DNA of 64,000 nucleotides, from positions 1-64,000 of the forward strand of contig JAJVIA010000014.1 in the NCBI GenBank assembly GCA_022072245.1, in the 5' to 3' direction. The notes beneath the pieces were generated by a model. That model worked only from the letters and a program-made list of their open reading frames with translations. It was not told where the DNA came from and did no database searches. The DNA is from Anaerolineae bacterium (GTDB lineage: Bacteria; Chloroflexota; Anaerolineae; UBA4142; SHND01). A program made the position numbers and the translations under genes. Of this stretch, positions 1-64,000 are shown piece after piece. Numbering within the stretch: the stretch's first letter is position 1; the number at the start of each line of letters is the position of its first letter.

Positions 1-980
1 GTCTGGACGGCTTGTTCTTGCGCGCGGACGTGCGCCTGCGCTTGACGCAGCGTTTCGAACGCGTCGAGTCGCGTTTGCACTTGCGCCGCCAAATCACGCG
101 CGCGTTCCGCGCTTCCGCACAACGGGCACGCGTCCACGTCGGGATGCGCGCGCAGATGCGCTTGCGCCGCTTCCAACAATGCGACCAACTCGCGCGGAGT
201 TCCACTCGCTTGCGTCACGGCTTGTTCGAACGCGCCTGCCGCCTCATCCTGCGCGGCGCGCGCGGCATCGAGTTTTAGTTTTGCGTTTTTAAATTTTGCG
301 GGATACTCGAGCAAGCGTTCAAACGCGCGCTGCAAATAGCCCAACGCGTCCACTTCCAAATCAAACGCGTCGGGGTCGCGTTCGGCTTCTTGCGCCGCCC
401 AACCCAGCGCATCGGCACGCGGCTTACCCGCTTTTTCCCAAAATTGTCGAATCGTCTCGCGGTTTTCTTGGACGCGCGTTAACGCGGTATCCCGCGTGGT
501 CTGAATCGTTTTCAAGGCGTCGTTCAACGCGCTTTCCGATTGTTCCACTCCGGGCGCTTCGACAAAACGGCGAATCGCCTCATACCGCTCGCCCGGGCGC
601 GCTTCCAAAAGCGATGTGATTTGCGCGCGTCGCAGAACTTCAACACGCGGACGCGCATCGGGCGGCGAGATTGTGACGCCGGTCGAGCGCAAAGCGCCGC
701 GACAATTTTTCCCGCCGAACTCGAGGGTCACGGCAGCATCTGCGGCGCGTTTGCCAACCGAATGCCAATAGCTGTTTGTTTTGCCCAAGCCGCGATTTGC
801 GAGCGAACCAACCTGCCCGGAAGACAACAAGTCCAACGCGTCGCAGATGGTGGATTTCCCTGTGCCGTTCTCGCCATAGATAATGGTGAGTTTTTTGGTC
901 GGGTCGAACTTGAGCGTAAAGGGTTTGACTGCGCCGCGAAAATGTTCGATGGTGAGTTTTTCCAATGGGGCTGTACTCAT
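1..980 (-). CDS. AAA/SMC-like ATPase, 5' part only (3' end beyond window)
   Basis: This reading frame starts at the ATG whose complement lies at 978-980 and runs off the window edge; about 326 residues are visible. The N-terminus has the layout of RecF/SbcC/SMC-type ATPases: a beta-strand lead (KLTIEHFRG, residues 8-16), then a Walker A loop GENGTGKST at 36-44. The middle is charged and probably helical or coiled coil, with a CPLC pair near residue 285 recalling the zinc-hook CxxC of Rad50/SbcC. The Walker B half is outside the window. The start codon overlaps the stop of the 59-aa gene upstream (ATGA), and the SNF2 helicase precedes that, so the three form one operon. Known relatives act on DNA ends or in phage defence; the exact role here is inferred. 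Confidence 0.85.
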   Translation of the reverse strand, partial: MSTAPLEKLTIEHFRGAVKPFTLKFDPTKKLTIIYGENGTGKSTICDALDLLSSGQVGSLANRGLGKTNSYWHSVGKRAADAAVTLEFGGKNCRGALRSTGVTISPPDARPRVEVLRRAQITSLLEARPGERYEAIRRFVEAPGVEQSESALNDALKTIQTTRDTALTRVQENRETIRQFWEKAGKPRADALGWAAQEAERDPDAFDLEVDALGYLQRAFERLLEYPAKFKNAKLKLDAARAAQDEAAGAFEQAVTQASGTPRELVALLEAAQAHLRAHPDVDACPLCGSAERARDLAAQVQTRLDAFETLRQAQAHVRAQEQAVQ

Positions 981-1156
981 ACAGTCACCGCCTTTTTGGC
1001 GAGCGCCTTTTCAAGCGCGAGCCGCCAATCCGCCGCTTTCATTTTGCCCCCGGCGAGTTTGGGCAACAACTGCGTGACGTCTTGAGCGAGGACAAGTTTT
1101 TCCGCGACAAGACGCGCCAAAATCTTTTCTGCCAATTCTTCCGATGGAGTTTTCAT
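977..1156 (-). CDS. small protein (59 aa) between helicase and ATPase genes
   Basis: A 59-residue reading frame begins MKTPSEELAEKILARLVAEK and ends KKAVTV. It has a strong ribosome-binding site (AAGGAGGG, complement of 1161-1168) about 5 nt before the ATG, and its stop overlaps the ATG of the ATPase gene by 4 nt. These signals make it a real gene despite its size. The sequence is Lys/Ala/Leu-rich, predicted helical, without signal peptide or cysteines. I do not recognise a family. Its position suggests a partner or adaptor of the ATPase, translated in a coupled way. Confidence 0.75.
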   Translation of the reverse strand: MKTPSEELAEKILARLVAEKLVLAQDVTQLLPKLAGGKMKAADWRLALEKALAKKAVTV

Positions 1157-1170
1157 ATATCCCTCCTTGA

Positions 1171-1203
1171 GACGTGACAGGTTTTTTAGAAACCTGTCAC
1201 GTC
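1171..1203. repeat. palindromic repeat, copy A (GTGACAGGT family)
   Basis: Arms GACGTGACAGGTTT and AAACCTGTCACGTC (14 bp, perfect) flank a 5-nt centre. The last base falls in the helicase stop codon (TAG, complement of 1203-1205), and the ribosome-binding site of the next gene begins just after the other end. Related copies lie inside the helicase gene at 1583-1631 and 3036-3090. Confidence 0.9.
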
Positions 1204-4088
1204 TAATTAACTGTCCAATGAATTGTAAATAGTTCTGCCAACTCGCTGGTCTGATTTAACTTGGCTTCAATCTCGGCAATCAGTTTTTCGCGCAACCTGT
1301 CCACCTCGTCCTGCGCGTCAAAAAGCGAACGTCGCTTTTGGTTTCGCAGCGCCTCCAACGCGCGGATTTCTTTTTGCGCCGCCAACTTTTCTTCTAGCGA
1401 TAATGCCGCCGTCGCCGCGCGTCGTTTTTCTTTGATTTGGCGGTCGAGTTCTTTGATTTCTCGTTCCAATCCCAACTTTAAATCATCTGCCCAACTATCA
1501 AGTTTCGCTGTTTCCTGTTCAAAAAAGCGCGCGTTGCGTTCTCGAATGGACTGTTGAATCTTGGACTGTTGCAGGTGCGTTAGACGTGACAGACGTGACA
1601 GACGTGACAGGTTTTCAAAACCTGTCACGTCTGCCGTCACGCGCCCCGGCAGCGTCAACAGTCGCTGCGCTATTTCGGTTTCAAGCGCTTGGTCTGCGTC
1701 TGTAATGGCAGCGCACAGCAGGTAATCTTCGGATTGGTCGAGCGCGTTCACGCAATAATGTGAAACAGACAACCAGCCCGTTTGTCCAATCAATGACTCT
1801 AGAATCGTTACCTTGCCTGTGTAATCGCTATAATTGAGCGTCACGTCTGCTATGGGTAGTTCGCGTTGTTTGGCTTGGGTCAGCAGTTGTTCCGCTAACG
1901 GATGATTCAGCCGATACAAGTGCGCTTCGCCCGAACGACGCGGCAGTTCGTACCAACCCAGTGGAATTTCACCGTCGAGCTGCGGAAATGGATTACGCTT
2001 GAGATAAAAACGCGAATCGTCGCTAAACGCGGCATCCTCGCCCAACTCGTGCTGCGTCAATTGCATTAACATCTGTTCAAAGCGATTGAGATATGCTTGC
2101 GATGTTTGCTCGCGGACGCGCAGTTTTTCGCGCACTTCGTCGTCAAAATTTTCGAGCAGTTGTTGGCGCGTGCGCGTCATTGTCGCGTTGATTTCGGTCG
2201 AGAGTTCCGCTTGCAGCGCGTCGAACGCGGCTTGAATTTCGTGCGGCAAACGCGCGCGTTGGTAAATTTCCAAAATGCGCTTTTCAAAATCTACGCCCGA
2301 TTCAATCGCGCCCAACACTTCATCGCTCGCGCCAAACACGCCTTCAAACAACTGGAATTTTTCCGAGAGCAATTCAAACACGCGTTGGTCGGCTTGATTC
2401 TTGCGATTGAGAAAATTCACCACGACGACATCGTGCTTTTGTCCGTAGCGGTGACAGCGCCCGATGCGCTGCTCGATGCGCTGTGGATTCCACGGCAAAT
2501 CGTAATTCACCACGAGCGAACAAAATTGCAAGTTAATCCCTTCCGCGCCCGCTTCTGTCGCAATCATGATGCGTCCCTGCTCGCGGAAATAGTCCACCAA
2601 AGCAGAGCGCATATCGGCGGAACGCGAACCTGTAACGCGGTCGGCGCCTTGATGGCGCGCGAACCATTCCGCGTAAATTTCTTTAGAACGCTCGTCGGTG
2701 TTCGTGCCGTTGAATAACACAATCCCTTCGGCAAATGGACTGTCCGCCAACACGCGCAATAAATAACTCTGCGTGCGCCGCGATTCGGTAAAGATGATGG
2801 CTTTTTGCTCCGCGCCCAACTCGCGCGCTTTTTCAAACGCAATCGTCAATGCTTGAATTAGCGCTTTGCCTTTGGCATTGTGTTGAATGGACGTGGCGAG
2901 CCGCGCGAATTCGTCGAGGTCGGCAATCTCTGATGCAAGCGCGGCGCGGTCGGTATCGGATAACGGTGGCGCGTCCGCGTCGTCGCCCCATTCTTCCGCC
3001 GTTTCGTCGAGCGCCTCGTAATCTTCCTCCACCCCAAACGTGACAGGTTGTTCTCCAAACGTGACAGGTTTCCAAAAACCTGTCACGTTTGTTTTTAACC
3101 GTTTGGAAATGGATTCCAGCGCGCCCGCGATAGCGAATGTGGACGAAGCGAGCAGTTTACGCAGGACGAGCGTCATGAGCGAACGCTGGCTTGACGGCAG
3201 CGCGCGCAAATTCTCGCGGCGTAGATATTCCGACACGAGGTCGTAGAGGCGATCTTCGCTTTCTTCGGGCGTAAATTCTTGGACGAGCGGCAATCGTTTC
3301 GTAAAGGGAATATACGCGGTGACCTGGCGGCGCAGCGTGCGATGCGAAATGGGTTTGAGCCGTTGCTTGAGCGTTTGAAAAACTTGGCGTTGATTCAGAT
3401 TCGCAAATTGTTCGCGAAAACTTTTGATGTCGCCAAAGGTGTGTTCGTCAATAAAACTGACGAGTCCGAACAATTCGAGAAGCGAATTTTGCAGCGGCGT
3501 TGCCGTGAGCAACAATTTACGGTTGGGCGCGAGCGCGTTCTTGAGCGTGTTGGCAATGATGTTGGACGGTTTGTACACGTTGCGCAGGCGGTGCGCTTCA
3601 TCAATCACCACCAAATCCCAAGCAGTGTTGTGAACGTCCGACGCTTTGCTGCGCGCAAATTGGTACGAGCAAATAACGACTGTGTCGCGCATTTCGAACG
3701 GGCGAAAGTTGCCGAGTTTAAGCGCCCGAGTGTACGAACGCGTTTCGAGAATGGCGCAAGGCAAAAAGAATTTTTCCAAGAGTTCCTGATGCCATTGTTT
3801 GCGGAGATTCGAGGGGGTAATAACCAAAATGCGGCGTTTGCGTTCCGCCCACATTTGCGAAATGACGAGTCCCGCTTCAATCGTTTTGCCCAGCCCGACT
3901 TCATCGGCGAGGAGCGCGCCTTTGGACAGCGGCGAGTGAAAGGCAAACAGCGCGGCGTCAACCTGATGCGGATTCAGGTCTACTTGGGCGCTTGCCACTG
4001 CGCCCGCGAGTTTTTCCTGATTATCGGAGGAATAGCGTTTGGTGAGTTCGTAAGCAAAATACTTTGCGTGAAAAGGAGTCAATGACAT
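1203..4088 (-). CDS. SNF2-family DEAD/DEAH helicase
   Basis: A 961-residue superfamily 2 ATPase of the SNF2/RapA type. Near the N-terminus lies ADEVGLGKT (motif I, about residues 62-70), then the DEAH box (VVIDEAHRL) and LLTATPLQN (motif III). The C-terminal RecA lobe has EAGAEGINLQ and QRIGRCHRYGQ (motifs V and VI), followed by a long coiled-coil tail. I chose the start MSLTPFHAKYF; an upstream in-frame ATG at 4118 adds ten residues of poor character, and neither has a clear ribosome-binding site. Such helicases translocate on duplex DNA without unwinding it and occur in transcription-recycling and in defence loci (DISARM and restriction-like clusters). The ATPase neighbour favours defence, by inference. 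Two palindromic repeats lie in frame inside it, at about residues 333-351 and 819-835. Confidence 0.92.
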   Translation of the reverse strand: MSLTPFHAKYFAYELTKRYSSDNQEKLAGAVASAQVDLNPHQVDAALFAFHSPLSKGALLADEVGLGKTIEAGLVISQMWAERKRRILVITPSNLRKQWHQELLEKFFLPCAILETRSYTRALKLGNFRPFEMRDTVVICSYQFARSKASDVHNTAWDLVVIDEAHRLRNVYKPSNIIANTLKNALAPNRKLLLTATPLQNSLLELFGLVSFIDEHTFGDIKSFREQFANLNQRQVFQTLKQRLKPISHRTLRRQVTAYIPFTKRLPLVQEFTPEESEDRLYDLVSEYLRRENLRALPSSQRSLMTLVLRKLLASSTFAIAGALESISKRLKTNVTGFWKPVTFGEQPVTFGVEEDYEALDETAEEWGDDADAPPLSDTDRAALASEIADLDEFARLATSIQHNAKGKALIQALTIAFEKARELGAEQKAIIFTESRRTQSYLLRVLADSPFAEGIVLFNGTNTDERSKEIYAEWFARHQGADRVTGSRSADMRSALVDYFREQGRIMIATEAGAEGINLQFCSLVVNYDLPWNPQRIEQRIGRCHRYGQKHDVVVVNFLNRKNQADQRVFELLSEKFQLFEGVFGASDEVLGAIESGVDFEKRILEIYQRARLPHEIQAAFDALQAELSTEINATMTRTRQQLLENFDDEVREKLRVREQTSQAYLNRFEQMLMQLTQHELGEDAAFSDDSRFYLKRNPFPQLDGEIPLGWYELPRRSGEAHLYRLNHPLAEQLLTQAKQRELPIADVTLNYSDYTGKVTILESLIGQTGWLSVSHYCVNALDQSEDYLLCAAITDADQALETEIAQRLLTLPGRVTADVTGFENLSRLSRLSRLTHLQQSKIQQSIRERNARFFEQETAKLDSWADDLKLGLEREIKELDRQIKEKRRAATAALSLEEKLAAQKEIRALEALRNQKRRSLFDAQDEVDRLREKLIAEIEAKLNQTSELAELFTIHWTVN
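1583..1631. repeat. palindromic repeat, copy B, with 9-bp tandem triplet, inside helicase gene
   Basis: The 9-mer GACGTGACA is repeated three times (1583-1609). The third unit opens a perfect palindrome with arms GACGTGACAGGTTTT and AAAACCTGTCACGTC and a single central base (1601-1631). It is translated as part of the helicase; the tandem units give LSRLSRLSRL. Confidence 0.9.
3036..3090. repeat. palindromic repeat, copy C, inside helicase gene
   Basis: A half-unit AAACGTGACAGGTT (3036-3049) is followed by a full palindrome with arms AAACGTGACAGGTTT and AAACCTGTCACGTTT (3057-3071 and 3076-3090). It is read in frame and yields the internal protein repeat VTGFWKPVTF...QPVTFG in the helicase, between its two RecA lobes. 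Confidence 0.9.
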
Positions 4089-4118
4089 CCAAGCATCCAA
4101 TCTGGAACCCATAATCAT

Positions 4119-4455
4119 AGGGGCGAGCTTGTCTTGCTCCTACCTGTCAGCTTGTACAAACCCAAGACAGCTCGTCGTGCGTATCATTCAACGAACGAAT
4201 CATCTGTAATTTCCAACGCGCGGTCAATAATTTCTATCTCTGCATCCAATTCTTTTTGCATAATCGAAAGCGCGAGAGCTGAGCGTGCCGGCTATTTTCT
4301 CATTCGCGCCGAAAAAAATCAAACCGAATATCGGCAAGGGCAACGTTAGTCCGCGTATGCCCAAAGCGCATTTCGCAAGTTCTGTCCGAACAAGGCCTCG
4401 CGTCCAAGAGTCGAATAACCCAAAATCGCGCGGCGCAAGTCGCGCCCGCGCTCGG
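4119..4455. other. intergenic region, possible gene remnant
   Basis: No convincing gene is present. On the minus strand a short frame at about 4183-4260 reads MQKELDAEIEIIDRALEITD and stops; it looks like a fragment of a small charged helical protein, with no ribosome-binding site. Base use resembles the flanking coding DNA, which suggests decay of a former gene. Confidence 0.4.
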
Positions 4456-5580
4456 TCAAATGGTTGGGTCGGGCGCTGCGCCAAGCGCGCCCGCCGCCTG
4501 CAATGCGTCCAGCTCGGCGGCGTGAAATCCGGCTTGCGTCAAAACCGCGCGCGTGTCTTGGCCCAAACGCGGCGCGTTGCCCGCGCCATGCGCCAAACCG
4601 CGCGCCATGACTTGGGGATGCGTCAGCGTTTCGCTCACGGCGAGCAGCGGTTCAAGACAGCAATCCGTTTGCGCCGCAAAAACAATCCATTCCGCGCGCG
4701 CGCGCGTTTTGAAAATTTCCGCGCAAACCGCAATGCAGTCCGCGTCGAATTGACGCTCCAACAAATCCGCGCGCGCAATCCCGTCGCAAAAGGCGCGCCA
4801 AAATTTTGGTTCGAGCGCGCCGAGCGCCATATATTCGCCGTCCGCCGTTTCGTAAAGGTTGTAACACGGATACGCGCCCGTGAGCGGCATCGCGCCGCGC
4901 GTCGGATTTTCGTTCTCGGCGCGGAAACACGCGCCCAAAACCGTTTGCATCCAATCCACCGCCGCGTCAAACAACGCGATGTCGAGAAATTTCCCCACGC
5001 CCGTGCGTTCGCGTTCGACCAATGCGGCGCTGATTTGCAGCGCGGCGGACATGCCGCCCGCGAGGTCGGCGATTTGCACCGGCGCCAAAACGGGCGCGGT
5101 TGCGGACGCGCCGTTCAGTTTCAAAATGCCCGCCAGCGCCAAATAATTCAAATCGTGACCTGCGCGGTCGCGGTACGGTCCGCTTTGGCCGTAACCGCTG
5201 AGCGAACAATAAATCAAACGCGGATTGCGCGCGCGAACGCTTTCGTAATCCAAGCCGCGCTGCGCCATGACGCCGGGGCGAAACGATTCGACCAGCGCGT
5301 CCGCCTGTTCGCACAACCTTAAAAGAATGGCGCGCCCGCGCGCGTCAAAAAAATCCAAGACAACGCTCTGCTTGCCGCGATTGTTGCGCCAAAAAATCGC
5401 GCCCTCAAAGCGTTCCGCGTCGAGCGCCATAAACGGCGGCATCCAACGCGTCGCATCGCCTTCGGGCGGACGTTCCACTTTGATTACCTCTGCGCCCAAA
5501 TCAGCGAGCCATTGCGTCGCGTACGGCCCGGGCAAGAGCCGCGACAAATCGAGTATGCGTATGCCTGCAAGAGATTGCAT
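4456..5580 (-). CDS. CaiB/BaiF family (family III) CoA-transferase
   Basis: The 374-residue product opens MQSLAGIRILDLSRLLPGPYATQWLADLGAEVIKVE, the typical N-terminus of family III CoA-transferases. It continues with GD/RW near residue 45, NNRGKQSVVLD, and the segment VESFRPGVMAQRGL. These enzymes move CoA between carboxylic acids through an aspartyl-CoA thioester; the usual catalytic Asp region (GHDLNYLALAG) is present at about residue 140. The length is close to the family norm of 380-400. The acid substrate cannot be told from the sequence. It is transcribed away from nifJ, alone, and a TATAAT lies upstream inside the 96-bp repeat. An alternative description is alpha-methylacyl-CoA racemase-like. 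Confidence 0.9.
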   Translation of the reverse strand: MQSLAGIRILDLSRLLPGPYATQWLADLGAEVIKVERPPEGDATRWMPPFMALDAERFEGAIFWRNNRGKQSVVLDFFDARGRAILLRLCEQADALVESFRPGVMAQRGLDYESVRARNPRLIYCSLSGYGQSGPYRDRAGHDLNYLALAGILKLNGASATAPVLAPVQIADLAGGMSAALQISAALVERERTGVGKFLDIALFDAAVDWMQTVLGACFRAENENPTRGAMPLTGAYPCYNLYETADGEYMALGALEPKFWRAFCDGIARADLLERQFDADCIAVCAEIFKTRARAEWIVFAAQTDCCLEPLLAVSETLTHPQVMARGLAHGAGNAPRLGQDTRAVLTQAGFHAAELDALQAAGALGAAPDPTI

Positions 5581-5599
5581 CGTGATTCATTTCCTTGTA

Positions 5600-5695
5600 A
5601 TCTAATTCTTTAACATTATAAAATTGCAGCGTGAGATTGCGTAGCAAGCGTGAGATTGCGTAGTAAGGCGTTCTCTAACGCTGCATCAGAGAATG
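5600..5695. repeat. 96-bp direct repeat, copy 1
   Basis: This segment recurs at 5724-5819 with only a few mismatches. Each copy carries a tandem GTGAGATTGCGTAG motif and ends with GGCGTTCTCTAACGC, an imperfect palindrome related to repeats near 43.1 and 44.7 kb. Read on the minus strand, each copy contains TATAAT, so copy 1 probably supplies the CoA-transferase promoter. Confidence 0.9.
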
Positions 5696-5723
5696 TGGAT
5701 TATGCAATTTCATGTTGGATGAG

Positions 5724-5819
5724 ATCTAATTCTTTAACATTATAAAATTGCAGCGTGAGATTGCGTAGCAAGCATGAGATTGCGTAGCAAGGCGTTCTCT
5801 AACGCCGCATCAGCGAATG
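5724..5819. repeat. 96-bp direct repeat, copy 2
   Basis: Second copy of the repeat at 5600-5695, separated from it by 28 bp. The start (TCTAATTCTTTAACATTATA) is identical in both copies; differences are single substitutions in the second half. Confidence 0.9.
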
Positions 5820-5995
5820 CTTGGTCAAACCGCGCGGCGGTGCAAACTCGAAAGGTCTGGCAGTCTGAAACAGTATCGAGTCTATAGCTGAATTGTACTA
5901 TCAATCTAAAATTCGATAGCTTGCGCGCCGGGCGTTTTACAAACCGCTGCGCGGGAACTCGATTTATAGATTCGTGCGCGTGATTTTTTTCTCTG

Positions 5996-6030
5996 AACGG
6001 GAGGCATTTTTGTCTCCCGTTTTTTATTTT
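5996..6030 (+). terminator. intrinsic terminator with no plus-strand gene before it
   Basis: AACGGGAG (5996-6003) pairs with CTCCCGTT (6014-6021) and is followed by a T-rich run. No plus-strand gene lies upstream, so it may end a small RNA or act as an attenuator in the nifJ leader. The surrounding 5820-6253 stretch holds no other gene that I can see. Confidence 0.65.
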
Positions 6031-6253
6031 TCCGAAAGCGTTTGCCGACGCGCACGCGCAACGTTTTTTTGACCGCATTGCAACGCAAATCAATACAGAC
6101 CGGACGAAAATAGAGGTATTGCGCGGCGCGGTATGTCATTCGCCATAGCCAAGTGGGGCATCTGACCCTATGTCCGCGCGCGTTTTGCGTTCACAATACA
6201 TCCAGAACGATTTTGTAAAGGTTGACCCGATTTTTACGTTGGAGGAATTTGAA

Positions 6254-9200
6254 ATGTCACGAAGCATGGTCACACTCGACGCCAATGAAGCCGCCGCGTA
6301 TATTGCTCATCACGTTTCCGAAGTGATTGCGATTTATCCGATTACGCCGTCGTCGGCGATGGGCGAATGGGCGGATCAATGGTCTGCCGAGAACAAGAAA
6401 AATATCTGGGGTACGACGCCGCTCGTCGTCGAAATGCAAAGCGAAGGCGGCGCGGCGGGCGCGGTGCATGGCGCGCTGCAAACGGGTTCGCTGACCACGA
6501 CGTTCACCGCGAGTCAAGGGCTGATGCTGATGCTGCCCAACATGTACAAAATCGCGGGCGAACTCACCGCGACCGTGTTTCACATTGCCGCGCGCGCGTT
6601 GGCGGCGCAAGCGCTTTCGATTTTTGGCGACCATCAAGACGTGATGGCGGCGCGCGCGACGGGCTGGGCGCTGCTCTGTTCCAACAGCGTCCAAGAGGCG
6701 ATGGATTTGGCGCTCATCGCGCACGCGGCGACCTTGAAAGCGCGCGTGCCCATTTTGCATTTCTTTGACGGCTTTCGCACCTCGTCCGAAGTGATGAAGA
6801 TTGAACAATTGGACGAGGACGACATGCGCTTTATGATTGACGATGAATTGGTGCGCGCGCATCGCGCGCGCGCGCTGTCGCCCGACAATCCGTTCATGCG
6901 CGGCGCGGCGCAAAATCCCGACGTCTATTTTCAAGCGCGCGAAACGGTCAATCCCTTTTACGCGCGGATGCCGCAAATTATTCAGGATACGATGAATCAA
7001 TTCGCGGCGCGCGTCGGTCGGCAATATCATTTGTTCGATTACGTCGGCGCGCCGGATGCGGAACGCGTCATGGTCATAATGGGGTCTGGCGGCGAAGTGG
7101 CGCAGGAAGCGGTGGAATTTATGCACGCGCGCGGCGACAAGGTCGGCGTATTAAAAGTGCATCTCTATCGGCCGTTCAGCGTCGAACATTTCATGGCGGC
7201 GCTTCCCAAGACCGCGCAAAAAATCGCCGTGTTGGATCGTACCAAAGAACCGGGCAGCGCGGGCGAACCGTTGTATCAAGATGTCGTCACGGCGTTGATG
7301 GAATCGGCGGACGGCGCGCGACCGATGCCGCGCGTGATTGGCGGCCGCTACGGTTTGGCGTCCAAAGAATTTACGCCCGCGATGGTCAAGGGCGTTTTCG
7401 ACGAACTGAAAAAACCAAATCCCAAGAATCATTTCACCATCGGCATCCACGACGACGTATCGCATACGTCGTTGCCGTATGACCCGCATTTTTCCACCGA
7501 AGACCCCGCGACGACGCGCGCGATTTTTTACGGCCTCGGCGCGGACGGCACGGTCGGCGCCAACAAAAATTCCATCAAAATCATCGGCGACGAAACCGCT
7601 TTGTACGCGCAAGGTTATTTTGTGTACGATTCCAAAAAATCGGGTTCGACCACCACTTCGCATTTGCGTTTTGGACCCAAACCGATTCATTCGTCGTATC
7701 TGATTCGTTCCGCCAACTTTGTCGCGTGTCATCAATTTAATTTTCTCGAACGTTTTGAAATGCTGCACGTCGCGGACCATGGCGCAATCTTTTTGCTCAA
7801 CAGTCCCTTTGCGCCCGATGCGGTGTGGGAACGTCTGCCGCGTTCGGTGCAGCAAACCATCGTAGAAAAACAATTGAAACTGTATGTGATTGACGCGTAC
7901 AAGGTCGCGCGCGAAACGGGCATGGGCGGACGCATCAATACCGTGATGCAGACCTGTTTCTTTGCCATCAGCGGCGTCTTGCCGCGCGCCGAAGCGATTG
8001 CGGCGATTAAACATTCCATCGAAAAAACGTACGGCAAACGCGGCAAAGTCGTCGTCGAGAAAAATTTCGCGGCGGTGGACGCGACGCTCGCAAATTTGTA
8101 CGAAGTCCAAGTTCCAACGAACGTGACAAGCGCTTTTGATTTGCGGCCGCCGGTGGCGGCGGGCGCGCCCGCCTTTGTGCAAAATGTGACCGCCGAAATT
8201 ATCGCGGGGCGCGGCGACGCGCTGCCCGTGAGCGCGCTGCCGGTTGACGGCACGTATCCGAGCGGCACCGCGAAATGGGAAAAGCGCAACATCGCGCTCG
8301 AAATTCCGGTGTGGGACAAGGACATTTGTATTCAATGCGGTAAATGCGTTTTCGTCTGTCCGCACGCGACGATTCGCGCCAAAGTGTACGACCCGCAATG
8401 TCTGGACGGCGCGCCCGAAACGTTCAAACACGTTCCCGCGCGGTGGAAAGAATTTGAAGGGCTGCGTTACACGCTCCAAGTTTCGCCCGAAGATTGTACG
8501 GGCTGCACCTTGTGCGTCGAAGTGTGTCCGGTGAAAAACAAGAGCGAGACGCGCTTGAAAGCGCTTAACATGATGCCGCAGCCGCCCATCCGCGCCCGAG
8601 AAAATGAAAATTGGGCGTTCTTTAGCCGGCTGCCCGAAATGGACCGCGAAAAAGTCAATCTGCATCTGGTCAAAGATAGTCAGCTGTTGGAACCGTTGTT
8701 TGAATTTTCCGGCGCATGTTCGGGCTGCGGCGAAACGCCGTATCTCAGACTCATCACGCAGTTGTTTGGCGAACGCGCGTACGTGGCGAACGCGACGGGC
8801 TGCTCTTCGATTTACGGCGGCAATCTGCCGACGACGCCATGGACGCACAACGACGCCGGACGGGGTCCCGCGTGGTCCAATTCTTTGTTTGAAGACAATG
8901 CCGAATTCGGTCTCGGTTTCCGCCTCACGCTGGACAAACGTTTGGAATTTGCGCGCGAGCTCTTGCCGCAATTCGCGTCCGTCGTCGGGCAAGAATTGGT
9001 GGACGGCATCTTGAACGCCGCCCAAGACACCGAAGCTGAATTGCTCAAACAGCGCGGACGCGTGCAGGCGTTAAAAGAAAAATTGGAAGCCCTCATCACC
9101 CAATCGCCGAATGTCCCAATTGCCGAAACCGCGCGTCATCTCTGTTCCATCGCCGATATTTTTGTAAAAAAGACCGTGTGGATTGTCGGCGGCGACGGTT

Positions 9201-9829
9201 GGGCGTACGATATTGGTTACGGCGGCCTCGACCATGTGCTGGCGTCCGGGCGCAATGTAAATATCATTGTGCTGGACACCGAAGTCTATTCCAACACCGG
9301 CGGCCAAATGTCCAAATCAACGCCGCGCGGCGCGGTGGCAAAATTTGCGGCGGGCGGCAAAGCGACGGCGAAAAAAGACCTCGCCATGCTCGCGATTTCG
9401 TACGGCTCGATTTATGTGGCGCGCGTGGCGATGGGCGCCAGCGATACCCAAACCATTCGGGCGCTGCTCGAAGCGGAAGCGTATGACGGGCCCTCGCTCA
9501 TCATCGCCTATTCGCACTGCATCGCGCACGGCTATGATATGGCGCACGGACTCGACCAGCAAAAAGCCGCCGTCGCGTCGGGCTATTGGCCCCTGTTCCG
9601 CTATGACCCGCGTTTAGCCGCGCAGGACAAAAATCCGCTGCAATTGGATTCCAAAGCGCCGACGCTGCCGCTCGAAAAATATGTGTACAATGAGACGCGC
9701 TATACCATGTTGAAACAGAGCAATGAAGCGGCGGCGGAAAAATTGTTGGCGCTCGGCAAAAAAGATGTCGCCGCGCGATGGAAATTGTACGAAACGCTCG
9801 CGCAAACGAATGGAAAGGATGGCAAGTAA
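6254..9829 (+). CDS. nifJ: pyruvate:ferredoxin (flavodoxin) oxidoreductase, single chain
   Basis: The 1191-residue enzyme oxidatively decarboxylates pyruvate to acetyl-CoA and CO2, reducing ferredoxin or flavodoxin in the cytoplasm. It has the fused homodimeric architecture: an N-terminal domain (YPITPSSAMGEWAD), the gamma domain, a two-cluster ferredoxin insert (CIQCGKCVFVCPH near residue 690 and CTGCTLCVEVCP near 747), and a C-terminal thiamine-diphosphate domain (GDGWAYDIGYGGLDH and NTGGQMSKSTP, about 978-1020). Cysteines at about 821, 824, 849 and 1088 fit the third 4Fe-4S cluster. The frame is open from 6170, but the ATG at 6254 follows GGAGG and matches the family start MSRSMVTLDANEAAAY. 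The next genes probably form a pyruvate-to-acetate unit with it. Confidence 0.98.
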   Translation: MSRSMVTLDANEAAAYIAHHVSEVIAIYPITPSSAMGEWADQWSAENKKNIWGTTPLVVEMQSEGGAAGAVHGALQTGSLTTTFTASQGLMLMLPNMYKIAGELTATVFHIAARALAAQALSIFGDHQDVMAARATGWALLCSNSVQEAMDLALIAHAATLKARVPILHFFDGFRTSSEVMKIEQLDEDDMRFMIDDELVRAHRARALSPDNPFMRGAAQNPDVYFQARETVNPFYARMPQIIQDTMNQFAARVGRQYHLFDYVGAPDAERVMVIMGSGGEVAQEAVEFMHARGDKVGVLKVHLYRPFSVEHFMAALPKTAQKIAVLDRTKEPGSAGEPLYQDVVTALMESADGARPMPRVIGGRYGLASKEFTPAMVKGVFDELKKPNPKNHFTIGIHDDVSHTSLPYDPHFSTEDPATTRAIFYGLGADGTVGANKNSIKIIGDETALYAQGYFVYDSKKSGSTTTSHLRFGPKPIHSSYLIRSANFVACHQFNFLERFEMLHVADHGAIFLLNSPFAPDAVWERLPRSVQQTIVEKQLKLYVIDAYKVARETGMGGRINTVMQTCFFAISGVLPRAEAIAAIKHSIEKTYGKRGKVVVEKNFAAVDATLANLYEVQVPTNVTSAFDLRPPVAAGAPAFVQNVTAEIIAGRGDALPVSALPVDGTYPSGTAKWEKRNIALEIPVWDKDICIQCGKCVFVCPHATIRAKVYDPQCLDGAPETFKHVPARWKEFEGLRYTLQVSPEDCTGCTLCVEVCPVKNKSETRLKALNMMPQPPIRARENENWAFFSRLPEMDREKVNLHLVKDSQLLEPLFEFSGACSGCGETPYLRLITQLFGERAYVANATGCSSIYGGNLPTTPWTHNDAGRGPAWSNSLFEDNAEFGLGFRLTLDKRLEFARELLPQFASVVGQELVDGILNAAQDTEAELLKQRGRVQALKEKLEALITQSPNVPIAETARHLCSIADIFVKKTVWIVGGDGWAYDIGYGGLDHVLASGRNVNIIVLDTEVYSNTGGQMSKSTPRGAVAKFAAGGKATAKKDLAMLAISYGSIYVARVAMGASDTQTIRALLEAEAYDGPSLIIAYSHCIAHGYDMAHGLDQQKAAVASGYWPLFRYDPRLAAQDKNPLQLDSKAPTLPLEKYVYNETRYTMLKQSNEAAAEKLLALGKKDVAARWKLYETLAQTNGKDGK

Positions 9830-9842
9830 AAAGTAAAAAGCT

Positions 9843-9884
9843 AAAAGCTAAAAGTTGTCCAAATCAAAATCACTTTTAGCTTTT
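9843..9884. repeat. AT-rich inverted repeat between nifJ and the next gene
   Basis: AAAAGCTAAAAGT (9843-9855) pairs with ACTTTTAGCTTTT (9872-9884), a 13-bp perfect stem with a 16-nt loop, flanked by further AAAAGTAAAAAG-type units. It can form a hairpin in the nifJ transcript and may modulate read-through to the next gene. It is far more AT-rich than its surroundings. Confidence 0.75.
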
Positions 9885-9913
9885 GACTTTTAACTTTTAA
9901 CTTTTTTCTCACC

Positions 9914-10927
9914 ATGCTCGACCTTACCACAACTTATCTCGGTCTCGCGCTCAAGAATCCGCTCGTGCCGTCGTCGTCGCCGTTGATGCAACAGGTGGAC
10001 GACATCAAACGTCTGGAAGACGCGGGCGCGGCGGCGGTCGCGCTCCATTCGCTGTTCGAAGAGCAAATCGCGCGCGAAAGTTTCGCGCTCGACCATTATC
10101 TGAATTATGGCAGCGAAAGTTTCACCGAAGCGATTTCGTACTTTCCGCAAATGCTCGGTTATAATCGCGGCGCGGAAGGGTATCTCGAACATATCGCCAA
10201 AGTAAAACAGGCGGTGCAGATTCCCGTCATCGGTTCGCTGAACGGTTTTTCGACCGGCGGCTGGATTGAATACGCGCGCGAAATTCAGCAGGCGGGCGCG
10301 GACGCGCTCGAGCTCAATGTCTATTACGTCGCCGCCGACCCCGCGCAGACCAGCCAAGCTATTGAGCAGATGTATTTGGATTTGGTGCGCGAAGTGGTCA
10401 AGAGCGTAACCGTTCCGGTTGCCGTCAAGCTGCCGCATTTTTTCACCGCGTTCGCCAATTTCGCGCAGCGCATCGCGTGGGCAGGCGCGGACGGGTTGGT
10501 CCTCTTTAATCGGTTCTATCAACCCGATTTTGATTTGGAATCGCTCGAAGTCGTGCCTTCGCTAACGCTGTCTCACTCGAACGAATTGCGTTTGCGTTTG
10601 CAGTGGGTGGCGATGGTGTATGGACGCGTAGAAGCGGATTTGGCGGTGACCGGCGGCGTACATTCGGCTGAAGATGTTTTAAAGTGTATGATGGCGGGCG
10701 CAAACGTCGCCATGATGACTTCGGTGTTGTTGGAGCGCGGCATCCCATATTTGGGCGCGCTGCTCGAAAGCGTCAAAGCGTGGATGAACGACCACGAATA
10801 CGAATCCATCGCGCAGATGCGCGGCAGCATGAGTTACAAAAACGTCGCCCAGCCCGCCGCCTTTGAACGCGCCAACTATATGCGCGTCCTGCAAGCGTAC
10901 GAACCGCGTTTCGACCGCAACCCGTAA
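9914..10927 (+). CDS. dihydroorotate dehydrogenase-like FMN protein
   Basis: This 337-residue TIM-barrel protein begins [24 protein letters not shown], as in class 1 dihydroorotate dehydrogenase relatives, with barrel segments [34 protein letters not shown] and [20 protein letters not shown] (FMN phosphate-binding side). It lacks the usual catalytic NxSCPN segment ([11 protein letters not shown] stands there), so true pyrimidine synthesis is doubtful. Homologues often neighbour nifJ, which suggests an accessory redox role with the oxidoreductase. The start has no strong ribosome-binding site; the upstream 84 bp is the AT-rich hairpin region. Confidence 0.88.
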
Positions 10928-10973
10928 CGCCGCGCGCGAAAAATTTTTTCCCGACATACCGCCAAGTACAAGA

Positions 10974-11001
10974 CCTTTCGGATTCCCGAAAATCCGAAAG
11001 G
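10974..11001. repeat. palindrome AAGACCTTTCGGATT...AATCCGAAAGG
   Basis: Arms CCTTTCGGATT and AATCCGAAAGG (11 bp, perfect) enclose a 6-nt loop in the 109-bp gap before the ligase gene. It lies after GTACAAGAC, and a similar GTACAAGACCCGAAAGG occurs at about 54567-54583, so it may belong to a dispersed palindrome family. No T-run follows, so it is not a typical terminator. Confidence 0.7.
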
Positions 11002-11036
11002 CCTGCTCTCCAAAGCGAAAGTTGCGCTAGACAACC

Positions 11037-13874
11037 ATGACTCTGAATAAACCTCAACCGCGTCCGGGCGACCCATCTTCCGATATCGCGCATTTTCGGC
11101 ACGCCGCGCTCGACATGTTTTTCGCGCCGCGCTCGGTGGCGGTCATTGGCGCGTCCGAAAAGCCGCGCAGCGTGGGCCGCACCATTTTACGCAATCTGCT
11201 CGATACCCCTTTTGGCGGCACGGTATATCCCATTCATCCATCGCAGCCCCAAGCGCTGGGCATCAAAGCGTATCCGCATATCGGCGCCGCGCCCGAACCG
11301 ATTGACCTTGCCATCATTGCGACGCCCGCGCCGACGGTACCGGGAATCATACGCGAATGCGCCGCCGCGGCGGTGCAAGGCGCGGTGATTATTTCGGCGG
11401 GCTTTCGTGAAAGCGGCGCGGAAGGCGCGGCGCTCGAAGCGCAAATCCAAGAAAACGCGCAGCGCGGAGGGGGTTTGGCGCCGCTGCGAATTCTGGGCCC
11501 AAATTCTTTGGGCGTGATGCGGCCCAGTCGCGGCTTGAACGCGACTTTTGCGGGTTCGCTGCCGCGCAAGGGCGGAATCGGTTTTGTGAGTCAAAGCGGC
11601 GCGCTCGGCACGGCGGTTTTGGATTGGAGCATCCGCGAAAATTTTGGTTTTAGCGCGTTCGTGTCGCTCGGTTCGATGCTCGATGTCGGTTGGGGCGAAT
11701 TGATTGATTATCTCGGCGCGGACAGCCAGACGCAAAGCATCGTGTTGTACATGGAAACGGTGGGCGACGCGCGCGCGTTTTTCTCTGCGGCGCGCCAGGT
11801 GGCGTTGGATAAACCCATCATCATTCTCAAAGCCGGACGTTCGGTAGAGGGCGCGCAGGCGGCGGAACGTCACACCGGCGCGGAATTGGAAAACGACGCG
11901 GTCTTGGATGCCGCGTTTCGCCGCGCGGGCGCGCTGCGCGTGGATACGATTGCCGACCTGTTTCACATCGCCGAAGTGTTAGCCAAGCAGCCGCGTCCCA
12001 AGGGTCCTCGGCTCGCCATTTTGACGAATGCGGGCGGCCCCGGCGTCCTCGCCACCGACGCGTTGGTGCGATACGGCGGCGCGCTCGCGGAATTGAGCGG
12101 CGACACTCTGGCGCAGCTCGACGGATTTTTGCCGCTGCATTGGAGCCACGCCAACCCGATTGATTTTTTGGGCGACGCGGAACCGGCGTTGTACGCCAAG
12201 ACGTTGGACGTTCTGGCGCACGATACGCAAACCGACGGCGTCTTGGCGATTTTGACGCCGCAAGCCATGACCGACCCGACCGCTTCCGCCGAAGCGGTGA
12301 AACCGTTCGCGCAAATGCGAAATAAAGCGTTGCTCGCCGCCTGGATGGGCGGCGCCGAAGTCGAAGTCGGCGCGAACGTATTGCGTAACGCGGGCGTGCC
12401 GGTGTTTGCGTATCCCGACCACGCGGTGCGGATGTTTAATTATCTCTGGCGCTATAGCGAAAATGTGCGCGCGCTGTATGAAACGCCCGCGCCGTTGGAC
12501 CTGGAAGTGGACGACGCCGCGCGCGCGCGGGTGCAGGAAATGATTGAACGCGCGCTGGCTGCCAAACGCACGTTGTTGACCGAAAAAGAATCGCAAGAAA
12601 TTCTCGCGGCGTACGGCATTCCGTTTGTCGAAACGCGGCTCGTGACCACCGCCACGCAAGCGGTCCACGCGGCGGACGCGTTGGGGTATCCCGTCGTCAT
12701 GAAACTCAACACGGACCAGATTTTACGCAAACGCGAATACGACGGCGTGATTTTGAATATCACCAGCGCCAACAATGTGCGCGCGACGTTTCGCGCGGTA
12801 AAAAATACGGTCACAAATTTATTGGGCAAGGAAAAATTTCGCGGCGTCCTCTTGCAGCCCATGTTGAATCTGCGCGATGGATATGCGCTGCACATGGGCA
12901 GTATGTTTGACGCGCAGTTTGGGCCGGTTCTGCGTTTTGGCGCCGAGCCGCGTTCGGCGCCGACGGATGTGTTGGACCGACGCTTTGACGAAACGACGCT
13001 GCTGCGCGACGCGCGGTTTCGCGATGACGCGCTCGGTTTGCCTTCGCTCAATACCACCCAAGCGCGGCGGATGATTGAAAATACGCGCGTCTATAAAATT
13101 TTGCGCCAAGCCAAAATGGATACGCAAGCGTTGGAACAGGTCCTCGCGCGCTTTAGTCAACTCGTGGTCGAACAGCCGCGCATCAAAGCGATTGAAATTC
13201 ATCCGTTGGTGGCGCTGCCGCCTTTTACCGAAACCGGCGGCGCGACGCAGGCGTTGGCGCTGGATGCGCGCATTATGCTGCACGACCCCGCGCTGGCAAC
13301 TCAAGCTTTGCCGCGCCCCGTGATTCGACCCTATCCCAAGCAATACGTCACGCCGTTCCAATTGCGCGACGGTTCGCCCGTGCTGATTCGTCCGATTCGT
13401 TCGGAAGATGAAGCGCTGCTAATTCACTTTCACGAAAAATTGTCCGAGCAAAGCGTGTATCTGCGTTACTTTCACGCGTTGAATTTATCGCAGCGCATCG
13501 CGCACGAACGGCTCGCGCGCATTGCGACGAACGATTATGACCGCGAAATCGCGCTGGTGGTCGAACGCGAATTGCCCGCCGCCGCCGACCAAGCCGCCGC
13601 GCGCGAATTGCTCGCCGTCGCGCGGCTCAGCCGCCTCCAAAAAATTGGCGACGCGGAATTTGCGATTTTGATACGCGACGATATGCAAAAGCAGGGACTC
13701 GGCACGACGCTCTTGGCGCAGCTCATCGAAATCGGCCGCGCCGAAGGATTACAAAGAATCATCGGCGAAATTTTGCCGGAAAATACCGGGATGAAACGCG
13801 TGGCGGAAAAATTGGGTTTCAAACTGAGCTATGACATCGAAGAGGGCTTGACGCACGCGGTTTTTGAATTATAG
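11037..13874 (+). CDS. ADP-forming acyl-CoA ligase/GNAT fusion, copy 1 (degenerate ligase)
   Basis: A 945-residue four-part protein: CoA-binding Rossmann domain ([18 protein letters not shown], about 25-150), ligase core with the phospho-histidine region [11 protein letters not shown] (about 280), ATP-grasp domain (about 505-720), and a C-terminal GNAT domain ([17 protein letters not shown], about 880). Full enzymes convert acetyl-CoA, ADP and phosphate to acetate and ATP; GNAT fusions (Pat/YfiQ type) acetylate lysines on metabolic enzymes. Compared with the paralogue at 44820-47627, key ATP-grasp segments are lost: [10 protein letters not shown] is [10 protein letters not shown], and FGLGGQLVE is FGAEPRSAP with an insertion. 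It is probably an acetyltransferase with a sensor-like ligase part. It is co-oriented with nifJ. Confidence 0.92.
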
Positions 13875-13907
13875 CCGCGCTCATTCAAATTGTAGGTCGA
13901 GCTGCCG

Positions 13908-13961
13908 ACTTTCGGAATTTGGACGCGCAAAAAACGCGTCGTTATGCCGAAAGTTTTTTTA
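13908..13961 (+). terminator. intrinsic terminator after ligase/GNAT copy 1
   Basis: ACTTTCGG (13908-13915) pairs with CCGAAAGT (13947-13954), with an inner ACGCG/CGCGT stem, followed by seven T residues. It ends the nifJ-ligase transcription unit before the separate promoter at 13996. Confidence 0.8.
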
Positions 13962-13995
13962 TTTGGGCGCGCAAAATTTTTAATGACTATGCGTA

Positions 13996-14024
13996 TTGAC
14001 ATTAGAACATGCGTTCTGTATAAT
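13996..14024 (+). promoter_or_regulatory. near-consensus promoter with LexA-type palindrome
   Basis: TTGACA (13996-14001) and TATAAT (14019-14024) are 17 bp apart. The spacer holds AGAACATGCGTTCT (14004-14017), a perfect 5-bp inverted repeat matching the GAACN4GTTC LexA box of Gram-positive bacteria. The start codon of the FtsK-like gene is 8 nt after the -10 box, so the mRNA is probably leaderless. Confidence 0.8.
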
Positions 14025-14032
14025 CAGAGCAG

Positions 14033-15070
14033 ATGTTTCCCTTACAGCAACGCCTCCACCTGCAAGCCGACCGCATTGAAGCTGTGCTTGCCGTTCACAA
14101 AGCGCCCGTGCGCGTGACCGGCGGCCGCGTGACGCCGCGCACGATTCAGTTTCAGCTTGCGCCCGCGCCGACGACCAAAATCAGCCGCGTCGAACAACTT
14201 GCCGAAGAAATCGCGCTCGCGCTGGGCGTATCCGCCGCGCGCATTGTGCGCGAACAGGGCGCGCTGCATGTCGAGATTCCGCGCCGCGACGCGCGCTTGC
14301 TCGCGTTCCAAACATTGGTAACGCAGCTGCGCCAAGATGCGCGCGTGCATCAAGCGTTGCGCGTGCCCGGCACCGTCCTCTTGGGTTTGACGCCGGAAGG
14401 GTTGCCGCTGTTGGTACGGTTGGGGAGCGCGGACGCGCCGCACCTCTTGATTGCAGGAACCACCGGTTCGGGCAAAAGTCAAGCCGCGCGCAGCATATTG
14501 GCGTCGCTCGTTCTGTTTCAACCCGAACGCGAAATGCAATTGCTGATTGTGGACCCCAAAGGCAGCGATTTTTTGGGATTTGCAGATATGCCGCATTTGT
14601 TATGTCCGCCCGTGTCGGACGCAGAGACGGCGCGCGAGCGTTTGGAATGGCTGACCGACGAAATGACGCGGCGCCAGCAAGCGCGCGTTACGCGTCCGCA
14701 TATCGTCGCGCTGTTGGACGAACTCGCGGATTTATTGATGCAAGGCGGCAGCGCGTTGGAAACGCTGTTGACGCGTTTGACGCAGCGGGGCCGCAGCGCG
14801 GGCATTTCGATTGTGGCGTGTACGCAAAAGCCCACCGCGCGCGTCATGGGCAATTTGGTCACGGCAAATTTTCCCGCGCGGCTCGTCGGCAAGGTGACGT
14901 CCGCGCACGAGGCGTTGGTCGCGTCGGGCATGGCAAAAAGCGGCGCGGAAAAACTGGCGGGGCGCGGCGATTTTTTACTGATTGCGAACGGCGAAAAAAC
15001 GCGCGTGCAAATCGCGCATCTGCCGCGCGCGGACGAGGACGCGCTGCGGCAAACTATGGGGAGGCGTTAA
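14033..15070 (+). CDS. short FtsK/SpoIIIE-type DNA motor (alpha-beta only)
   Basis: The 345-residue protein carries the FtsK motor without the N-terminal membrane domain and without the C-terminal DNA-reading gamma domain. Residues 15-100 resemble the alpha domain (VEQLAEEIALALGVSAARI). The RecA-like beta domain follows with Walker A GTTGSGKS (about 142-149), LLIVDPKGSDF, Walker B region HIVALLDELADLL (about 222), and the FtsK signature GRSAGISIVACTQKPTARV. FtsK motors pump double-stranded DNA using ATP. The likely LexA box in its promoter suggests induction by DNA damage. The next gene, for a small membrane protein, starts directly after its stop and may supply the membrane anchor. Confidence 0.9.
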   Translation: MFPLQQRLHLQADRIEAVLAVHKAPVRVTGGRVTPRTIQFQLAPAPTTKISRVEQLAEEIALALGVSAARIVREQGALHVEIPRRDARLLAFQTLVTQLRQDARVHQALRVPGTVLLGLTPEGLPLLVRLGSADAPHLLIAGTTGSGKSQAARSILASLVLFQPEREMQLLIVDPKGSDFLGFADMPHLLCPPVSDAETARERLEWLTDEMTRRQQARVTRPHIVALLDELADLLMQGGSALETLLTRLTQRGRSAGISIVACTQKPTARVMGNLVTANFPARLVGKVTSAHEALVASGMAKSGAEKLAGRGDFLLIANGEKTRVQIAHLPRADEDALRQTMGRR

Positions 15071-15502
15071 GTGTTGTGGCGGACCGGAATTATTTTGGCG
15101 CTCATTGTCGGCGCAGCCGTTTTGGCGTATCAAATTGGCGCGCGTCTTTCGGATGAAGCGATTATGACGATTGCGGGCGTGTCGTGCGGCATTCTGGCGA
15201 GCATTCCCGTTTCTGTCGGTTTGCTGATTGCGTTGACGCGCGAGCGCAGCATGTATCCGGCGAGCTCTTTTGTCGAACCGGAAGCAGAGCCGGAACCCGA
15301 ACCGTACCAAGTGTATCGTCCCGCGCCCGCGCCGCAAACCGCGCCGCTGCCGCAAATCATTGTCGTCGCGCCGCCGCAAAATCAAATCCCGCAAAACTTT
15401 TTACCGTACGGCAATTATTTGGCGCCGCCGACGCCGGCGGCGCTGCCCGCGCCGATGCAAGAGCGCACCTTCAAAATTGTGGGCGCAGAGGATGACGAAT
15501 AA
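15071..15502 (+). CDS. small membrane protein with Pro-rich tail
   Basis: The 143-residue frame starts at a GTG right after the stop of the FtsK-like gene, with GGGGAGG in the end of that gene as ribosome-binding site. It has two hydrophobic segments (about 4-20 and 31-56), then a cytoplasm-style acidic and proline-rich tail (EPEAEPEPEPYQ, PAPAPQTAPLPQ). No family is recognised. Coupling to the soluble FtsK-type motor suggests the pair works at the membrane, by inference. A terminator follows four bases after the stop. Confidence 0.75.
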   Translation: MLWRTGIILALIVGAAVLAYQIGARLSDEAIMTIAGVSCGILASIPVSVGLLIALTRERSMYPASSFVEPEAEPEPEPYQVYRPAPAPQTAPLPQIIVVAPPQNQIPQNFLPYGNYLAPPTPAALPAPMQERTFKIVGAEDDE

Positions 15503-15506
15503 TCCA

Positions 15507-15539
15507 AGCATTGACTCGTTTCGGGTCAATGCTTTTTTT
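15507..15539 (+). terminator. intrinsic terminator
   Basis: AGCATTGAC (15507-15515) pairs with GTCAATGCT (15525-15533), followed by a T-run. It closes the FtsK-like/membrane protein operon. Confidence 0.9.
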
Positions 15540-15543
15540 CATT

Positions 15544-15549
15544 TATAAT
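15544..15549 (+). promoter_or_regulatory. -10 box (TATAAT) of leaderless DUF2207 gene
   Basis: TATAAT lies 7 nt before the ATG at 15557, and no ribosome-binding site is visible. The -35 element is weak and would fall inside the preceding terminator hairpin. Confidence 0.6.
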
Positions 15550-15556
15550 AGCGCCC

Positions 15557-17605
15557 ATGTCAATCAGGCGATGGCTTTATATTTTTTTCCTGACCGCAGT
15601 CTTGCTGTACGGATGGAGCGGCGCGGCTGCCGCGCAATCCGGTAAAGGCGTGGTCGTGCGCGAACGCAACGCCGACATTACCATTTCGCAAAACGGCGAT
15701 GTGAGTTTTGTGGAAACGTGGGTCGTGGATTTTCAAAACGGCTCGTTCACTTTTGCTTTTCGTGAGATTCCTAAAAATAAATTGAATGACATTACCGGAT
15801 GGGGCGTGCGCGAAGGCGAACGCGTTTTTCAGGACAGCTATGGCGACTATACTTTTAACGTGGACGAATCGGCGGACGCCTATAAAATCACTTGGCGTTT
15901 TCCCGCGACGAATCAGCGCGAAAAATTTTTGTCGGATACGCATACCTTTGAATTGAAATACACGGTGCGGGGCGCGACGCGCATTTATCCGCAAGGCGAC
16001 CAATTCTGGTGGAAATTTATCGAGAGCGACCGCGCGTATCCAATTGAATCGTCGCGCGTGACGCTGCATCTGCCGCAAGAATTTTCCGCCGACCAACTCA
16101 CGGCGACGACATACGTCAATGCCGATCAAGCTGGCGGCGCGCGCGTGCGCGATGGCAAGACGATTGAATTTAACGGCGGGCCGTTTTCGCCAAAAATGGA
16201 ATGGGAAATTCGCGCGCAATTTCCGCACGTTCTGCGCGCAGAACCCGCCGAATGGCAAAAGTGGGACGATTATGTCGCCCAAGTCGCCGCGCAAAATAAT
16301 TTTTACGCGATGGCGGCGCTCGTCGCGCTTTTGTTTGGCGGACCGCTGCTGCTGCTTGTCTTGTGGTATCTCTTGGGGCGCGACAAGCCGACTACCTTTC
16401 GCGCGGAATTTTTGCCGCAACCGCCGGATGATACGCCGCCCGGCGTCGTCGGCACATTGTTGGACGAACGCGCGGACGTCCAAGATATTGTGGCGACGAT
16501 GGTAGATTTGGCGCGGCGCGGTTATTTACAAATTCGCGAGCTCGATGCGTTCGGCGCGCCCGAATACGCGCGCACCGCGCAAAGCGCCGCGGGCCTCGCG
16601 CCGTTTGAAAAAGAGACGCTCGACGCGCTGCTGCGCGGCAGCGCGATGCAGACCTTGGGCGATTTGCGCGGCGCGTTCTATACCCATCTCACAACTTTGC
16701 AAGACGCGCTGTACCGCGAAGCCGTCGCGCGCGGTTTTTTCCCCGCGAGTCCGCTGGCGACGCGCAATTTATATTTTCGCATCGGCAAATGGGGCGCGCT
16801 CATTGTGCCGCCGCTTGCCGTCGGCGCCGCCTGTTTGCTGATTGTATTTGCGCCGATGGCGTTTTTGCCCTTGTGCGGTTTGGAAATTTTTTTCCTCGCG
16901 CTCTTGGGCTTGAGTCGCGTCATGCCACAGCGCACCGCCAAAGGCGCGACCGCCGCCGCGCAATGGAACGCGTTCAAACGCTATCTCACGCAATTGGAAA
17001 AGTACGAAAATCTCCAGAACGCGCAAACCAAGTTCGCCGAATATTTGCCGTACGCGATTGCGTTTGGTTTGGAAAAAACGTGGATTGAAAAATTCAAACA
17101 AACCGACGCGCCCGCGCCGACGTGGTACGTGCCATACGACATGCCGGACGCCCAGCGCGCGGCGAATGACGATTGGACGTGGCGCAATGTGAGTTCAGTT
17201 CCTTCCGCCGCCGCCGCGTCAAGTTCGACCCATGCGCCGAACGCGCCTGCGCCCGCGCCCGCCGCGCCGCTATTTCACGATTCGCCGACGGAACAAACTG
17301 CCGCGCCAAATTTGGATGATTTGGCGCGCGGCTCGTTTGTCAGTTTGAATCACGTCAGCGGCAACATGTTTGATTTTTTGAATTTGTCCGCCGCGGCATT
17401 CACGGACCGAACGTCGCAAACGCGCACCCAATCGTTTGGGGAGGATATTCGCAGCGTTCTGGATCAGCTTGCGTCATCGTCGAGCGGTTCGTCGTCGAGC
17501 GATTCAAGCAGTTCGTGGTCGTCGTCGAGCGATTCTTCAAGTTGGTCGGGCGGCGGTTCCAGCGGCGGCGGGGGCGGCGGGGGTGGCTCTAGCGGATTTG
17601 GATAG
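15557..17605 (+). CDS. DUF2207 membrane protein with Gly/Ser-rich tail
   Basis: The 682-residue protein begins with a signal peptide (about 1-27, ending AAAAQS), followed by the extracellular beta-rich DUF2207 domain (VVVRERNADITISQNGDV..., about 30-235). A transmembrane helix lies at about 252-275, the cytoplasmic part has a winged-helix-like segment (ATMVDLARRGYLQI), and a hydrophobic pair lies near 415-460. The C-terminus is low complexity: many Ser residues, then SGGGGGGGGSSGFG. This layout is standard for DUF2207 proteins, whose function is unknown. It stands alone between two terminators and is probably leaderless (TATAAT 7 nt before ATG). Confidence 0.9.
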   Translation: MSIRRWLYIFFLTAVLLYGWSGAAAAQSGKGVVVRERNADITISQNGDVSFVETWVVDFQNGSFTFAFREIPKNKLNDITGWGVREGERVFQDSYGDYTFNVDESADAYKITWRFPATNQREKFLSDTHTFELKYTVRGATRIYPQGDQFWWKFIESDRAYPIESSRVTLHLPQEFSADQLTATTYVNADQAGGARVRDGKTIEFNGGPFSPKMEWEIRAQFPHVLRAEPAEWQKWDDYVAQVAAQNNFYAMAALVALLFGGPLLLLVLWYLLGRDKPTTFRAEFLPQPPDDTPPGVVGTLLDERADVQDIVATMVDLARRGYLQIRELDAFGAPEYARTAQSAAGLAPFEKETLDALLRGSAMQTLGDLRGAFYTHLTTLQDALYREAVARGFFPASPLATRNLYFRIGKWGALIVPPLAVGAACLLIVFAPMAFLPLCGLEIFFLALLGLSRVMPQRTAKGATAAAQWNAFKRYLTQLEKYENLQNAQTKFAEYLPYAIAFGLEKTWIEKFKQTDAPAPTWYVPYDMPDAQRAANDDWTWRNVSSVPSAAAASSSTHAPNAPAPAPAAPLFHDSPTEQTAAPNLDDLARGSFVSLNHVSGNMFDFLNLSAAAFTDRTSQTRTQSFGEDIRSVLDQLASSSSGSSSSDSSSSWSSSSDSSSWSGGGSSGGGGGGGGSSGFG

Positions 17606-17684
17606 GATGTATCGCGCTTGTGGTAAATCGCGCCGCGTAACTTTTTATGGCGCGTGATGCGTTAAGCGAGATGCAATTTACAAA

Positions 17685-18120
17685 ATGCAAATACAACTTG
17701 CGTACGGCAAAACACAATTGCGGATTAAAGCGTCGGACGAAAATACGACGCGGCGGGCTTGGCGCTGCAACATCCGACCCCGCGCGGTGAATCCGCGTTT
17801 GTTTTCAATTTCAATGTGACGCTCAACCGCGATTTGGACGTGACGGGAATTTTTTGCGGTGACCTTGATGTGAGTCATGACGCGGGCTGCGCGTTTGCGC
17901 GCGAAGTGGCGATGCAGCGCGTGCGCGAACCGTTTGATATTGTGCGGACGACGAACAGCAGATTCAAAACCGGGCGCGTGCGCATTTGTTGCGGAGGGCT
18001 TGAGCGCTGCGGAAATTCGCGCGGCGCAAATTGTGCCGACGCGTAATGTGGAACAAACCGAACGCGAAACTCTGTGTCCTCCCCGAAGGTCCGCAGACGA
18101 TTCCGTATCTTGAAAAATAA
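17685..18120 (+). pseudogene. larA: decayed nickel-dependent lactate racemase (LarA) gene
   Basis: Pieces of a LarA-family (DUF2088) protein occur in order but in different frames. The start MQIQLAYGKTQLRI is followed, after a large gap and frame change, by FVFNFNVTLNRDLDVTGIF and then AGCAFAREVAMQRVREPFDI. After another gap come AEGLSAAEIRAAQIVPTRNV and, in a third frame, VCVLPEGPQTIPYLEK with a stop. Family members have roughly 420 residues; only about 145 codons remain, so several deletions and frameshifts have occurred. The lost parts include the nickel-pincer active-site region. The intact termini with eroded middle indicate a pseudogene rather than a short functional version. Confidence 0.85.
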
Positions 18121-18152
18121 ACTGCCGCACCGGTTCCGGTGCGGCAGTTTTA
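18118..18152. terminator. bidirectional terminator
   Basis: CTGCCGCACCGG and CCGGTGCGGCAG form a 12-bp perfect stem with a 2-nt centre, with A residues before and T residues after. It serves the old larA gene on the plus strand and the convergent secreted-protein gene on the minus strand. Confidence 0.9.
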
Positions 18153-18944
18153 TCAATCCAAAATCTGTTTGCGGGACGGCACACAGAGCAGGTCCGCTAG
18201 TGTGACGGTGATTGTTTCTTTGCGGAATTGGTTCGCTGTGTCGCGCGTAGCGGTAAACGGCAGCGGCTGAATCTGGTAGCAGACCAGATGCGCTTTGGGA
18301 TGCAGAACTTCGGTCCACTTGTCTTTGTGATATTTGCGCGTCGGGTTGCACAAAGCAAAGGGTGTCGCCACGACCGTATCGCCTTTTTGGAATTGGTCTT
18401 CGAGTGTGACCGCGATGCCGAGCGATAGCCCTTCGACATAATAGCATTTAAAGTGGTCGGTGTTTTGCGGTTTGGGGTGCGGTAGTTTGCGCGTGGGCGT
18501 CATCAATACTTCGGCGGGCTTGTACACTTTGAGTTGTTGAATGCCAAATTGATTTTTGACCTCCACATTGAGCGATTTGTTCGGATCATGCTGACCGATA
18601 CGATATGCAATCAAATGGTCGTTGGGGAATTTGATGGGTGTAACAACAGTTTCTTTGGTTTTTTGGACCGGATTGCAAAAGCGCACACTCTGTCCGACGC
18701 GCGTCCGTTTTGGGCGGACGTCAAATTGGTCCTGCGTTCTCACCGTTTCCGAGACAGGCGTCGAATTGGTGATTTGGTAACACAGAAAATGGTTGAGCGG
18801 CAATGCTTTGTCCGGTGCGAGCGCGGCGGCAGATTCCGTTTCCGGTGGAGGGAGTGGGTGCGCCAAGACGAATTGACTGGCGCTGAGCGCGTACAACAAA
18901 ACCAAGAACGCGCCGACAAACATCCATTTCGGGAGAGCGGACAT
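18153..18944 (-). CDS. secreted protein with four ~50-residue repeats (DUF7450-like)
   Basis: The 263-residue product has a signal peptide or N-terminal anchor (WMFVGAFLVLLYALSASQFVLA, about 7-28). Four similar repeats follow, each with a pattern H-(L/F)-x-x-Y...(D/N)QF...(N/T)P(T/V)(R/Q)K: LNHFLCYQIT...DQFDV...CNPVQK; NDHLIAYRIG...NQFGI...TPTRK; TDHFKCYYVE...DQFQK...CNPTRK; KAHLVCYQIQ...NQFRK...CVPSRK. Paired cysteines in repeats 1, 3 and 4 are lacking in repeat 2. This matches a domain of unknown function seen in secreted environmental bacterial proteins. It starts with a good ribosome-binding site (AAGGAGGT). The role is unknown; an extracellular or envelope location is likely. Confidence 0.85.
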   Translation of the reverse strand: MSALPKWMFVGAFLVLLYALSASQFVLAHPLPPPETESAAALAPDKALPLNHFLCYQITNSTPVSETVRTQDQFDVRPKRTRVGQSVRFCNPVQKTKETVVTPIKFPNDHLIAYRIGQHDPNKSLNVEVKNQFGIQQLKVYKPAEVLMTPTRKLPHPKPQNTDHFKCYYVEGLSLGIAVTLEDQFQKGDTVVATPFALCNPTRKYHKDKWTEVLHPKAHLVCYQIQPLPFTATRDTANQFRKETITVTLADLLCVPSRKQILD

Positions 18945-19153
18945 GGCAGACCTCCTTGTTGCCGGTGGGTACCGACCTGAATGTGCGCCCTAAAGAGCAT
19001 GCGCGATGACGATGTGAGGCGCAATGAGTTTGGACGAAACGCGAAGCGGCATCGGAAGCAGAGGTTTTCTGAAAACCAAATTCGAAGAAACACCAATCCC
19101 AACGCGGAATATCGTCATTATACAACGAAATCGGCGCGAGAGCTGCGCGGATT
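18945..19153. other. divergent intergenic region
   Basis: About 210 bp between the secreted-protein gene (minus) and the subtilase (plus). I see the ribosome-binding site of the former next to its start and no further gene; the subtilase promoter begins at 19154. Confidence 0.5.
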
Positions 19154-19183
19154 TTGACAGGCATTTCCCTCTCGTGCTACACT
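19154..19183 (+). promoter_or_regulatory. promoter of the subtilase gene
   Basis: TTGACA (19154-19159) and TACACT (19178-19183) are separated by 18 bp. A GTG codon follows 7 nt later at 19191 with no ribosome-binding site, so the mRNA is probably leaderless. Confidence 0.65.
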
Positions 19184-19190
19184 CGTGCGC

Positions 19191-20915
19191 GTGTCGGTTT
19201 CGCTTGAAAACATGTCCGTTGCGCATCGCCGCGCGAGCAGCGCGGCGGCGGATGGCGTGTTTTGTCCGCGCTGTGGACGCCGCACCGACGCGATTCTGCT
19301 GGCGTTCAATCGTCAACTCGAAGCGCACATTGTGCGCGCGCTGCAAACGCAAACGCCGCAATGGAAACCCGCGCAAGGCGCTTGCCCGCGCTGCGTTCTC
19401 GATGCGGTGACGCTGACGCGTCAACAACGGCGCGCCGAATCTATGCAGCACGAATTGCAGCTGCCGTATCCGGTGTATTCGCGCGCCGAACGCGCGCTGC
19501 TGGCTATGCCGTATCGGATGCACGCGTATCCGCAATTCACCGGGCGCGGCGTCGTAATGGCGTTTCTCGATTCCGGTTTTTATCCGCATCCCGACCTCAC
19601 AAAACCGTACAATCGCATTTTGACGCATGTGGACGCGACGGCGCGGGAACCGGTCGAGCGTCCGCGTTTTCGACGGCCCGCGCTGACGAGCTGGCACGGC
19701 TTGATGACTTTGTGCGTCGCGGCGGGCAATGGTTTTTTGTCGGAAGGCAAATATCGCGGCATTGCCTATAATACGCGTTTGGTCTTGGTGAAAACGGGCA
19801 ATCGCCGCGGGCGCGCGATTCACGAGACGGATATTTATCGCGCGCTGACGTGGGCGTTGGAACAGCAGCATCATTTCAATATCCGCGTCGTCAATCTTTC
19901 GGTCGGCGGCGATTTTCCATCGGACGGCACGCTGACGAAATTGGACGATTTGGTGGAAGAAGCGTCGGCGCGCGGCATGACGGTTGTGTGCGCGGTGGGG
20001 AATGATAATGCCGAACGGGTGATGCCGCCGGCGAGCGCGCCGTCGGCGCTGACGGTGGGCGGTTTGGACGATGGCAATTCGTGGGAGCGCGGACGCTTTC
20101 GCTTGTATCCCTCCAATTATGGACGCGGCGGGCAGAATGTGTCCAAACCCGATGTGATTGCGCCCGCGCGTTGGGTGCCCGCGCCGATGCTGCCGCAGAC
20201 GTGGGTGTATAACGAGGGGCAGTATTTGTGGAAACTGCTGCACGCGTCCGATGATGAATTGGAAAAATTATTGCAGACGCGCAAAGCGGAAAACACGTTC
20301 AAAAAAGAAACGCTCGCGCTGCCGCTGGAAGAAATCCGCGCGACGCTGCGCGCGCGGATGATCGAGCAAAAATATATTCACGCGCATTATCAGCACGCCG
20401 ACGGCACTTCGATGGCGGCGCCGTTGGTGAGCGCGGTGGCGGCGCAAATGTTGGAGGCGAATCCGACGTTGACGCCCGCGCAGATTAAAAGTATCCTCAG
20501 GGAAACGGCGCATCCGCTGGAACAATTTTCGCGCGCGCCGCAGGGCTGCGGCGCGCTGAACGCGGCGCACGCGGTCGCTCGCGCGCTGCGCGCGCCGAAC
20601 GGCGCGCTGGCAAATTTTCCGCTGTCGCCGCAAATTCATTCCGACTCGATTGAATTTACGTACTATGACGTCAAGGCGCAGCGCGTCGCGGCGGTGGGCG
20701 AGTGGAACGGTTGGCGCACGCACGCGCATTATTTGTACGAGCGCGCGCCGGGCGTGTGGCACGGCGTTATACCGCGGCCGCCGCGCGGTCGGTACGCGTA
20801 TAAATTTTTGGTGGAACGCGAGAATCAGCGTTTGTGGCGCGACGACCCGGAAAATCTCGATTGCATCGAAGATGGCCTCGGCGGATTTTATTCGTGGTTG
20901 AACGTCAAGCCGTAA
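19191..20915 (+). CDS. subtilisin-like (S8) protease with zinc-ribbon and CBM48-like domain
   Basis: About 574 residues without signal peptide. The N-terminus has two CPRC motifs some 45 residues apart (CPRCGRR and CPRCVLD), a likely zinc-binding unit. The subtilase catalytic triad is visible: Asp in VVMAFLDSGFYPHPD, His in TSWHGLMTLCVAAGNG, and Ser in GTSMAAPLVSA; NLSVGG and VVCAVGND complete the core, which carries a charged insertion before the Ser. The last ~85 residues (VAAVGEWNGWRTHAHYLYE..., GRYAYKFLVE) resemble the CBM48/AMPK-beta glycogen-binding fold. I chose GTG 19191 because of the promoter spacing; GTG 19185 and ATG 19212 are alternatives. A cytoplasmic, glycogen-associated protease is an inference. 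An esterase gene follows. Confidence 0.88.
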   Translation: MSVSLENMSVAHRRASSAAADGVFCPRCGRRTDAILLAFNRQLEAHIVRALQTQTPQWKPAQGACPRCVLDAVTLTRQQRRAESMQHELQLPYPVYSRAERALLAMPYRMHAYPQFTGRGVVMAFLDSGFYPHPDLTKPYNRILTHVDATAREPVERPRFRRPALTSWHGLMTLCVAAGNGFLSEGKYRGIAYNTRLVLVKTGNRRGRAIHETDIYRALTWALEQQHHFNIRVVNLSVGGDFPSDGTLTKLDDLVEEASARGMTVVCAVGNDNAERVMPPASAPSALTVGGLDDGNSWERGRFRLYPSNYGRGGQNVSKPDVIAPARWVPAPMLPQTWVYNEGQYLWKLLHASDDELEKLLQTRKAENTFKKETLALPLEEIRATLRARMIEQKYIHAHYQHADGTSMAAPLVSAVAAQMLEANPTLTPAQIKSILRETAHPLEQFSRAPQGCGALNAAHAVARALRAPNGALANFPLSPQIHSDSIEFTYYDVKAQRVAAVGEWNGWRTHAHYLYERAPGVWHGVIPRPPRGRYAYKFLVERENQRLWRDDPENLDCIEDGLGGFYSWLNVKP

Positions 20916-21072
20916 CGCGTAACGCGCACTCATATCGAGTCGGACGTTTCCGAAAACGTTTTGGCTTGACCGCCGCGCTGTTCGAACGGCGTTTGAACAA
21001 GTTCAAGTTGGCATTTTGGATTTCGATTGACCCAAAATCATTCGCGCTATGCAGCGCGTCAAAAGGAGCATC

Positions 21073-21804
21073 ATGCAGCGATTCATTGACGGTTGGCACA
21101 GTCCGAGTTTGAACCAGTGGATGGGTATTGTGACGTACGGACATTACGGTTTTCCGCTGTTGCTCTTTCCGACGGCGGCGGCGGATTTTTTGGAATATGA
21201 ACGCTTTCAAATGATTGACGCGCTTGCGCCGTTCATTGACGGCGGCAAGGTCAAGGTATTTTCCATCAACAGCATCAATCGCGAGGCGTGGCTGAATCGC
21301 GGCATGCATCCGGGCGCGATGGCGTGGCGGCAGGTGCAATACAACAAATATATTTGCGACGAAGTCGTGCCGTACATTTGGAATTCGTGTCGCGGGCGGT
21401 TTGGCATTATTACGTGCGGCGCATCGCTCGGCGCGTATCACGCGATGAATCAATTGTGTCGGCGTCCCGACCTGTTCGCCGGTACGCTTGCGATGAGCGG
21501 CGATTACGATATTCGGCATTACATCCACACCGATTATTCGGACGAAAATATCTATTTCAACAATCCGGTCGAATATGTGCCGCAGCTCGGCGGCGAATAT
21601 TTGAACGCGCTGCAACACAAGCGCGATATTTTTCTTGCGACGGGGCAGGGCAATTACGAAAATCCGGGCGCGTCGCGTTATTTCTCGCAGCTCTTGAGCC
21701 AAAAGGGCATCCCCCACGAACTTTCGATGTGGGGTCACGAATGGCCCCACGACTGGCCCACATGGCGCGCGATGATAAAGTATTTTGTGGGGGAGCGGTA
21801 CTAG
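21073..21804 (+). CDS. esterase of the PF00756 (esterase D/Fes) type
   Basis: A 243-residue alpha/beta hydrolase. The nucleophile elbow is CGASLGA (G-x-S-x-G); a GDYDIRHYIH segment and the late HEWPHDWPTW histidine fit the rest of the triad. It begins MQRFIDGWHSPSLNQWMGI at an ATG preceded by AAAGGAG; an upstream in-frame ATG at 21049 has no such site. No signal peptide, so it acts in the cytoplasm unless exported otherwise. Relatives hydrolyse carboxylic esters on sugars or siderophores. Adjacent CBM48-bearing subtilase is interesting because CBM48 domains are frequently fused to this esterase family. Confidence 0.88.
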   Translation: MQRFIDGWHSPSLNQWMGIVTYGHYGFPLLLFPTAAADFLEYERFQMIDALAPFIDGGKVKVFSINSINREAWLNRGMHPGAMAWRQVQYNKYICDEVVPYIWNSCRGRFGIITCGASLGAYHAMNQLCRRPDLFAGTLAMSGDYDIRHYIHTDYSDENIYFNNPVEYVPQLGGEYLNALQHKRDIFLATGQGNYENPGASRYFSQLLSQKGIPHELSMWGHEWPHDWPTWRAMIKYFVGERY

Positions 21805-21841
21805 GAAAATTTAGGGTGGAATGGGGCAAGTTAAAGCGGAA

Positions 21842-22204
21842 ATGATAACCAAAGCGCAAATCGCGGAATTGAAACAAAATGATTTGGCGGGTCTGCATCG
21901 GCTGATTCAAGAAAAATCAGACAGCCGCGAGCTGCTTTTTATTTTGGAAAATCTGGGTTATTTGCCGCGCGGGTTTGACGCCAAAATTTTGCTGCCGTTT
22001 TTGCAGCATCCAAACGACCAAGTGCGTTTGTGGGCGGTAAAAAATTTGGGCAAGGTGAGTTTGGATTTTCTCACGCAGGTTTTTTGCCTAGTCCATCGCA
22101 TCACCAAAGAGGGGCGGTTTCTCATTGTCAACACGTCGCCTGTCATCGTGCCGCGCACAGTTCGCGCACACTGCGGCAGTGTGCGCTGGACAGCCGTTTC
22201 TTGA
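21842..22204 (+). pseudogene. 5' fragment of a HEAT-repeat protein gene
   Basis: The frame starts MITKAQIAELKQNDLAGLHR and continues with ENLGYLPRGFDAKILLPFLQ and HPNDQVRLWAVKNLGKV, a HEAT-like repeat. This N-terminus resembles the HEAT-repeat part of large DNA-methyltransferase-linked proteins that accompany SNF2 helicases. Similarity ends near 22060; the remaining frame runs over the start of the PNPOx gene and stops at 22204. The methyltransferase part is absent. I read it as a truncated remnant left by a deletion or insertion; the family assignment is from memory of the motif, not a search. Confidence 0.6.
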
Positions 22205-22640
22205 TACGACAACGTTTTGGTATGACGCGTCGTGGCGCGAAATTTATTTACACTCGAATGTCGTCGGTCGGATGCGCGCCAACGCGGCACACAACGCGCG
22301 TGTTTGTTTTAAGGTTTTGGAGTCGGAAAATTTTTTGCCGTCGAATGTGGCATTGGAATTGTTGGTGCAATTTCGCAGTGTCATCGCGTTCGGCGCCCTT
22401 CGGGTTTCGGAACATGGCGCGGACAAGGAACGCGCATTGTATGGCTTGATGCGAAAGTATTTTTCACACTACACCGTCGGCGCGCTGATTCGTCCGCTTA
22501 CAGACAAGGAATTGAAACGAACGAGTGTATACGCGATTGCGATTACAGAATGGAGTGGCCAAGAGAATTGGGTGGAGACGGTGGAACAGCGTGAGGTGTG
22601 GGCGGAGTTGCCTACCGAGTTGTTGAGCGCGAATGAGTGA
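22125..22640 (+). CDS. PNPOx-like FMN-binding split-barrel protein (NimA-like)
   Basis: The 171-residue frame contains FAHTAAVCAGQPFLDTTTFW, EIYLHSNVVGRMRANAAHNA (typical FMN-phosphate-binding strand), RVCFKVLES, FRSVIAFGALRVSEH and LYGLMRKYFSH. These are landmarks of the pyridoxamine-5'-phosphate oxidase-like split barrel related to 5-nitroimidazole reductases. The C-terminus LKRTSVYAIAITEWSGQENW is also conserved. The start is a TTG with GAGGGG about 10 nt upstream; homologues usually have 10-20 more N-terminal residues and an in-frame stop lies just upstream, so the 5' end may be damaged where it meets the HEAT fragment. Flavin reductase or haem/antibiotic reduction are possible roles. Confidence 0.75.
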   Translation: MSTRRLSSCRAQFAHTAAVCAGQPFLDTTTFWYDASWREIYLHSNVVGRMRANAAHNARVCFKVLESENFLPSNVALELLVQFRSVIAFGALRVSEHGADKERALYGLMRKYFSHYTVGALIRPLTDKELKRTSVYAIAITEWSGQENWVETVEQREVWAELPTELLSANE

Positions 22641-22695
22641 AGGTGGTATAAAGAAGCACATTGGCCAAGGATTGCTTTCAAAGGATATATTTAAC

Positions 22696-23685
22696 ATGGA
22701 CTCTGCACCCAAGTTTACACAAACCGATAGAGAGATGGTTATTCAGGAGTTAGAAAAAATTCAAAAATCGCCCCTAACACCGGCAAAACCATCACGTAAA
22801 CTTTTCGTTGACAAGAATGGAAAGTACTATTGCATTTTCGGCGCGGCTACAGGTTGGCATGGTGTCTCGCCAGAGTTGCTGAATGAGTTAAAGATTCGCG
22901 CTGACAAAACCTTATTGGTCATTGCGAAAAAGTATCGGACGCGAATTGATATTTGTGTTGGGACGGTTAACAAACTTGTTGAGCAACGACAGAAATTGAA
23001 AAAGACGAAACAAGGAGGACTCCAATTTCACACAATTCTTACTGAGGATGGGATGTATTGTCTTGAAATTCCAGAGTTACAGCTAAAAAAAATTGGCGAG
23101 ATTTTTTTGTCCGCCGATGTGTCACCTTCTCTTGACCTTTCTGAGATAAAGAAAATTGTAAATCTTGAGCTGTTATCGGGCTTTACAAATCTTGATCCAG
23201 AAAGTGGTGTAACTCATCAAGACATCCAAGCAAAAATTATTCTTATCGGTAAATGGCTAGGTTATCGAACATTTACACCAGACCCAAGCAAGGAAAGTCA
23301 TTACGGTAAACTCGGTGATCTTACATCCGAAAAAAAGATGCCAACAGAATATATTGCAGAGCGTCTGCTTGATAAAGTAAAGCAGATAGATGTTATCTGG
23401 TTTGATGATGAGGGTTACCCGACACATTGTTTTGAAGTTGAGCATTCAACAGACATTACCAAAGGTCTTTTGAGAATGTATCAGATTAGAAAATTGCGTA
23501 TCAGGATGTTTATCGTTTCCAAAGAAACCTCAAAAACGAAATTTGAGATGGAAGTGAACAAGGACCCATTCTTGCATGTCAAAGAACAGTTTGTTTTTCG
23601 TTCCTATAGGGAACTCCAAGAATTTTTCGACTCGGTGAAGAAATTTGCTATTGTCAGAGGAACATTTCTCCATGAAGAATCGTAA
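22696..23685 (+). CDS. AT-rich gene for a PD-(D/E)xK-like nuclease candidate
   Basis: The 329-residue protein is Lys-rich and its gene is clearly more AT-rich than the neighbours, pointing to transfer. Near the C-terminus, QIDVIWFDDEGYPTHCFEVE followed by HSTDITKGLLRMYQ has the D...E-x-E pattern of PD-(D/E)xK nucleases of restriction type, and VSKE a few residues later may close the core. The N-terminal half is unassigned. The ATG at 22696 has AAAGGA about 10 nt upstream; an in-frame ATG at 22633 overlaps the PNPOx gene but lies in GC-rich DNA. With the HEAT-type methyltransferase fragment nearby this may be the remains of a restriction or defence locus. Function is inferred. Confidence 0.6.
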   Translation: MDSAPKFTQTDREMVIQELEKIQKSPLTPAKPSRKLFVDKNGKYYCIFGAATGWHGVSPELLNELKIRADKTLLVIAKKYRTRIDICVGTVNKLVEQRQKLKKTKQGGLQFHTILTEDGMYCLEIPELQLKKIGEIFLSADVSPSLDLSEIKKIVNLELLSGFTNLDPESGVTHQDIQAKIILIGKWLGYRTFTPDPSKESHYGKLGDLTSEKKMPTEYIAERLLDKVKQIDVIWFDDEGYPTHCFEVEHSTDITKGLLRMYQIRKLRIRMFIVSKETSKTKFEMEVNKDPFLHVKEQFVFRSYRELQEFFDSVKKFAIVRGTFLHEES

Positions 23686-23896
23686 ACCAGAAATATATGT
23701 AGGACGCCCAATGATTTTTACCAATGGCGCGTTCGTATCTCCGGGCAGGGTTATAGTAAATGGGCGCGAAGCTTGATGCTGGATTGTCGAGTCTTTTGAA
23801 GGCGACAGTTTTTATGATGGTGAGGAAATTCTTCCAATCGAGAACTCTTACAATAAAGAGAATTTACTCAAGCTGATTGAGGATGCCGAAGAGTGA
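23672..23896 (+). pseudogene. small ORF interrupted by an in-frame TGA
   Basis: The ATG overlaps the end of the nuclease-like gene by 14 nt and has GAGGAAC upstream. The frame reads MKNRKPEIYVGRPMIFTNGA through NGREA, then TGA at 23774-23776, and continues in the same frame as CWIVESFEGDSFYDGEEILP to a stop at 23894. Continuous protein-like sequence on both sides of the TGA suggests a 74-residue gene with a nonsense mutation (for example TGG to TGA). The 34-residue N-terminal peptide might still be made. There is no redox motif around the TGA, so selenocysteine is unlikely here. Confidence 0.5.
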
Positions 23897-24095
23897 TTGA
23901 ATGGAACGCTTCCCCATCCTCCGCGTCATTTATATCGCGCAACCTTGACCGGATAGAAATGTTGGCGGGCGTGGGGCGTTTGGGTGGGACGATAGATTTG
24001 GATAGGCAAGCGCGGCGAATAAGGTTCGCGTGAGGCGCGGAAACCGCCAAGAGGATTGTTGGCGCAACCGTTATGGTCGTCCAAGGGGGGACACG
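23897..24095. other. intergenic region
   Basis: About 200 bp without a convincing gene. Base composition returns to GC-rich. Short stop-broken frames (for example GRGAFGWDDRF) may be gene debris bordering the AT-rich patch. A strong ribosome-binding site for the next gene lies at 24083-24090. Confidence 0.4.
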
Positions 24096-24455
24096 ATGGA
24101 TTTGGTTTTACCCGGCGGCGCAGGGTTGTTTGATTCTACCGGTTACATGGATTCTACAAACACGGCGTATCCCAACGCCACCGCAGAGGATTTGAGCAAT
24201 GCGCTCGCGGCAATGGAGCGCGGCGACATCGAGTTTGTGATTTTGCAGGATAACGCGACCAAGCAGTTTATGCAGACGACGGGCAGCCCCGCCGAAGGGT
24301 ACTATCTCGAATACAATGACGGCAAGGATGATTCGATGCTGCGCGCGCGCGGCGACACCTTGTCGAAAATACAGGTTACGGAAGCGCTCACCGCGTTCCT
24401 CAAGCATGATGCCGCATGGCAAACGATGTTTGTGTGGGAACGCTTTACGTATTGA
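24096..24455 (+). CDS. uncharacterised 119-aa protein
   Basis: The frame MDLVLPGGAGLFDSTGYMDS...FVWERFTY starts at an ATG with AAGGGGGG five bases upstream, a decisive signal over the earlier in-frame start at 24030. Its stop overlaps the ATG of the phosphatase gene (TGATG), so the two are co-translated. The sequence has an N-terminal glycine-rich loop, a mixed alpha/beta middle (EDLSNALAAMERGDIEFVIL) and C-terminal AFLKHDAAWQTMFVWERF. No signal peptide or membrane segment. No family recognised; the pattern of a small compact soluble protein is reminiscent of immunity-type proteins, which I cannot support further. Confidence 0.7.
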   Translation: MDLVLPGGAGLFDSTGYMDSTNTAYPNATAEDLSNALAAMERGDIEFVILQDNATKQFMQTTGSPAEGYYLEYNDGKDDSMLRARGDTLSKIQVTEALTAFLKHDAAWQTMFVWERFTY

Positions 24456-24901
24456 TGAAAAGGCAAATTTTATTCCTATGCAGCGGCAATTATTATCGTA
24501 GTCGGTTCGCGGAGATTCTTTTCAATCACCTCGCGCAGGAAAATGAGCTGGCATGGCGCGCGCAATCGCGCGGCATTGTGGCGCAATGGAGCCGCAACCC
24601 GGGATCCATTTCGCCCGCCGCGCTAGCTGGCTTGCGCGCGCGCAACATTTCGCCCGATGTCACGCGGTATCCGATGCAATTGACGGAAACGGATTTGACG
24701 CGCGCCGAACGCATCATTGCCATGTACGAAGCGGAACATCGTCCGATGCTGCGCGCGTATTTTCCGCAATGGGAAAACAAAACTGAATTTTGGCGCATCC
24801 CCGATTTGGACGAAATGAATTCCGAAAACGCGTTGGCGCGGCTTGAGCAGAACGTGCGCGCGCTCACGCTCGCTTTGGCGCCCGCCAAACTTTTCCTTTG
24901 A
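24455..24901 (+). CDS. low-molecular-weight protein tyrosine phosphatase family
   Basis: The 148-residue product begins MKRQILFLCSGNYYRSRFAE. The P-loop C-x5-R-S (CSGNYYRS, about 9-16) is that of LMW phosphatases and related arsenate reductases, and the general acid Asp probably lies in RIPDLDEMN near residue 115. These enzymes dephosphorylate phosphotyrosine proteins, often in exopolysaccharide or peptide-modification clusters. It is translationally coupled to the gene before it and stands at the head of the ligase cluster, so it could counteract the HprK-like kinase downstream; that is an inference. Confidence 0.85.
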   Translation: MKRQILFLCSGNYYRSRFAEILFNHLAQENELAWRAQSRGIVAQWSRNPGSISPAALAGLRARNISPDVTRYPMQLTETDLTRAERIIAMYEAEHRPMLRAYFPQWENKTEFWRIPDLDEMNSENALARLEQNVRALTLALAPAKLFL

Positions 24902-24944
24902 ATCCGGTTGTATAATTGCACTATTCCACTCAGGAGTCGAAACC

Positions 24945-25862
24945 ATGACCAAAAAAATCGGCCTCATTATCGGACGCGAATGGTCGTTCCCCCCCGAATT
25001 TATCAAAGAGGTGAACCGCCGTGAGCAGGGCGTGATTGCGGAATACGCCAAACTGGGCGGCACGCGCATGGACGAGCCGTGCGAATATGCCGTGCTGGTT
25101 GACCGCATTTCGCACGAGGTGCCGTATTATCGTTCGTATCTGAAAAACGCGGTCTTGCAAGGCACGCATGTCGTCAACAATCCGTTCATGTGGACGGCGG
25201 ACGATAAATTTGTCGGCGCGTCGCTCGTGACGAAATTGGGTTTGGTGTCGCCCAAAACGGTGGCGCTGCCCAACAAAGAATATATTCCGGGCATCATTCA
25301 CAATGAATCGCTGCGGAATCTGGAATTTCCGATTCCGTGGGAGAAACACATCGAGTATCTCGGCGGATTTCCGGTGATTCTCAAAGACGCGCACGGCGGC
25401 GGCTGGAAACAGGTGTACAAAATCAACAGCATGGATGAATTGTGGCTGCGCTATAACGAAAGCGGTTTGCTCACCATGATTCTGCAAGAATTCATCCAAT
25501 GGGACAATTACATCCGCTGTATGTGTCTGGAGCAGAGCGATATTTTGGTCATGCACTATGACCCGTCCGAACGCAAATACGCGCGCCACAATTTGGACGC
25601 GGCGATGTACGAACGCATTTACAACGATTCGGCGCGTCTCGTGCGCGCGCTCGGCTATGACATGAATACGGTCGAATGGGCCATCCGCGACGGGACGCCG
25701 TATGCGATTGATTTCATGAATCCCGCGCCCGACATGGATATTTATTCGCTCGGCGAAGAATTTTTCAACTGGTGCGTTACGCACATGGCGGACATGTGCA
25801 TCAAGCTCGCGCTCAACCCGCGCCCGCAAATTAACGAAATGCGGTGGAATCAATTCTTTTAG
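24945..25862 (+). CDS. ATP-grasp ligase (first of cluster)
   Basis: The 305-residue protein MTKKIGLIIGREWSFPPEFI... has an N-terminal pre-ATP-grasp fold (EYAVLVDRISHEVPYYRSYL), then ATP-grasp elements FPVILKDAHGGGWKQVYKI and LTMILQEFIQWDNYIRC, and the metal-binding strand VEWAIRDGTPYAIDFMNPAP. ATP-grasp enzymes of this size ligate a carboxylate to an amine via acyl phosphate. CAGGAG precedes the ATG. Substrates are unknown. The next gene is a second ATP-grasp-like enzyme and a GCS2-type ligase follows, so a small peptide or amide metabolite is a plausible product. Confidence 0.85.
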   Translation: MTKKIGLIIGREWSFPPEFIKEVNRREQGVIAEYAKLGGTRMDEPCEYAVLVDRISHEVPYYRSYLKNAVLQGTHVVNNPFMWTADDKFVGASLVTKLGLVSPKTVALPNKEYIPGIIHNESLRNLEFPIPWEKHIEYLGGFPVILKDAHGGGWKQVYKINSMDELWLRYNESGLLTMILQEFIQWDNYIRCMCLEQSDILVMHYDPSERKYARHNLDAAMYERIYNDSARLVRALGYDMNTVEWAIRDGTPYAIDFMNPAPDMDIYSLGEEFFNWCVTHMADMCIKLALNPRPQINEMRWNQFF

Positions 25863-25930
25863 GTAAAACGCGGCAGGGAGCGCGTCGCACGAACGCAAGG
25901 CGCTGCCTGCCGCTTGTTCCTCAGACCCTC

Positions 25931-27289
25931 ATGTTACATCAAGCCATCGAAACCTACCACAATCTGCTCACGCCCGACGTGGCGCGCGAATCGTGGGCTC
26001 AACTGCAAGACCAAACCAAGCGACGCGGTTTGTATTTTGGCGCGCGCGATGTCGTGACGGTGCTGCGCCCGCGCTTTTTGACGACGGAACAATATCATTT
26101 TTTGCAAAACGCGATTCGCAGCGTCATGCCCGCGTTTCGCAAAGCGTACCACGCGGCGCTGGCGGATGAAACGGTGCGCGCGCAGTTTCGTTTGAACGAT
26201 TGGGAAGAGCGCATGGTCGCGGAAAAATTTGGTTTCCAAGAACCCAGCCCTTCCGCGCGCATGGATTCGTTTTATCTGCCCGAGCAGGGCGTCGTGCAAT
26301 TTACCGAATACAACGCCGAAATTCCCGCCGCGCAGGCGTACACCGACGTCTTGAGCCAAGTGTTTTACGGCTTGCGCGTGATGGGCGAATTTCAAAAACA
26401 GTACGAAGTGCGCCCGCTGCCGACGCGCAATCAGATGCTGCACGCGCTGCTCGACGCGTGGCGCCAATGGGGCGGCACGACGCGTCCGAACATTGCGATT
26501 CTCGATTGGAAAGAGGTGCCGACGTACAGCGAATTTGTATTGTTCCAAGAATATTTTCAAGCGCAAGGATATGCCGCCGAAATCGTGGATCCGCGCGCGT
26601 GCGAATATCGCAACGGCAAACTCACGGCGAACGGTTTCGAGATTCAGTTGGTGTACAAACGCGTACTCATTAGCGAGTTGGTCGAACGCGGCGATTTGGG
26701 TTTGGAGCATCCGGTGATTCGCGCCGTGCGCGATAACGCCGTGTGCATGGTCAATCCGTTCGCGTGTAAAATTCTGCACAAAAAAGCGTCGCTCGCCGTC
26801 TTGACGGATGAACGCAATCAAGCGCTCTTTGACGCGGAGGAATGGCGCGCGCTCCAAAAATTTATCCCGTGGACGCGCGTGTTGGAAGAGCGTAAAACGG
26901 TGTACAATGGCGCGCCAATTGATTTGATGCCGTTCCTCGCGCAAAACAAAGACGAATTCGTGGTGAAACCGAACGACGAATATGGCGGCAAAGGCGTAGT
27001 GTTGGGTTGGACCGTTTCGCAGAGCGAATGGGAACAATTGCTGCGCGACCGTTTGCAAGAGCCAAGCATCGTACAGCGCCGCGTCGCGCTGCCCGAAGAA
27101 CCGTTCCCCAGTTACGTGGACGATACGGTGCAAATTTATGACCGCATGTTGGACACGGACCCGTACATTTGGTACGGCGCGTTCATGTCGGGTTCGTTAT
27201 GTCGCCTGTCCACCGCCGCGCTGGTGAATGTGACCGCCGGCGGCGGCTCGACGGTGCCGACATTCGTAATTGAGCCGAGACGCAGTTGA
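25931..27289 (+). CDS. circularly permuted ATP-grasp-like protein
   Basis: The 452-residue protein contains VVQFTEYNAEIPAAQAYTDV, NIAILDWKEVPTYSEFVLF, the ADP-binding part DEFVVKPNDEYGGKGVVLGW, and ends LSTAALVNVTAGGGSTVPTF. Order and motifs resemble circularly permuted ATP-grasp and glutathionylspermidine-synthase-like enzymes, which form amide bonds. I place the start at the ATG 25931 (MLHQAIETYHNLLTPDVARE); a longer frame from 25844 runs through the intergenic region. The stop overlaps the ATG of the GT39 gene (TGATG). Substrate is unknown; the cluster context implies an amino-acid or polyamine ligation. Confidence 0.78.
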   Translation: MLHQAIETYHNLLTPDVARESWAQLQDQTKRRGLYFGARDVVTVLRPRFLTTEQYHFLQNAIRSVMPAFRKAYHAALADETVRAQFRLNDWEERMVAEKFGFQEPSPSARMDSFYLPEQGVVQFTEYNAEIPAAQAYTDVLSQVFYGLRVMGEFQKQYEVRPLPTRNQMLHALLDAWRQWGGTTRPNIAILDWKEVPTYSEFVLFQEYFQAQGYAAEIVDPRACEYRNGKLTANGFEIQLVYKRVLISELVERGDLGLEHPVIRAVRDNAVCMVNPFACKILHKKASLAVLTDERNQALFDAEEWRALQKFIPWTRVLEERKTVYNGAPIDLMPFLAQNKDEFVVKPNDEYGGKGVVLGWTVSQSEWEQLLRDRLQEPSIVQRRVALPEEPFPSYVDDTVQIYDRMLDTDPYIWYGAFMSGSLCRLSTAALVNVTAGGGSTVPTFVIEPRRS

Positions 27290-28611
27290 TGCCCCCGTCA
27301 AACGAATCCGCGTCCGCGCAAACCGTCGCCGCGCCGCGCGCTTGGCTGCGCCGCGAACAACGCACGCTGCTTTTGCTTTTGGGCATTTTACTTTTGGGTT
27401 TGTTTGTGCGCGGAATCTATGTCGGCGCGATTGTGAAATTTAACAGCGCGCCGTCGTACGACGGAATCTTTTTTAATCAACTCGCCCTCAGTCTGTTACA
27501 GGGCAACGGCATGACGACCGCCGACAATTTGCCGACGGCGTTTCGCACGCCCGGCTATCCGTTTTTTCTGGCGAGCTTGTACGCTCTGTTTGGTCCAAGC
27601 GCGACCGTTGCGCGCGGCGCTAATATCGTACTGGGCGCATTGACGGCGGTTTTGTTATTTCCGTTAGGCGTAGAATTATTTCGCCGTCGCCGTATCGGTT
27701 GGCTTGGCGCGCTGTTTGGCGCGCTGTATCCGATTCTGATTTATATTACCGGCGAAATATATTCCGAGATTTTGGCGATTTTCTTGGCGACGTTGGCGCT
27801 GGTTTTGTACGCCGCCGAGTTGCGCCGTCCATCGCGTTGGCGTCCGCCCTTGGCGGGATTGATTTTGGGCATAGAGTTGATGGTTCGTCCCAATATCGTC
27901 TTTGCGCTGCCCTTTATTGTCTTGTGGTTTTTTTTGTGCGCTACGCGTTCCCATGCTCTCCAGCTCGCCGCGTGGCTCGCGGTGATGTTGGCGCTCTTTA
28001 GCGTCCCGTGGAGCATTCGCAACTATGCGGTCTTTGGCGAATTTATTCCTTTGACCACGCAAGCGGGCGTAAAAATTTGGCAAGGCAATAACGCGTTGGC
28101 GGATGGCAGCGGACTCGAACCGACCCCGGAAACTTGGCGCGACGGACCGGTTCCTGACCGTTTCTTTATGGGCTGGAAAGCGTTGGGTGAACCAGAGAGC
28201 AGTCGCCGCTTTATGAATGTTGCGGTGACGTGGATGCAAACGCATCCCGTCGAGACGGCAATGCTCGTGCCGCAAAAAATTTTGCGTCTGTGGTCGCCCA
28301 TGTCTTTTACGACGCGCTCTAGTCGGCAATTGCCGCCCATCCCGTTTGAAATTCTACTGATGCCGTGGCTCATTTTTTTGGGGACGGCGCTGTGGGGAAT
28401 GATTGTCTATCGTCGGCAGTGGCGCAGGTTATTTGGCTTGTACGCTTTGCTCTTGGCGGTAAATTTGGAAGCGGCGCTGACGTTCGGCGGAACGCGCTAT
28501 GCTTTGCCGATGACGCCGGCTTTATTGCTCTTGAGCGCCGCGGGGATAGATTGGCTGTGGGTACGAATGGCGCCGCAACGATGGCGCCGCGCGGCGTTAC
28601 CGACCGCATGA
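27289..28611 (+). CDS. GT39-like membrane glycosyltransferase
   Basis: A 440-residue integral membrane protein with about ten or more hydrophobic helices. The first luminal loop has SYDGIFFNQLALSLLQGNGM with acidic residues, and FRTPGYPFFLASLYALFG is the classic R-x-P-G-Y-P signature of ArnT/PMT-type enzymes. They transfer sugars from polyprenyl phosphate donors to lipids or proteins on the outer face of the membrane. The start overlaps the stop of the preceding ligase gene. It could decorate the product of the cluster, or the cell envelope. Confidence 0.88.
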   Translation: MPPSNESASAQTVAAPRAWLRREQRTLLLLLGILLLGLFVRGIYVGAIVKFNSAPSYDGIFFNQLALSLLQGNGMTTADNLPTAFRTPGYPFFLASLYALFGPSATVARGANIVLGALTAVLLFPLGVELFRRRRIGWLGALFGALYPILIYITGEIYSEILAIFLATLALVLYAAELRRPSRWRPPLAGLILGIELMVRPNIVFALPFIVLWFFLCATRSHALQLAAWLAVMLALFSVPWSIRNYAVFGEFIPLTTQAGVKIWQGNNALADGSGLEPTPETWRDGPVPDRFFMGWKALGEPESSRRFMNVAVTWMQTHPVETAMLVPQKILRLWSPMSFTTRSSRQLPPIPFEILLMPWLIFLGTALWGMIVYRRQWRRLFGLYALLLAVNLEAALTFGGTRYALPMTPALLLLSAAGIDWLWVRMAPQRWRRAALPTA

Positions 28612-28647
28612 CACTGACGTTTCGACATTTCTGTAAAGGAGAGGGGT

Positions 28648-29760
28648 ATGCTTAAACCTCCATCGCTCAATATCGGCATCGAAGAAGAATATCAAATCGT
28701 GGACCCGCAAACGCGCGCATTGAAATCGTACATTACGCAAATGCTCGAAGACGGCAAAATGATAATGCGGGAATCCATCAAGCCGGAATTGCATCAAAGT
28801 ATGGTCGAGGTCGGGACGAATGTGTGCCAGACGCCCGCCGAAGCGCGCGCGGAATTGGTGCGGCTGCGGCGCGGCGTAATGGAACTCGCGGCGAAAAGCG
28901 GTTTGAAAATTGTCGCGGCGGGGACGCATCCCTTTTCGCATTGGGTCGAGCAAGAGATTACGCCGTTCGAGCGCTACATGGGCGTCAAGCAAGATATGGC
29001 GGAACTCGCGCAAAAACTTTTGATTTTTGGCACGCACGTTCACATCGGCATCGAAGATTTGGAATTTCGCGTGGACGCGATGAATATCGCGCGTTACATG
29101 ATGCCGCATGTGCTGGCGCTTTCGACGAGTTCGCCGTTTTGGGTGGGCCGCAATACGGGCTTGAAATCGTATCGCAGCATTATCTTTCGCAATTTTCCGC
29201 GCAGCGGTTTTCCGCCGACGTTCCACTCGTGGGCCGAGTTTGAAAATTTTGTCCAGGCGCTGGTGCGCGTCCACGCCATTCCCGACGGCTCGAAATTGTG
29301 GTGGGACGCGCGTTTGAATCCACGTTATCCGACGCTCGAATTTCGCGTGTGCGATGTGTGTACGCGCGTGGACGAAGCGGTGTGCATCGCCGCGATTTTT
29401 CAAGCGATTTGTTTCAAGCTGTGGAAACTGCGCCGCGACAATTTGAGTTTCCGCATGTACCCGCAAACCTTTTACGAAGAAAACAAATGGCGCGCGGTGC
29501 GCTATGGCATTGACGGCAAACTGATTGACTGGGGCAAGCAAGAAGAACTGCCCGCGCGCGAGTTGATTCGCGAAATGATTGAATGGTTCATCGGCGACGT
29601 GTTGGACGAACTCGGCACGCGCAAAGAGGTGGAATACGCGTTCAAAATTTTGGACGGCGGCACGAGCGCGGATCGACAATTGAGCGTGTTCAAAGAGACG
29701 GGTAGTTTGGAAGCGGTAGTGGATAATTTGATACGGGAGACGGAGGAGGAGGTACGATAG
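28648..29760 (+). CDS. GCS2-family carboxylate-amine ligase (YbdK-like)
   Basis: The 370-residue enzyme starts MLKPPSLNIGIEEEYQIVD, with the glutamate-rich metal site IGIEEEYQ typical of glutamate-cysteine ligase family 2. It continues with EVGTNVCQTPAEA, AGTHPFSHW, IFGTHVHIGIED, and LWWDARLNPRYPTLEFRVCD. These enzymes join a glutamate or similar carboxylate to an amine with ATP. Some members (EgtA, YbdK) work with glutathione-like metabolites. GGAGAGGGG precedes the ATG. It stands at the end of the ATP-grasp/GT39 sub-cluster and before the PqqD/HprK sub-cluster. Confidence 0.92.
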   Translation: MLKPPSLNIGIEEEYQIVDPQTRALKSYITQMLEDGKMIMRESIKPELHQSMVEVGTNVCQTPAEARAELVRLRRGVMELAAKSGLKIVAAGTHPFSHWVEQEITPFERYMGVKQDMAELAQKLLIFGTHVHIGIEDLEFRVDAMNIARYMMPHVLALSTSSPFWVGRNTGLKSYRSIIFRNFPRSGFPPTFHSWAEFENFVQALVRVHAIPDGSKLWWDARLNPRYPTLEFRVCDVCTRVDEAVCIAAIFQAICFKLWKLRRDNLSFRMYPQTFYEENKWRAVRYGIDGKLIDWGKQEELPARELIREMIEWFIGDVLDELGTRKEVEYAFKILDGGTSADRQLSVFKETGSLEAVVDNLIRETEEEVR

Positions 29761-29820
29761 TTTCCAAAACAAGCGCGCAGCCGCGCGCTTGGCGCAAGGA
29801 CTATCCGGCGACTCGTGAAC

Positions 29821-30261
29821 ATGACCTCAAAATTTTTTAGAATCAATACGCCGCAGATCGTTCACCATACGATCGAGCAGGAAATCATTATTATTGATTT
29901 TGAGACCGGTTCGTATTTCAGTCTAACCGGTACGGGCGCGACGGTGTGGGAATGTTTGGCGCAAGTTGCGTCGCTCGACGATATTGTCGACGCGCTCATG
30001 GCGCAGTATGCGGGCGACCGCGCCGAGATTCGGCGCGACGCGGAACAATTTTTGAACGAATTAGAACGCGAGGCATTGATTGTGCCGTCCGCGACGCTGC
30101 CGGTCAAACCGTCGTCCAGCGCCGTGACGATTGCGGCGCCAAAAGCGCTTTTATCATTTCAGCCCCCGACGCTTGCCAAGTATACCGATATGCAAGACTT
30201 GCTGCTGCTCGACCCGATTCATGGAGTGGATGAACAGGGTTGGCCCGTCGCCAAGACTTGA
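29821..30261 (+). CDS. PqqD-like protein with leader/core-like C-terminal tail
   Basis: Of 146 residues, about 1-92 form a PqqD-like winged-helix domain (RiPP recognition element): INTPQIVHHTIEQEIIIIDF, YFSLTGTGATVWECLAQ, IVDALMAQYAGDRAEIRRDA and FLNELEREALI. A Ser/Pro linker leads to a tail containing PPTLAKYTD and then MQDLLLLDPIHGVDEQGWPV. P-x-L-x-x-Y-x-D-x-x-x-L is reminiscent of RiPP leaders bound by PqqD domains. Position next to a HprK-like kinase fits the predicted PqqD/HprK-related peptide modification systems. Whether the tail is the substrate is unproven. The ATG at 29821 is preferred to GTG 29815. Confidence 0.82.
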   Translation: MTSKFFRINTPQIVHHTIEQEIIIIDFETGSYFSLTGTGATVWECLAQVASLDDIVDALMAQYAGDRAEIRRDAEQFLNELEREALIVPSATLPVKPSSSAVTIAAPKALLSFQPPTLAKYTDMQDLLLLDPIHGVDEQGWPVAKT

Positions 30262-30312
30262 CGTTACGCTTGGCTTTGAATTGGCTAGAGCCGTACACGT
30301 TTTAAGGATTTC

Positions 30313-31374
30313 TTGCGCTTGACTGGAACCAGAACTGACGCCGCGCCGCGTATTTTTTTTGAACAGGTCTATGGCGCGTTTCAACGCGCGGAACAAGAGA
30401 TGGGCGCGCCCATTCAGCGGGATTATGCGATTGATGGGTTTGTCGTGCGTTTGCGCTTTGCAGGACCCGCGCTTGTTCCTTTGATTACGCCTGCTTTGGC
30501 GCATTTGGAAATGCCGCCGAATGCGCGTCGCGCCGATTTGACCATCTGTCTTTGGGACAGCGCTTCGACGCATACGCTCATGCCGCCGCGTCCGTGGGCG
30601 CAGGATGCCTGTCGCGCGCGCGGCGATGTGCGCGGTTTTAACGATACGCGTTCGCGCACGGCGTTGGCGGCGGATGTGGGCGCGGTGAGCGTTTTAGATT
30701 TGCAAGAAAATTTGGGCGTCTATTGGATTCGTGCGGGAGAGCAGCTGCCGACGTACGAACGCGGCGCGCCGCTGCGCGTGATGCTGCATTGGTGGATGCG
30801 CGAACGAAACCGTTTTTTAATTCATGCCGGAGCGGTGGGCCTCGACGACCGAGGCGTATTGTTGATTGGCAAGGGCGGCAGCGGAAAATCTACCGCTTGT
30901 GTGGCGGCGGCGCTGGCGGGCTGGCAATACGTCGCGGATGATTATTGTTTGCTCGCGTCGAACGGCGAACCCTATGTTCACAGTCTCTATAATTCCGCCA
31001 AATTGGATGACGCGGCGCTCAAAAATTTCCCCGCGCTCGAATCCGTCGTGCGTAATCCGTCCGAACGCGCCGCCGAAAAAGCGCTCTTGGATTTAGCCCA
31101 AGTTCCCGCCGCGCAGCTGACGCGGCGTTTGCAGCTGCGCGCGCTGGTCCTGCCGCGCGTCACGGGACAACGCGATACGCGGCTCGCGCCGATTGCTCCA
31201 TCCCAAGCGCTCCGGGCGCTCGCGCCGAGTTCGCTGTTTCAATTGCCCGGCACGGGCCCCGCCGAATTTTTTGCTCTGGCGAATTTGGCGCAGCAAACGC
31301 CTTGTTATTATTTGGAGGCAGGCACCGAATTGTCCCAGATACCTCAAACATTGCAAGCGGAGTTATTCTTATGA
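30313..31374 (+). CDS. HPr kinase-like ATPase (HprK-related)
   Basis: The 353-residue protein uses a TTG start with AAGGA seven bases upstream. Its C-terminal half carries the HprK-like nucleotide-binding fold: RFLIHAGAVGLDDRGVLLIG leading into Walker A GKGGSGKST (about 190-198), then YVADDYCLLASNGEPYVHSL. True HPr kinases phosphorylate a serine on HPr; relatives in RiPP clusters phosphorylate precursor peptides. The N-terminal half is unassigned. Its stop overlaps the ATG of the first GT2 gene (ATGA). Expected partner: the PqqD-like protein immediately upstream. Confidence 0.85.
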   Translation: MRLTGTRTDAAPRIFFEQVYGAFQRAEQEMGAPIQRDYAIDGFVVRLRFAGPALVPLITPALAHLEMPPNARRADLTICLWDSASTHTLMPPRPWAQDACRARGDVRGFNDTRSRTALAADVGAVSVLDLQENLGVYWIRAGEQLPTYERGAPLRVMLHWWMRERNRFLIHAGAVGLDDRGVLLIGKGGSGKSTACVAAALAGWQYVADDYCLLASNGEPYVHSLYNSAKLDDAALKNFPALESVVRNPSERAAEKALLDLAQVPAAQLTRRLQLRALVLPRVTGQRDTRLAPIAPSQALRALAPSSLFQLPGTGPAEFFALANLAQQTPCYYLEAGTELSQIPQTLQAELFL

Positions 31375-32060
31375 ACGCGCCATTAGCCAGCGTCGTGATG
31401 ATTGTGCGTAACGGCGAGCTCTTTTTTCGCCAAGCCATCGAGAGCGTATTGGCGCAGGATTATCCTGCGTACGAGATATTGGTGGTTGACGGACAGTCCA
31501 CCGATGGCACTGCGGACATTGCGCGGGCGTATCCGCAAATTCGTTATTTTGTACAAACGGACAGCGGCACCGCGAATGCGTACAATCTGGGCATTGCCCA
31601 AGCGCGCGGCGAGTTGATCGCCTTTCTCTCGTACGATGATTTGTGGACGCCAAACAAGTTGAGCGCGCAAATCGGTTATCTACTTGAACATCCCGAAATT
31701 CAATACGCTGTCGCACACTGTAAATTTTTTTTGGAACCAGAATATCCTTTTCCGCTCACACTACGGCCCATGATTTTGGAGCGCGCCCTGCCGCTGCGGA
31801 TTATGGAGACGCTTCTTGCGCGCAAGCAAGTTTTCGCCCAAGTGGGTTTGCTCGATCCGCAGCTGAGTCCGGCGGACGATGTGGACTGGTTTATGCGGGC
31901 GCACGACCTTGGCGTACCCATGGCCGTATTGGAACAAACTCTTTTGTACAAACGCCTCCACGATATGAATACATCGCTCAATGCTCCGGATGGACGGCAA
32001 TTGATTTTTCGCGTCTTGCAGCGTTCCACCTCGCGCAAACGCGCATTGGCTCAAGCGTAA
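31371..32060 (+). CDS. family 2 glycosyltransferase, first copy
   Basis: The 229-residue GT-A protein begins MNAPLASVVMIVRNGELFFR and has LVVDGQSTDGTADIA (UDP-sugar-binding Asp), then AFLSYDDLWTP in place of the usual DxD (S-Y-D-D). The late acceptor site reads LSPADDVDWFMRAHDLGV. Enzymes of this type add a sugar from a nucleotide donor to a lipid, polysaccharide or protein. It is coupled to the HprK-like gene by a 4-nt overlap. Confidence 0.88.
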   Translation: MNAPLASVVMIVRNGELFFRQAIESVLAQDYPAYEILVVDGQSTDGTADIARAYPQIRYFVQTDSGTANAYNLGIAQARGELIAFLSYDDLWTPNKLSAQIGYLLEHPEIQYAVAHCKFFLEPEYPFPLTLRPMILERALPLRIMETLLARKQVFAQVGLLDPQLSPADDVDWFMRAHDLGVPMAVLEQTLLYKRLHDMNTSLNAPDGRQLIFRVLQRSTSRKRALAQA

Positions 32061-32126
32061 ATCTGATTGTACGCGGCTGACGCCTCGACGCCAGCCGCGC
32101 CGTCAATCATCGTGCGTAAAAAAAGT

Positions 32127-32822
32127 ATGTCCACCGCTCCAGCGCTAATCAGCGTTATCATTCCGGTCTATAATGGCGCGCCGTATTTGGGCGAAGCGCT
32201 TGCCAGCGTCTTGGCGCAGACGCGGCTGCCCTTGGAAGTGATTGTCGTTGACGATGGCTCGACCGATGCGAGCGCAAACGTGGCGCGTCAGTTTCCGGTG
32301 CGATATGTCTGGCAAACGCACAATGGCGCAAGCGCCGCGCGGAATCAGGGCATTGCGCTGGCGCAGGGTTCATTTTTCGCGTTCCTCGATGCGGACGATG
32401 TTTGGATGCCTGAAAAACTCGCGCAACAGACCGAATCCTTTGCCGCACAACCGAACTTGGAGGCGGTGTTTGGACAGATGGAGCAGTTCGTGAGCCAGGA
32501 TAGCGTTGACGCGATGCCGCCCGCCCGTTTTGCCAGAGAGGTTCGCGACAGCTATGCGCCGGGTACGATGTTGATTCGACGCGCCGCGTTTATGCGGGTT
32601 GGTCTGTTTGCGCCGCAGTGGCGCGCGACGGAAGCGGTTGAATGGATGATGCGCGCGCGCGCGAAAAACCTACAGAATATTATGCTGCCGCAGCTGGTGT
32701 TGCGCCGCCGCGTACACGCCAATAATACAACTTGGCGCGAGCGCGCAACCGTAGACCGCGAATATGCTGAAATGATCCAAGCCGCGTTGACGCGTCAAAG
32801 ACAAGCGCGCCCGGAACGCTAA
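32127..32822 (+). CDS. family 2 glycosyltransferase, second copy
   Basis: The 231-residue protein MSTAPALISVIIPVYNGAPY... shows the GT2 signatures VIVVDDGSTDASANVAR and AFLDADDVWMPEKLAQQ (DxD), with a C-terminal ATEAVEWMMRARAKNLQ helix. I start it at 32127 because this gives the classic N-terminus; the frame is open from 32067. It is similar to, but clearly distinct from, the preceding GT2. The donor and acceptor are unknown; together with GT39 it suggests a glycosylated product. Confidence 0.88.
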   Translation: MSTAPALISVIIPVYNGAPYLGEALASVLAQTRLPLEVIVVDDGSTDASANVARQFPVRYVWQTHNGASAARNQGIALAQGSFFAFLDADDVWMPEKLAQQTESFAAQPNLEAVFGQMEQFVSQDSVDAMPPARFAREVRDSYAPGTMLIRRAAFMRVGLFAPQWRATEAVEWMMRARAKNLQNIMLPQLVLRRRVHANNTTWRERATVDREYAEMIQAALTRQRQARPER

Positions 32823-32837
32823 CAGCTATATTTTTTG

Positions 32838-32930
32838 ATGCGGTCGGCTGAATATGCTTGTGACGCGCAAGTTTTTAAATTCCGCGGCTGGAATGGACGC
32901 GGGCGTTTCGCGGGATTGAATACGCGATGA
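32838..32930 (+). CDS. possible 30-aa peptide ahead of the ABC exporter gene
   Basis: An ATG at 32838 opens a frame of 30 codons (MRSAEYACDAQVFKFRGWNG then RGRFAGLNTR), whose stop overlaps the ABC transporter start by 4 nt (ATGA). The peptide has one cysteine and a Gly/Arg-rich end, like some exported peptides. No ribosome-binding site is visible, so it may only be a chance frame or a coupling leader. Confidence 0.25.
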   Translation: MRSAEYACDAQVFKFRGWNGRGRFAGLNTR

Positions 32931-34693
32931 ATCTGACGATTTGGCGTTGGAGTTGGCGCTGGCTGCGTCTTGGGCCCCGCACGCTTGGATGGCTGGTGAT
33001 GCTAACGCTGTTGCAATTGGCGGCGATTTTGCTCATCGCGCTCGTTTTCCAGGATTTGCAGGGCGGCGCGTCGGTCGGCGTAACCGCCTTGCCGCGCGTG
33101 GCGCTCATGGCGGTAGTGGGCGCGGCAAGCGCGGTCGGATTGTTTCTGGCGCGCGTTGCCGGCGGACACGCGGCGGCGACAGCCGTCACCCGGCTGCGCG
33201 TCGCCGCGTTGGAATTGCTCTATACGCGCGCCCAAGCGTTCTATGCGCGCTCAAACAGCGGTAATCTCCATTCGCTTTTGATTTGGGATACGGAACGCGC
33301 GTTCAAATTCTTTGAAGCGCTTTTAGGCCAAATGTTGGCGGCTTTGACTGTCGGCTTGGGTATTGTCGTGGCGTTGGTATGGTTAAATCCCATGCTGGCG
33401 TTGCTCTTGGCGTTTATCGCGCCGTTTCTTTTTTTGGCGCAGCGTTATTCGCTGCCAATTCTGCGGCGCGATTTTGAGCGACGCAACCAAGTGTTTGGTA
33501 AATTCAACAGCGACATGCTCGCCGTGTTACAGCTTTTACCGCTGACGCGCGCGCAGACGGCTGAAGCGCAAGAGCTGGCGAGTCAAACGCGCGCGCTGGC
33601 TGGTTTGCAAAAGAGCGTGGAAGCTTTGCTGACGCAGCAGGCGTTACAGCACGCGCTTCAAAATGGAATCTTGGTGACGGTGGTCGGCGTGATTTTGGTA
33701 ATTGGCGGCAGTCAGGTTGCGGCTGGGCAAATTACGGTTGGCAGTTTGCTCGCGTTCAACGTCATCTTGTTGGCGCTGCGACGCTACGCCCAAGACGCTA
33801 TCGCGGTAACGCCCACGCTTGTCGAAGGTTATCACGCGTTGGAAACGCTGCATCATTTTTTTACCGCGTCGCCGCCCGAACCGTATGCTGGGACACGACG
33901 CTGCCGCTTGCGCGGAGAATTTAGTCTGCGCGATGTGACGTTTGGCTATCACGACCATGCGCCGATTTTGCGCGGCGCGTCGCTGACGCTGGCGCCGCAC
34001 TCGTTCACCGCGCTAGTTGGCCCGAATGGCGCCGGTAAAACAACCCTAGTCAATCTGTTGCTCGGTCTGTACAAGCCGTGGCAAGGCGCGCTGACTGCCG
34101 ATGGTTATGCGTATGTAGAATTGGATATGCACGCGGTGCGCCGTCAAATTGGCGTACTGCCGCAGGACCCCCTTTTGTTGGACGGCACCATCTGGGAAAA
34201 TATCACGTACGGTATGCCCGATGCGTCCGCAGAGGCGACGCTGGCTGCCGCGCAGAGCGCCGCCGTGGATGTTTTTGTGCGCGAGTTCGCGCAGGGATAT
34301 CAGACTCTTGTGGGCGAAAGGGGCGTGCGTTTGTCGGGAGGACAGCGGCAGCGCATCGCGCTGGCGCGCGTTTTACTGCGTCAGCCCAAACTGCTCATCC
34401 TTGACGAACCGACAAATCATTTGGATGCCGCCGCCGCATGGCAATTGATTGAAAAGATTTTGCCCGACGAAAATTTGCCGTCGGCGCGCCGCACTGCGGC
34501 GCCGACGATTCTGTTAATCACGCACGATTTGACGTTGGCGCGCTGCGCGCAGCAGCAATACCTTTTGAAACAAGGACGGTTCGAACGCCTTGCGCCCGAA
34601 ATGTTGGACCGCGTTTTGACGCGTAACGCGCAGCCATTCCAAGTAGAACCGATTTCTGACCCGAGCGCGACGGTGCGGGGCGAACATGTCTGA
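32927..34693 (+). CDS. ABC exporter, membrane and ATPase halves fused
   Basis: A 588-residue ABC half-transporter. About six hydrophobic segments occupy residues 15-300 (first: WLVMLTLLQLAAILLIALVF), followed by the nucleotide-binding domain with Walker A GPNGAGKTT (about 365), Q-loop LPQDPLLLDG, signature LSGGQRQRIALARVLL and Walker B LLILDEPTNHLD, then the switch ITHDLTLARC. No N-terminal C39 protease domain is present, so it does not itself cleave a double-glycine leader. Drug, lipid or peptide export are all possible; cluster position favours export of the cluster product. Its end overlaps the next start by 8 nt. Confidence 0.92.
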   Translation: MNLTIWRWSWRWLRLGPRTLGWLVMLTLLQLAAILLIALVFQDLQGGASVGVTALPRVALMAVVGAASAVGLFLARVAGGHAAATAVTRLRVAALELLYTRAQAFYARSNSGNLHSLLIWDTERAFKFFEALLGQMLAALTVGLGIVVALVWLNPMLALLLAFIAPFLFLAQRYSLPILRRDFERRNQVFGKFNSDMLAVLQLLPLTRAQTAEAQELASQTRALAGLQKSVEALLTQQALQHALQNGILVTVVGVILVIGGSQVAAGQITVGSLLAFNVILLALRRYAQDAIAVTPTLVEGYHALETLHHFFTASPPEPYAGTRRCRLRGEFSLRDVTFGYHDHAPILRGASLTLAPHSFTALVGPNGAGKTTLVNLLLGLYKPWQGALTADGYAYVELDMHAVRRQIGVLPQDPLLLDGTIWENITYGMPDASAEATLAAAQSAAVDVFVREFAQGYQTLVGERGVRLSGGQRQRIALARVLLRQPKLLILDEPTNHLDAAAAWQLIEKILPDENLPSARRTAAPTILLITHDLTLARCAQQQYLLKQGRFERLAPEMLDRVLTRNAQPFQVEPISDPSATVRGEHV

Positions 34694-35849
34694 GCAACCC
34701 GGCGGAGTTTTGCTGCCGACGCCGACGCAAGAATTACTCTTGCACGCGGCGCTGGGTTCGGGCGAAGCGGCGCGGCGCGCCTTTTACGAATGGAAAGCGC
34801 AGACCGATTTAGCGCAGCCGTTAGATTTTGGAGTCTATCGCATCCTGCCGCTGCTGTCTCACAATCTGCGCGCGTTGAACGTCCAAGACGCGTGGCAGAG
34901 CCGTTTCAAGAGCGTCTATCGCCGCGAATGGGCGCATACGCAAATGATATTCCAGACGATGGCAAAAGAACTGCGCGCGCTGCATGAGGCGGGAATCAAG
35001 ACGCTGGCGCTCAAAGGCGCGCCGCTGACTTTATTGTATTATCAAGATTACGGTCTGCGGCCCATGAGCGATTTTGATGTCCTCGTGCCGACCGCGCAGC
35101 GCCGCGCGGCAATTGAACGGCTCACGCGCGCGGGGTGGTATCCGCGCGAGCGTTCGCTGTCCAATCTGACCGACAATGTTTTCGCGGTTCACGATGGATG
35201 GAATTTTGAAAACGCGCGCCGAGAACAATTTGACTTGCATTGGCATGTGCTGTTAGAGTGTCGCAATCAGGCGATGGACGATGATTTTTGGGCGCGCAGC
35301 ATCCCGCTTCAAATCGCCGACGTTGAAACGCGTACGCTGCATCCGACGGATCATTTGCTTTTTGTATGCCTTCACGGCGTAAGATGGAATATCGTATCGC
35401 CTATGCGTTGGATTCCCGATGTCCTGATGATTTTGCGCGGCGCGGCAGCGCAAATCGAATGGGCGCGGCTGCTTGCGCTGGCGGAAAAGTTTCGCCTGAA
35501 TTTGCGGCTCGCGCTGGCGCTCAATTATTTGAACGAACAATTTCAAGCGCCCATCCCAACCGATTTTTTGCAGGCGTTGAACCGAATTCGCGTGTCCGAA
35601 CGTGAACGGCAATTGTATGCGGCGCTGATTGCGCCGCCGTCTTGGTACGCGGGCATCCGGGCGCACTGGTATCGCTATCGCTTTGATTTGGAATTAGAAG
35701 GCAAATCGAATCCGGTGTCCCGCTGGTTTGGTTTTCCCCGGTATTGGCGGCGCGCCAAAGCGCTCGCCCCCGGCGAAATGCCCCGTTGGTTTTTCACGCG
35801 CAGTTTCCAACGTTTTTCCGCGTGGCGCCAAGCGCGGGCTGACCCGTAA
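34686..35849 (+). CDS. nucleotidyltransferase-fold protein (NTP_transf_5 type)
   Basis: The 387-residue protein has the motif LALKGAPLTLLYYQDYGLRP followed by MSDFDVLVPTAQRRAAIERL, in which G-A-P and the D-x-D (SDFDVLV) pair match the uncharacterised nucleotidyltransferase family PF14907. A second conserved patch, FDLHWHVLLECRNQ, and HPTDHLLFVCLHGVRW follow. Such proteins recur beside PqqD, HprK-like and glycosyltransferase genes, but their reaction is not known. The start overlaps the ABC transporter gene by 8 nt, so the two are co-translated. Confidence 0.85.
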   Translation: MSEQPGGVLLPTPTQELLLHAALGSGEAARRAFYEWKAQTDLAQPLDFGVYRILPLLSHNLRALNVQDAWQSRFKSVYRREWAHTQMIFQTMAKELRALHEAGIKTLALKGAPLTLLYYQDYGLRPMSDFDVLVPTAQRRAAIERLTRAGWYPRERSLSNLTDNVFAVHDGWNFENARREQFDLHWHVLLECRNQAMDDDFWARSIPLQIADVETRTLHPTDHLLFVCLHGVRWNIVSPMRWIPDVLMILRGAAAQIEWARLLALAEKFRLNLRLALALNYLNEQFQAPIPTDFLQALNRIRVSERERQLYAALIAPPSWYAGIRAHWYRYRFDLELEGKSNPVSRWFGFPRYWRRAKALAPGEMPRWFFTRSFQRFSAWRQARADP

Positions 35850-35918
35850 ATGCGTTCCAAGCACAAAAACTTGTAGCGGAAAAGCGGACCGCAATGCAAA
35901 ACCAAAAGGAAATAACTC

Positions 35919-37157
35919 ATGCCTGACTCGCCCAATCACCCAATCGCCGAATCGTCCAATCATCCCACCACCATCCTCGCGCTCGGCTCGTACTTTAAAG
36001 GCACGGCGTTCTTGCAGCAGTGCAAGGCGCTCGGTTGTACGGTGTACCTGCTGACCAAAGAAAAATTCAAAGACGCGGACTGGCCCCGCGAATCCATTGA
36101 CGAAATGTTTTGGATGCCGGATACGCACAAGCAGCCCGACCTCACCTACGCGGTCAGCTACATGATGCGCTCGCGCAAGATTGACCGCATCGTGCCGCTC
36201 GACGATTACGATGTCGAAGTCGCGGCGAACCTGCGCGAACATTTACGCATCCCCGGCATGGGCGAAACCACCGTGCGCCATTTCCGCGATAAACTCGCGA
36301 TGCGCGTGCAGGCGCGCGATGAAGGCGTCAACGTCCCCGATTTTTCGCCCGTCCTGAATTACGACGATTTGCGCGAATTTATGGCGCGCGTCCCCGCGCC
36401 GTGGGTTTTGAAACCGCGCTCGGAAGCCGCGTCGTTCGGCATCAAGAAACTCAACTCGTCCGAAGAATTGTGGCGCGCGCTGGACGAGCTCGGCGACCGA
36501 CAGTCGTATTATGTGTTGGAGCGTTTTGTGGCGGGCGATGTGTTTCACGTGGATTCCGTGCTTTGGGAGGACGAGGTAGTATTTTCGATTGCGAGCGGTT
36601 ACGCCAAGCCGCCGCTCTCGGTCGTTACCGGCGGAGATGTATTTCGGTCGCGCGTTTTACCGTACGCTTCGGCGGACGCAGCCGCGCTGCGCGCCTTTAA
36701 TCAAAAAGTGATGAAAGCGTTACGCATGAAACGCGGCGTGACGCACGCGGAATTTATCAAGGGCGACGCGGACGGCCAATTTTATTTTCTGGAAACCGCC
36801 GCGCGCGTCGGCGGGGCGAATCTCGCGGAAATGATTGAAACCGCCTCAGGCATCAATCTGTGGCGTGAATGGGCAAGCGTCGAAGTGGCGAACGCGCGCA
36901 AACAGACGTACCAACTGCCGCCCGTCAAACAGGATTACGCGGGCATTATCGTCTGTCTCGCGCGTCAAGAGTGGCCCGATTTGTCCGCATACGACGACCC
37001 CGAAATTGTGTGGAAATTGAAAAAAGAACATCACGCGGGCTTGATTTTACATTCGCAGGACAATGCGCGTATTCTCGAACTGCTCAATCAGTACGGCGAA
37101 CGGTTCGCGCGCGACTTTCTCGCGTTCATGCCGCAGTTGGATAAACCGGCGGATTAA
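35919..37157 (+). CDS. ATP-grasp ligase (third of cluster)
   Basis: The 412-residue enzyme has an N-terminal Rossmann-like part (ILALGSYFKGTAFLQQCKAL), the ATP-grasp core with VPAPWVLKPRSEAASFGIKK, YYVLERFVAGDVFHVDSVLW, and the metal site HAEFIKGDADGQFYFLETAA with RVGGAN. This is the carboxylate-amine ligase type related to biotin carboxylase and PurK. AAAGGAAAT precedes the ATG. It closes the plus-strand cluster, just before a terminator. The last ~100 residues (LPPVKQDYAGIIVCLARQEW) are typical for the subfamily. Substrates are unknown. Confidence 0.88.
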   Translation: MPDSPNHPIAESSNHPTTILALGSYFKGTAFLQQCKALGCTVYLLTKEKFKDADWPRESIDEMFWMPDTHKQPDLTYAVSYMMRSRKIDRIVPLDDYDVEVAANLREHLRIPGMGETTVRHFRDKLAMRVQARDEGVNVPDFSPVLNYDDLREFMARVPAPWVLKPRSEAASFGIKKLNSSEELWRALDELGDRQSYYVLERFVAGDVFHVDSVLWEDEVVFSIASGYAKPPLSVVTGGDVFRSRVLPYASADAAALRAFNQKVMKALRMKRGVTHAEFIKGDADGQFYFLETAARVGGANLAEMIETASGINLWREWASVEVANARKQTYQLPPVKQDYAGIIVCLARQEWPDLSAYDDPEIVWKLKKEHHAGLILHSQDNARILELLNQYGERFARDFLAFMPQLDKPAD

Positions 37158-37159
37158 AA

Positions 37160-37188
37160 GAAACGCCCCGCTCATCGCGGGGCGTTTC
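37160..37188. terminator. bidirectional terminator
   Basis: GAAACGCCCCG (37160-37170) pairs with CGGGGCGTTTC (37178-37188). It lies just after the ATP-grasp stop and encloses the stop codon of the convergent Lrp gene (37172-37174), serving both. Confidence 0.9.
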
Positions 37189-37690
37189 TCGTTTCACTCT
37201 CTTGTGCGGCGGCGTGCCGCGAGTTGCTTGTTTGCAATTCAGTCGTCGTTTTTACTTGGCTAAAAACGATATTGGTGTGAATGCGGCCGACGCCCGGCGC
37301 GGGCGTCAAAGTTTCCACGAGAAATTGTTCCAGCTCTTGGCGATTTCGCACGACCACTTTCAAGAGATAATCGTATTCGCCGGTGACGTGAAAACATTCC
37401 AACACTTGCGGCATGGTCTGAATCGCGGCGCGAAATTCTTGGACGCGTTCGCGCTGATGCTGCGCGAGCGTGACGTGAATCAGCGCCATTAAATCGTAAC
37501 CGAGCCGTTCTTGGTCGAGCAATGCCACAAAGCCGCGAATGATGCCGCGTTCCTGCAAGCGTTTCAAACGCGCATGCGCGGCGGGCGGCGACAGATGAAT
37601 TTGCTGCGCGAGGTCCGCGTTCGTGATGCGGCCGTCGCGCTGCACGATGGCGAGGATTTTTTTGTCGAGGTCGTCCAATGTATTTTCCAT
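37172..37690 (-). CDS. Lrp/AsnC family transcription regulator
   Basis: The 172-residue protein opens MENTLDDLDKKILAIVQRDG with helix-turn-helix NADLAQQIHLSPPAAHARLK and RGIIRGFVALLD, then the RAM ligand-binding domain (ALIHVTLAQHQ, CFHVTGEYDYLLKVVVRN, LTPAPGVGRIHTNIVFSQVK). Feast/famine regulators bind amino acids and act as dimers to octamers. Downstream minus-strand DNA ends at the shared terminator. Its target is unknown; the upstream nucleoside hydrolase gene is in the same orientation with 21 bp between the stop of one and start of the other. Confidence 0.93.
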   Translation of the reverse strand: MENTLDDLDKKILAIVQRDGRITNADLAQQIHLSPPAAHARLKRLQERGIIRGFVALLDQERLGYDLMALIHVTLAQHQRERVQEFRAAIQTMPQVLECFHVTGEYDYLLKVVVRNRQELEQFLVETLTPAPGVGRIHTNIVFSQVKTTTELQTSNSRHAAAQESETRNAPR

Positions 37691-37711
37691 AGCGCGTATG
37701 GCTCAAGTCGG

Positions 37712-38677
37712 TTAGCGCAAGCATTGATACAACAATGCTTTCCATTTTGCCGCGTCGAGTTCGTGATGCGTCAAAACGTTGGGCTGCCGCACCGCCCATT
37801 CGTCGGTGAAATACGCTTGCGTGCCGACGGTATGCCGTTCGTCCACCACTGTCATGCCGCGCGTGAGTTCGCCGCGCGTTTCCACATCTACGCGATATTT
37901 GCCGCGCCGTTTTGAAATGGACGGGTCGAGCGCCACAGCCATTGCGGTCGGGTCGTGCAGCGTCATGCCCGGGTCGCCCTGCCAATGTTTGGCGAGCTGG
38001 AGCGCGTGCGCGTTACATTCCATCGCGAATTTTGCAAAAGGCGTATTGAACGCATACACCGCCGCGATTTCTTGGTCCGTCAATGCCGCCGCGCCGCGTC
38101 CCGCTTCCCATCCCACCATTTCCAAATTCATGCCGCTGCGAAACACAATGCGCGCGGCTTCGGGGTCGCACCAGATATTGTATTCGGCGGCGGGCGTCAC
38201 ATTGCCGACGACGTTCGCCGCGCCGCCCATCACGATGCAGCGCGAAACCATTTTGGCGATTTCGGGCGCGCGCAGCAACGCGCTCGCCACATTGGTCAAG
38301 GGGCCCAACGTCACAAGGATTACATCGTTTTCATGCGCGCGGATATTTTCAATCAGCGCCTCGATGGCGTGTCCGTTTGCCGCGCGCAATTTCGGTTCGG
38401 GATAATTCATGCCGCCCATGCCGTCCGAGCCATGATACCAATACGCGTGCACGGGTTCGCGCAGCATTGGACGTTCGCAGCCAAGATAGACCGGCGTTTG
38501 CGCGCCGCATAATTCAATCGTATAGCGCGCGTTGCGCGAACCATCCTCGACGCGCATGTTGCCCGAAACGACCGTAACCGCCAGCGGCTCGATGTCGGGA
38601 TACCGATGCGCCATCAATATCGCAACCGCATCGTCGGATGCGGTGTCGGTATCAATGAGCATTTTGCGTTTGTACAT
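37712..38677 (-). CDS. inosine-uridine-type nucleoside hydrolase
   Basis: The 321-residue protein has the calcium-binding N-terminus MLIDTDTASDDAVAILMAH (D-T-D-x-x-x-D-D), then VEDGSRNARYTIELCGA, VILVTLGPLTNVASALL, MGGAANVVGNVTPAAEYNIW and DPEAARIVF. Nucleoside hydrolases split the N-glycosidic bond of ribonucleosides for salvage. Length matches the family. No signal peptide, so cytoplasmic. It probably shares a transcript with the Lrp gene downstream. Confidence 0.94.
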   Translation of the reverse strand: MYKRKMLIDTDTASDDAVAILMAHRYPDIEPLAVTVVSGNMRVEDGSRNARYTIELCGAQTPVYLGCERPMLREPVHAYWYHGSDGMGGMNYPEPKLRAANGHAIEALIENIRAHENDVILVTLGPLTNVASALLRAPEIAKMVSRCIVMGGAANVVGNVTPAAEYNIWCDPEAARIVFRSGMNLEMVGWEAGRGAAALTDQEIAAVYAFNTPFAKFAMECNAHALQLAKHWQGDPGMTLHDPTAMAVALDPSISKRRGKYRVDVETRGELTRGMTVVDERHTVGTQAYFTDEWAVRQPNVLTHHELDAAKWKALLYQCLR

Positions 38678-38691
38678 ATTCCAAAATTTTG

Positions 38692-38717
38692 GAGGGGCGT
38701 TCTATGGAACGCCCCTC
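38692..38717 (-). terminator. hairpin terminator after the lipoprotein gene
   Basis: GAGGGGCGTTC and GAACGCCCCTC form an 11-bp perfect stem with a 4-nt loop, 4 bp after the lipoprotein stop codon on the minus strand. Confidence 0.8.
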
Positions 38718-38720
38718 GTT

Positions 38721-40439
38721 TTATTGCACCGTCACATTGAGCGTGTAATTTACCGTACCGTTTCCGAACGGCACGACTTGAATCACATAATCTTGCGTCA
38801 TGGGTAATTGGCCCGTCCAACTCGTCGCGCCGCTTTGCGAACGAATTAACGGTTGGCCATCTTGCATCCCGTAAATGGTAATGCCCGCGCTGTTGGGCGG
38901 CGCGTTCAAAACGACGGTCATGGTTTGCCCGCCATTCGCCTTGAGCAAGTACGTCACGACGCGGCTTTCGGCGGTAACGCCTTGCACTTGGGCGGAAACC
39001 GCGCCGGGCGCAAACGTAATGCGAACCGGAATCGTGACATTCAATCCAAAATTGGCGATGGGCACGGCATTGCCCGCCAACACTTGGATAATATAGTTGC
39101 CGCTGGCGGTCAGTTCGCCTTGCCAATATGTCCCTTCGGGATTGCCGCGCTGCGGCGCGAGCGGCACGCCCATCGGCGAAAGCACCGCCAGACGCGCGCT
39201 GGGACTATTGGAGGAAAGCGTCAATTCCATAGATTGCCCCGCTTGCGCGTTGATGGAATACGTCGCAATTCCGTTCGCGGGGATTTGGCCCTGGACGGCG
39301 ACTTCGGTTGCGCCGGGCGCGAATTGAATCGGCTGCGCGGGTCCGGGACCTGGCCCTGGCTGCGCGGTCGGCGGCGGAACGTTTGTCGGCGGCGCTACAG
39401 CTTTGACGTTAATGACCGCCGAGAGGGGCGAATTGCCTTGCGGAACGCCGATGAGCGTACCGTCATCCGCGCGCAGTTTCCAATTGCTCTTGTACGTGCC
39501 GGGCTGCGCGGGCGCGGTCATTTGAATCGAAAGGTCAGCGGTGACGCCGGCGGGAATTGGATTTGGAATCGGAACCAGATTGGGCGCGCCGAGCGGATTG
39601 CCGCCGACGAATTGCAGATTTTGCAAGCCGCTGCCGGGACCCCATGAACACGAACCGGTATTTTGCACGCGCCACGTCTTGATAAATTGCGTATTGGGCA
39701 GCATCACCTGTCCATCGGGAATGGTAATGTCTTCGACATATTTCGCGCTGAATACGCACGGCGCCGGCGCGGCGGTCGGTTGGATAAATGCGGTGGGCGT
39801 GGGAATGATGGGAACGACGGTCGGTTGCGCTGCAACTTGGGTAGGTTGTTCGGCGGGCGGTTGGTTTGCAGCTTGAGTGGGTTGTTCAGCGGGCGGCGGC
39901 GTGGTTTGACCAACGATGCCGAACGTCCAGCCAAAGTCCACATTCAATTTGTCCGCGCGGCGCAGTTTCACATTGTCCGTGATAACGTTGACCGCTTTTT
40001 GCGGCATGGTCCATACGCCCGCGCCGAGCACGGCGGTATTTTGCGGCGACGCGGCGTCAATCGAGATGCAATAATCGCCGCCATCCAGATTTTCAAATTT
40101 ATACGTCGGTTGATTGGCGGTCGTGGTCGTGACGGCTAGAACGCCGGCGGGACATTGTCCGACGCCGATTTGAACGGCGACGCCCGCGATGAGCGGTTCG
40201 TTGTCGTCGCGTTTGCCGTCGCCATTCGAATCGTTGAAAACATCGCCGCCAATCGCGGCTTTGCCTTCCATCGCCGCGGGCGTCGCTTGCGCGGGGACGG
40301 TGGCGACGACGACGGCTGTTGGCAAGGGCGGCGTTGGCGTTGGATTCGCAGGGGGATTGCCGCCCAAACCGCCGCATCCGCTGAACGCGATGACGGCGAG
40401 TACAAGAATGCCGCAGACGAACCAATGTGAGTGTTTCAT
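38721..40439 (-). CDS. lipoprotein with SdrD_B-like, NBR1 Ig-like and PPC-like domains
   Basis: The 572-residue secreted protein begins MKHSHWFVCGILVLAVIAFS with the lipobox cysteine at 22, then a Pro/Thr-rich spacer. A Cna/SdrD_B-like beta domain follows (GGDVFNDSNGDGKRDDNEPL ... GDYCISID), then a Q/P/T-rich stalk, and a central NBR1-type Ig-like domain (FIKTWRVQNTGSCSWGPGSG, TYKSNWKLRADDGTLIGVPQ). Two related PPC-like beta domains close it (FAPGATEVAVQG... and FAPGAVSAQVQG...). The start at 40439 has GGGAGC upstream; an in-frame start at 40505 would overlap the acylase gene. Such proteins display adhesive or carrier domains on the surface. It lies downstream of the penicillin acylase gene. 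Confidence 0.88.
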   Translation of the reverse strand: MKHSHWFVCGILVLAVIAFSGCGGLGGNPPANPTPTPPLPTAVVVATVPAQATPAAMEGKAAIGGDVFNDSNGDGKRDDNEPLIAGVAVQIGVGQCPAGVLAVTTTTANQPTYKFENLDGGDYCISIDAASPQNTAVLGAGVWTMPQKAVNVITDNVKLRRADKLNVDFGWTFGIVGQTTPPPAEQPTQAANQPPAEQPTQVAAQPTVVPIIPTPTAFIQPTAAPAPCVFSAKYVEDITIPDGQVMLPNTQFIKTWRVQNTGSCSWGPGSGLQNLQFVGGNPLGAPNLVPIPNPIPAGVTADLSIQMTAPAQPGTYKSNWKLRADDGTLIGVPQGNSPLSAVINVKAVAPPTNVPPPTAQPGPGPGPAQPIQFAPGATEVAVQGQIPANGIATYSINAQAGQSMELTLSSNSPSARLAVLSPMGVPLAPQRGNPEGTYWQGELTASGNYIIQVLAGNAVPIANFGLNVTIPVRITFAPGAVSAQVQGVTAESRVVTYLLKANGGQTMTVVLNAPPNSAGITIYGMQDGQPLIRSQSGATSWTGQLPMTQDYVIQVVPFGNGTVNYTLNVTVQ

Positions 40440-40494
40440 GTTCTGCTCCCTGAACCGAGCCCAAAATTTGGACGCGCCAATCTCGGGGCTCGGT

Positions 40495-42951
40495 CTAGTC
40501 CTCAAGCTCTAACCTTAAAATTCCTTCGCGCTGCGCCAAGATTTTTTCGCGCGACCACCATAACGGATGATATTCGCCGTTCAACCACAACGGCAGCATG
40601 TCGGCGTAATGACGGCTCGACGGATGGCCCGATTGTCCGGTCGGATGGATGCCGCGCGAGGCGTCCCAATCGTTCACGTCCAAGATTTGACGCCACGATG
40701 CCGAAGAGACCGCGTTATCGGGAATGGGCATTTGCGGCACAAACGCGGCTTGCCATACGGTGGAGGTATCGCCGCCGTACGGAAAAGGTCCGCGGCTGAA
40801 AATTTTATCGAGCGGTTTCACCGCGCCCAACACATGCGGAAAGACGACGCGATGCAGTTTGCCCCACTGCCATTGGCGCATATCCAAAGCGACATGGGTT
40901 TCCAAAAATTTTAACGCGTCGCCCAGCGCGCCCGCCAAAATATCAACGCTCGTCAATCTTTGCCCGGACGCGTCCGTCATCCATTCCGTTTCTTTATTTT
41001 CCAAAATACGCAGCGCGATGAGATACGCGCGGTCCAAATAAGGACTGTTGACGGGATGCAGTAACGGGTGGGCGCCGACGCCGATGAAACTATCGGTCAA
41101 AGCGCCGAGCCACGGTTTGAACAAACGCTGCATCGCAAAGTAAAGCGTCGTCTCGTACAACGCGCCTGCGACCGTATCGGCGGTGAGTTGACAATCCCAC
41201 GCGTCGAGCAGTTGCAGCGCGTCGCGCGCGGACGCGCCGCGGCCGTGCAGCGCGGGATGGATAACGATTTTGTCGCCGTACGCGCGCGTCAATTTTTGTA
41301 AAGTCTCGGCGGGAATGCAATGCACGTCCGTCTGGATGCGCGCAAAATCGTCGGCGGACAATTTTTCTTGCGCGGTGAGCAACGCGATAATGCGCTGCGC
41401 GCGAAAACCGTTCATGGTGTCGAGCGAGAGATGATGCTTGTATTCTTTGCCGACGACGGTATTGTTGGCGGTGGCGTAAAAATGCGCGGCGCCATTGTAA
41501 CTGCGCGGCAATTCGTCGAACGGGACCCAGCCCGTCCAGGCGTAATCGTCCGTCCATCCCGGAACCGGCGTCGCGCCTTTGCCCTTTTTGCGCAGCGGCG
41601 TATTGCCCGCGAGTTGATAGCCGATGTTGCCCGCGCGGTCGGCGTACACGAACGATAACGCGGGTTCGCTCCAATCGCGCAGCGCGGCGGTAAATTCGTT
41701 CCAATTGCGCGCGCGCATCAAATGCAAACCCGCGTGCAGCGTGCGCGAAGCGTCATGGCCCACCCATCGGAGCGCGAGGCGCAGGGGCTGCGCGTCGCCC
41801 GCGTGGATTTGCCACTCGTCCATCACGGGCCCGTGCCGCGTAATGGTCACGTCCACGCTATGCGGCTGCGCGTGTCCCTTGACGCGGATTTCTTCGCGCG
41901 TCACTTGGGCGGTTTCCCAGCTATCGTTCACGCGGTACCGTGTCGGGTCGTGAGCGTCGAATTGTTCAATGTACAAATCTTGCGTGTCCACAAAGGCGTT
42001 GGTCACGCCCCACGCGAGGTCTTGATTGTGACCAATGACGACCAGCGGCACGCCCGGCAGCGTTACGCCCGCCGCCTGCCATTCCGGCGTAATCAAATGC
42101 GCTTCGTACCACAGCGACGGCATTTGCATCGGCAGATGCGGGTCGTTCGCCAGCAGCGGTTGCTGCGTTGCCGATTTCGCGCCGTCCACGACCCAATTGT
42201 TGCTCATGCCGACGGGCGCGCTCAAGTTCAAAAATTTTTTCGCGTCGCGCAATTCGGCGACGAGGCGCTCAAAACCGGGGATGGGCGTGTGATTCAAGAT
42301 GATGGGATTTGTGTCGGCGAGATCGCTACCCAAAAGTTTCGCGGCGCGTTCGGGACCGAGTTTATCCAGAATCGCCGCGCGCAAAAGTTCTCCGTCCCAA
42401 TTTATGCCTTGCCCCCATGCCATCATTTTGATCCACGCGAGCGAATCGAGCGGCCGCCACGGTTCAGGTTTGTAACGCAGCAGCGTAAATTCAATCGGCA
42501 ATTTATTGGAATGTGTATTCAAGAACTCGTTCACGCCGCGCGCGTACGCGTTCAACGCCGTCACCGTTTCAGTGGACGCGTGCATCCAATCGTTCTTGGC
42601 TGCGCGCTGCAAGCCGACGCGGCGCATCAAGATATCCGCGCTCAAAGCAAGGTCGCCAAAAATTTCGCTCAGGCGTCCGGCGGGCAAACGGCGATTCATT
42701 TCCATGTGCCACAAACGGTCTTGGGCGTGGACAAAACCTTGCGCGAAAAAAACATCCTCGTCATTCTGCGCGTAAATGTGCGGCACGCCCCATTTATCGC
42801 GAATGATTTCGACGGGCGCGTTCAAGCCGCGCAATTTCAAACGGCCGTTGATGATGGGCAGCGGCCGCCGCCATAGATAGGCGATGCCCGCGATGGGTGC
42901 GATGATGGCGGCGGCGAGCGCGCCGACGAGTATCAGATTTTTATTGGACAT
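40495..42951 (-). CDS. penicillin acylase family Ntn hydrolase
   Basis: The 818-residue precursor begins with a transmembrane or signal segment (LILVGALAAAIIAPIAGIAY). The alpha-chain part has IIRDKWGVPHIYAQNDEDVF and FVHAQDRLWHMEMNRRLPAG. The nucleophile is the Ser in VGMSNNWVVDG near residue 250, where self-cleavage would create the N-terminal serine of the beta chain; PLLANDPHLP follows. Family members hydrolyse amides such as beta-lactam side chains or acyl-homoserine lactones; the natural substrate here is unknown. It is probably exported or membrane-bound, and the lipoprotein gene follows 55 bp later. Confidence 0.93.
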   Translation of the reverse strand: MSNKNLILVGALAAAIIAPIAGIAYLWRRPLPIINGRLKLRGLNAPVEIIRDKWGVPHIYAQNDEDVFFAQGFVHAQDRLWHMEMNRRLPAGRLSEIFGDLALSADILMRRVGLQRAAKNDWMHASTETVTALNAYARGVNEFLNTHSNKLPIEFTLLRYKPEPWRPLDSLAWIKMMAWGQGINWDGELLRAAILDKLGPERAAKLLGSDLADTNPIILNHTPIPGFERLVAELRDAKKFLNLSAPVGMSNNWVVDGAKSATQQPLLANDPHLPMQMPSLWYEAHLITPEWQAAGVTLPGVPLVVIGHNQDLAWGVTNAFVDTQDLYIEQFDAHDPTRYRVNDSWETAQVTREEIRVKGHAQPHSVDVTITRHGPVMDEWQIHAGDAQPLRLALRWVGHDASRTLHAGLHLMRARNWNEFTAALRDWSEPALSFVYADRAGNIGYQLAGNTPLRKKGKGATPVPGWTDDYAWTGWVPFDELPRSYNGAAHFYATANNTVVGKEYKHHLSLDTMNGFRAQRIIALLTAQEKLSADDFARIQTDVHCIPAETLQKLTRAYGDKIVIHPALHGRGASARDALQLLDAWDCQLTADTVAGALYETTLYFAMQRLFKPWLGALTDSFIGVGAHPLLHPVNSPYLDRAYLIALRILENKETEWMTDASGQRLTSVDILAGALGDALKFLETHVALDMRQWQWGKLHRVVFPHVLGAVKPLDKIFSRGPFPYGGDTSTVWQAAFVPQMPIPDNAVSSASWRQILDVNDWDASRGIHPTGQSGHPSSRHYADMLPLWLNGEYHPLWWSREKILAQREGILRLELED

Positions 42952-43122
42952 AGATTTAGAGTGGATGGTCGTAATAGAGCGCTTTGGACGCGCGCAAGCA
43001 TTGTCCGCGAACAGTCCTCTGCGGCGTTTGAGCCGCGATTTGCGCCCGACACGTTACGCCACCACGTTATCACAAACGCGCGCGCGTGTCAACGAAATTC
43101 CGCGCAGCGCTTACCCGCAGCG

Positions 43123-43148
43123 CGTAGGAAGCGTTCTCCAACGCTGAC
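43123..43148. repeat. GCGTAG...AGCGTTCTCCAACGCT repeat
   Basis: GCGTAGGAAGCGTTCTCCAA followed by CGCTGA. It includes the inverted repeat AGCGTT/AACGCT and matches the end of the 96-bp repeats at 5.6-5.8 kb and the reverse complement of 44726-44760. Confidence 0.75.
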
Positions 43149-43167
43149 CGTCTGCGCGCGTATTCAA

Positions 43168-43203
43168 AAGACCCCAAGCGTTTCCGCAAACACTTGGAGT
43201 CTT
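43168..43203. repeat. AAGAC-CCAAGCGTTT palindrome, copy 1
   Basis: Outer arms AAGAC/GTCTT and inner arms CCAAGCGTTT/AAACACTTGG (one mismatch) make a nested inverted repeat. A close relative lies at 54607-54652, and a half copy (AAGACCCCCAGCGTTT) at 47693-47708. Confidence 0.8.
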
Positions 43204-43276
43204 GGTTCCTCGCGAAGCGTTTTCAGCGCGCGGCGCGACTCGATAAAATTTTTTTTCGTCGCAAACGTTTGGCGTC

Positions 43277-43306
43277 TTGGTCTCGCGGGCGCGGGCTTGG
43301 TATAAT
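43277..43306 (+). promoter_or_regulatory. promoter of the haem-copper-oxidase-like gene
   Basis: TTGGTC (43277-43282) and TATAAT (43301-43306) are 18 bp apart. The gene starts at 43344 after a short leader with GGAGG as ribosome-binding site. Confidence 0.6.
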
Positions 43307-43343
43307 TGCTCTGCCGTAATCGGCATTTTTTGGAGGAAAACCG

Positions 43344-44555
43344 ATGCTCAATCCTTATTTTTTAATGACCCTGTTGTATGCCGCGCTGGCAATCTTGGCG
43401 GCGTTGGATTCGGCGCTCGTTTCGCTGAATCTTTTGCCCTGGTTCAATGGCTTGGGCTGGCTGCGCGTCCATTTCATCACGCTCGGTATTTTGACCCAAG
43501 TCGCGTTCGGCGTGTGCGCCGCGCTCGCCGCCGCGCGCTCGGAACACGCAAAACCCAAAACGCGCTGGGATATTTGGCTGTCGCTGAATTTGGGCATCCT
43601 TACGCTCATGGTCGGGATTCCGTTGGTTCACGCGGCGCTCATTATCGTCGGCGGAATATTCGTTTTTATTGCCGCCGCGCTGTTGTTGCAACAATTGTTT
43701 GCTTTGCGCGACAAATCTGCGCGCGCGCCGAGCGGATTCGGCGGCGGACGCAAATTTTATCTCGCGGGCTTGATTTATTTACTGCTGGGCATTTTTGTCG
43801 GTACGGGATTGTGGCAGGGCTGGAATCAGACGCTCCAAATGCGCGCGCCGAGAGAGGTGCATATTCATGCCAACATTTGGGGCTTTGCCATGCTCGTTTG
43901 CGCGGGCTTGCTGGTGGATTTGTATCCTGGCTTTGCCGCGCGGGCGCTCGCGTGGCCCCGTTCCCTCACGCCGATTTTTTGGATGTTCACGCTTGGCGCG
44001 TTGGCGCTCGTCTTGGGTCCATGGTTCGACAACAACGCGTTTACCGTGCCGGGCATTGGTTTGGTCGTTGGCGGAATGATTTGGCTGCTGCTCAACGTCA
44101 TCAAACCGCTGCGCCATGAACGCGCGATGTGGCGGACGCCGGGGCTTTGGAGTTTGGTCACCGCGTACGTGTGGCTTTTGGCGCCGATATTTGGCGCGCC
44201 GTTCGTTTTACTTTACGCGGTTCGCTTGCCTGACGCGGGCATTGTGGAGAATGTGCCGCAAGCGTTGGTCTATGGTTGGATTCTATTGTTCAGCTCTGCG
44301 CTGGCGCCCTATCTTTTTATGCGCGTCTTTTTGCCCGCAGAACCGGCGCAGCTCGGCGGCAGTTGGTTCGGTTTGGGCGCCGTACATCTTGGCGGAATTT
44401 TTTTATGGGCGAGTCTTTTTATTGCAGAGTATCAAACGACGCTGTACGGGATGGCGTATCTTTTTTGGACCGCATCGCTCATTCCTTTTGCCATGACGTT
44501 GTGGCGCAGCGTGCGCGCGGGAACCCGGCGGATTGAGACGACCGATTTGTCTTGA
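43344..44555 (+). CDS. polytopic membrane protein, haem-copper-oxidase-subunit-I-like
   Basis: A 403-residue protein with about 12 hydrophobic helices, starting MLNPYFLMTLLYAALAILAA. Histidines lie inside helices in conserved-looking settings: LRVHFITLGILTQ, GIPLVHAALIIV, EVHIHANIWGFAMLVC and GAVHLGGIFLW. This pattern recalls NnrS and cbb3-type subunit I relatives that bind haem or copper. The canonical oxidase HH copper pair with a Tyr cross-link is not evident, so it may be an electron-transfer or copper/haem sensing protein rather than an oxidase. It has its own promoter and GGAGG; no other oxidase subunit lies nearby. Confidence 0.7.
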   Translation: MLNPYFLMTLLYAALAILAALDSALVSLNLLPWFNGLGWLRVHFITLGILTQVAFGVCAALAAARSEHAKPKTRWDIWLSLNLGILTLMVGIPLVHAALIIVGGIFVFIAAALLLQQLFALRDKSARAPSGFGGGRKFYLAGLIYLLLGIFVGTGLWQGWNQTLQMRAPREVHIHANIWGFAMLVCAGLLVDLYPGFAARALAWPRSLTPIFWMFTLGALALVLGPWFDNNAFTVPGIGLVVGGMIWLLLNVIKPLRHERAMWRTPGLWSLVTAYVWLLAPIFGAPFVLLYAVRLPDAGIVENVPQALVYGWILLFSSALAPYLFMRVFLPAEPAQLGGSWFGLGAVHLGGIFLWASLFIAEYQTTLYGMAYLFWTASLIPFAMTLWRSVRAGTRRIETTDLS

Positions 44556-44725
44556 AAGTTCATCTCATTCCCAATCAAACTGTTCATGCCGCGCCTCGAA
44601 CGGCGCGCCGAAAATTTCGCGCCATTAGCCGCGCGCGTACAAGCGGCGCAATTCCGCGTGTATAATAGAGCCGCAATTTGTCACAGAAAAGCCGTTTGAC
44701 GTATGGCGTGTGACATTTCACATTC

Positions 44726-44760
44726 TGCGTTGCTTGCGTTAGAGAACGCTGACTACGCAT
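44726..44760. repeat. reverse copy of the GCGTAG...GCGTTCTCTAACGC repeat
   Basis: Its complement contains GCGTAGTCAGCGTTCTCTAA followed by CGCAAGC, matching the repeats at 5.6-5.8 kb and 43.1 kb. It sits in the 264-bp gap before the second ligase gene, which otherwise shows only a TATAAT at 44661-44666. Confidence 0.75.
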
Positions 44761-44819
44761 ACAACATTTTTGACGCTTGACGTTTCGCAATTGACGTCTC
44801 GCGTCGCGGTTTTTTTCCT

Positions 44820-47627
44820 ATGCAAAATCCTACCTCTCCCAATCACGCGCCTTTTGACCGCGCGGGCGATGTTTTGAAATTTGAAGCGAATCCGCTCGAC
44901 GCGATTTTCACGCCCAAGAATGTCGCCGTCATTGGCGCGACGGAAACGCAAGGCAGCGTTGGGCGCACGATTCTTTGGAATCTCATCTCTAACCCGTTCG
45001 GCGGCGCCGTCTTTCCCGTCAATCCGAAACGCCCTTCCATTCTCGGCATCAAGAGTTATCCGAAAATTTCGGATGTGCCTGCGCGCGTAGACCTCGCGGT
45101 CCTTGTTACGCCCGCGCCAACCGTTCCCGACATCATTAGCGAATGTGTGGACGCGGGCGTGCGCGGCGCAATCATTATCAGCGCAGGTTTCAAAGAAATT
45201 GGTCCCGCAGGTACGGAACTCGAACGCCGCGTGCTGGAAAATGCGCGGCGGGCAGCGACGGAACCCGGCGCCGCAGCAACGTCACGCGCCTCCTTACGCA
45301 TCATTGGGCCAAATTGTCTCGGCGTGATGAATCCTATCGGCGGTTTGAACGCGACCTTTGCCGCCGCGATGGCGCGCCCGGGCCATGTCGCGTTCCTTTC
45401 GCAAAGCGGCGCGTTGCTCACGGGCGTTTTGGATTGGAGTTTCCGCGAAAATGTCGGATTCAGCGCGTTCGTTTCCGTCGGTTCGATGCTCGATGTCGGG
45501 TGGGGCGATTTGATTCAATATTTTGGCGACGACCCGCGCACCCAAGCTATCGTCATGTACATGGAAACTATCGGCGATGCCCGCGCTTTTTTATCCGCCG
45601 CGCGCGAAGTCGCTTTTGCCAAACCCATCATCGTCATCAAACCCGGCCGCACCGAAGCCGCCGCGCACGCCGCCGCATCGCACACCGGTTCCTTGACGGG
45701 CAGCGACGACGTGTTGGATGTGGCGTTCAAACGCGCCGGCGTGCTGCGCGTCAATTCCATTTCCGATTTATTTTATTCCGCCGAATTGTTGGGCAAACAG
45801 CCGCGCCCGAAAGGTCGTCGGCTTACGATTTTGACAAATGCCGGAGGCCCCGGCGTTTTGGCGACCGACGCGCTTGTAGGCGGCGGCGGTCAACTCACGC
45901 CCATTCACCCCGAAACGCTGGAACAATTGAATCGGCTCTTGCCTGCCGCCTGGAGTCATAATAATCCGGTGGACATTCTCGGCGATGCCAGCCCCGAACG
46001 CTACGCGAAAACTTTGGAACTCACCGCGCAAGACCCGCACAGCGACGGCTTGCTCGTCATTCTCACGCCGCAAGCCATGACCGACCCGACCATGACGGCG
46101 GAACAATTGAAACCGTATGCAAAAATTCCCGGCAAGCCCGTGCTGGCTAGTTGGATGGGCGGGACCCAAGTCGAAGCGGGCGAAGCGATTTTGAATCGCG
46201 CCGGAATCCCCACGTTCGGTTATCCCGACACCGCCGCGCGCATGTTCAATTATCTGTGGCAGTACGCGGAAAATTTGAAACAGCTGTACGAAACGCCGTC
46301 GTATGCCGATACGAACGACCCCGACCATGCGCGCGCCGCCGCGATTATTGACGCGGCGCGCCAAGCGGGCCGCACGCTTTTGAACGAGTACGAATCGAAA
46401 CAGCTGCTCGCCGCGTACGATATTCCCACCGTCGAAACGCGCGTCGCCAAAACTGTGGAGGAAGCGGTTCAGGCGGCGGACGCCATCGGCTATCCCGCCG
46501 TCTTGAAATTATTTTCCGATACGCTTACGCACAAGACCGATGTCGGCGGCGTTAAATTGAATTTGCAGGACGCCGCCCAAGTGCGCGCCGCGTTCGCGGA
46601 AATCCAAGCTGCGGTGACGACCAAAGCGCGCGCCGCAGACTTTGGCGGCGTCACCGTACAGCCGATGTTGAAACTCGCCGACGGCTATGAGCTCATTCTC
46701 GGCAGTTCGCTCGACGCGCAATTTGGGCCCGTGATTCTCTTTGGTCTCGGCGGCCAATTGGTCGAAGTGTTCAAGGATCGCGCGCTCGGTTTGCCGCCGC
46801 TCAATACCACGCTCGCGCGGCGCATGATGGAGCGCACCAAAATTTATACCGCGCTGCAAGGCGTGCGCGGCCGCGTGCCGTTCAACATCGAACAATTGGC
46901 GCAGCTCTTGGTGCGCTTTAGCGCTTTGGTCGTCGAACAACGATTCATCAGAGAAATTGACATTAACCCGCTGCTCGCCATTCCGCCGGAACATGTCGGC
47001 GGCGACAATCGGTGCATCGCGCTCGACGCGCGCGTGATTTTGTACGGACCCGAAACGACGCGCGAACAGTTGCCGCGTTTGGCGATTCGCCCGTATCCGC
47101 TGCAATACGTCAAAACTTGGACCACCCAAGATGGCGTCACGCTTTTGATTCGACCGATTCGGCCCGAAGACGAACCGCTGATGGTGGAATATCACAAACA
47201 GATTTCCGAGCGCAGCGTCTATTTGCGTTACATGCACCCGCTCGCGCTCGACCAACGCATTACGCACGAACGGCTCGCGCGCATTTGTTATAACGATTAC
47301 GACCGCGAGCTGGCGCTCGTCGCGGAATATACGCCGCCCGCGACCGGCGTCAAACAAATCGTTGGCGTCGGACGGCTTTCCAAAATTAACGGCACGCGCG
47401 ACGGCGAATACTCGATGCTGATTGTGGACGCGTTTCACGGCAAAGGACTCGGCGCCGAATTTTTGAAAATGCTTGTGCAAATCGGCCGCGATGAAAAATT
47501 GCAGCGCATCATCGCCTATATCGCGTCCGAAAATTACGCGATGCAAGCCGTGTCCCGCAAATTGGGCTTTACGCTGCGCCGCGACCCTGACGACTTGACG
47601 ACGCTGCAAGCCGCGCTGGCATTGTGA
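44820..47627 (+). CDS. ADP-forming acyl-CoA ligase/GNAT fusion, copy 2 (intact ligase)
   Basis: A 935-residue paralogue of the protein at 11037-13874 with the same order: CoA-binding ([20 protein letters not shown]), ligase core with phospho-histidine region [17 protein letters not shown]-grasp ([40 protein letters not shown]), and GNAT ([20 protein letters not shown]). Unlike copy 1, all nucleotide-binding and catalytic motifs look intact, so it should make acetate (or another acid) and ATP from the CoA ester, the final energy step after pyruvate oxidation by NifJ. The GNAT domain may acetylate proteins. No clear ribosome-binding site precedes the ATG at 44820. A terminator follows. Confidence 0.94.
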
Positions 47628-47630
47628 GCG

Positions 47631-47664
47631 AACGGACGAACGGCTTGCCGTTCGTCCGTTTTAT
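47631..47664 (+). terminator. intrinsic terminator
   Basis: AACGGACGAACGGC (47631-47644) pairs with GCCGTTCGTCCGTT (47647-47660), followed by TTATTTT. It ends the ligase copy 2 transcript. Confidence 0.9.
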
Positions 47665-47716
47665 TTTGGAGTAGGGTTGGCGCATTGTCCGCAAGACCCC
47701 CAGCGTTTTTGCCGTG

Positions 47717-47745
47717 TTGACAACGCGTCCAAAATAGTATATACT
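47717..47745 (+). promoter_or_regulatory. promoter and likely auto-operator of the MarR gene
   Basis: TTGACA (47717-47722) and TATACT (47740-47745) are 17 bp apart. The following AACTATATGG overlaps the start codon and is identical to one half of the operator at 48205-48236. The ATG is 8 nt after the -10 box, so the mRNA is probably leaderless and self-repressed. Confidence 0.75.
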
Positions 47746-47753
47746 TGAACTAT

Positions 47754-48188
47754 ATGGCTCAAGTGCAAGCGTCGGTTTTGGCGTGGATTCATCTCCTCCG
47801 CGTACACCATCAGATTCAGCGGCGTGAAACCGCGCAGTTGGCGCAGTACAATCTCACGCTGCCGCAGTTTGACGTTTTGACGCAGTTGAGCCGCGAAGAG
47901 GGCATCACGCAGCAATGTCTCGCCGACCGGCTGCTCGTGACCAAGGGCAATGTGTGCGGCTTGATGGATCGCATGGTCGAGCAGGGTTTGGTGGAGCGCC
48001 GCGCCGACCCGCAAGACCGCCGCGCGTACATGTTGTACCAGACGCCCAAAGCCCGAGCTCTGATGCAAAAAGTGGCGCCCGCGCAGAGCCGCTTTATCGC
48101 CGCCCAGCTGGGCAAGCTGTCGCCCGTCAAACAAAAACAATTGCTCGCGTTGCTCGGCGAACTGGACCGCGCGTTGGCGGCGGAATAG
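47754..48188 (+). CDS. MarR family transcription regulator
   Basis: The 144-residue protein MAQVQASVLAWIHLLRVHHQ... has the winged helix: LTLPQFDVLTQLSREEGITQ, QCLADRLLVTKGNVCGLMDR (recognition helix) and the wing VERRADPQDRRAYMLY. MarR dimers bind short palindromes and release them on binding phenolic or oxidised ligands. I start at ATG 47754, 8 nt after the -10 box; ATG-like codons upstream at 47745 lie in the promoter. A perfect inverted repeat between this gene and the YceI gene shares its half-site, so both genes are the likely regulon. Confidence 0.92.
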   Translation: MAQVQASVLAWIHLLRVHHQIQRRETAQLAQYNLTLPQFDVLTQLSREEGITQQCLADRLLVTKGNVCGLMDRMVEQGLVERRADPQDRRAYMLYQTPKARALMQKVAPAQSRFIAAQLGKLSPVKQKQLLALLGELDRALAAE

Positions 48189-48204
48189 GCGCGGTTTTTT
48201 TTAT

Positions 48205-48236
48205 CGCCATATAGTTTAACTATAAACTATATGGCG
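48205..48236. promoter_or_regulatory. MarR operator candidate upstream of yceI
   Basis: CGCCATATAGTTTA and TAAACTATATGGCG form 14-bp perfect arms around a 4-nt centre. The AT-rich core lies 94-125 bp before the yceI start and 17 bp after the MarR stop. The half-site AACTATATGG recurs at the MarR start codon. Confidence 0.85.
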
Positions 48237-48329
48237 GCGGGCGCGCCGCGCGGACGGCAGCGCCCGCCGCGACAAGACGAACCCGGATGAATGGTCCGGC
48301 AAATTTAATCCTTTAGGAGGGAAAGTATT

Positions 48330-48932
48330 ATGAGTTGGCAAGTAGATTATTCACATACCGCGATTCAATTTGCAGTGCGCCACATGATGATTTCGACGGT
48401 GCGCGGAGAATTTGAAAAATTCAAGATTGAAACCGCGCTCGACGACCCGCAAATTGAAAAATTGCACGCGAAAAATACGCTCAGCGAGCAGGACTTTTTG
48501 GACGCGCATCTGACGGTCGAGATTGACGCGGCAAGCGTCAATACGCGCGCCGCCGACCGCGATACGCATTTGCGTTCGCCCGATTTTTTTAATGCGGCGG
48601 AATATCCGACCATTGTTTTCAAGGCGGCGCGCGGCGAAAAAATTGACGACAAGCACGGCAAACTGTATGGCGCTTTGACGATTCGGGACATAACCAAACC
48701 GGCGGTTTTGCAAGTCGAATATCTCGGTGAGGCGAAATCGCCCTGGGGCGCGCACAGCGTCGGTTTCAGCGCGACCGCCAAAATTAACCGCAAGGACTGG
48801 GACTTGAATTGGAACGTTGCGCTGGAAACCGGCGGTTGGTTGGTCGGCGACGAAATTAAAATTGAAATTGACATCGAGTTCGTAAAGGTTCCCGAAGCGC
48901 AGCCGGCTGAACCGGCTCTGGCGACGGCTTGA
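48330..48932 (+). CDS. yceI: YceI-family protein
   Basis: The 200-residue lipocalin-like protein starts MSWQVDYSHTAIQFAVRHMM, with AGGAGGG as ribosome-binding site. Landmarks of the family: HLRSPDFFNAAEYPTIVFKA, KLYGALTIRDITKPAVLQVE and VGFSATAKINRKDWDLNWNV. YceI proteins bind amphipathic isoprenoids such as polyprenyl quinone chains in a beta-barrel. Here there is no signal peptide, so it is cytoplasmic. The perfect palindrome upstream suggests control by the adjacent MarR protein. Confidence 0.94.
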   Translation: MSWQVDYSHTAIQFAVRHMMISTVRGEFEKFKIETALDDPQIEKLHAKNTLSEQDFLDAHLTVEIDAASVNTRAADRDTHLRSPDFFNAAEYPTIVFKAARGEKIDDKHGKLYGALTIRDITKPAVLQVEYLGEAKSPWGAHSVGFSATAKINRKDWDLNWNVALETGGWLVGDEIKIEIDIEFVKVPEAQPAEPALATA

Positions 48933-49064
48933 CGGCTCACGTAACATTTTTCAAGCGCGCGTCACATAACAGGGCGCGCGCTTGACATTGCCGCCAAAAT
49001 TTGGCGCCGAGCCATTTTCCGTCCGCTGCGCGCGGATTTTTTAAAAAGTAGAAATCCAGTGCAA

Positions 49065-49943
49065 ATGTCTTTTCCCAAACCGCAGCCGCGTCCGATTTCG
49101 CTTGCCGCGCAAACGACGCTGGGGCATGTGCGGTTGACCGTACCGAATCTAAAACGTTCGCTCGCGTTTTATCAAGAGGTGTTAGGATTCCGTTTGCAGC
49201 GCATGGAAAAAAACGCGGCGCATCTCGGCGCGGGCGGCGCGGCTTTGCTCGTCCTCGACGAAAATCCCGACGCAAAACCGCAGCGCTTTACCACCGGCTT
49301 GTATCACTTTGCCATTCTCGTGCCGTCGCGTTTGGAATTGGCGCGCGCGCTGCGAAATTTTATCCAACACGATATCGAGTTGGGTTTTGGCGACCATATC
49401 GTGAGCGAAGCCATTTATTTCAGCGACCCCGACGGCAACGGCATCGAAGTCTATCGCGACCGCCCGCGTAGCGAGTGGTATGACAAGAACGGAAATTTTG
49501 TGATGGGCACCCTGCCTGTAGATGTGCGCGGCGTATTGCGTGAATTGGAAAATGAGCCGGACGCTTGGGCGGGTTTGGCGCGCGCCACCGTCTTGGGTCA
49601 CATGCACCTCAAAGTCGCGGATGTGAATCGCGCTGCGGCGTTTTATCGCGACGTCATCGGTTTGGACGAAATGGCAAATATGGGCAGCGCCGCTTTTTTG
49701 TCGGCGGGCGGTTATCATCATCATCTCGGCATGAACAATTGGGAGAGCGCGCACGCGCCCGCGCCGCCGCCCGATTCTGTCGGTTTGCAGTATTTCACCC
49801 TCGTCCTGCCCGATGCCGACGAACTCGCGCGCGTCGCCACGCGGGTGCGCGCGGCGGAATTTGTTTTACAAGAAACGGATGCGGGGCTGTGCGTCCGCGA
49901 CCCATCCCAAAATGGGATGATTCTGACAACCAATAATCAATAA
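49065..49943 (+). CDS. VOC-superfamily protein, catechol-2,3-dioxygenase-like (CatE)
   Basis: The 292-residue protein contains two pairs of VOC modules: LGHVRLTVPNLKRSLAFYQE with LYHFAILVPSRLELARALRN and AIYFSDPDGNGIEVYRDRP, then LGHMHLKVADVNRAAAFYRD with LQYFTLVLPDADELARVATR. Metal ligands H (LGHV), H (LYHFA) and E (GIEVYRD) in the first half fit an Fe/Mn site. Relatives open aromatic rings or act in glyoxalase-type reactions. The ATG at 49065 is preferred to an upstream GTG. Three bases separate its stop from the selenoprotein candidate, so they form one operon. Confidence 0.9.
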   Translation: MSFPKPQPRPISLAAQTTLGHVRLTVPNLKRSLAFYQEVLGFRLQRMEKNAAHLGAGGAALLVLDENPDAKPQRFTTGLYHFAILVPSRLELARALRNFIQHDIELGFGDHIVSEAIYFSDPDGNGIEVYRDRPRSEWYDKNGNFVMGTLPVDVRGVLRELENEPDAWAGLARATVLGHMHLKVADVNRAAAFYRDVIGLDEMANMGSAAFLSAGGYHHHLGMNNWESAHAPAPPPDSVGLQYFTLVLPDADELARVATRVRAAEFVLQETDAGLCVRDPSQNGMILTTNNQ

Positions 49944-49946
49944 ACT

Positions 49947-50549
49947 ATGGATGATCCAATTCGTATTGACGTTTGGTCGGATTTTGTCTGACCTTGGTGT
50001 TTTGTCGCTGGCTTGAGTCTCAAGCAGCTCGGTGAAACACATTCGATTACATTGCATTGGCGCGCGTTCGAACTGCGTCCGGTGGGCGCGCCGCCGCTGC
50101 CGCCGGAATATCGCGCGCAAATTCTTGCCAATCGTCCGGCGTTCGCCGCGCGCGTGCAGCGCGATTATGGCGTCGCCATTCAACCGGGGCCCTTTGACGT
50201 AAATACGCGCGCGTTACATCAATTGAAAAAATTCGCGGACGCGCAAGGCAAGGGCGCTGAATTTCACCAAGCCGCGCTCGAAGCGTATTGGCTGCATGAA
50301 ATGGATGTGAGCGCCGCCGCGATTCAACAAGCATTGCTCGCCCAAGTGGGTTTGACCACTTCCGTCGCGGAGGTATTGGCGGACGAAAATTATTTGCGCG
50401 CAGTGTTGGCGGACGAACAAATGGCGCACGCCAATAATATCAACGGCGTCCCCGCGTTGGTGTTTGCCGAAAAATATCTGGTCGTCGGCGCGCAGCCGCT
50501 GCATATCTTGCGCCAAGTGGTCGAACAGGCGCGGGCGGAACAAGCATGA
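49947..50549 (+). CDS. DsbA/FrnE-family oxidoreductase with UGA at the first active-site Cys (candidate selenoprotein)
   Basis: Reading through TGA at 49989-49991 gives 200 residues: MDDPIRIDVWSDFV-U-PWCFVAG and on to ...VNGVPALVFAEKYLVVGAQP-like features (NNINGVPALVFAEKYLVVGA). FrnE-type thioredoxin-fold proteins have DxVCPWC at this place, so the UGA stands exactly at the first redox cysteine, giving UPWC. Sequence before and after the UGA is in one frame and family-like: helix LHQLKKFADAQGKGAEFHQA and cis-Pro loop GVPALVF. A bulged hairpin with the expected spacing follows (50007-50028). Without read-through a 14-residue peptide would result. The stop overlaps the next gene by ATGA. It may act as a thiol-disulfide oxidoreductase or isomerase in the cytoplasm. 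No Sec machinery genes are in the window. Confidence 0.8.
50007..50028 (+). promoter_or_regulatory. bacterial SECIS-like hairpin
   Basis: In the coding RNA, GCUG (50007-50010), a bulged G, CUUGA (50012-50016), loop GUC, UCAAG (50020-50024) and CAGC (50025-50028) form a nine-pair stem. It begins 15 nt after the UGA and its loop lies 25 nt after it, inside the usual 16-37 nt range. The loop context AGUCU resembles the AGGUCU loop of the E. coli fdhF element, and the bulge lies at a comparable place. Confidence 0.7.
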
Positions 50550-51367
50550 CGCTCGAACCCGTCGAGATTCTGAATTATCTCGAATACGTCAAGGACGACG
50601 GGCGCGCGCATACGATTGTCGGCGATGTGCGCGTCATGCCGCAGGTGTGGATTCCGCAGCTCGAGACCAAGCGCGATATTTTGATTTACGCGCCGCCGTC
50701 GTACAACACGAGCGCCAAGCGGTATCCGGTTTTGTACATGCACGACGGCCAAAATTTGTTTGACGAAGCGACGGCGTACGCGGGACACGATTGGCGCGTG
50801 GACGAAACGATGCAAGCGTTGAGTCAAGAAGGATTCGAGGCGTTAGTGGTCGGCATCTGTCACGGCGGCGAACAGCGTTTGACCGAGTACAATCCTTTTC
50901 CGGGCAAATGGCCCGGGCGCGGCGCGGCGCATGTGGCGTTTGTTTGCGACACTTTGAAACCTTTTATAGACAATACTTTACGCACGCGTCCCGAACACGC
51001 GGCGACGGGCGTATTCGGTTCTTCGATGGGCGGCTTGATTTCGTTGTATGCGTTTTTCAGCCGTCCCGATATTTTTGGCATGTGCGGCGCGATGAGCCCA
51101 TCGTTGTTTGTGAGTCAAAACGCGATTCTCGATTATGCGCGCGCGGCGGCGTGGAATGAAGGACGGATTTATCTGGACAATGGCACGTATGAACCGAGCG
51201 CGCGCCCGATGTATCAAGCGCTGCGCGCGAAAGGATATAAAGCGCGGCGTCATTTGAAATATGTGCGCGAGCGCGGCGCCAGACATACCGAGAGCGCGTG
51301 GGCGCGTCGTTTGCCCAACGCGCTGCGCTTTTTGCTCCAAGATTTTCGCGCTCTGCAAACCGCTTGA
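50546..51367 (+). CDS. esterase of the PF00756 family
   Basis: A 273-residue alpha/beta hydrolase. The oxyanion-region strand is RYPVLYMHDGQNLFDEATAY, the nucleophile elbow GVFGSSMGGLISLYAFFSRP (G-x-S-x-G), and the acid and His appear in LDNGTYEP and GARHTESAWARRLPNALRFL. This layout matches enterochelin-esterase-like and feruloyl-esterase-like proteins. Its ATG overlaps the stop of the DsbA-like gene by 4 nt and the glycosidase gene follows 7 bp later, so the three are co-transcribed. No signal peptide. Confidence 0.9.
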   Translation: MTLEPVEILNYLEYVKDDGRAHTIVGDVRVMPQVWIPQLETKRDILIYAPPSYNTSAKRYPVLYMHDGQNLFDEATAYAGHDWRVDETMQALSQEGFEALVVGICHGGEQRLTEYNPFPGKWPGRGAAHVAFVCDTLKPFIDNTLRTRPEHAATGVFGSSMGGLISLYAFFSRPDIFGMCGAMSPSLFVSQNAILDYARAAAWNEGRIYLDNGTYEPSARPMYQALRAKGYKARRHLKYVRERGARHTESAWARRLPNALRFLLQDFRALQTA

Positions 51368-51374
51368 TTCAAAA

Positions 51375-52595
51375 ATGGACGAACCATTTTTACTCGGCGT
51401 AAATTATTGGCCCCGCCGCCAAGCCATGTACTGGTGGGCAAATTTTGACGCGAGCCAAACGCGCGATGAATTTGCATTGCTGCGCGACTTGGGCTTGGCG
51501 GTCGTCCGCATTTTTTTATTGTGGGATGATTTTCAACCGACGCCCGATACCGTCGCTAAAAAAACTCTGGCGCATTTGGAAACGGTGTGCGACCTGGCTG
51601 CCGCCGCCGATTTGAAACTCGACCTGACATTTTTCACGGGCCACATGAGCGGTCCCAATTGGGCGCCGCGCTGGCTGCTCGGCGCGCCGCGCGTCCAGAC
51701 GCCGCTCCAAGTCGTGAGCCGACAGCACGTCGTCACGTCCGGCTATCGCAATCCGTTCACCGACCCGATTGCTTTACGCGCGGAAAAATTATTGTTGCGG
51801 ACGGTCGTCGGCGCATTGAGACAGCATCCCGCCGTATGGTTGTGGAATCTCGGCAATGAACCCGATTTGTTCGCGCATCCGCCGACGCATGAAATGGGCC
51901 GCGCGTGGGTGCGCGCAATGACAAACGTGATTCGTGAAATAGACGACGCGCATCCCGTCACGTGCGGTTTGCACACGGATAGTTTGGCGCAGGATAACGG
52001 TTTGCGCGTGAATGAGGTTTTTGCCGAAACCGACCTTGCGGTGATGCACGCGTATCCGATGTATGCGCGTTGGGCGCGCGGGCCGCTCGACGCGTGGTTT
52101 GTGCCGTACGCGTGCGCGATGACGCAAGCTTTGTGCGGCAAGCCGGTGTTGATGCAAGAGTTTGGCGGCTGCACTGCGCCGCCCGGCGAGAATTCGCAAA
52201 CGTGGTTGTGGTCCAGTTACGGCGCGCCGCGCGCCCAGTTCATGGCGTCGGAAGAAGCGTTAGCGGAATACGTGACGGCGTCGCTGCAAAATTTGCACGC
52301 CATCGGCGTCACCGGCGCGCTGCTGTGGTGTTTTGCCGATTACGCGCCGGAATTGTGGCGGCAGCCGCCCTGTTTTGAATCGCGCCATGAACGCCATTTC
52401 GGTCTGGTGCGGCCCGACGGTTCGCTCAAACCGCACGCGCGGGCGCTCCAAAAATTCGCGGCGACGCGACCGCGCGTCCAAGCGATTCCCGCGTGGGCGC
52501 AAATCAAAATGGATGCGGACGCGTATTATCAAAATCCGCAGACGCATTTGATTGAAACGTATTCTCAATTTTTGGCGCACGTACCGCAAAAATAA
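51375..52595 (+). CDS. GH5/cellulase-like glycoside hydrolase
   Basis: The 406-residue TIM-barrel protein starts MDEPFLLGVNYWPRRQAMYW. The acid/base Glu is in VWLWNLGNEPDLF and the nucleophile Glu in PVLMQEFGG, the classic clan GH-A pair, with VMHAYPMYARW between. The N-terminal GVNYWP resembles mannosidase/beta-galactosidase relatives. No signal peptide is visible, so the substrate is probably an intracellular oligosaccharide or glycoside. I start at ATG 51375; the frame is open upstream but overlaps the esterase. A terminator follows directly. Confidence 0.88.
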   Translation: MDEPFLLGVNYWPRRQAMYWWANFDASQTRDEFALLRDLGLAVVRIFLLWDDFQPTPDTVAKKTLAHLETVCDLAAAADLKLDLTFFTGHMSGPNWAPRWLLGAPRVQTPLQVVSRQHVVTSGYRNPFTDPIALRAEKLLLRTVVGALRQHPAVWLWNLGNEPDLFAHPPTHEMGRAWVRAMTNVIREIDDAHPVTCGLHTDSLAQDNGLRVNEVFAETDLAVMHAYPMYARWARGPLDAWFVPYACAMTQALCGKPVLMQEFGGCTAPPGENSQTWLWSSYGAPRAQFMASEEALAEYVTASLQNLHAIGVTGALLWCFADYAPELWRQPPCFESRHERHFGLVRPDGSLKPHARALQKFAATRPRVQAIPAWAQIKMDADAYYQNPQTHLIETYSQFLAHVPQK

Positions 52596-52630
52596 AACCG
52601 TCTGTCAAGATTTTCGACAGACGGTTTTTT
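52595..52630 (+). terminator. intrinsic terminator
   Basis: AAACCGTCTGTC (52595-52606) pairs with GACAGACGGTTT (52616-52627), followed by TTT. It ends the VOC-DsbA-esterase-glycosidase operon and faces the convergent pirin gene. Confidence 0.9.
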
Positions 52631-52649
52631 ATTTTACGCGCGAGCGAAT

Positions 52650-53561
52650 TTATTCCGCCCGCGCCAAACTCTCTGGCACGCTCGGCACAAACGTTCCCGC
52701 GCGAATTTCGGCGAGCGTTTGTACAATTTCTTCGCGCGTGTTCATCACAAACGGTCCATACGGAAAAATCGGTTCGCGGAACGGCGCGCCCGCCATCAAC
52801 ATGAAACGCGTCGGCGATTCATGCCCCGTTTTCACGCGCACACAGTCGCCGTCTTGAAAGACGAGCATGTGAACGGCTGGAACCCATTCGCCGTCATGCG
52901 TATCGTCCGCGCCGAACGCGCCTTCGCCTTGAAATACGTACGCAATCACAAAATGACCCTGCGGCGTAGCGAGTTCAAAATTTGAATCGGGCGCGAGCGT
53001 CACGTCCATATACAACGGCTGCGCGGCGATTTCTGTGACGGGCCCTTGTACGCCCGCATAGGCGCCCGCGACGACGCGCACGGTGACGCCGTTTTGCGCG
53101 ACGACGGGAATCGCGCTGGACGTCACTTCTTGATAACGCGGCGGACTCATTTTTTGCGCGGCGGGTAAATTGACCCACAATTGAAAACCGTTGATGGCGC
53201 CGGTCGGTCCGCGGCGCGGCATCTCTTCGTGCAAAATGCCGCGTCCGCTCGTCATCCACTGCACATCGCCGGGTCCAATGAGTCCCGTGTTGCCCAAACT
53301 ATCGCGATGGCGCACATTACCGTCGAGCATGTACGTGACGGTTTCGATGCCGCGATGCGGATGCGTCGGAAAACCGACGGGCGCGCCTTCGCGCGGTTTA
53401 TTGAATGCAAAATGGTCAAACAACAAAAAGGGGTCGAACAGATTGCTCGTGTGGGGCCCAAACGAACGGCGCAATAAAACGCCCGCGCCTTCGACGACCA
53501 TTTGCGGTTCGATGATTTCTTGAATGTGGCGAAAAGTTTTTTCGGCGGATTGGGTACGCAT
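52650..53561 (-). CDS. pirin family protein
   Basis: The 303-residue bicupin starts MRTQSAEKTFRHIQEIIEPQ. The first cupin has the metal motif GFPTHPHRGIETVTYMLDG with HRDSLGN and the conserved MTSGRGILHEEM; the second cupin is less conserved (ELATPQGHFVIAYVFQGEGA). Pirins bind iron or another metal and include quercetinases and redox co-regulators. The start at 53561 is preferred to an upstream one at 53630 that would overlap the next gene's end. Function in this organism is unknown. Confidence 0.94.
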   Translation of the reverse strand: MRTQSAEKTFRHIQEIIEPQMVVEGAGVLLRRSFGPHTSNLFDPFLLFDHFAFNKPREGAPVGFPTHPHRGIETVTYMLDGNVRHRDSLGNTGLIGPGDVQWMTSGRGILHEEMPRRGPTGAINGFQLWVNLPAAQKMSPPRYQEVTSSAIPVVAQNGVTVRVVAGAYAGVQGPVTEIAAQPLYMDVTLAPDSNFELATPQGHFVIAYVFQGEGAFGADDTHDGEWVPAVHMLVFQDGDCVRVKTGHESPTRFMLMAGAPFREPIFPYGPFVMNTREEIVQTLAEIRAGTFVPSVPESLARAE

Positions 53562-53626
53562 ATTGTTTGTAGGTGTCGCAAGCCGCGCAGAGCTTACGTT
53601 ACGCCGTCGCGCGCGCAAGGACAAAT

Positions 53627-54556
53627 TCAACCCGTCAAAATTTCGGCGTACACGCGCGCGTCCACATTGCCGCCGCTAATGACGCAGCACACGCGTTTGC
53701 GGCGAAACGTTTCCGGCTGCGTCAACAGCGCGCCGATGGCTAACGCGCCGGTCGGTTCGACTTTTAAATTGGCGTACGTGAAAAGCAAACGCACGCCCTG
53801 CGCGATTTGTTCGTCCGGCGTTTCGACGATGGAATGAATCCCGTCGCGCAAAATTGCCCAATTGTGTTTGCCGATGCTGAGCGTGCGCGCGCCGTCCGCA
53901 ATCGTTTGCGGTTCGCGCTCGTTCGCCACAATTTCGCCCGCGCGCAGCGAACGCGCGGCGTCATTGCCCAACAACGGTTCCGCGCCGACGACGGGCGTTG
54001 GATTGCCTTGCGCGCGCAAACCCTGAATGATGCCCGCCGAGAGACCGCCGCCGCCAATCGGCGCGAGAATGAAATCGAACGCGGGCGTGAAACGCGCCAA
54101 TTCCGCGCCCAAACTCGCGTTGCCCGCAATCACCAACGGGTCGTCGTACGCGCTCGCCACATACGCGTCGGGATGTTCCGCCGCGAGCTGCGCGACGCGC
54201 GTCGCGCGGCTCACCGTGTGTACGTCAATCAAATCCGCGCGCGCGCCGTATGCGCGCACGGCGTCAATTTTTACTTGCGCCGACGTTTGCGGCATGACAA
54301 TGATAGCTTGTTTGTCGAGGAGTTGGCACGCGTACGCCAGCGCTTGGCCATAGTTGCCCGACGACGCGGCAATGATTTTGGTTTGCGGCACATTGCGCGC
54401 GAGATGATATGCCGCGCGAAATTTGAAACTGCCGGTGTATTGAAACGTTTCTGCGGCGAGCGTCACATGCGCGCCCAGCTGTTCCGAAAGACGCGGCATT
54501 TCGAGCCACGTGGTCGGACGCGCAAGCGTTTGGATTTGAGGCATGGACTTGGACAT
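53627..54556 (-). CDS. PLP-dependent threonine/serine dehydratase-like enzyme
   Basis: The 309-residue fold type II protein has the pyridoxal lysine in QYTGSFKFRAAYHLARNVPQ (FKFR), the substrate loop ASSGNYGQALAYACQ, and the phosphate-binding glycine loop IGGGGLSAGI. Threonine/serine dehydratases deaminate the amino acid to 2-ketobutyrate or pyruvate; serine racemases are close relatives. The C-terminal regulatory ACT domain is absent, so it is of the catabolic or racemase type. I start at ATG 54556 because TACAAT ends 7 nt upstream with TTGGGA 17 bp further (see promoter). Confidence 0.9.
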   Translation of the reverse strand: MSKSMPQIQTLARPTTWLEMPRLSEQLGAHVTLAAETFQYTGSFKFRAAYHLARNVPQTKIIAASSGNYGQALAYACQLLDKQAIIVMPQTSAQVKIDAVRAYGARADLIDVHTVSRATRVAQLAAEHPDAYVASAYDDPLVIAGNASLGAELARFTPAFDFILAPIGGGGLSAGIIQGLRAQGNPTPVVGAEPLLGNDAARSLRAGEIVANEREPQTIADGARTLSIGKHNWAILRDGIHSIVETPDEQIAQGVRLLFTYANLKVEPTGALAIGALLTQPETFRRKRVCCVISGGNVDARVYAEILTG

Positions 54557-54563
54557 GCGACGC

Positions 54564-54592
54564 ATTGTACAAGACCCGAAAGGTTTTCCCAA
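54564..54592 (-). promoter_or_regulatory. promoter of the PLP enzyme gene
   Basis: On the minus strand TTGGGA (complement of 54587-54592) and TACAAT (complement of 54564-54569) are 17 bp apart. The ATG is 7 nt after the -10 box, with no ribosome-binding site, so the mRNA is probably leaderless. Confidence 0.6.
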
Positions 54593-54606
54593 AACCGCGC
54601 GCAAGC

Positions 54607-54652
54607 AAGACGCCAAGCCCCCAAGCGTTTTCAGAAACACTTGGTCTTTTGG
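54607..54652. repeat. AAGAC-CCAAGCGTTT palindrome, copy 2
   Basis: CCAAGCGTTT (54621-54630) and AAACACTTGG (54635-54644) are the same arms as at 43168-43203, with an extra GCCAAG before them and GTCTTTTGG after. It sits between two divergent promoters. Confidence 0.8.
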
Positions 54653-54687
54653 ACAATGGGTCAGCTTGACCCTGAGATGGATTCTCG

Positions 54688-54716
54688 TTGACGCGCGCGC
54701 AAAAGAAATTTATACT
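54688..54716 (+). promoter_or_regulatory. promoter of the MOSC gene
   Basis: TTGACG (54688-54693) and TATACT (54711-54716) are 17 bp apart; a GGAG ribosome-binding site and the ATG at 54734 follow. Confidence 0.7.
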
Positions 54717-54733
54717 GCCGCCGGAGAAAAATA

Positions 54734-55276
54734 ATGGATGGAATTGTAACGGCTGTAAGTTTGAGCGCCGCGCATACGATGGTCAAACCCAATCAAGAAG
54801 CAATTTTCTTGCTGACGGGTTTGGGCGTGGAGGGCGACGCACATTCCGGCGTGACGGTGAAACATCGTTCGCGCGTGGCGCAGAATCCGCATCAACCCAA
54901 CTTGCGCCAAGTGCATTTGATTCATTCGGAATTGCACGACGAGTTGCGCGCCAAAGGATTTATCCTCGCGCCGGGTCAGATGGGCGAAAATATCACAACG
55001 CGCCATCTGGATGTATTGAGTTTGCCGACGGGGACGCGTCTACATTTGGGCGCCAGCGCGATTGTCGAAATCACGGGTTTGCGAACGCCTTGCGCGCAAT
55101 TGGACGGCGTGCAACCCGGTTTGCTGCAAGCGGTCTTGGCGTTCGACGCGGCGGGAAATTTGATACGCAAAGCGGGCGTGATGGGGATTGTGCGGCATGA
55201 CGGCGCGGTCAAACCGGGCGACGCGATTCGCGTCGAATTGCCGCCGCCGCCGCATCAAGCGCTGGGCCCCGTCTAG
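54734..55276 (+). CDS. MOSC-domain protein
   Basis: The 180-residue single-domain protein MDGIVTAVSLSAAHTMVKPN... contains the MOSC core: GVEGDAHSG, RQVHLIHSELHDELRA, LAPGQMGENITTRHLDVLSL and the cysteine in ITGLRTPCAQLDG, which in MOSC proteins binds molybdenum cofactor or a persulfide. Small MOSC proteins act in sulfur or molybdopterin handling or as N-hydroxylated-base reductases. The family-typical C-terminus GVMGIVRHDGAVKPGDAI is present. Own promoter; single gene. Confidence 0.93.
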   Translation: MDGIVTAVSLSAAHTMVKPNQEAIFLLTGLGVEGDAHSGVTVKHRSRVAQNPHQPNLRQVHLIHSELHDELRAKGFILAPGQMGENITTRHLDVLSLPTGTRLHLGASAIVEITGLRTPCAQLDGVQPGLLQAVLAFDAAGNLIRKAGVMGIVRHDGAVKPGDAIRVELPPPPHQALGPV

Positions 55277-55319
55277 CAATCGGTATCCTTTTCAAAAGCT
55301 TGTGGGTTTTATCCTTGCG

Positions 55320-56681
55320 TCAAATTACGCGTTTATGTACGCGGCCAAAAATTCGCAGCCACGCGATTGCTCCTGCGTCGTCGCGCAAAAATTCGGCGTG
55401 CGTTTCTTGAAAGGGTTCATCGCGCACAAAGATTTTATCGTTCGCATACAACGCGGCGCGTACGGGCGGCGGCTGCGTGGGCGGCGGCGGGTCGGCGGGC
55501 GTGGGGAAACCGCCTTTGGCTGTCACTTGTAAAATCAATTCGTCGCCGTTCACTGTAACCGTCACATCGTCCGCGCGCGCGGTATAGCTGCCGACATATT
55601 CTTGCAAGCGTTCGGGCGTCGCCGCAAGGGGCGAATCTTTTTCCGGCAGTATTCCCAAATACTGTTCGAGAATCGTTTTCGACACGTTGTTGATGAGCGT
55701 GCCGCCTTGGTCGCCGTTCGTCAAAATCACAAACGCCAGCTGGCGCGCGGGAATGATATTGAAACTTGTGACCTGGCCATTCGTTCCGCCGCCGTGCCGC
55801 AAAATTTTTACGCCATCCATCTCGCGCATGTACCAGCTCAACCCGACCCATTCGGGGTCCGTCGCGCCAAAGCGCGGCGCGTGCATTTCGTCCAACGATT
55901 CTTTGGCAAGCAAACGCGCGCCGTTTTGCGCGGCGCCGTCGCCCATCTGAAATCGCGCATAGCGAAATAACGCGGCAACGTTGGTAATAATGCCGCCCGC
56001 CGGATTTGCCGTGCGCGCCAAAGCCCAAGGGCGCGCGACAATGGGTTTATCCTTTGCCGTTTCGTGACCCGCCGCGAAATTGTGCGTAATGACCTCTTCG
56101 GCAAAAAAATACGCGTCGTTCATCCCAAGCGGCGCGAAAATATATTCCTGCATCGCCGCCTCGAACGGTTTGCCCGTGACCGCTTCAATCACGCGTCCCG
56201 CGAGATAAAACCCCGCGTTGTTGTACGACCACACCTTTCCCAACGGCGTCAATTGTTCCAACTGCGCCATCGCCGTCACCATGCGCGCGAGCGCGTCGTC
56301 GCCGCGTCCGAAATCGTCAAAGTAATCGCCGTCCCAGCCGCCCGTGTGCGTGAGACAATGAAACATGGTCGCGTGGTTTGTCGCGTCCGCGTCGCGCAAT
56401 TTCAATTCGGGCAGATAATTTTTGAGCGGCGCGTGCAAATCAATTTTGCCCAGCTCGACCAAACGCATCACGAGCGTGCCGAGAAACGTTTTGGTGATAG
56501 AACCGATTTGATAAAGCGTGTCGCGCGTGACGGGCAAAGGATTTTCGATATTGGTTACGCCCAAGCCCGCAATGGTTTCGATATTATCGTACAAAACGCC
56601 GACCGCCACGCCGGGAATTGGCAGACGATTCATTTCTTGTTGTACGGTTTCGTACACGCGTTCAAAACGGGAATCGTTCAT
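55320..56681 (-). CDS. class C beta-lactamase-like serine hydrolase
   Basis: The 453-residue protein has the S-x-x-K nucleophile in YQIGSITKTFLGTLV (about residue 63), the Y-x-N motif SYNNAGFYLAGRVIE and the HGGG third motif in ILRHGGGTNG, followed by a C-terminal beta domain (about 355-445). No signal peptide is seen, so it is unlikely to be a secreted beta-lactamase; relatives hydrolyse D-amino-acid peptides or esters. The MBL-fold gene upstream has the same orientation, 4 bp away from its start, so they are co-transcribed. Confidence 0.9.
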   Translation of the reverse strand: MNDSRFERVYETVQQEMNRLPIPGVAVGVLYDNIETIAGLGVTNIENPLPVTRDTLYQIGSITKTFLGTLVMRLVELGKIDLHAPLKNYLPELKLRDADATNHATMFHCLTHTGGWDGDYFDDFGRGDDALARMVTAMAQLEQLTPLGKVWSYNNAGFYLAGRVIEAVTGKPFEAAMQEYIFAPLGMNDAYFFAEEVITHNFAAGHETAKDKPIVARPWALARTANPAGGIITNVAALFRYARFQMGDGAAQNGARLLAKESLDEMHAPRFGATDPEWVGLSWYMREMDGVKILRHGGGTNGQVTSFNIIPARQLAFVILTNGDQGGTLINNVSKTILEQYLGILPEKDSPLAATPERLQEYVGSYTARADDVTVTVNGDELILQVTAKGGFPTPADPPPPTQPPPVRAALYANDKIFVRDEPFQETHAEFLRDDAGAIAWLRIFGRVHKRVI

Positions 56682-56685
56682 GTCT

Positions 56686-57381
56686 TTATTTCCATTTCGC
56701 GTTAAATTTTTTCGCGTTGGCGCCGTGTAACGCTTTGCCGTGTCCGAAACAAACGGTATCGAAATTTAGCGCCGCGAGTTTGCGTAAGGATGCGCGCCCT
56801 TGCGCGTGGTCGGCGTACACGATGCTTGGACCCAAGCCCAGCACATTCGCGCACGCATCCGCCGCGAACAATAAATTGCCGTCGCGTTCCAATAGAAACG
56901 CGCAATGTCCCGCGCTGTGTCCCGGCGTATGAATCACGCGCAAGCCGCCGCCGATGGGCAAACGCTCTCCGTCGGCGATTTCGTTTTCGATTTCCGCGCG
57001 CGGTATCGCGTTGGGCATTTGCCGATTCAGCGCGTTGAATAACAGCCACGGCAACAAACCGGGCGATGGCGTCACGCGCGGCAATGGAATGGCGCCGCGC
57101 ACGACTTGGGCGTCGAGCGGATGAATCCACGCGGGCGCGCCGGTTACTTGTTTTAGCGCCGCATAACCGCCCACATGGTCGGGATGCGCGTGCGTGAGAA
57201 GGATGCGTTTGATGTCGTTTGGTTTTTTACCAAACGCGGCGAGCGCGTCGAGAATCGTCTGCTCTTTGTTGGGATAGCCCGTGTCAATGAGCGTCCAGCC
57301 GTCGTCGTCGGCGATGAGCCAATTGTTGACGATGCCGTTGGCGAATTCATACACGCCGGGAAAAATTTGTTGGAATGGCAT
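56686..57381 (-). CDS. MBL-fold metallo-hydrolase
   Basis: The 231-residue protein MPFQQIFPGVYEFANGIVNN... has the metal motif LLTHAHPDHVGGYAALKQ (H-x-H-x-D-H), the His in VIHTPGHSAGHCAFLLE and the Asp in LLFAADAC, with a late FGHGKALHG His. Substrates of the general family include glyoxalase II thioesters and lactones. I place the start at 57381, where family similarity begins; 57408 is an alternative in-frame start. Co-transcribed with the serine hydrolase gene. Confidence 0.9.
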   Translation of the reverse strand: MPFQQIFPGVYEFANGIVNNWLIADDDGWTLIDTGYPNKEQTILDALAAFGKKPNDIKRILLTHAHPDHVGGYAALKQVTGAPAWIHPLDAQVVRGAIPLPRVTPSPGLLPWLLFNALNRQMPNAIPRAEIENEIADGERLPIGGGLRVIHTPGHSAGHCAFLLERDGNLLFAADACANVLGLGPSIVYADHAQGRASLRKLAALNFDTVCFGHGKALHGANAKKFNAKWK

Positions 57382-57571
57382 ATCGAAAATGGTTGAGCTG
57401 TACAACATTCACCCGCCGAACTTGACGGACGATAGCGCAATAGAATACGGATTCAATACGGTCGGTGAATGTAATTTTTTGTATGGGAATTGTTCTGGCG
57501 CAATTATAAACGCGCGAAAAAACGTGTCAATGGGGTGTCGTCGCGCCGCGCGCCAAGCTCTCTAATAAAAA
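57382..57571. other. intergenic region
   Basis: About 190 bp between the MBL-fold gene and the end of the MutS-like gene, both on the minus strand. No gene or clear hairpin is seen; it must contain the promoter of the MBL/serine hydrolase pair. Confidence 0.4.
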
Positions 57572-59395
57572 TTACGTCGGCAATCCTTCCAATTCCATAA
57601 TTTTCAACGCGTTTGTCGTCGGACACGCGCCCGCGTGCAGACGATAATCAAACGTCAGGCGTCCATCGCGCACCGCGTCGCGGAAATGGAAATTGCGCGC
57701 GCGCGCGTCGGCGTCCGCAAACTGCGCCAACTCTAGATCGTGCGTCGCAATCAAACCCGCGCCGCGCGCGCCGAGCAAACTGGCAATATAGGCGCGGCTG
57801 CCGTGGAGTCGTTCGCGGTTGTTGGTGCCGCGAAAAATTTCGTCAATCAAATACAACAGCGGCAATTCCTCCGCCGCTTGTAATTTTTCCAACAGCGCGC
57901 GCAAACATTTCACTTCGGCGTAAAAATACGAAAAACCGTCCGTGAGCGAATCGGCGATGCGAATGCACGTATGCAAACGCAGCGGCTGCGCGATAAAATG
58001 TGCGGCAATGACCGGCGCGCCGGCATAGGCGAGACAAAAATTGACGCCGATGGTTTTGAGAAACGTGCTTTTGCCCGCCATGTTCGAGCCGGTGAGAATG
58101 TCCACTTGGCCCAACGCGCCGATTTCAAAATCGTTGCCGACGCGCTGCGCGAACGAAATGAGCGGATGCCCCAACTGCGTCGCGCGCAAAACGCACGCGG
58201 CGTCCGCGCGAATTTCGGGAAAGGTCGCTTCGGGATGCAGCGCGGCGAAATTGCCGAGCGCAATCAGCGCGTCCAGCTCGTGGACCACGCGCACCCATTC
58301 GGGCAATGTTTCGGCGACCTGCGCGCGTTGTCTGTCCGCGAGAAACGCAAACAAAAAATCCCACGGCAAGATTACGTTCAGCAAGATGGCGAGCAGCGGA
58401 TTGTTGCGGAGACCGACGGCGGCGGCGTTGAGACGGACGCGACGCAATTGGGCGGACGGCGCGGCGGCGGCATCTTGAAAGGGCGCGCACAACGCCGCCA
58501 GATTGGGCGTCTGAAAAAATTTTGCGCGTTCGAGATATTGCGCCAGCGCGCGAAATTTATCGAGTTCCGTATGCACGCGCACGACCGCGCCGAGAACGGT
58601 TTCTAAATCTTTTTGATGCCAATAATAAAACGCAATGTATGCGCCCAGCGCGGCAAGAAAAAATGGCGGGAACGCGGCGAATTGCCACAGCGCAAACAAA
58701 ATCAAATTCGCGGCGACGAGTAGCGTCGCCAGCGGCAGCGCCCGGCGCAAACGCGCGGAAGGGAATTCGGTTTTTAGCCATTCCAGCAAATGTTCGCCTT
58801 CGAGTTCGCGTTGCAGCGCGCGGCGATACGTCAATTGAAAACGGTCGCGGAACCGCGCGCGCGATTTCAATTCGCGTACGATGCTTTGGCGTGCCTTCAA
58901 GCCGTCCACGTCGGGCTGTGACGCGGCGAGCCATTCCGCGAGCAGGTTTGTGCCGCGCCGCGAAATCGTTGTGTCGAGCGCTTGATGCAGCGAATGGATG
59001 CCCGTGAGGTCGAGGTCGTACGCGAGCGTTTTATCCGTCAGCGTGATTGGACGCGGCGGCGGCAAATTGTCCCACTCTAATAACAAACGCGCGCGGCGGT
59101 CCAGTTTGAGGGCGCGCCACCAAGTCAGCGTTTCTATCCAATGGTCTAGACGCCGATGCAAAATGACGAGGACGAGGAACGCGAGAATTGCGCCGCCAAA
59201 CAAAATCCACGCTGCGGTCGCATTGAACAGGACCGCGACCAGCAATGCCAATGCGCCGCCGCCGAGCAAAACCAAGAGCCGCGCGAACGCGAGCCGCCGA
59301 CTCGTCGCGTGCAACGGTTGGATGCGCCGCGTCAGACGTTCGGCGGCGAATTCCAACGTCTGCGCGAGCTGCTGCGGTTGTTCCGATGCGGTCAT
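57572..59395 (-). CDS. membrane-embedded MutS-like ATPase
   Basis: The 607-residue protein has a C-terminal MutS ATPase domain: Walker A ILTGSNMAGKST (about 430-438), IADSLTDGFSYFYAEVKCLR, Walker B LLYLIDEIFRGTNNRERLHG and ATHDLELAQF. The middle resembles the MutS core/clamp (IHSLHQALDTTISRRGTNLL, LLAEWLAASQPDVDGLKARQ). Unusually there are two pairs of hydrophobic helices, about 39-85 and 222-258, and the mismatch-reading domain I is missing. Similar membrane MutS relatives are scattered in bacteria without known function. Mismatch repair seems unlikely; a membrane-linked DNA or nucleotide role is inferred. Confidence 0.85.
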   Translation of the reverse strand: MTASEQPQQLAQTLEFAAERLTRRIQPLHATSRRLAFARLLVLLGGGALALLVAVLFNATAAWILFGGAILAFLVLVILHRRLDHWIETLTWWRALKLDRRARLLLEWDNLPPPRPITLTDKTLAYDLDLTGIHSLHQALDTTISRRGTNLLAEWLAASQPDVDGLKARQSIVRELKSRARFRDRFQLTYRRALQRELEGEHLLEWLKTEFPSARLRRALPLATLLVAANLILFALWQFAAFPPFFLAALGAYIAFYYWHQKDLETVLGAVVRVHTELDKFRALAQYLERAKFFQTPNLAALCAPFQDAAAAPSAQLRRVRLNAAAVGLRNNPLLAILLNVILPWDFLFAFLADRQRAQVAETLPEWVRVVHELDALIALGNFAALHPEATFPEIRADAACVLRATQLGHPLISFAQRVGNDFEIGALGQVDILTGSNMAGKSTFLKTIGVNFCLAYAGAPVIAAHFIAQPLRLHTCIRIADSLTDGFSYFYAEVKCLRALLEKLQAAEELPLLYLIDEIFRGTNNRERLHGSRAYIASLLGARGAGLIATHDLELAQFADADARARNFHFRDAVRDGRLTFDYRLHAGACPTTNALKIMELEGLPT

Positions 59396-59471
59396 AGGGC
59401 GCTCATGCTATCACACGTCGCCCAAAAAGCGGATTTGGTTTCAACCGTCCGGGCGCGTCAATTCCGCGCGC

Positions 59472-59507
59472 AAAAAAAATTCTCGCCGCGCGGCGAGAAT
59501 TTTTTTT
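59472..59507 (-). terminator. intrinsic terminator
   Basis: ATTCTCGCCGC/GCGGCGAGAAT is a perfect palindrome flanked by A and T runs, immediately after the stop of the beta-propeller gene on the minus strand; symmetric enough to work in both directions. Confidence 0.9.
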
Positions 59508-59511
59508 GCGT

Positions 59512-60924
59512 TTATTTGCTCCAGCTCATCAGCCGTTCCCCTTGATAGCTGTAACTGAGCGGGATTTCGTCAGTCACATTTTTCAAAACTTGCTGCACGT
59601 TACTGCCGTCCGCGTTCATCACAAAGAATTCCCACTTGCCATTTCTATCCGACAAAAACAAAATTTGTTTGCCGTCCGGCGACCAGACGGGCGCGACATT
59701 GTTGGCGTGCGTAAAATCGAGCGGGTTCATGCTGGTCAGCAAATGCCGATTCGAGCCGTCGGCGTTTGCCAGCGCGATTTGCCAGGTCGGCGGCTGTCCC
59801 ACCATCATGACGATTGATTTGCCGTCGGGCGAATACTGCGGCGATAAAATTTGCAGCGGGTCGTACGTGCCGACGCCGGGCCGCAAATCGCCGATAAAGG
59901 GTACGAACGTCGGCATATCGTCAGCCGTCGCATCCGTGCGCGTGGCGACGACACCAAGCGTCTTGTCGTTGAACGCAATTTCCGTTGGGTCAGTCGGATT
60001 CCATGTCGGCGTGAACGCGTGCTTGGTGGTCGGCACATCGCGGTATGCGGCGTCGGCGGTTTTCACCAAACCGAGTTTCCATTCCGACGCGGCGGGAAGA
60101 GTAAAGCAGCGCGCGCCGAAACACAACTGACCGCCTTCTTGGAGCAAGGTCTGACGCGTAAAAACCAATTGCGCGTCGTCGGGACTCCAATCGGGCGCGC
60201 GCGGTTCGCGCGCGGCATACAAGAGGCGTTCATTCGCGCCGTCTGCGTTAATGGTAAAAATACCGGCGGTGGGTCCTTGGCGCGCGAGCGCGATTTGATT
60301 GCCCGCGTGATTCCATTGCGGGTCCATGCCGAAACTGACGCGCTGCAAATTGGCGCCGTCGCCGTTCACGGTGTAGAGATTGCCGCCTTGCGCGTCGAGG
60401 AACGCGAGTTTGCCCGCGATGGCTTTGCCGACCGGCGTATGTGCGGGGAACGGATTGGGAATAGCGGTCGGTTTGGGCGGCGGCGGCAAATTATTGGTTT
60501 TTACGTTTTCGCCGGATGCCGTTACGTTGATAGAAACGGGCGCGGCGCCGTCGTTATGCGCGACGACATAAAAAACGCCGGGAAAATTGAAACGGCCGCT
60601 CCAACCCAAAGCATGATTTTGAACGTTGCCGCCGCTGCCGATTTCTTTGAGCGCCGCGCCATTTTGCCAATCTGCAATCGCTTGCGGCGTGTACACATTA
60701 AAGCGCAGCGCAGACGCGTCAGCCGCGTCGAGCGTCACGTCAATTTGATTGGCGCCGCCATAGTCAAAGCGGAACCATAATTCGCCGTGCGGCGCAAGCG
60801 TTTGCGCGGAACCGTCCGCGTAAAGGGCATCGCCCGGGCCGCCGCCTGCGGCAAAACTCGCGCTGCCGCCGACAAAGAAAAGCGCCAGCGCCAACAGGGG
60901 AATTACAAGTCGGAGAAATTTCAT
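59512..60924 (-). CDS. secreted TolB-like beta-propeller protein
   Basis: The 470-residue protein has a signal peptide (MKFLRLVIPLLALALFFVGG, cleavage near SFAA), then a beta-sandwich (GELWFRFDYGGANQIDVTLD..., about 45-140; PPC-like). The rest holds PD40/WD40-like repeats: DGANLQRVSFGMDPQWNHAG, EPRAPDWSPDDAQLVFTRQT, ILSPQYSPDGKSIVMM and NNVAPVWSPDGKQILFLSDR. Such propellers bind partner proteins or ligands outside the membrane. No lipobox. It follows the RND transporter gene end in the same orientation, but a hairpin separates them. Confidence 0.9.
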   Translation of the reverse strand: MKFLRLVIPLLALALFFVGGSASFAAGGGPGDALYADGSAQTLAPHGELWFRFDYGGANQIDVTLDAADASALRFNVYTPQAIADWQNGAALKEIGSGGNVQNHALGWSGRFNFPGVFYVVAHNDGAAPVSINVTASGENVKTNNLPPPPKPTAIPNPFPAHTPVGKAIAGKLAFLDAQGGNLYTVNGDGANLQRVSFGMDPQWNHAGNQIALARQGPTAGIFTINADGANERLLYAAREPRAPDWSPDDAQLVFTRQTLLQEGGQLCFGARCFTLPAASEWKLGLVKTADAAYRDVPTTKHAFTPTWNPTDPTEIAFNDKTLGVVATRTDATADDMPTFVPFIGDLRPGVGTYDPLQILSPQYSPDGKSIVMMVGQPPTWQIALANADGSNRHLLTSMNPLDFTHANNVAPVWSPDGKQILFLSDRNGKWEFFVMNADGSNVQQVLKNVTDEIPLSYSYQGERLMSWSK

Positions 60925-60932
60925 AAGTTTGT

Positions 60933-60981
60933 GGCGCGCAAAATTTTTTGGACTAGCGCGTCGCGAAAAATTTTGCGCGCC
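60933..60981. terminator. long inverted repeat between transporter and propeller genes
   Basis: GGCGCGCAAAATTTTT (60933 on) pairs with AAAAATTTTGCGCGCC (60966-60981), with a 17-nt loop. A T-run follows on the plus strand. It probably limits read-through from the transporter gene. Confidence 0.6.
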
Positions 60982-60988
60982 GTTTTTT

Positions 60989-63900
60989 TTATTCTGCCGT
61001 CGGCGCGGGCGCGGGTTGCGCGGCGTCAGTTTTTTTCTTGCGCTGTACGAGATTCAACGCAATATCCAAAAGCGCGTACGCCGTCGGCACGAGCAGCAGC
61101 GTCAAAATGGTGGACGTAATCAAACCGCCAATGACGACGAGCGCCAACGGTTGGCGGAATGAACCGCCCGCGCCGAGGCCCATTGCCACCGGCAGCGAAC
61201 CGAGAATCAACGCGAGCGAAGTCATTAACACGGGACGCAACCGAATTGGGCCCGCGGCGAGCAGCGCCTGATCGCGCGCCATGCCGCCTTTACGCAAACG
61301 ATTGGCAAAGTCCACGAGCAGAATGGAATTTTTCGTCACGAGCCCGAACAGCATGACAATGCCAATCATGGCGGTCATGTCGAATGGCGTATGCGTGAGC
61401 AGCAGCGCGAGGAACGCGCCGAGCAGCGACAGCGGCAGCGCCAACATCATGACCAACGGCTGCGTGAACGAACCGAACTGCGACGCCAACACCATGTACA
61501 CAAACACAACCGAGAGCAGCAGCGAGATAAAGAGCGATTGAAACGATTCGTTAAACTGCTGCACCTGACCGCCGAATTGCACGGTCACGCCCGACGGCAA
61601 AGTCAATTGATCCACGCGCGCTTGAATGTCGTCGGCGACGGACTGTTGCGCGCGGCCCAAGACGTTCGCGCCAATCGAAATTTTTGGTTCACGATTCAGG
61701 CGTTCGAGCGCGGTGGGTCCCGAAGCGTTCGACAAGGTTGCGACATTGCGTAACGGCACGACTTGGCCCGTCATGGTCGTCAAGGACAAATCGAGAATAT
61801 CTTGCCAACGCGAACGGTCTTGCGGACGCAAGCGCACGATAATATCCGCTTCGCGTCCGGGGTCGCGATAACGCGACGCGGTATCGCCGTTGATGAGCGT
61901 GCGGACGGTCGCGCCAACCGCCGCGGTCGAGAGACCGAGCCGCGCGGCTTTGTCGCGGTCCACGTCAATGTGCAGTTCGGGCTTGCCCGGCTGATAGCTG
62001 CGGTCCAAATCCACCACGCCCGGAATATCGTGAATGGCAGCCATAATTTGGTCGGACGCGGTAACGAGGTCGTTCACATTGCCGGTGGTCTGCAAATTGA
62101 TTTGAATCGGGCGCGCGGTGACGGCGGTGCCGCCCCCGGCGAATCCGCCCGACGAAAATGCAATGCCCGGCACATTTGCCAGCGCGGCGCGAAATTGCGG
62201 CTCTAGTTTCGGCATTTGCGCGGCGTCGTGAATTTTCACGCTAAAGGTCGCGCGTTCGGGCGCGCCCTGACTGCCGACTGTGACAAAAACGCTTTCCACT
62301 TCCGGGAAACTGCGAAAGACTTTTTCCACTTCGCGCGCTTGGGCGTCCGTCGCCGTGAGCGTCGTGCCGGGCGGCATTTGGATTTGCGCCGAAATGGTGT
62401 TTTGGCCCGTCGGCGCAAAAAAGGTAAATTCCAAAAATGGAATACAGGCGAGAATGCTCACAAAAATCAACGCGCCGATACCGGCTGTAATGAGTTTGTG
62501 CCGCAGCGTCCACGCGAGCGCGGAACGATAGACGGTATCGAGCCAACCGAGTTTCGCCGTCGCCGCTTCTTCGAGTTCGGCGGAACCGTGCGCGCGTTCG
62601 TGTTCTTGGGCGACCTGAACCGCTTCCCCTTTTTTCAATTTGCGCTGCTTGAACCAATGCGCGGAAAGCATCGGCGCGAGCGTGAACGCTTCAAACAAGG
62701 ATAAAAGCACGGCGGCGGTGACGGTTAAACCGAACGATTGAAAGAAGCGACCGACAATGCCCGACACGAACGCAATCGGCAAAAAGACCGAAACGACGGT
62801 GAGCGTCATGGCTAGCACGGCGAGACCGACTTCGTTGGTGCCATTGAGCGACGCCGTTTTGGGATCCTCGCCGCGCTCCATGTGGCGGAAAATGTTTTCG
62901 CGCACCACAATCGCATCGTCAATCACCAGTCCGACCGCGAGCGACAACGCGACGAGCGTTACCAGATTCAACGACAAACGCAAATAATCCATGACCGCGA
63001 ACGTGCCAATCATAATGATGGGCAAACCGATGACGGTGACGATGGTATTGCGAAGGTCGCGGAAAAAGAACAAGACGACGAGCGCGGCAAAGACGCCGCC
63101 CAAAATCAAATCGGTGATGGAATCTTCCACCGACGCTTTGATAAATTCCGATTGGTCGCTCGCGATGGCGATATGAATGTCGGGATTTTCTTGTTGCAGT
63201 TTTTCGATTTGACTCTTGATATCGTCGGCGACGCTGACGGTGTTGGCGCCGGATTGTTTTTGCAGACTGATGGCGATGCTGTCGCTGCCATTCAAACGGC
63301 TAAAAGTTTCTTGGTCGGCGTAACCGTCCACCACTTGCGCGACGTCGCGCACATAGACCGGCACGCCGCGCTGATTCGAGACGATGACGTTGTTGATTTC
63401 TTGAAGCGAACGAAAATCGCCGGGCGTGCGGAGCGTAATATCTTGATTCTCTTCGGTCACTTTGCCGCCGGGCAAACTCACGTTCGCCTGCGCCAGCGCG
63501 CTCGTCACTTGCTGCGGCGAAAGCCGTCGCGCGCGCAGCGCGTCCAGATCCATTTGCACTTGAATCTGGCGCTGCAAACCGCCGGTGACATTCACTTGCG
63601 CCACGCCGTCAATGCGCTCCAAACGCGCTTTGAGGTCTTGGTCAACCAGACGGCGCAGCGCTTCGGGATTTGATTTGCCGGTGGCGTCCGAGACGGCGAG
63701 CGTCATGATGGGCAGCGCGGTGAAATCGAAACGCTGCACGGTCGGACTCGAAGCGTCGCGCGGAAACGTCCCGCGAATCGCATTCACTTTTTCCTGCACG
63801 TCTTGCGCCGCTTGCTGCGCGTTCGTTTCGAGCGAGAATTGGACCGTGACGAGCGCGAGATTTTCTTGCGAAGTCGAAGTCACCGTGTCCACGCCGTTCA

Positions 63901-64000
63901 GCGAACTGACGGCTTCTTCAATCGGTTTGGTGATGTTGGCTTCGACATCCGCCGCGCTCGCGCCGGGATAGACGACGGAAATGGCGACTACGGGAAACGA
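60989..64000 (-). CDS. RND-family efflux transporter (HAE1/AcrB type), 5' end outside the window
   Basis: About 1003 residues are visible, from VVYPGASAADVEANITKPIE to the end AQPAPAPTAE; the N-terminal transmembrane helix and first few residues lie beyond base 64000. Features of AcrB-like pumps: porter subdomains (VQRFDFTALPIMTLAVSDAT, FAGGGTAVTARPIQINLQT), the central TM block with the proton-relay aspartates in LSLAVGLVIDDAIVVRENIF, and FGLVTKNSILLVDFANRL in the last TM block. These trimers expel drugs or metabolites with the proton motive force, with a periplasmic adaptor that would be encoded outside. A second porter repeat and two 6-helix groups are complete. Confidence 0.95.
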   Translation of the reverse strand, partial: SFPVVAISVVYPGASAADVEANITKPIEEAVSSLNGVDTVTSTSQENLALVTVQFSLETNAQQAAQDVQEKVNAIRGTFPRDASSPTVQRFDFTALPIMTLAVSDATGKSNPEALRRLVDQDLKARLERIDGVAQVNVTGGLQRQIQVQMDLDALRARRLSPQQVTSALAQANVSLPGGKVTEENQDITLRTPGDFRSLQEINNVIVSNQRGVPVYVRDVAQVVDGYADQETFSRLNGSDSIAISLQKQSGANTVSVADDIKSQIEKLQQENPDIHIAIASDQSEFIKASVEDSITDLILGGVFAALVVLFFFRDLRNTIVTVIGLPIIMIGTFAVMDYLRLSLNLVTLVALSLAVGLVIDDAIVVRENIFRHMERGEDPKTASLNGTNEVGLAVLAMTLTVVSVFLPIAFVSGIVGRFFQSFGLTVTAAVLLSLFEAFTLAPMLSAHWFKQRKLKKGEAVQVAQEHERAHGSAELEEAATAKLGWLDTVYRSALAWTLRHKLITAGIGALIFVSILACIPFLEFTFFAPTGQNTISAQIQMPPGTTLTATDAQAREVEKVFRSFPEVESVFVTVGSQGAPERATFSVKIHDAAQMPKLEPQFRAALANVPGIAFSSGGFAGGGTAVTARPIQINLQTTGNVNDLVTASDQIMAAIHDIPGVVDLDRSYQPGKPELHIDVDRDKAARLGLSTAAVGATVRTLINGDTASRYRDPGREADIIVRLRPQDRSRWQDILDLSLTTMTGQVVPLRNVATLSNASGPTALERLNREPKISIGANVLGRAQQSVADDIQARVDQLTLPSGVTVQFGGQVQQFNESFQSLFISLLLSVVFVYMVLASQFGSFTQPLVMMLALPLSLLGAFLALLLTHTPFDMTAMIGIVMLFGLVTKNSILLVDFANRLRKGGMARDQALLAAGPIRLRPVLMTSLALILGSLPVAMGLGAGGSFRQPLALVVIGGLITSTILTLLLVPTAYALLDIALNLVQRKKKTDAAQPAPAPTAE

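Follow-up and report, generated by a model that had tools for sequence, protein, structure and literature searches.

A lasso-type RRE fused to a conserved peptide tail and inherited with one subfamily of HprK-like kinases

The window (the whole 64,000-nucleotide stretch of DNA analysed) encodes a PqqD-type RRE protein that ends in a conserved peptide tail. The pairing of this tail with a PqqD domain spans at least three bacterial phyla, nearly always with the same kinase, and the tailed proteins form a real family, a variant of the known peptide modification by RRE, HprK and NTP_transf_5 proteins. We propose, with a probability of about 0.4, that the protein is an RRE to which a precursor-like peptide is tethered, and that the end of this peptide would be the substrate of the enzymes encoded in the same cassette. 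The features of the cassette are as follows.

29821..30261, + strand: tailed PqqD/RRE protein, 146 aa (ORF with ATG; PF05402; nearest structures are lasso and LPP RREs)
29815, + strand: alternative GTG start of the tailed PqqD gene (ORF)
29881..30081, + strand: PqqD/RRE domain, residues 21-87 (complete Pfam domain match)
30082..30156, + strand: variable linker, residues 88-112 (12.4% mean pairwise identity over region 88-113; length varies)
30157..30192, + strand: leader-like part of the tail, FQPPTLAKYTDM, residues 113-124, [FYW]xxPx[LVIF] type (motif in 19/33 members)
30187..30246, + strand: near-invariant tail end, DMQDLLLLDPIHGVDEQGWP, residues 123-142 (58.6% mean pairwise identity)
30313..31374, + strand: HprK-like kinase of the tail-linked subfamily, 353 aa (TTG start; TIGR04352, 63 bits; co-inherited with the tail)
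31371..32060, + strand: glycosyltransferase family 2 (GT2; PF00535; the ATG overlaps the kinase stop as ATGA; the listed ORF opens at TTG 31302; at most tailed loci a GT2 gene adjoins that of the kinase)
32067..32822, + strand: second glycosyltransferase family 2 (similarity to cassette GT2 proteins)
32927..34693, + strand: MsbA-like ABC exporter with membrane and ATPase domains (PF00664, PF00005; in some tailed cassettes only)
34686..35849, + strand: NTP_transf_5 nucleotidyltransferase (PF14907, E 1e-37; 8-bp overlap with the exporter gene; recurs in tailed cassettes)

Architecture and conservation of the tailed protein

The first-pass annotation had described a PqqD domain followed by a linker and a tail, with an HprK-like kinase 51 bp downstream. 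Both statements held, the coordinates being right and the quoted tail residues exact (the PqqD ORF ends at 30261 and the kinase ORF starts at 30313). Pfam search gave a complete PF05402 match (1-67/67, residues 21-87, E 2e-18). When the PDB was searched with a profile of the PqqD family, TbiB1 (4e-16), PbaB1, TfuB1 and LppB ranked ahead of the PqqD of the PQQ pathway. The protein therefore combines a complete PF05402 domain with kinship to leader-binding RREs (TbiB1, E 4e-16), and from these relatives we assign its domain to the lasso-type (B1-like) RREs. RREs bind separate leader peptides in trans, and TbiB1, a complete RRE of a 91-aa chain, has no tail. The tail was ruled out as a piece of the PqqD fold, since the Pfam domain stops at residue 87 and a variable linker lies between. 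An AlphaFold2 prediction from the single sequence (mean pLDDT 40) recovered only the secondary structure of the RRE and was uninformative for the tail.

The whole tail of the window protein (residues 113-142) is FQPPTLAKYTDMQDLLLLDPIHGVDEQGWP, written out also as SFQPPTLAKYTDMQDLLLLDPIHGVDEQGWPVAKT. It carries the motif F113-x-x-P116-x-L118-x-x-Y121-x-D123-M124; the P-x-L pattern reported at first pass had the correct residues but overlooked the aromatic F113 that opens the motif. Aligning the tail across homologues, as had been suggested, placed its end far above the linker in conservation: over 31 non-redundant tailed proteins, mean pairwise identity was 27.6% in the PqqD domain, 12.4% in the linker, 25.5% in residues 114-122 and 58.6% in residues 123-142. 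D131 and P132 were kept in 31/31 proteins, and D123, H134, G140 and W141 in 30/31. No Pfam or NCBIfam model matched the tail, its exact strings did not occur in the literature searched, and viral contigs, PHROGs, PADLOC and a search of the PDB with the tail profile gave nothing useful. The tail marks out a protein family that these catalogues do not list.

Distribution, origin and co-inheritance with the kinase

The tail pattern was not random. In positive genomes the tail profile matched only PqqD C-termini (E 1e-20 to 6e-8), with one degenerate second copy at E 7e-4; chance-level matches in the window's phylum (E 0.02-0.1) were short, partial and in unrelated frames. The window's phylum is probably Chloroflexota, to judge from a TbiB1-type sequence (L009, G158) that belongs to it. 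Profile searches found the tail in 7/301 genomes of the window's phylum (ten proteins), in 4/349 sampled Pseudomonadota genomes and in 19/297 genomes of one pseudomonadotan order, which looks alphaproteobacterial by gene content. It was also encoded on a cyanobacterial (Crinalium) plasmid. The fusion had been called unusual, and it is, but other genomes carry such fusions too. Inspection of the reading frames of the matches placed the tail invariably at the C-terminus of a PqqD protein, one per protein and never free-standing. Degenerate tails occurred at two loci only, L040 (G217) with DPPMPGVMDFPW and L116 (G786) with DPIHGLDAQTGKKSK; D-P is retained and a kinase adjoins in both.

In a tree built from the PqqD domain columns alone, with the tail excluded, all 33 tailed domains fell on one side of a branch with support 95/91 and in 96% of bootstrap trees, in a tree of few columns and many weak forks. 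By this tree, the tailed PqqD proteins share a single origin. The window protein shared a group with the protein of the Crinalium plasmid and with members of G045 and G734, a pattern suggestive of horizontal transfer. L097, a tailed cassette on a 6.5-kb contig (C1218) of G734, a genome that belongs to the pseudomonadotan order, reflects either a recent transfer or a misbinned contig.

The window kinase scored 63.3 bits against TIGR04352 (HprK-related kinase A), under the cut-off of 200, and two further cassette kinases scored 24 and 39 bits. H171, the Walker A motif with K192, and D209-D210, residues of the type found in lasso and LPP kinases, were invariant in 12 cassette kinases; with these His-Lys-Asp-Asp residues intact, the cassette kinase is probably active on something. 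Within the order, a kinase profile gave nearly full-length matches (E 9e-38 or better) in the 19 tailed genomes and in no other of the 297. In the window's phylum, matches at E 1e-103 or better occurred in 6/7 tailed genomes and in 0/294 others. Kinases of tail-negative genomes gave partial, far weaker matches. The odds of such co-occurrence by chance were about 1e-30 in the order and about 1e-11 in the window's phylum; since the profile derives from cassette kinases and the genomes compared are related, these figures show inheritance as a unit, not mechanism. The exception was G089, which encodes a tailed PqqD and no kinase of the tail-linked HprK subfamily. Its tailed locus (L038, contig C75) has no cassette gene nearby.

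Within 1.5 kb of the 36 tailed loci, HprK was present at 23, GT2 at 26, NTP_transf_5 at 9, and lasso B2 and AsnB at 0. The corresponding counts at 22 tailless loci (two of them longer stretches) were 0 for GT2, 8 for B2, 4 for AsnB and 6 for weak HprK matches. On wider stretches, HprK, GT2 and NTP_transf_5 were together present in most tailed cassettes. The cassettes of G352, G356 and G424 consisted only of the tailed PqqD, HprK, two GT2 genes and NTP_transf_5, amid unrelated metabolic genes and without an exporter of the window type. Upstream in the window (24843-29760) lie genes for a RimK-like ATP-grasp protein, a circularly permuted ATP-grasp protein, a membrane protein and a GCS2 carboxylate-amine ligase. 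The last, directly before the PqqD gene, was ruled out as a conserved cassette member, as it is absent from other tailed loci. The window's genome also holds a second, different PqqD-plus-peptide architecture on contig C2. Each of two tandem proteins there (L062 and L063, at 60220 and 61768) begins with a PqqD-like domain, contains a signal-like or membrane segment with RRDFLVKAG and closes in a short C-terminus rich in Cys; 6 kb upstream of them, at C2:54399, lies a weak match to an archaeal-type signal peptidase.

The leader-like segment and searches for a separate precursor

PbaB1 and LppB bind leaders through [Y/W]xxPx[L/V] (PMC13381572). As claimed at first pass, the tail contains a leader-like pattern: the leader-type RRE motif is present and stands in register with the leaders of tailless lasso loci (tail, FQPPTLAKYTDMQDLL; L072, YSPPELTEYGSIESVT; L017, YETPKLVDYGSITDRT; L030, YEQPLLLEHGALRDVT). 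In the tails, L, I or V stands in place of the Thr that precedes cleavage in lasso precursors, which is consistent with the absence of the B2 protease and of an LPP-type signal peptidase. The aromatic-xxP-L motif was complete in 19/33 members and has been lost in 14/33, so docking in the groove cannot be universal. An aromatic residue in the groove went with the tail motif (15/19 against 1/14; Fisher p 6e-5 overall, 0.005 within the order), a correlation that amounts to about one event and is no independent test, because the losses lie mostly in one clade of the tree; groove-tail co-evolution was therefore discounted as independent evidence. The tail end was still conserved where the leader-like part was lost.

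No free copy of the tail was found with the tail profile in any reading frame of 630 kb around 33 tailed genes. A leader-pattern scan found no ORF for a separate lasso-type leader precursor in the tailed cassettes and only two implausible ORFs far from the cassette. The same lasso-type pattern does find separate precursors in the tailless loci L017, L030 and L072. After YxxPxL the tail continues differently from the LPP precursor motif YxxPxVLxHQxIxFETxxS.

The lasso B2 protease (PF13471) was absent from the window's genome (G000, 80% complete) and from G045, G089 and G418; other tailed genomes encode a B2 elsewhere, at none of the 36 tailed loci within 1.5 kb. An asparagine-synthetase-type cyclase likewise stood beside the RRE at 0/36 tailed loci within 1.5 kb, with one exception at longer range: at L104 (G811, C115), the sole tailed locus with a possible cyclase, genes for an HprK-like protein and an asparagine synthase come after the tailed PqqD. 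Searches of 28 genomes or records for an archaeal-type signal peptidase (SpI) gave no TIGR02228 match above the cut-off, and the sub-threshold matches sit away from the tailed genes. Of the two observations named at first pass as speaking against a peptide-like tail, its being part of the PqqD fold and a separate precursor in homologous clusters, neither was seen.

Candidate roles of the tail

In the mechanism that we propose, a lasso-type RRE would have been fused once, in the ancestor of the family, to the peptide formerly bound by that RRE. The first half of the tail ([FYW]xxPxLxx[YF]xD[ML]) would occupy the groove of its own RRE, in cis or in a dimer, and the invariant segment xLDPIHxVDxxGWP would thereby take the position that the core has in a separate precursor. 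The HprK-like kinase, GT2 and NTP_transf_5 proteins would act on this segment, and we lean narrowly towards phosphorylation and/or glycosylation of the segment or of adjacent residues. As the cassette encodes no leader peptidase, the peptide would remain on its carrier. A tethered peptide is suggested by the nearest solved PqqD relatives, which are leader-binding lasso and LPP RREs; by the RRE-bound motif in the first tail segment, which aligns residue for residue with separate leaders; and by the failure to find a separate tail or leader-type precursor, some cassettes being minimal. It is also suggested by the relatives of HprK and NTP_transf_5 that modify lasso and LPP precursors, together with the intact residues of the cassette kinase. 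An HprK phosphorylates an LPP precursor (PMC13381572), and lasso precursors receive first phosphate and then hexose from relatives of HprK and NTP_transf_5 (PMC9266682).

The characterised HprK-like RiPP kinases modify Ser (PMC13381572, PMC9266682), and LppK acts on Ser only, S3T and S3Y not being phosphorylated (PMC13381572). In the alignment of tailed members, no conserved Ser/Thr was found in the invariant tail end. A Ser/Thr phosphosite in the tail was rejected, as no position is conserved and many members have Asp or Gly in place of T122; from residue 122 to the end, L070, L099 and L101 contain no S/T/Y. A C-terminal Ser/Thr occurs in 11/33 members, the window protein included, and is not conserved. 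Simple phosphorylation by HprK is thereby weakened. The built-in leader and core suggested at first pass stood in so far as the tail is precursor-like and always fused, with no separate lasso- or LPP-type precursor found at tailed loci by the tail-profile and lasso-type leader scans, but lost ground on this point. The lack of a conserved Ser/Thr, the Ser-only action of LppK and the 14/33 members without the full motif all argue against a tethered substrate. Conservation that is higher in the core than in the leader is also atypical of RiPPs, cofactor-type ones excepted, and counts against it as well.

Because of these phosphosite and motif-loss limits, a docking peptide, the other option raised at first pass, is about as likely as a modified core and comes directly behind it in our rating. 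The invariant DxxDLLLLDPIHxVDxxGWP would then recruit the HprK-like kinase, and perhaps GT2 and NTP_transf_5, to an unlinked peptide, glycan or lipid carrier as the substrate. Near-invariance without a conserved hydroxyl residue resembles a protein-binding motif, the tail and the HprK subfamily are co-inherited almost perfectly (19/19 in the order, 6/7 in the window's phylum), and the tail end is retained where the leader-like part is gone. However, no cassette contains a candidate substrate gene, G089 is tailed yet lacks an HprK of the subfamily, and docking alone leaves the leader-like first half unexplained. It is improbable that the tail is an autoinhibitory pseudo-leader that blocks or gates the groove against a separate precursor while the invariant end serves as a clasp: the leader-type motif in 19/33 members and an RRE domain akin to groove-binding RREs would suit this, but such a precursor was not found at tailed loci, the groove-binding motif is not the most conserved part, and 14/33 members lack it in full. 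An ordinary lasso or LPP cluster with an unrecognised precursor and peptidase, the tail being decoration, is largely refuted, for although the enzyme set is LPP-like (RRE, HprK, NTP_transf_5 and MsbA-like exporter, also amid polysaccharide genes), B2 was absent from the window's genome and within 1.5 kb of all 36 tailed loci, no signal peptidase match exceeded the cut-off in 28 genomes or records, the leader-type scan succeeded only in tailless loci, and the conservation of the tail would be left unexplained.

LPP clusters comprise an RRE, an HprK kinase, an NTP transferase, an MsbA-like exporter and a SipW-like peptidase (PMC13381572). With these LPP (linear polyphosphorylated peptide) RiPPs the tailed cassettes share a discrete lasso-type RRE, an HprK-like kinase and an NTP transferase, as well as the MsbA-like exporter (in this window), glycosyltransferase surroundings and the lack of a macrolactam cyclase. 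They differ in that no SpI-type leader peptidase was found in them, that the lasso-type leader scan gave no separate precursor to match LppA with its YxxPxVLxHQxIxFETxxS, and that an invariant RRE-fused tail is present instead. LPPs are described as restricted to Bacillota (PMC13381572), whereas the tailed systems occur in other phyla, Bacillota genomes lying outside this sample. Paeninodin and pseudomycoidin, phosphorylated or glycosylated lasso peptides (PMC9266682), share with them a B1-type RRE, an NTP_transf_5-type nucleotidyltransferase, the [YW]xxPxL leader pattern and an HprK-like kinase with the His-Lys-Asp-Asp residues; the tailed loci lack B2, the asparagine-synthetase cyclase (an asparagine synthase occurs in L104 only), a recognisable separate precursor and the conserved C-terminal Ser. 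As the RRE and kinase fit both types, the peptidases do not and no separate precursor was found, we file the cassette under neither LPP nor phosphorylated lasso peptides. The SynChlorMet and HprK-related-A/B cassettes (NCBIfam TIGR04248/04249/04352/04355) likewise pair a PqqD-like with an HprK-like protein. The window proteins, however, fall far under the cut-offs of those families. In fused borosins, the precursor is fused to its own modifying enzyme. If the tail is a substrate, the peptide to be modified would similarly lie covalently within a biosynthetic protein, though here fused to a recognition element, not an enzyme, and in unrelated protein families. The tailed cassette has the look of a peptide-modification system of a type not described before.

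In the strongest form of the tethered substrate, which we regard as rather doubtful, the RRE would be its own substrate carrier, its constant LDPIHxVDxxGWP being phosphorylated and/or glycosylated by the dedicated kinase, glycosyltransferases and nucleotidyltransferase without ever being set free; if so, the product would be a modified protein (e.g. a glycan primer or a cofactor-like group), not a free peptide. Further members can be sought with the signature D-P-[IV]-H-x-V-x(3,4)-G-W-P at a PqqD C-terminus, and genome-mining tools that expect a separate precursor will miss such clusters. A widespread RRE family that carries its own leader-like and invariant peptide, together with one kinase subfamily, presents a defined substrate or docking site.

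Follow-up and report, generated by a model that had tools for sequence, protein, structure and literature searches.

Known DsbA-like selenoproteins and FrnE

In 2005, a survey of the Sargasso Sea described a DsbA-like selenoprotein with a UxxC motif (COG2761; PMC1088965), and the number of DsbA-like selenoproteins grew to four by 2006 (PMC1794560) and to 45 by 2016 (PMC5029168). A 2026 review lists the kind as 'DsbA-like protein form 1, PF01323, UxxC' and describes the bacterial SECIS element (bSECIS) by a stem of 4-16 bp, a loop of 3-9 nt with G in the first two loop positions, a distance of 16-37 nt from the UGA and a folding energy of -7.5 kcal/mol or lower (PMC13188914). FrnE is a predicted cytoplasmic disulfide reductase/isomerase, which in Deinococcus is connected with cadmium stress as well as oxidative stress (PMC8945050).

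Here we analysed a 64,000-nucleotide stretch of DNA from an Anaerolineae bacterium (the window), in which one gene very probably encodes a FrnE-type selenoprotein. Its predicted product belongs to the DsbA-like form 1 kind by PF01323 domain and UxxC motif, an assignment set by domain and motif. It would have in common with the described form 1 proteins the PF01323 thioredoxin domain, Sec at the first position of UxxC and a bacterial SECIS element directly past the UGA (PMC1088965, PMC13188914). Likewise, it resembles Deinococcus radiodurans FrnE (DR_0659; 5cnw, 5cp1, 5co3) in fold, in the position of the motif (CPWC in FrnE) and in having no obvious signal peptide, but it differs from that protein by the predicted Sec in place of the first Cys. 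It also has no C-terminal CXXXXC, which is present in many FrnE proteins, is not a defining feature and is absent from S. roseofulvus FrnE as well (PMC8945050); the regeneration route is therefore probably different from that of the Deinococcus enzyme. Both the selenoprotein family and the decoding mechanism are already established, and the locus introduces no new principle. The searched literature on selenoproteins of Anaerolineae and Chloroflexota yielded nothing relevant to the FrnE-type gene and no earlier report of this lineage.

A read-through frame of the FrnE type

The frame opens with the ATG at 49947, ends with the TGA at 50547-50549 and is interrupted only by the TGA at codon 15 (Table 1). 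Its translation reads MDDPIRIDVWSDFV-U-PWCF..., and its N-terminus shows no obvious signal peptide; the protein is thus probably cytoplasmic. The read-through translation matched PF01323 (DSBA) over residues 7-191 with 81.8 bits against a gathering score of 25.6, and the nearest solved structure by sequence was Deinococcus radiodurans FrnE (5cnw/5cp1; E 6.8e-20, residues 3-199). An AlphaFold2 model built from 21 relatives had a mean pLDDT of 95.8, and its top PDB matches were the Deinococcus FrnE entries (fold E 2.3e-14, TM 0.81-0.85), followed by Streptomyces SCO1869. In two alignments (A2 and A3), in which Sec was written as Cys, position 15, P16, C18, V168 and P169 were invariant. C18 is the sole Cys of the protein. 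These sequence and fold matches, together with the column alignment described below, bear out a preliminary description of the locus, which had placed the in-frame TGA at the first Cys of CPWC in a FrnE/DsbA family protein. NCBIfam profiles gave weak partial matches only, and no selenoprotein model in that collection fitted the FrnE-type protein. Among these, the Rcas_1661 family of thioredoxin-like (seleno)lipoproteins (NF041057), whose members can have Sec, scored 17.3 bits where 190 are required and was rejected as a different family.

Table 1. Coordinates of the FrnE-type gene, its putative recoding signals and its neighbours in the window
Feature	Position	Strand	Remarks
Candidate FrnE/DsbA-type selenoprotein gene	49947..50549	+	200 residues if UGA is decoded as Sec (U15-P-W-C18); PF01323 E 7.1e-23
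In-frame UGA, candidate Sec codon	49989..49991	+	opens the UPWC active site; TGA/TGC/TGT in 162/162 relatives
Putative bacterial SECIS apical stem-loop	50011..50025	+	stem 50011-50016 with 50020-50025, loop GUC 50017-50019
Wider hairpin including lower stem	49997..50040	+	lower stem of the window sequence, unconserved across the clade
Codon of Pro169	50451..50453	+	Val-Pro (cis-Pro) motif of DsbA/thioredoxin-fold proteins; V168, P169 invariant (A2, A3)
VOC/glyoxalase-superfamily gene	49059..49943	+	upstream neighbour; PF00903 E 3.2e-25
Esterase gene	50546..51367	+	downstream neighbour, ATGA overlap; PF00756 E 3.4e-26

The gene layout also agreed with the preliminary description: a 3-nt gap separates the end of the VOC gene from the ATG, and the esterase start codon overlaps the terminal stop as ATGA. 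The same order of VOC, FrnE-type and esterase genes recurs in the related contigs L048 and L050, which indicates a stable neighbourhood, and the three genes probably form an operon. As had also been foreseen, mechanical ORF listing reported the gene as a 178-aa frame starting at TTG 50013. Standard annotation would shorten this gene, in the window as in dozens of Anaerolineae genomes, with loss of the catalytic residue. Searching the window for other frames that combine a TGA with a hairpin returned 20 more geometrical matches, the translations of which were unlike conserved proteins.

UGA and Cys codons share one column

We used as the main survey 396 genomes of the class Anaerolineae, which involved no selection at codon 15. 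Contigs from GTDB were scanned as well, but one of the search patterns contained DFVCPWCF and favours Cys at the tested column; the class-wide survey is therefore the main evidence. Across both collections, 142 loci could be aligned over the site (a few being the identical record in both), and they carried TGA in 69 cases, TGC in 59, TGT in 14 and any other codon in none. To counter choice bias, we added 20 more relatives found in the class survey, the majority of which had no stop at all; 18 had Cys and two (G010, G046) had TGA in a UVWC motif. The total thus came to 71 TGA and 91 Cys codons (TGC/TGT) among 162 loci, with no other codon, in line with the exchange that the preliminary description had expected among homologues. 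The two UVWC loci (L174, L175) form a third class of relatives, in which the TGA occupies the equivalent site within the motif HDVL-U-VWCF. In four other loci, L033 and L039 (G387, G357) and L036 and L040 (G328, G085), the read-through match crosses a second stop (TGA or TAG).

A conserved hairpin downstream of the UGA

The preliminary description had noted a nine-pair hairpin that begins 15 nt beyond the TGA. A hairpin is indeed present and conserved, but not in these dimensions: the conserved stem has 5-6 bp and starts 19 nt after the UGA, placing the GUC loop at 25 nt. The 53-nt segment 49989-50041 folded with -16.9 kcal/mol, which taken alone corresponds to a z of -1.55. The energy of the window hairpin is by itself unexceptional, and the case for a SECIS element is built on comparative data. 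The window hairpin fits the bSECIS model (PMC13188914): its 3-nt loop (GUC) lies 25 nt from the UGA, its stem has 6 bp, and the energy is -16.9 kcal/mol for the 53 nt.

The consensus fold of the clade retained the upper stem only. Among its 48 distinct UGA genes, the loop 25 nt after the UGA was GUU in 33 and GUC in 15, without exception, and the outermost pair formed in 13/48, leaving a conserved stem of 5 bp. The mean helix over the 48 genes was 5.1 bp, compared with 0.96 bp expected under synonymous-codon resampling (z ~20). Since such synonymous shuffles give far shorter helices, the protein sequence does not explain the hairpin. Both sides were altered in a compensatory manner in five of the six pairs (28 cells versus 6.9 in shuffles, with 0/500 as high), and the stem signal was lost when the register was slid. 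These shuffle statistics overstate independence, the sequences being related, but the effect is nonetheless very large. None of five close Cys orthologues kept the full stem. Mean fold energies did not separate Sec genes (-12.4 kcal/mol) from Cys genes (-13.8 kcal/mol), the Cys set being richer in G+C than the Sec set, and we therefore relied on in-register stem tests. The 18 UGA genes of a second, more distantly related group share a different conserved hairpin, with a stem of 7-8 bp and a loop of mostly GGGUG or GGGCG, which also matches the bSECIS geometry (PMC13188914). In this FrnE-like group (L138-L158), L147 reads SDYI-U-PWCYVGQGVV and has the hairpin UCGGCCA GGGUG UGGUCGA.

Sec decoding machinery and other readings of the UGA

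The preliminary description had pointed to the Sec machinery as a check, and all of it was present in the host genome, which is ~80% complete: tRNA-Sec (70.9 bits, anticodon tca (UCA)), SelA (573.8 bits), SelB (356.6 bits, a single 659-aa frame) and SelD (356.9 bits). The SelD gene (L016; G000:C22:39758-40690, minus strand) has a TGA of its own in the motif AACAG-U-ASKLGAAEL, at the usual Sec position in SelD; it would be the second selenoprotein of the host genome, and standard annotation would truncate it too. Across the class, tRNA-Sec was found in 58/65 UGA genomes of the two main groups and in 237/331 of the others (Fisher p 0.003; counts taken manually from the class survey), a contrast that is modest because the Sec trait is present in most of the class. 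A tRNA-Sec match was absent from seven of the 65, and three of these, G336, G368 and G392 (75-85% complete), had no strong SelA match either; incomplete assembly is the simplest explanation for these gaps. G184 had UGA and tRNA-Sec but no SelA match.

An open frame past the UGA fits any kind of read-through, and the codon could be translated without selenium, a reassigned code or near-cognate tRNA supplying a standard amino acid such as Trp or Cys. We consider this very unlikely. TGA otherwise serves as an ordinary stop, which in the window ends 21 of 51 long mechanical ORFs, the FrnE-type frame among them; the UGA exchanges with Cys codons only; the hairpin agrees with the SECIS model and is degraded in the Cys forms; and the genome holds the complete Sec machinery.

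A lone in-frame stop that leaves a shortened frame in a mechanical listing also has the look of a fresh pseudogene or of a base-call error. However, the TGA at codon 15 was found in three of the four congeners having the gene and in about 60 other Anaerolineae genomes. Such an identical codon in ~65 genomes of the class already refutes a sequencing or assembly error, against which the preliminary description had cautioned, by independent genomes. Compared with the three congeners, the part after the TGA showed 65-78% amino-acid identity and dN/dS values of 0.17, 0.24 and 0.26. Purifying selection thus extends beyond the TGA, and the hairpin is conserved, both of which speak against a pseudogene. 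Because the PF01323 match runs over residues 7-191 and the congeners conserve the sequence, the half after the TGA is not a product of chance; the frame is coding on both sides, as had been proposed. A decayed or miscalled gene is accordingly even less probable than a standard amino acid at this codon. Hardly credible, too, is a true regulatory stop, after which translation, under the influence of the hairpin, would either leave a short peptide or restart at TTG 50013 to give a shortened protein. The restarted 178-aa protein would be without the first strand and the entire active-site motif, yet conservation within the family is among the highest at the residues near U15 and C18.

A probable FrnE-type thiol/disulfide oxidoreductase with Sec

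We therefore favour, with a probability of about 0.96, a probably cytoplasmic FrnE-type thiol/disulfide oxidoreductase whose attacking CXXC residue is Sec (U15-P-W-C18), inserted by means of SelB and the hairpin. The Cys-to-Sec exchange suggested by the preliminary description gains support from the machinery, the UGA/Cys column and the conserved SECIS-like hairpin, and on these comparative grounds the predicted insertion of Sec at UGA 49989-49991 is strongly supported. SelA and SelD would produce Sec on tRNA-Sec, and SelB would bind the hairpin 19-34 nt past the UGA and bring the Sec-tRNA to the ribosome there. By analogy with FrnE, nucleophilic attack would fall to Sec15 and resolution to Cys18: the Sec15 selenolate may attack a substrate disulfide, or hand one on, and Cys18 may then resolve the mixed selenide-sulfide. 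Both the direction of the activity, as reductase or isomerase, and the substrates are presumptive.

Sec/Cys exchange in Anaerolineae

Judged from the codons, the Sec form of the FrnE-type protein appears to be widespread in Anaerolineae and to have been exchanged with the Cys form repeatedly. In a tree of 107 proteins, one supported group combined 48 UGA genes with six Cys genes, a separate group contained 18 UGA genes, and the topology implied at least 6-7 switches between Sec and Cys. Where Cys genes are nested among UGA genes, a Sec-to-Cys reversion is the simplest reading. A congener of the window genome, G171 (L022, G171:C60), has TGC although SelA and tRNA-Sec are present, and its loop is no longer GUY. 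Of two sister genomes, G055 (L124) has UGA together with SelA and tRNA-Sec, and G083 (L044) has TGC; neither SelA nor tRNA-Sec was found in the G083 genome, where the Sec trait was apparently lost along with the replacement of Sec by Cys.

We lean slightly towards a history in which at least two, perhaps three, separate lineages of FrnE-type selenoproteins with different SECIS hairpins exist in Anaerolineae, the first having borne Sec since early in the class and having undergone several later Sec-to-Cys reversions with decay of the hairpin, in one case in a genome where no Sec machinery was found. If this is true, the FrnE-type lineages form a natural series for Sec/Cys exchange within one enzyme. 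The 66 distinct Sec sequences and the six Cys proteins of one tree group, with both forms in one genus, make a good comparative system for the timing of Sec-Cys exchange. One further gene, L052, is a TGC Cys form with a partial remnant of the hairpin (CCA GUC UGG), which is compatible with a recent change from Sec to Cys.

Follow-up and report, generated by a model that had tools for sequence, protein, structure and literature searches.

The DNA analysed here, referred to as the window, is a 64,000-nucleotide stretch from the genome of an Anaerolineae bacterium. One of its genes, which encodes a protein related to the thiol oxidoreductases DsbA and FrnE, contains an in-frame UGA codon followed by a short hairpin, and the locus raises the question of whether the codon is read as selenocysteine (Sec) and whether the hairpin is the signal for this reading. 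Comparison with related sequences makes it almost certain that this 22-nt structure represents a bacterial SECIS (bSECIS) element within the coding sequence of a selenoprotein of the FrnE/DsbA type, where it would direct the insertion of Sec.

Read-through from the ATG at position 49947 results in a 200-residue protein, MDDPIRIDVWSDFV-U-PWCFVAGLSLKQL..., which ends at the stop codon TGA 50547–50549. The active site has the sequence DFV-U-PWC, and the motif continues as U-PWCFVAG. The protein matches the Pfam family DSBA with a score of 81.8 bits, above the cut-off of 25.6, and no NCBIfam model was found for it. Its best solved relatives are the crystal structures of FrnE (PDB 5cnw and 5cp1), with an E-value of 6.8e-20 over residues 3–199. 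The UGA is aligned with the catalytic Cys of the homologues, and the reading frame is otherwise intact. The encoded protein probably acts as a thiol-disulfide oxidoreductase.

The hairpin, GCTGGCTTGAGTCTCAAGCAGC (positions 50007–50028 of the window), folds as GCUG-(G)-CUUGA-GUC-UCAAG-CAGC, with nine pairs overall, five of which constitute the upper part of the stem. The first-pass annotation had described this hairpin with nine pairs and one bulge, and its bases, coordinates, and fold were confirmed; the coordinates also bear out the placement of the loop, since the triloop is positioned 25 nt after the UGA. The folding energy of the 22-nt hairpin calculated by ViennaRNA is −8.8 kcal/mol, for exactly the structure given above, and inclusion of one extra base on each side results in −10.2 kcal/mol. 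The published bSECIS model limits the loop to 3–9 nt, the stem to 4–16 bp, the spacing from the UGA to 16–37 nt, and the energy to −7.5 kcal/mol or lower, and it includes a G in the first two positions of the loop (PMC13188914). In loop, stem, position of the G, spacing, and energy, the hairpin lies within all of these limits. A search of Rfam 15 provided no SECIS match for the hairpin at either threshold.

Table 1 Features of the selenoprotein gene, its hairpin, and the neighbouring genes (positions in the window)
Feature	Position	Strand	Basis or comment
MarR-family regulator, conserved cluster neighbour	47745–48188	+	
YceI-like protein, conserved cluster neighbour	48330–48932	+	
Two-domain glyoxalase/extradiol dioxygenase superfamily (VOC) protein, upstream neighbour, conserved cluster	49059–49943	+	
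DsbA/FrnE-like thiol oxidoreductase gene, predicted Sec at residue 15	49947–50549	+	Pfam DSBA, FrnE structures
In-frame UGA, predicted to be read as selenocysteine	49989–49991	+	Aligned with the first Cys of CPWC in Cys homologues
Predicted bSECIS hairpin	50007–50028	+	Sequence, alignment, covariation, folding
Outer arms of the hairpin	50007–50010 / 50025–50028	+	
Bulged G of the hairpin	50011	+	
Conserved core of the predicted bSECIS, CUUGA-GUC-UCAAG	50012–50024	+	97.9% of cells paired in 48 homologues, compensatory changes
Inner stem arms	50012–50016 / 50020–50024	+	
Triloop GUC	50017–50019	+	AGUCU if the closing A-U pair is open
Putative esterase	50546–51367	+	ATG overlapping the stop codon (TGA) of the selenoprotein gene

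Taken alone, the hairpin of a single sequence is modest evidence for the insertion of Sec, because a model-like hairpin of equal or greater stability is located after 5.5% of the codons in the neighbouring genes. The comparison of the 45-nt fold with dinucleotide shuffles gave no signal (z = 0.18). When the sequence was recoded synonymously at the hairpin's own position, with the amino acids fixed and the codons drawn by local usage (mean −2.6 kcal/mol, standard deviation 1.8), 0.02% of 5000 sequences folded as well as the hairpin (p ~ 0.0002); the stem is thus better than its synonymous-codon controls, a comparison on which the first-pass annotation had staked its reading. When any model-like hairpin downstream was accepted, in a permissive scan with codons preserved in the controls, p was 0.08 for the window, and p ≤ 0.05 was reached by 18 of the 58 sequences with UGA and three of the eight with Cys, which does not clearly separate the two forms. 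Therefore, the case is carried by the position of the hairpin and its covariation.

Four other genomes of the genus contain the gene; in three of them, at 78, 68, and 66% protein identity, the codon in question is TGA, and the remaining one encodes Cys (54% identity). A class-wide search of 396 genomes identified a relative with an E-value of 1e-20 or lower in 63 of them. Together with loci from a public genome collection, the search provided 58 distinct sequences with UGA at the same codon, including that of the window, and eight Cys sequences. Forty-eight of the UGA sequences form the main clade, which shares the register of the window and can be aligned without gaps; they were chosen by the presence of AGT or GGT at the loop codon. 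The ten other UGA sequences belong to a separate sub-clade and encode Val or Arg at the loop codon.

Pairing within the 5-bp inner stem reaches 97.9% of cells in the alignment of the 48 main-clade sequences, with double compensatory changes at four of the five pairs. Thus, the UGA orthologues keep the stem, as the first-pass annotation had anticipated. The number of cells with double changes is 21, compared to 3.3 in shuffles. The covariation score of the inner stem is 0.352, in comparison with 0.121 for shuffled alignments, none of 500 of which scored as high, and with 0.03–0.12 for slid partners; the shuffle control ignores kinship, whereas the slid-partner control retains it. With the alignment alone as input, RNAalifold predicts exactly the five inner pairs. 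The residues flanking the loop change jointly: LSLK is encoded with CUUG/CAAG, SSLE with CUCC/GGAG, FSLK with CUUC/GAAG, ASLA with CGCC/GGCG, and SGLD with GUCC/GGAC. These matched amino-acid swaps point the same way as the slid-partner control.

The choice of codons is constrained in the same region. The Ser in the loop is encoded by AGU in all 46 sequences that have Ser there, and the codon accounts for 8.6% of Ser codons elsewhere in the same genes. The count is not biased by the selection of sequences, because the ten excluded ones encode Val or Arg at this position. The core stem retains a mean of 3.90 of four pairs, compared to 2.15 under synonymous sampling, in which none of 2000 samples reached the observed value. 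Judged by these comparisons, the conservation of the hairpin in the relatives is far beyond chance, and the comparative evidence settles, as far as sequences can, that it is a real bSECIS signal. The claim that the hairpin independently supports the insertion of Sec holds through the covariation in the relatives, but the fold of the single sequence contributes little to it.

The outer part of the stem is weaker. Over all nine pairs, 82.9% of cells are paired in the 48 sequences; column pair 21–38 is unpaired in 37 of them, and two congeners (L022 and L023) have a rearranged stem base. Therefore, the bulge and the outer stem are local features. Both the spacing and the bulge had been put forward as matching the requirements of SelB; the spacing of 25 nt lies within the 16–37 nt range, but the bulge is not general to the UGA homologues and thus does not count as an established requirement of SelB. 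According to the alignment, selection on the bSECIS acts on the five inner pairs and on the GU of the loop, and not on the bulge or the lower part of the stem.

The sub-clade of ten UGA sequences (L141, L142, L144, L145, L147, and L150–L154) has a strongly conserved hairpin in another register. The hairpin, UCGGCCA-GGGUG-UGGUCGA, forms 6–7 of seven pairs, is positioned 20 nt after the UGA, and replaces the AGUYU type.

It is very unlikely that Sec is inserted while SelB mainly recognises another feature, such as the conserved sequence downstream or a larger structure that extends to the UGA, and that the hairpin has a different task, for example slowing of the ribosome. The CC and several further bases right after the UGA are invariant, which would fit such recognition, although they also encode P-[WFY]-C, and the flanks of the hairpin pair differently between species in longer folds. 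However, the strongest covariation is that of the inner hairpin, to which the RNAalifold prediction is confined, and the second sub-clade keeps a model-like hairpin even in another register.

The stem and loop are intact in none of the five main-clade Cys homologues that were examined. The syntenic Cys orthologue from the same genus (L097) has the loop CGC instead of GUC and still pairs at four of five positions by a relaxed count. Three of five pairs are kept in the Cys form L119, a sister of the UGA form L127, and its loop is ATT. Two other Cys forms, L024 (5040–5102) and L025 (5034–5096), have kept the AGTCT loop with two pairs broken in each, as if they contained decaying former bSECIS elements. 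The stem is kept by compensatory changes in the UGA orthologues and relaxed in the Cys forms, the number of which is only eight. In the unrooted phylogenetic tree, the Cys forms are scattered among the Sec forms, and well-supported branches force at least five changes between the two, which may have run in either direction. There is an even chance that the FrnE selenoprotein is ancient and class-wide in these Chloroflexota, that the hairpin steered the evolution of the protein via the matched swaps (LSLK, SSLE, FSLK, ASLA, and SGLD), and that Sec was replaced by Cys several times, with subsequent decay of the stem and persistence of loop remnants.

The same comparisons bear on whether the UGA is a true stop, a sequencing error, or a pseudogene mutation of a Cys codon (TGC or TGT), with the hairpin arising by chance from the codons used for AGLSLKQL. 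The unexceptional fold of the single sequence, with similar hairpins after about 5% of codons, and a mechanically defined open reading frame that starts after the UGA at TTG 50013 would be consistent with this. However, the UGA is present in the independent assemblies of the genus and in the 58 class-wide sequences, and the frame is intact after it; the stem covaries and the AGU is fixed; and a reading frame initiated at the TTG would contain neither the first strand nor the active-site motif. A coincidental hairpin after a stop or an error is thus extremely improbable. A sequencing error was rejected, as was a genuine stop followed by new initiation at TTG 50013, because the comparative data refute both.

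The host genome encodes SelA (573.8 bits), SelB (356.6 bits), SelD (356.9 bits), and a tRNA-Sec with the anticodon UCA (70.9 bits). SelB includes the winged-helix Pfam domains SelB-wing_2 and wing_3. Two of the genomes of the genus with the UGA each lack one Sec gene in their assembly, selA in G001 and selB in G004, probably because the assemblies are incomplete. SelB exceeds the cut-off in 314 of the 396 genomes of the class, and therefore its co-occurrence with the UGA is little informative. Reassignment of UGA in this organism, for example to Trp or Gly, would make the hairpin unnecessary and agree with the frame being open through the codon, but deserves hardly any credence and was rejected, because the same gene stops at a TGA overlapped by the ATG of the next gene, the UGA aligns with Cys and not with Trp or Gly, and a bona fide tRNA-Sec with the anticodon UCA is present.

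Two other genes of the genome have in-frame UGA codons. That of selD (L161, contig C22 near 39758–40690) is in the context ACAG-U-ASK and has the stem CUCGGC-GCA-GCCGA just 3′ of it; in each of the six genomes of the genus, the selD match includes one TGA, and SelD itself looks like a selenoprotein. The other is a second, distinct DsbA-like gene with the UGA in the context EYY-U-PWCYV (L004:1519–1521, contig C4 near 76447). It is located approximately 9 kb from the tRNA-Sec gene, and folding predicts a hairpin downstream of its UGA.

With Sec as the preferred reading of the UGA in the window, a ribosome would reach the codon, and the hairpin 25 nt downstream would bind the C-terminal winged-helix part of SelB. 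SelB would bring Sec-tRNA-Sec (anticodon UCA) to the UGA, Sec would become the first residue of the active site (U-P-W-C), and the ribosome would continue to the TGA at the end of the gene. We infer the binding of SelB and the actual insertion of Sec, as well as the activity and role of the enzyme, from sequence data.

The gene order MarR–YceI–VOC–FrnE(Sec)–esterase (window 47745–51367) is conserved in the genus, with Cys as the FrnE residue in one member. The Cys orthologue L097 is located in the same MarR–VOC–FrnE–esterase cluster. The MarR–YceI–VOC–FrnE–esterase genes may constitute a regulated redox or electrophile-response cluster.

An annotation in which the UGA counts as a stop would split the gene or miss it. 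The 58 UGA and eight Cys forms, which include one matched pair from a single genus at an identical gene position, represent a natural data set for studying selection on bSECIS elements. The data set can guide the design of Sec-insertion reporters and searches for selenoproteins in Chloroflexota.

The hairpin resembles that of E. coli fdhF and bSECIS elements in general in its position in the coding region right after the UGA and in its 3-nt loop with G followed by U. In the SECIS of E. coli fdhF, the bulged base is a U nearer to the GGUC loop. By contrast, the hairpin in the window has a bulged G, which is separated from the loop by five pairs and is not conserved. We take the likeness of the loop to that of fdhF, which the first-pass annotation had pointed out, to be a resemblance that does not test the binding of SelB. 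The protein is similar to DsbA-like selenoprotein form 1 (PF01323) by family and motif, as both have the same Pfam family and UxxC. DsbA-like UxxC selenoproteins of PF01323 have already been catalogued (PMC13188914, PMC2398784), and DsbA-like selenoproteins are also described in PMC1794560; the protein from the window belongs to a class-wide group in Anaerolineae-related Chloroflexota. The solved FrnE chains (PDB 5cnw and 5cp1) are longer, with 260 residues, and use Cys, with CPWC in the place of UPWC. The type of signal and the type of protein are both already known, and the gene in the window adds another case.
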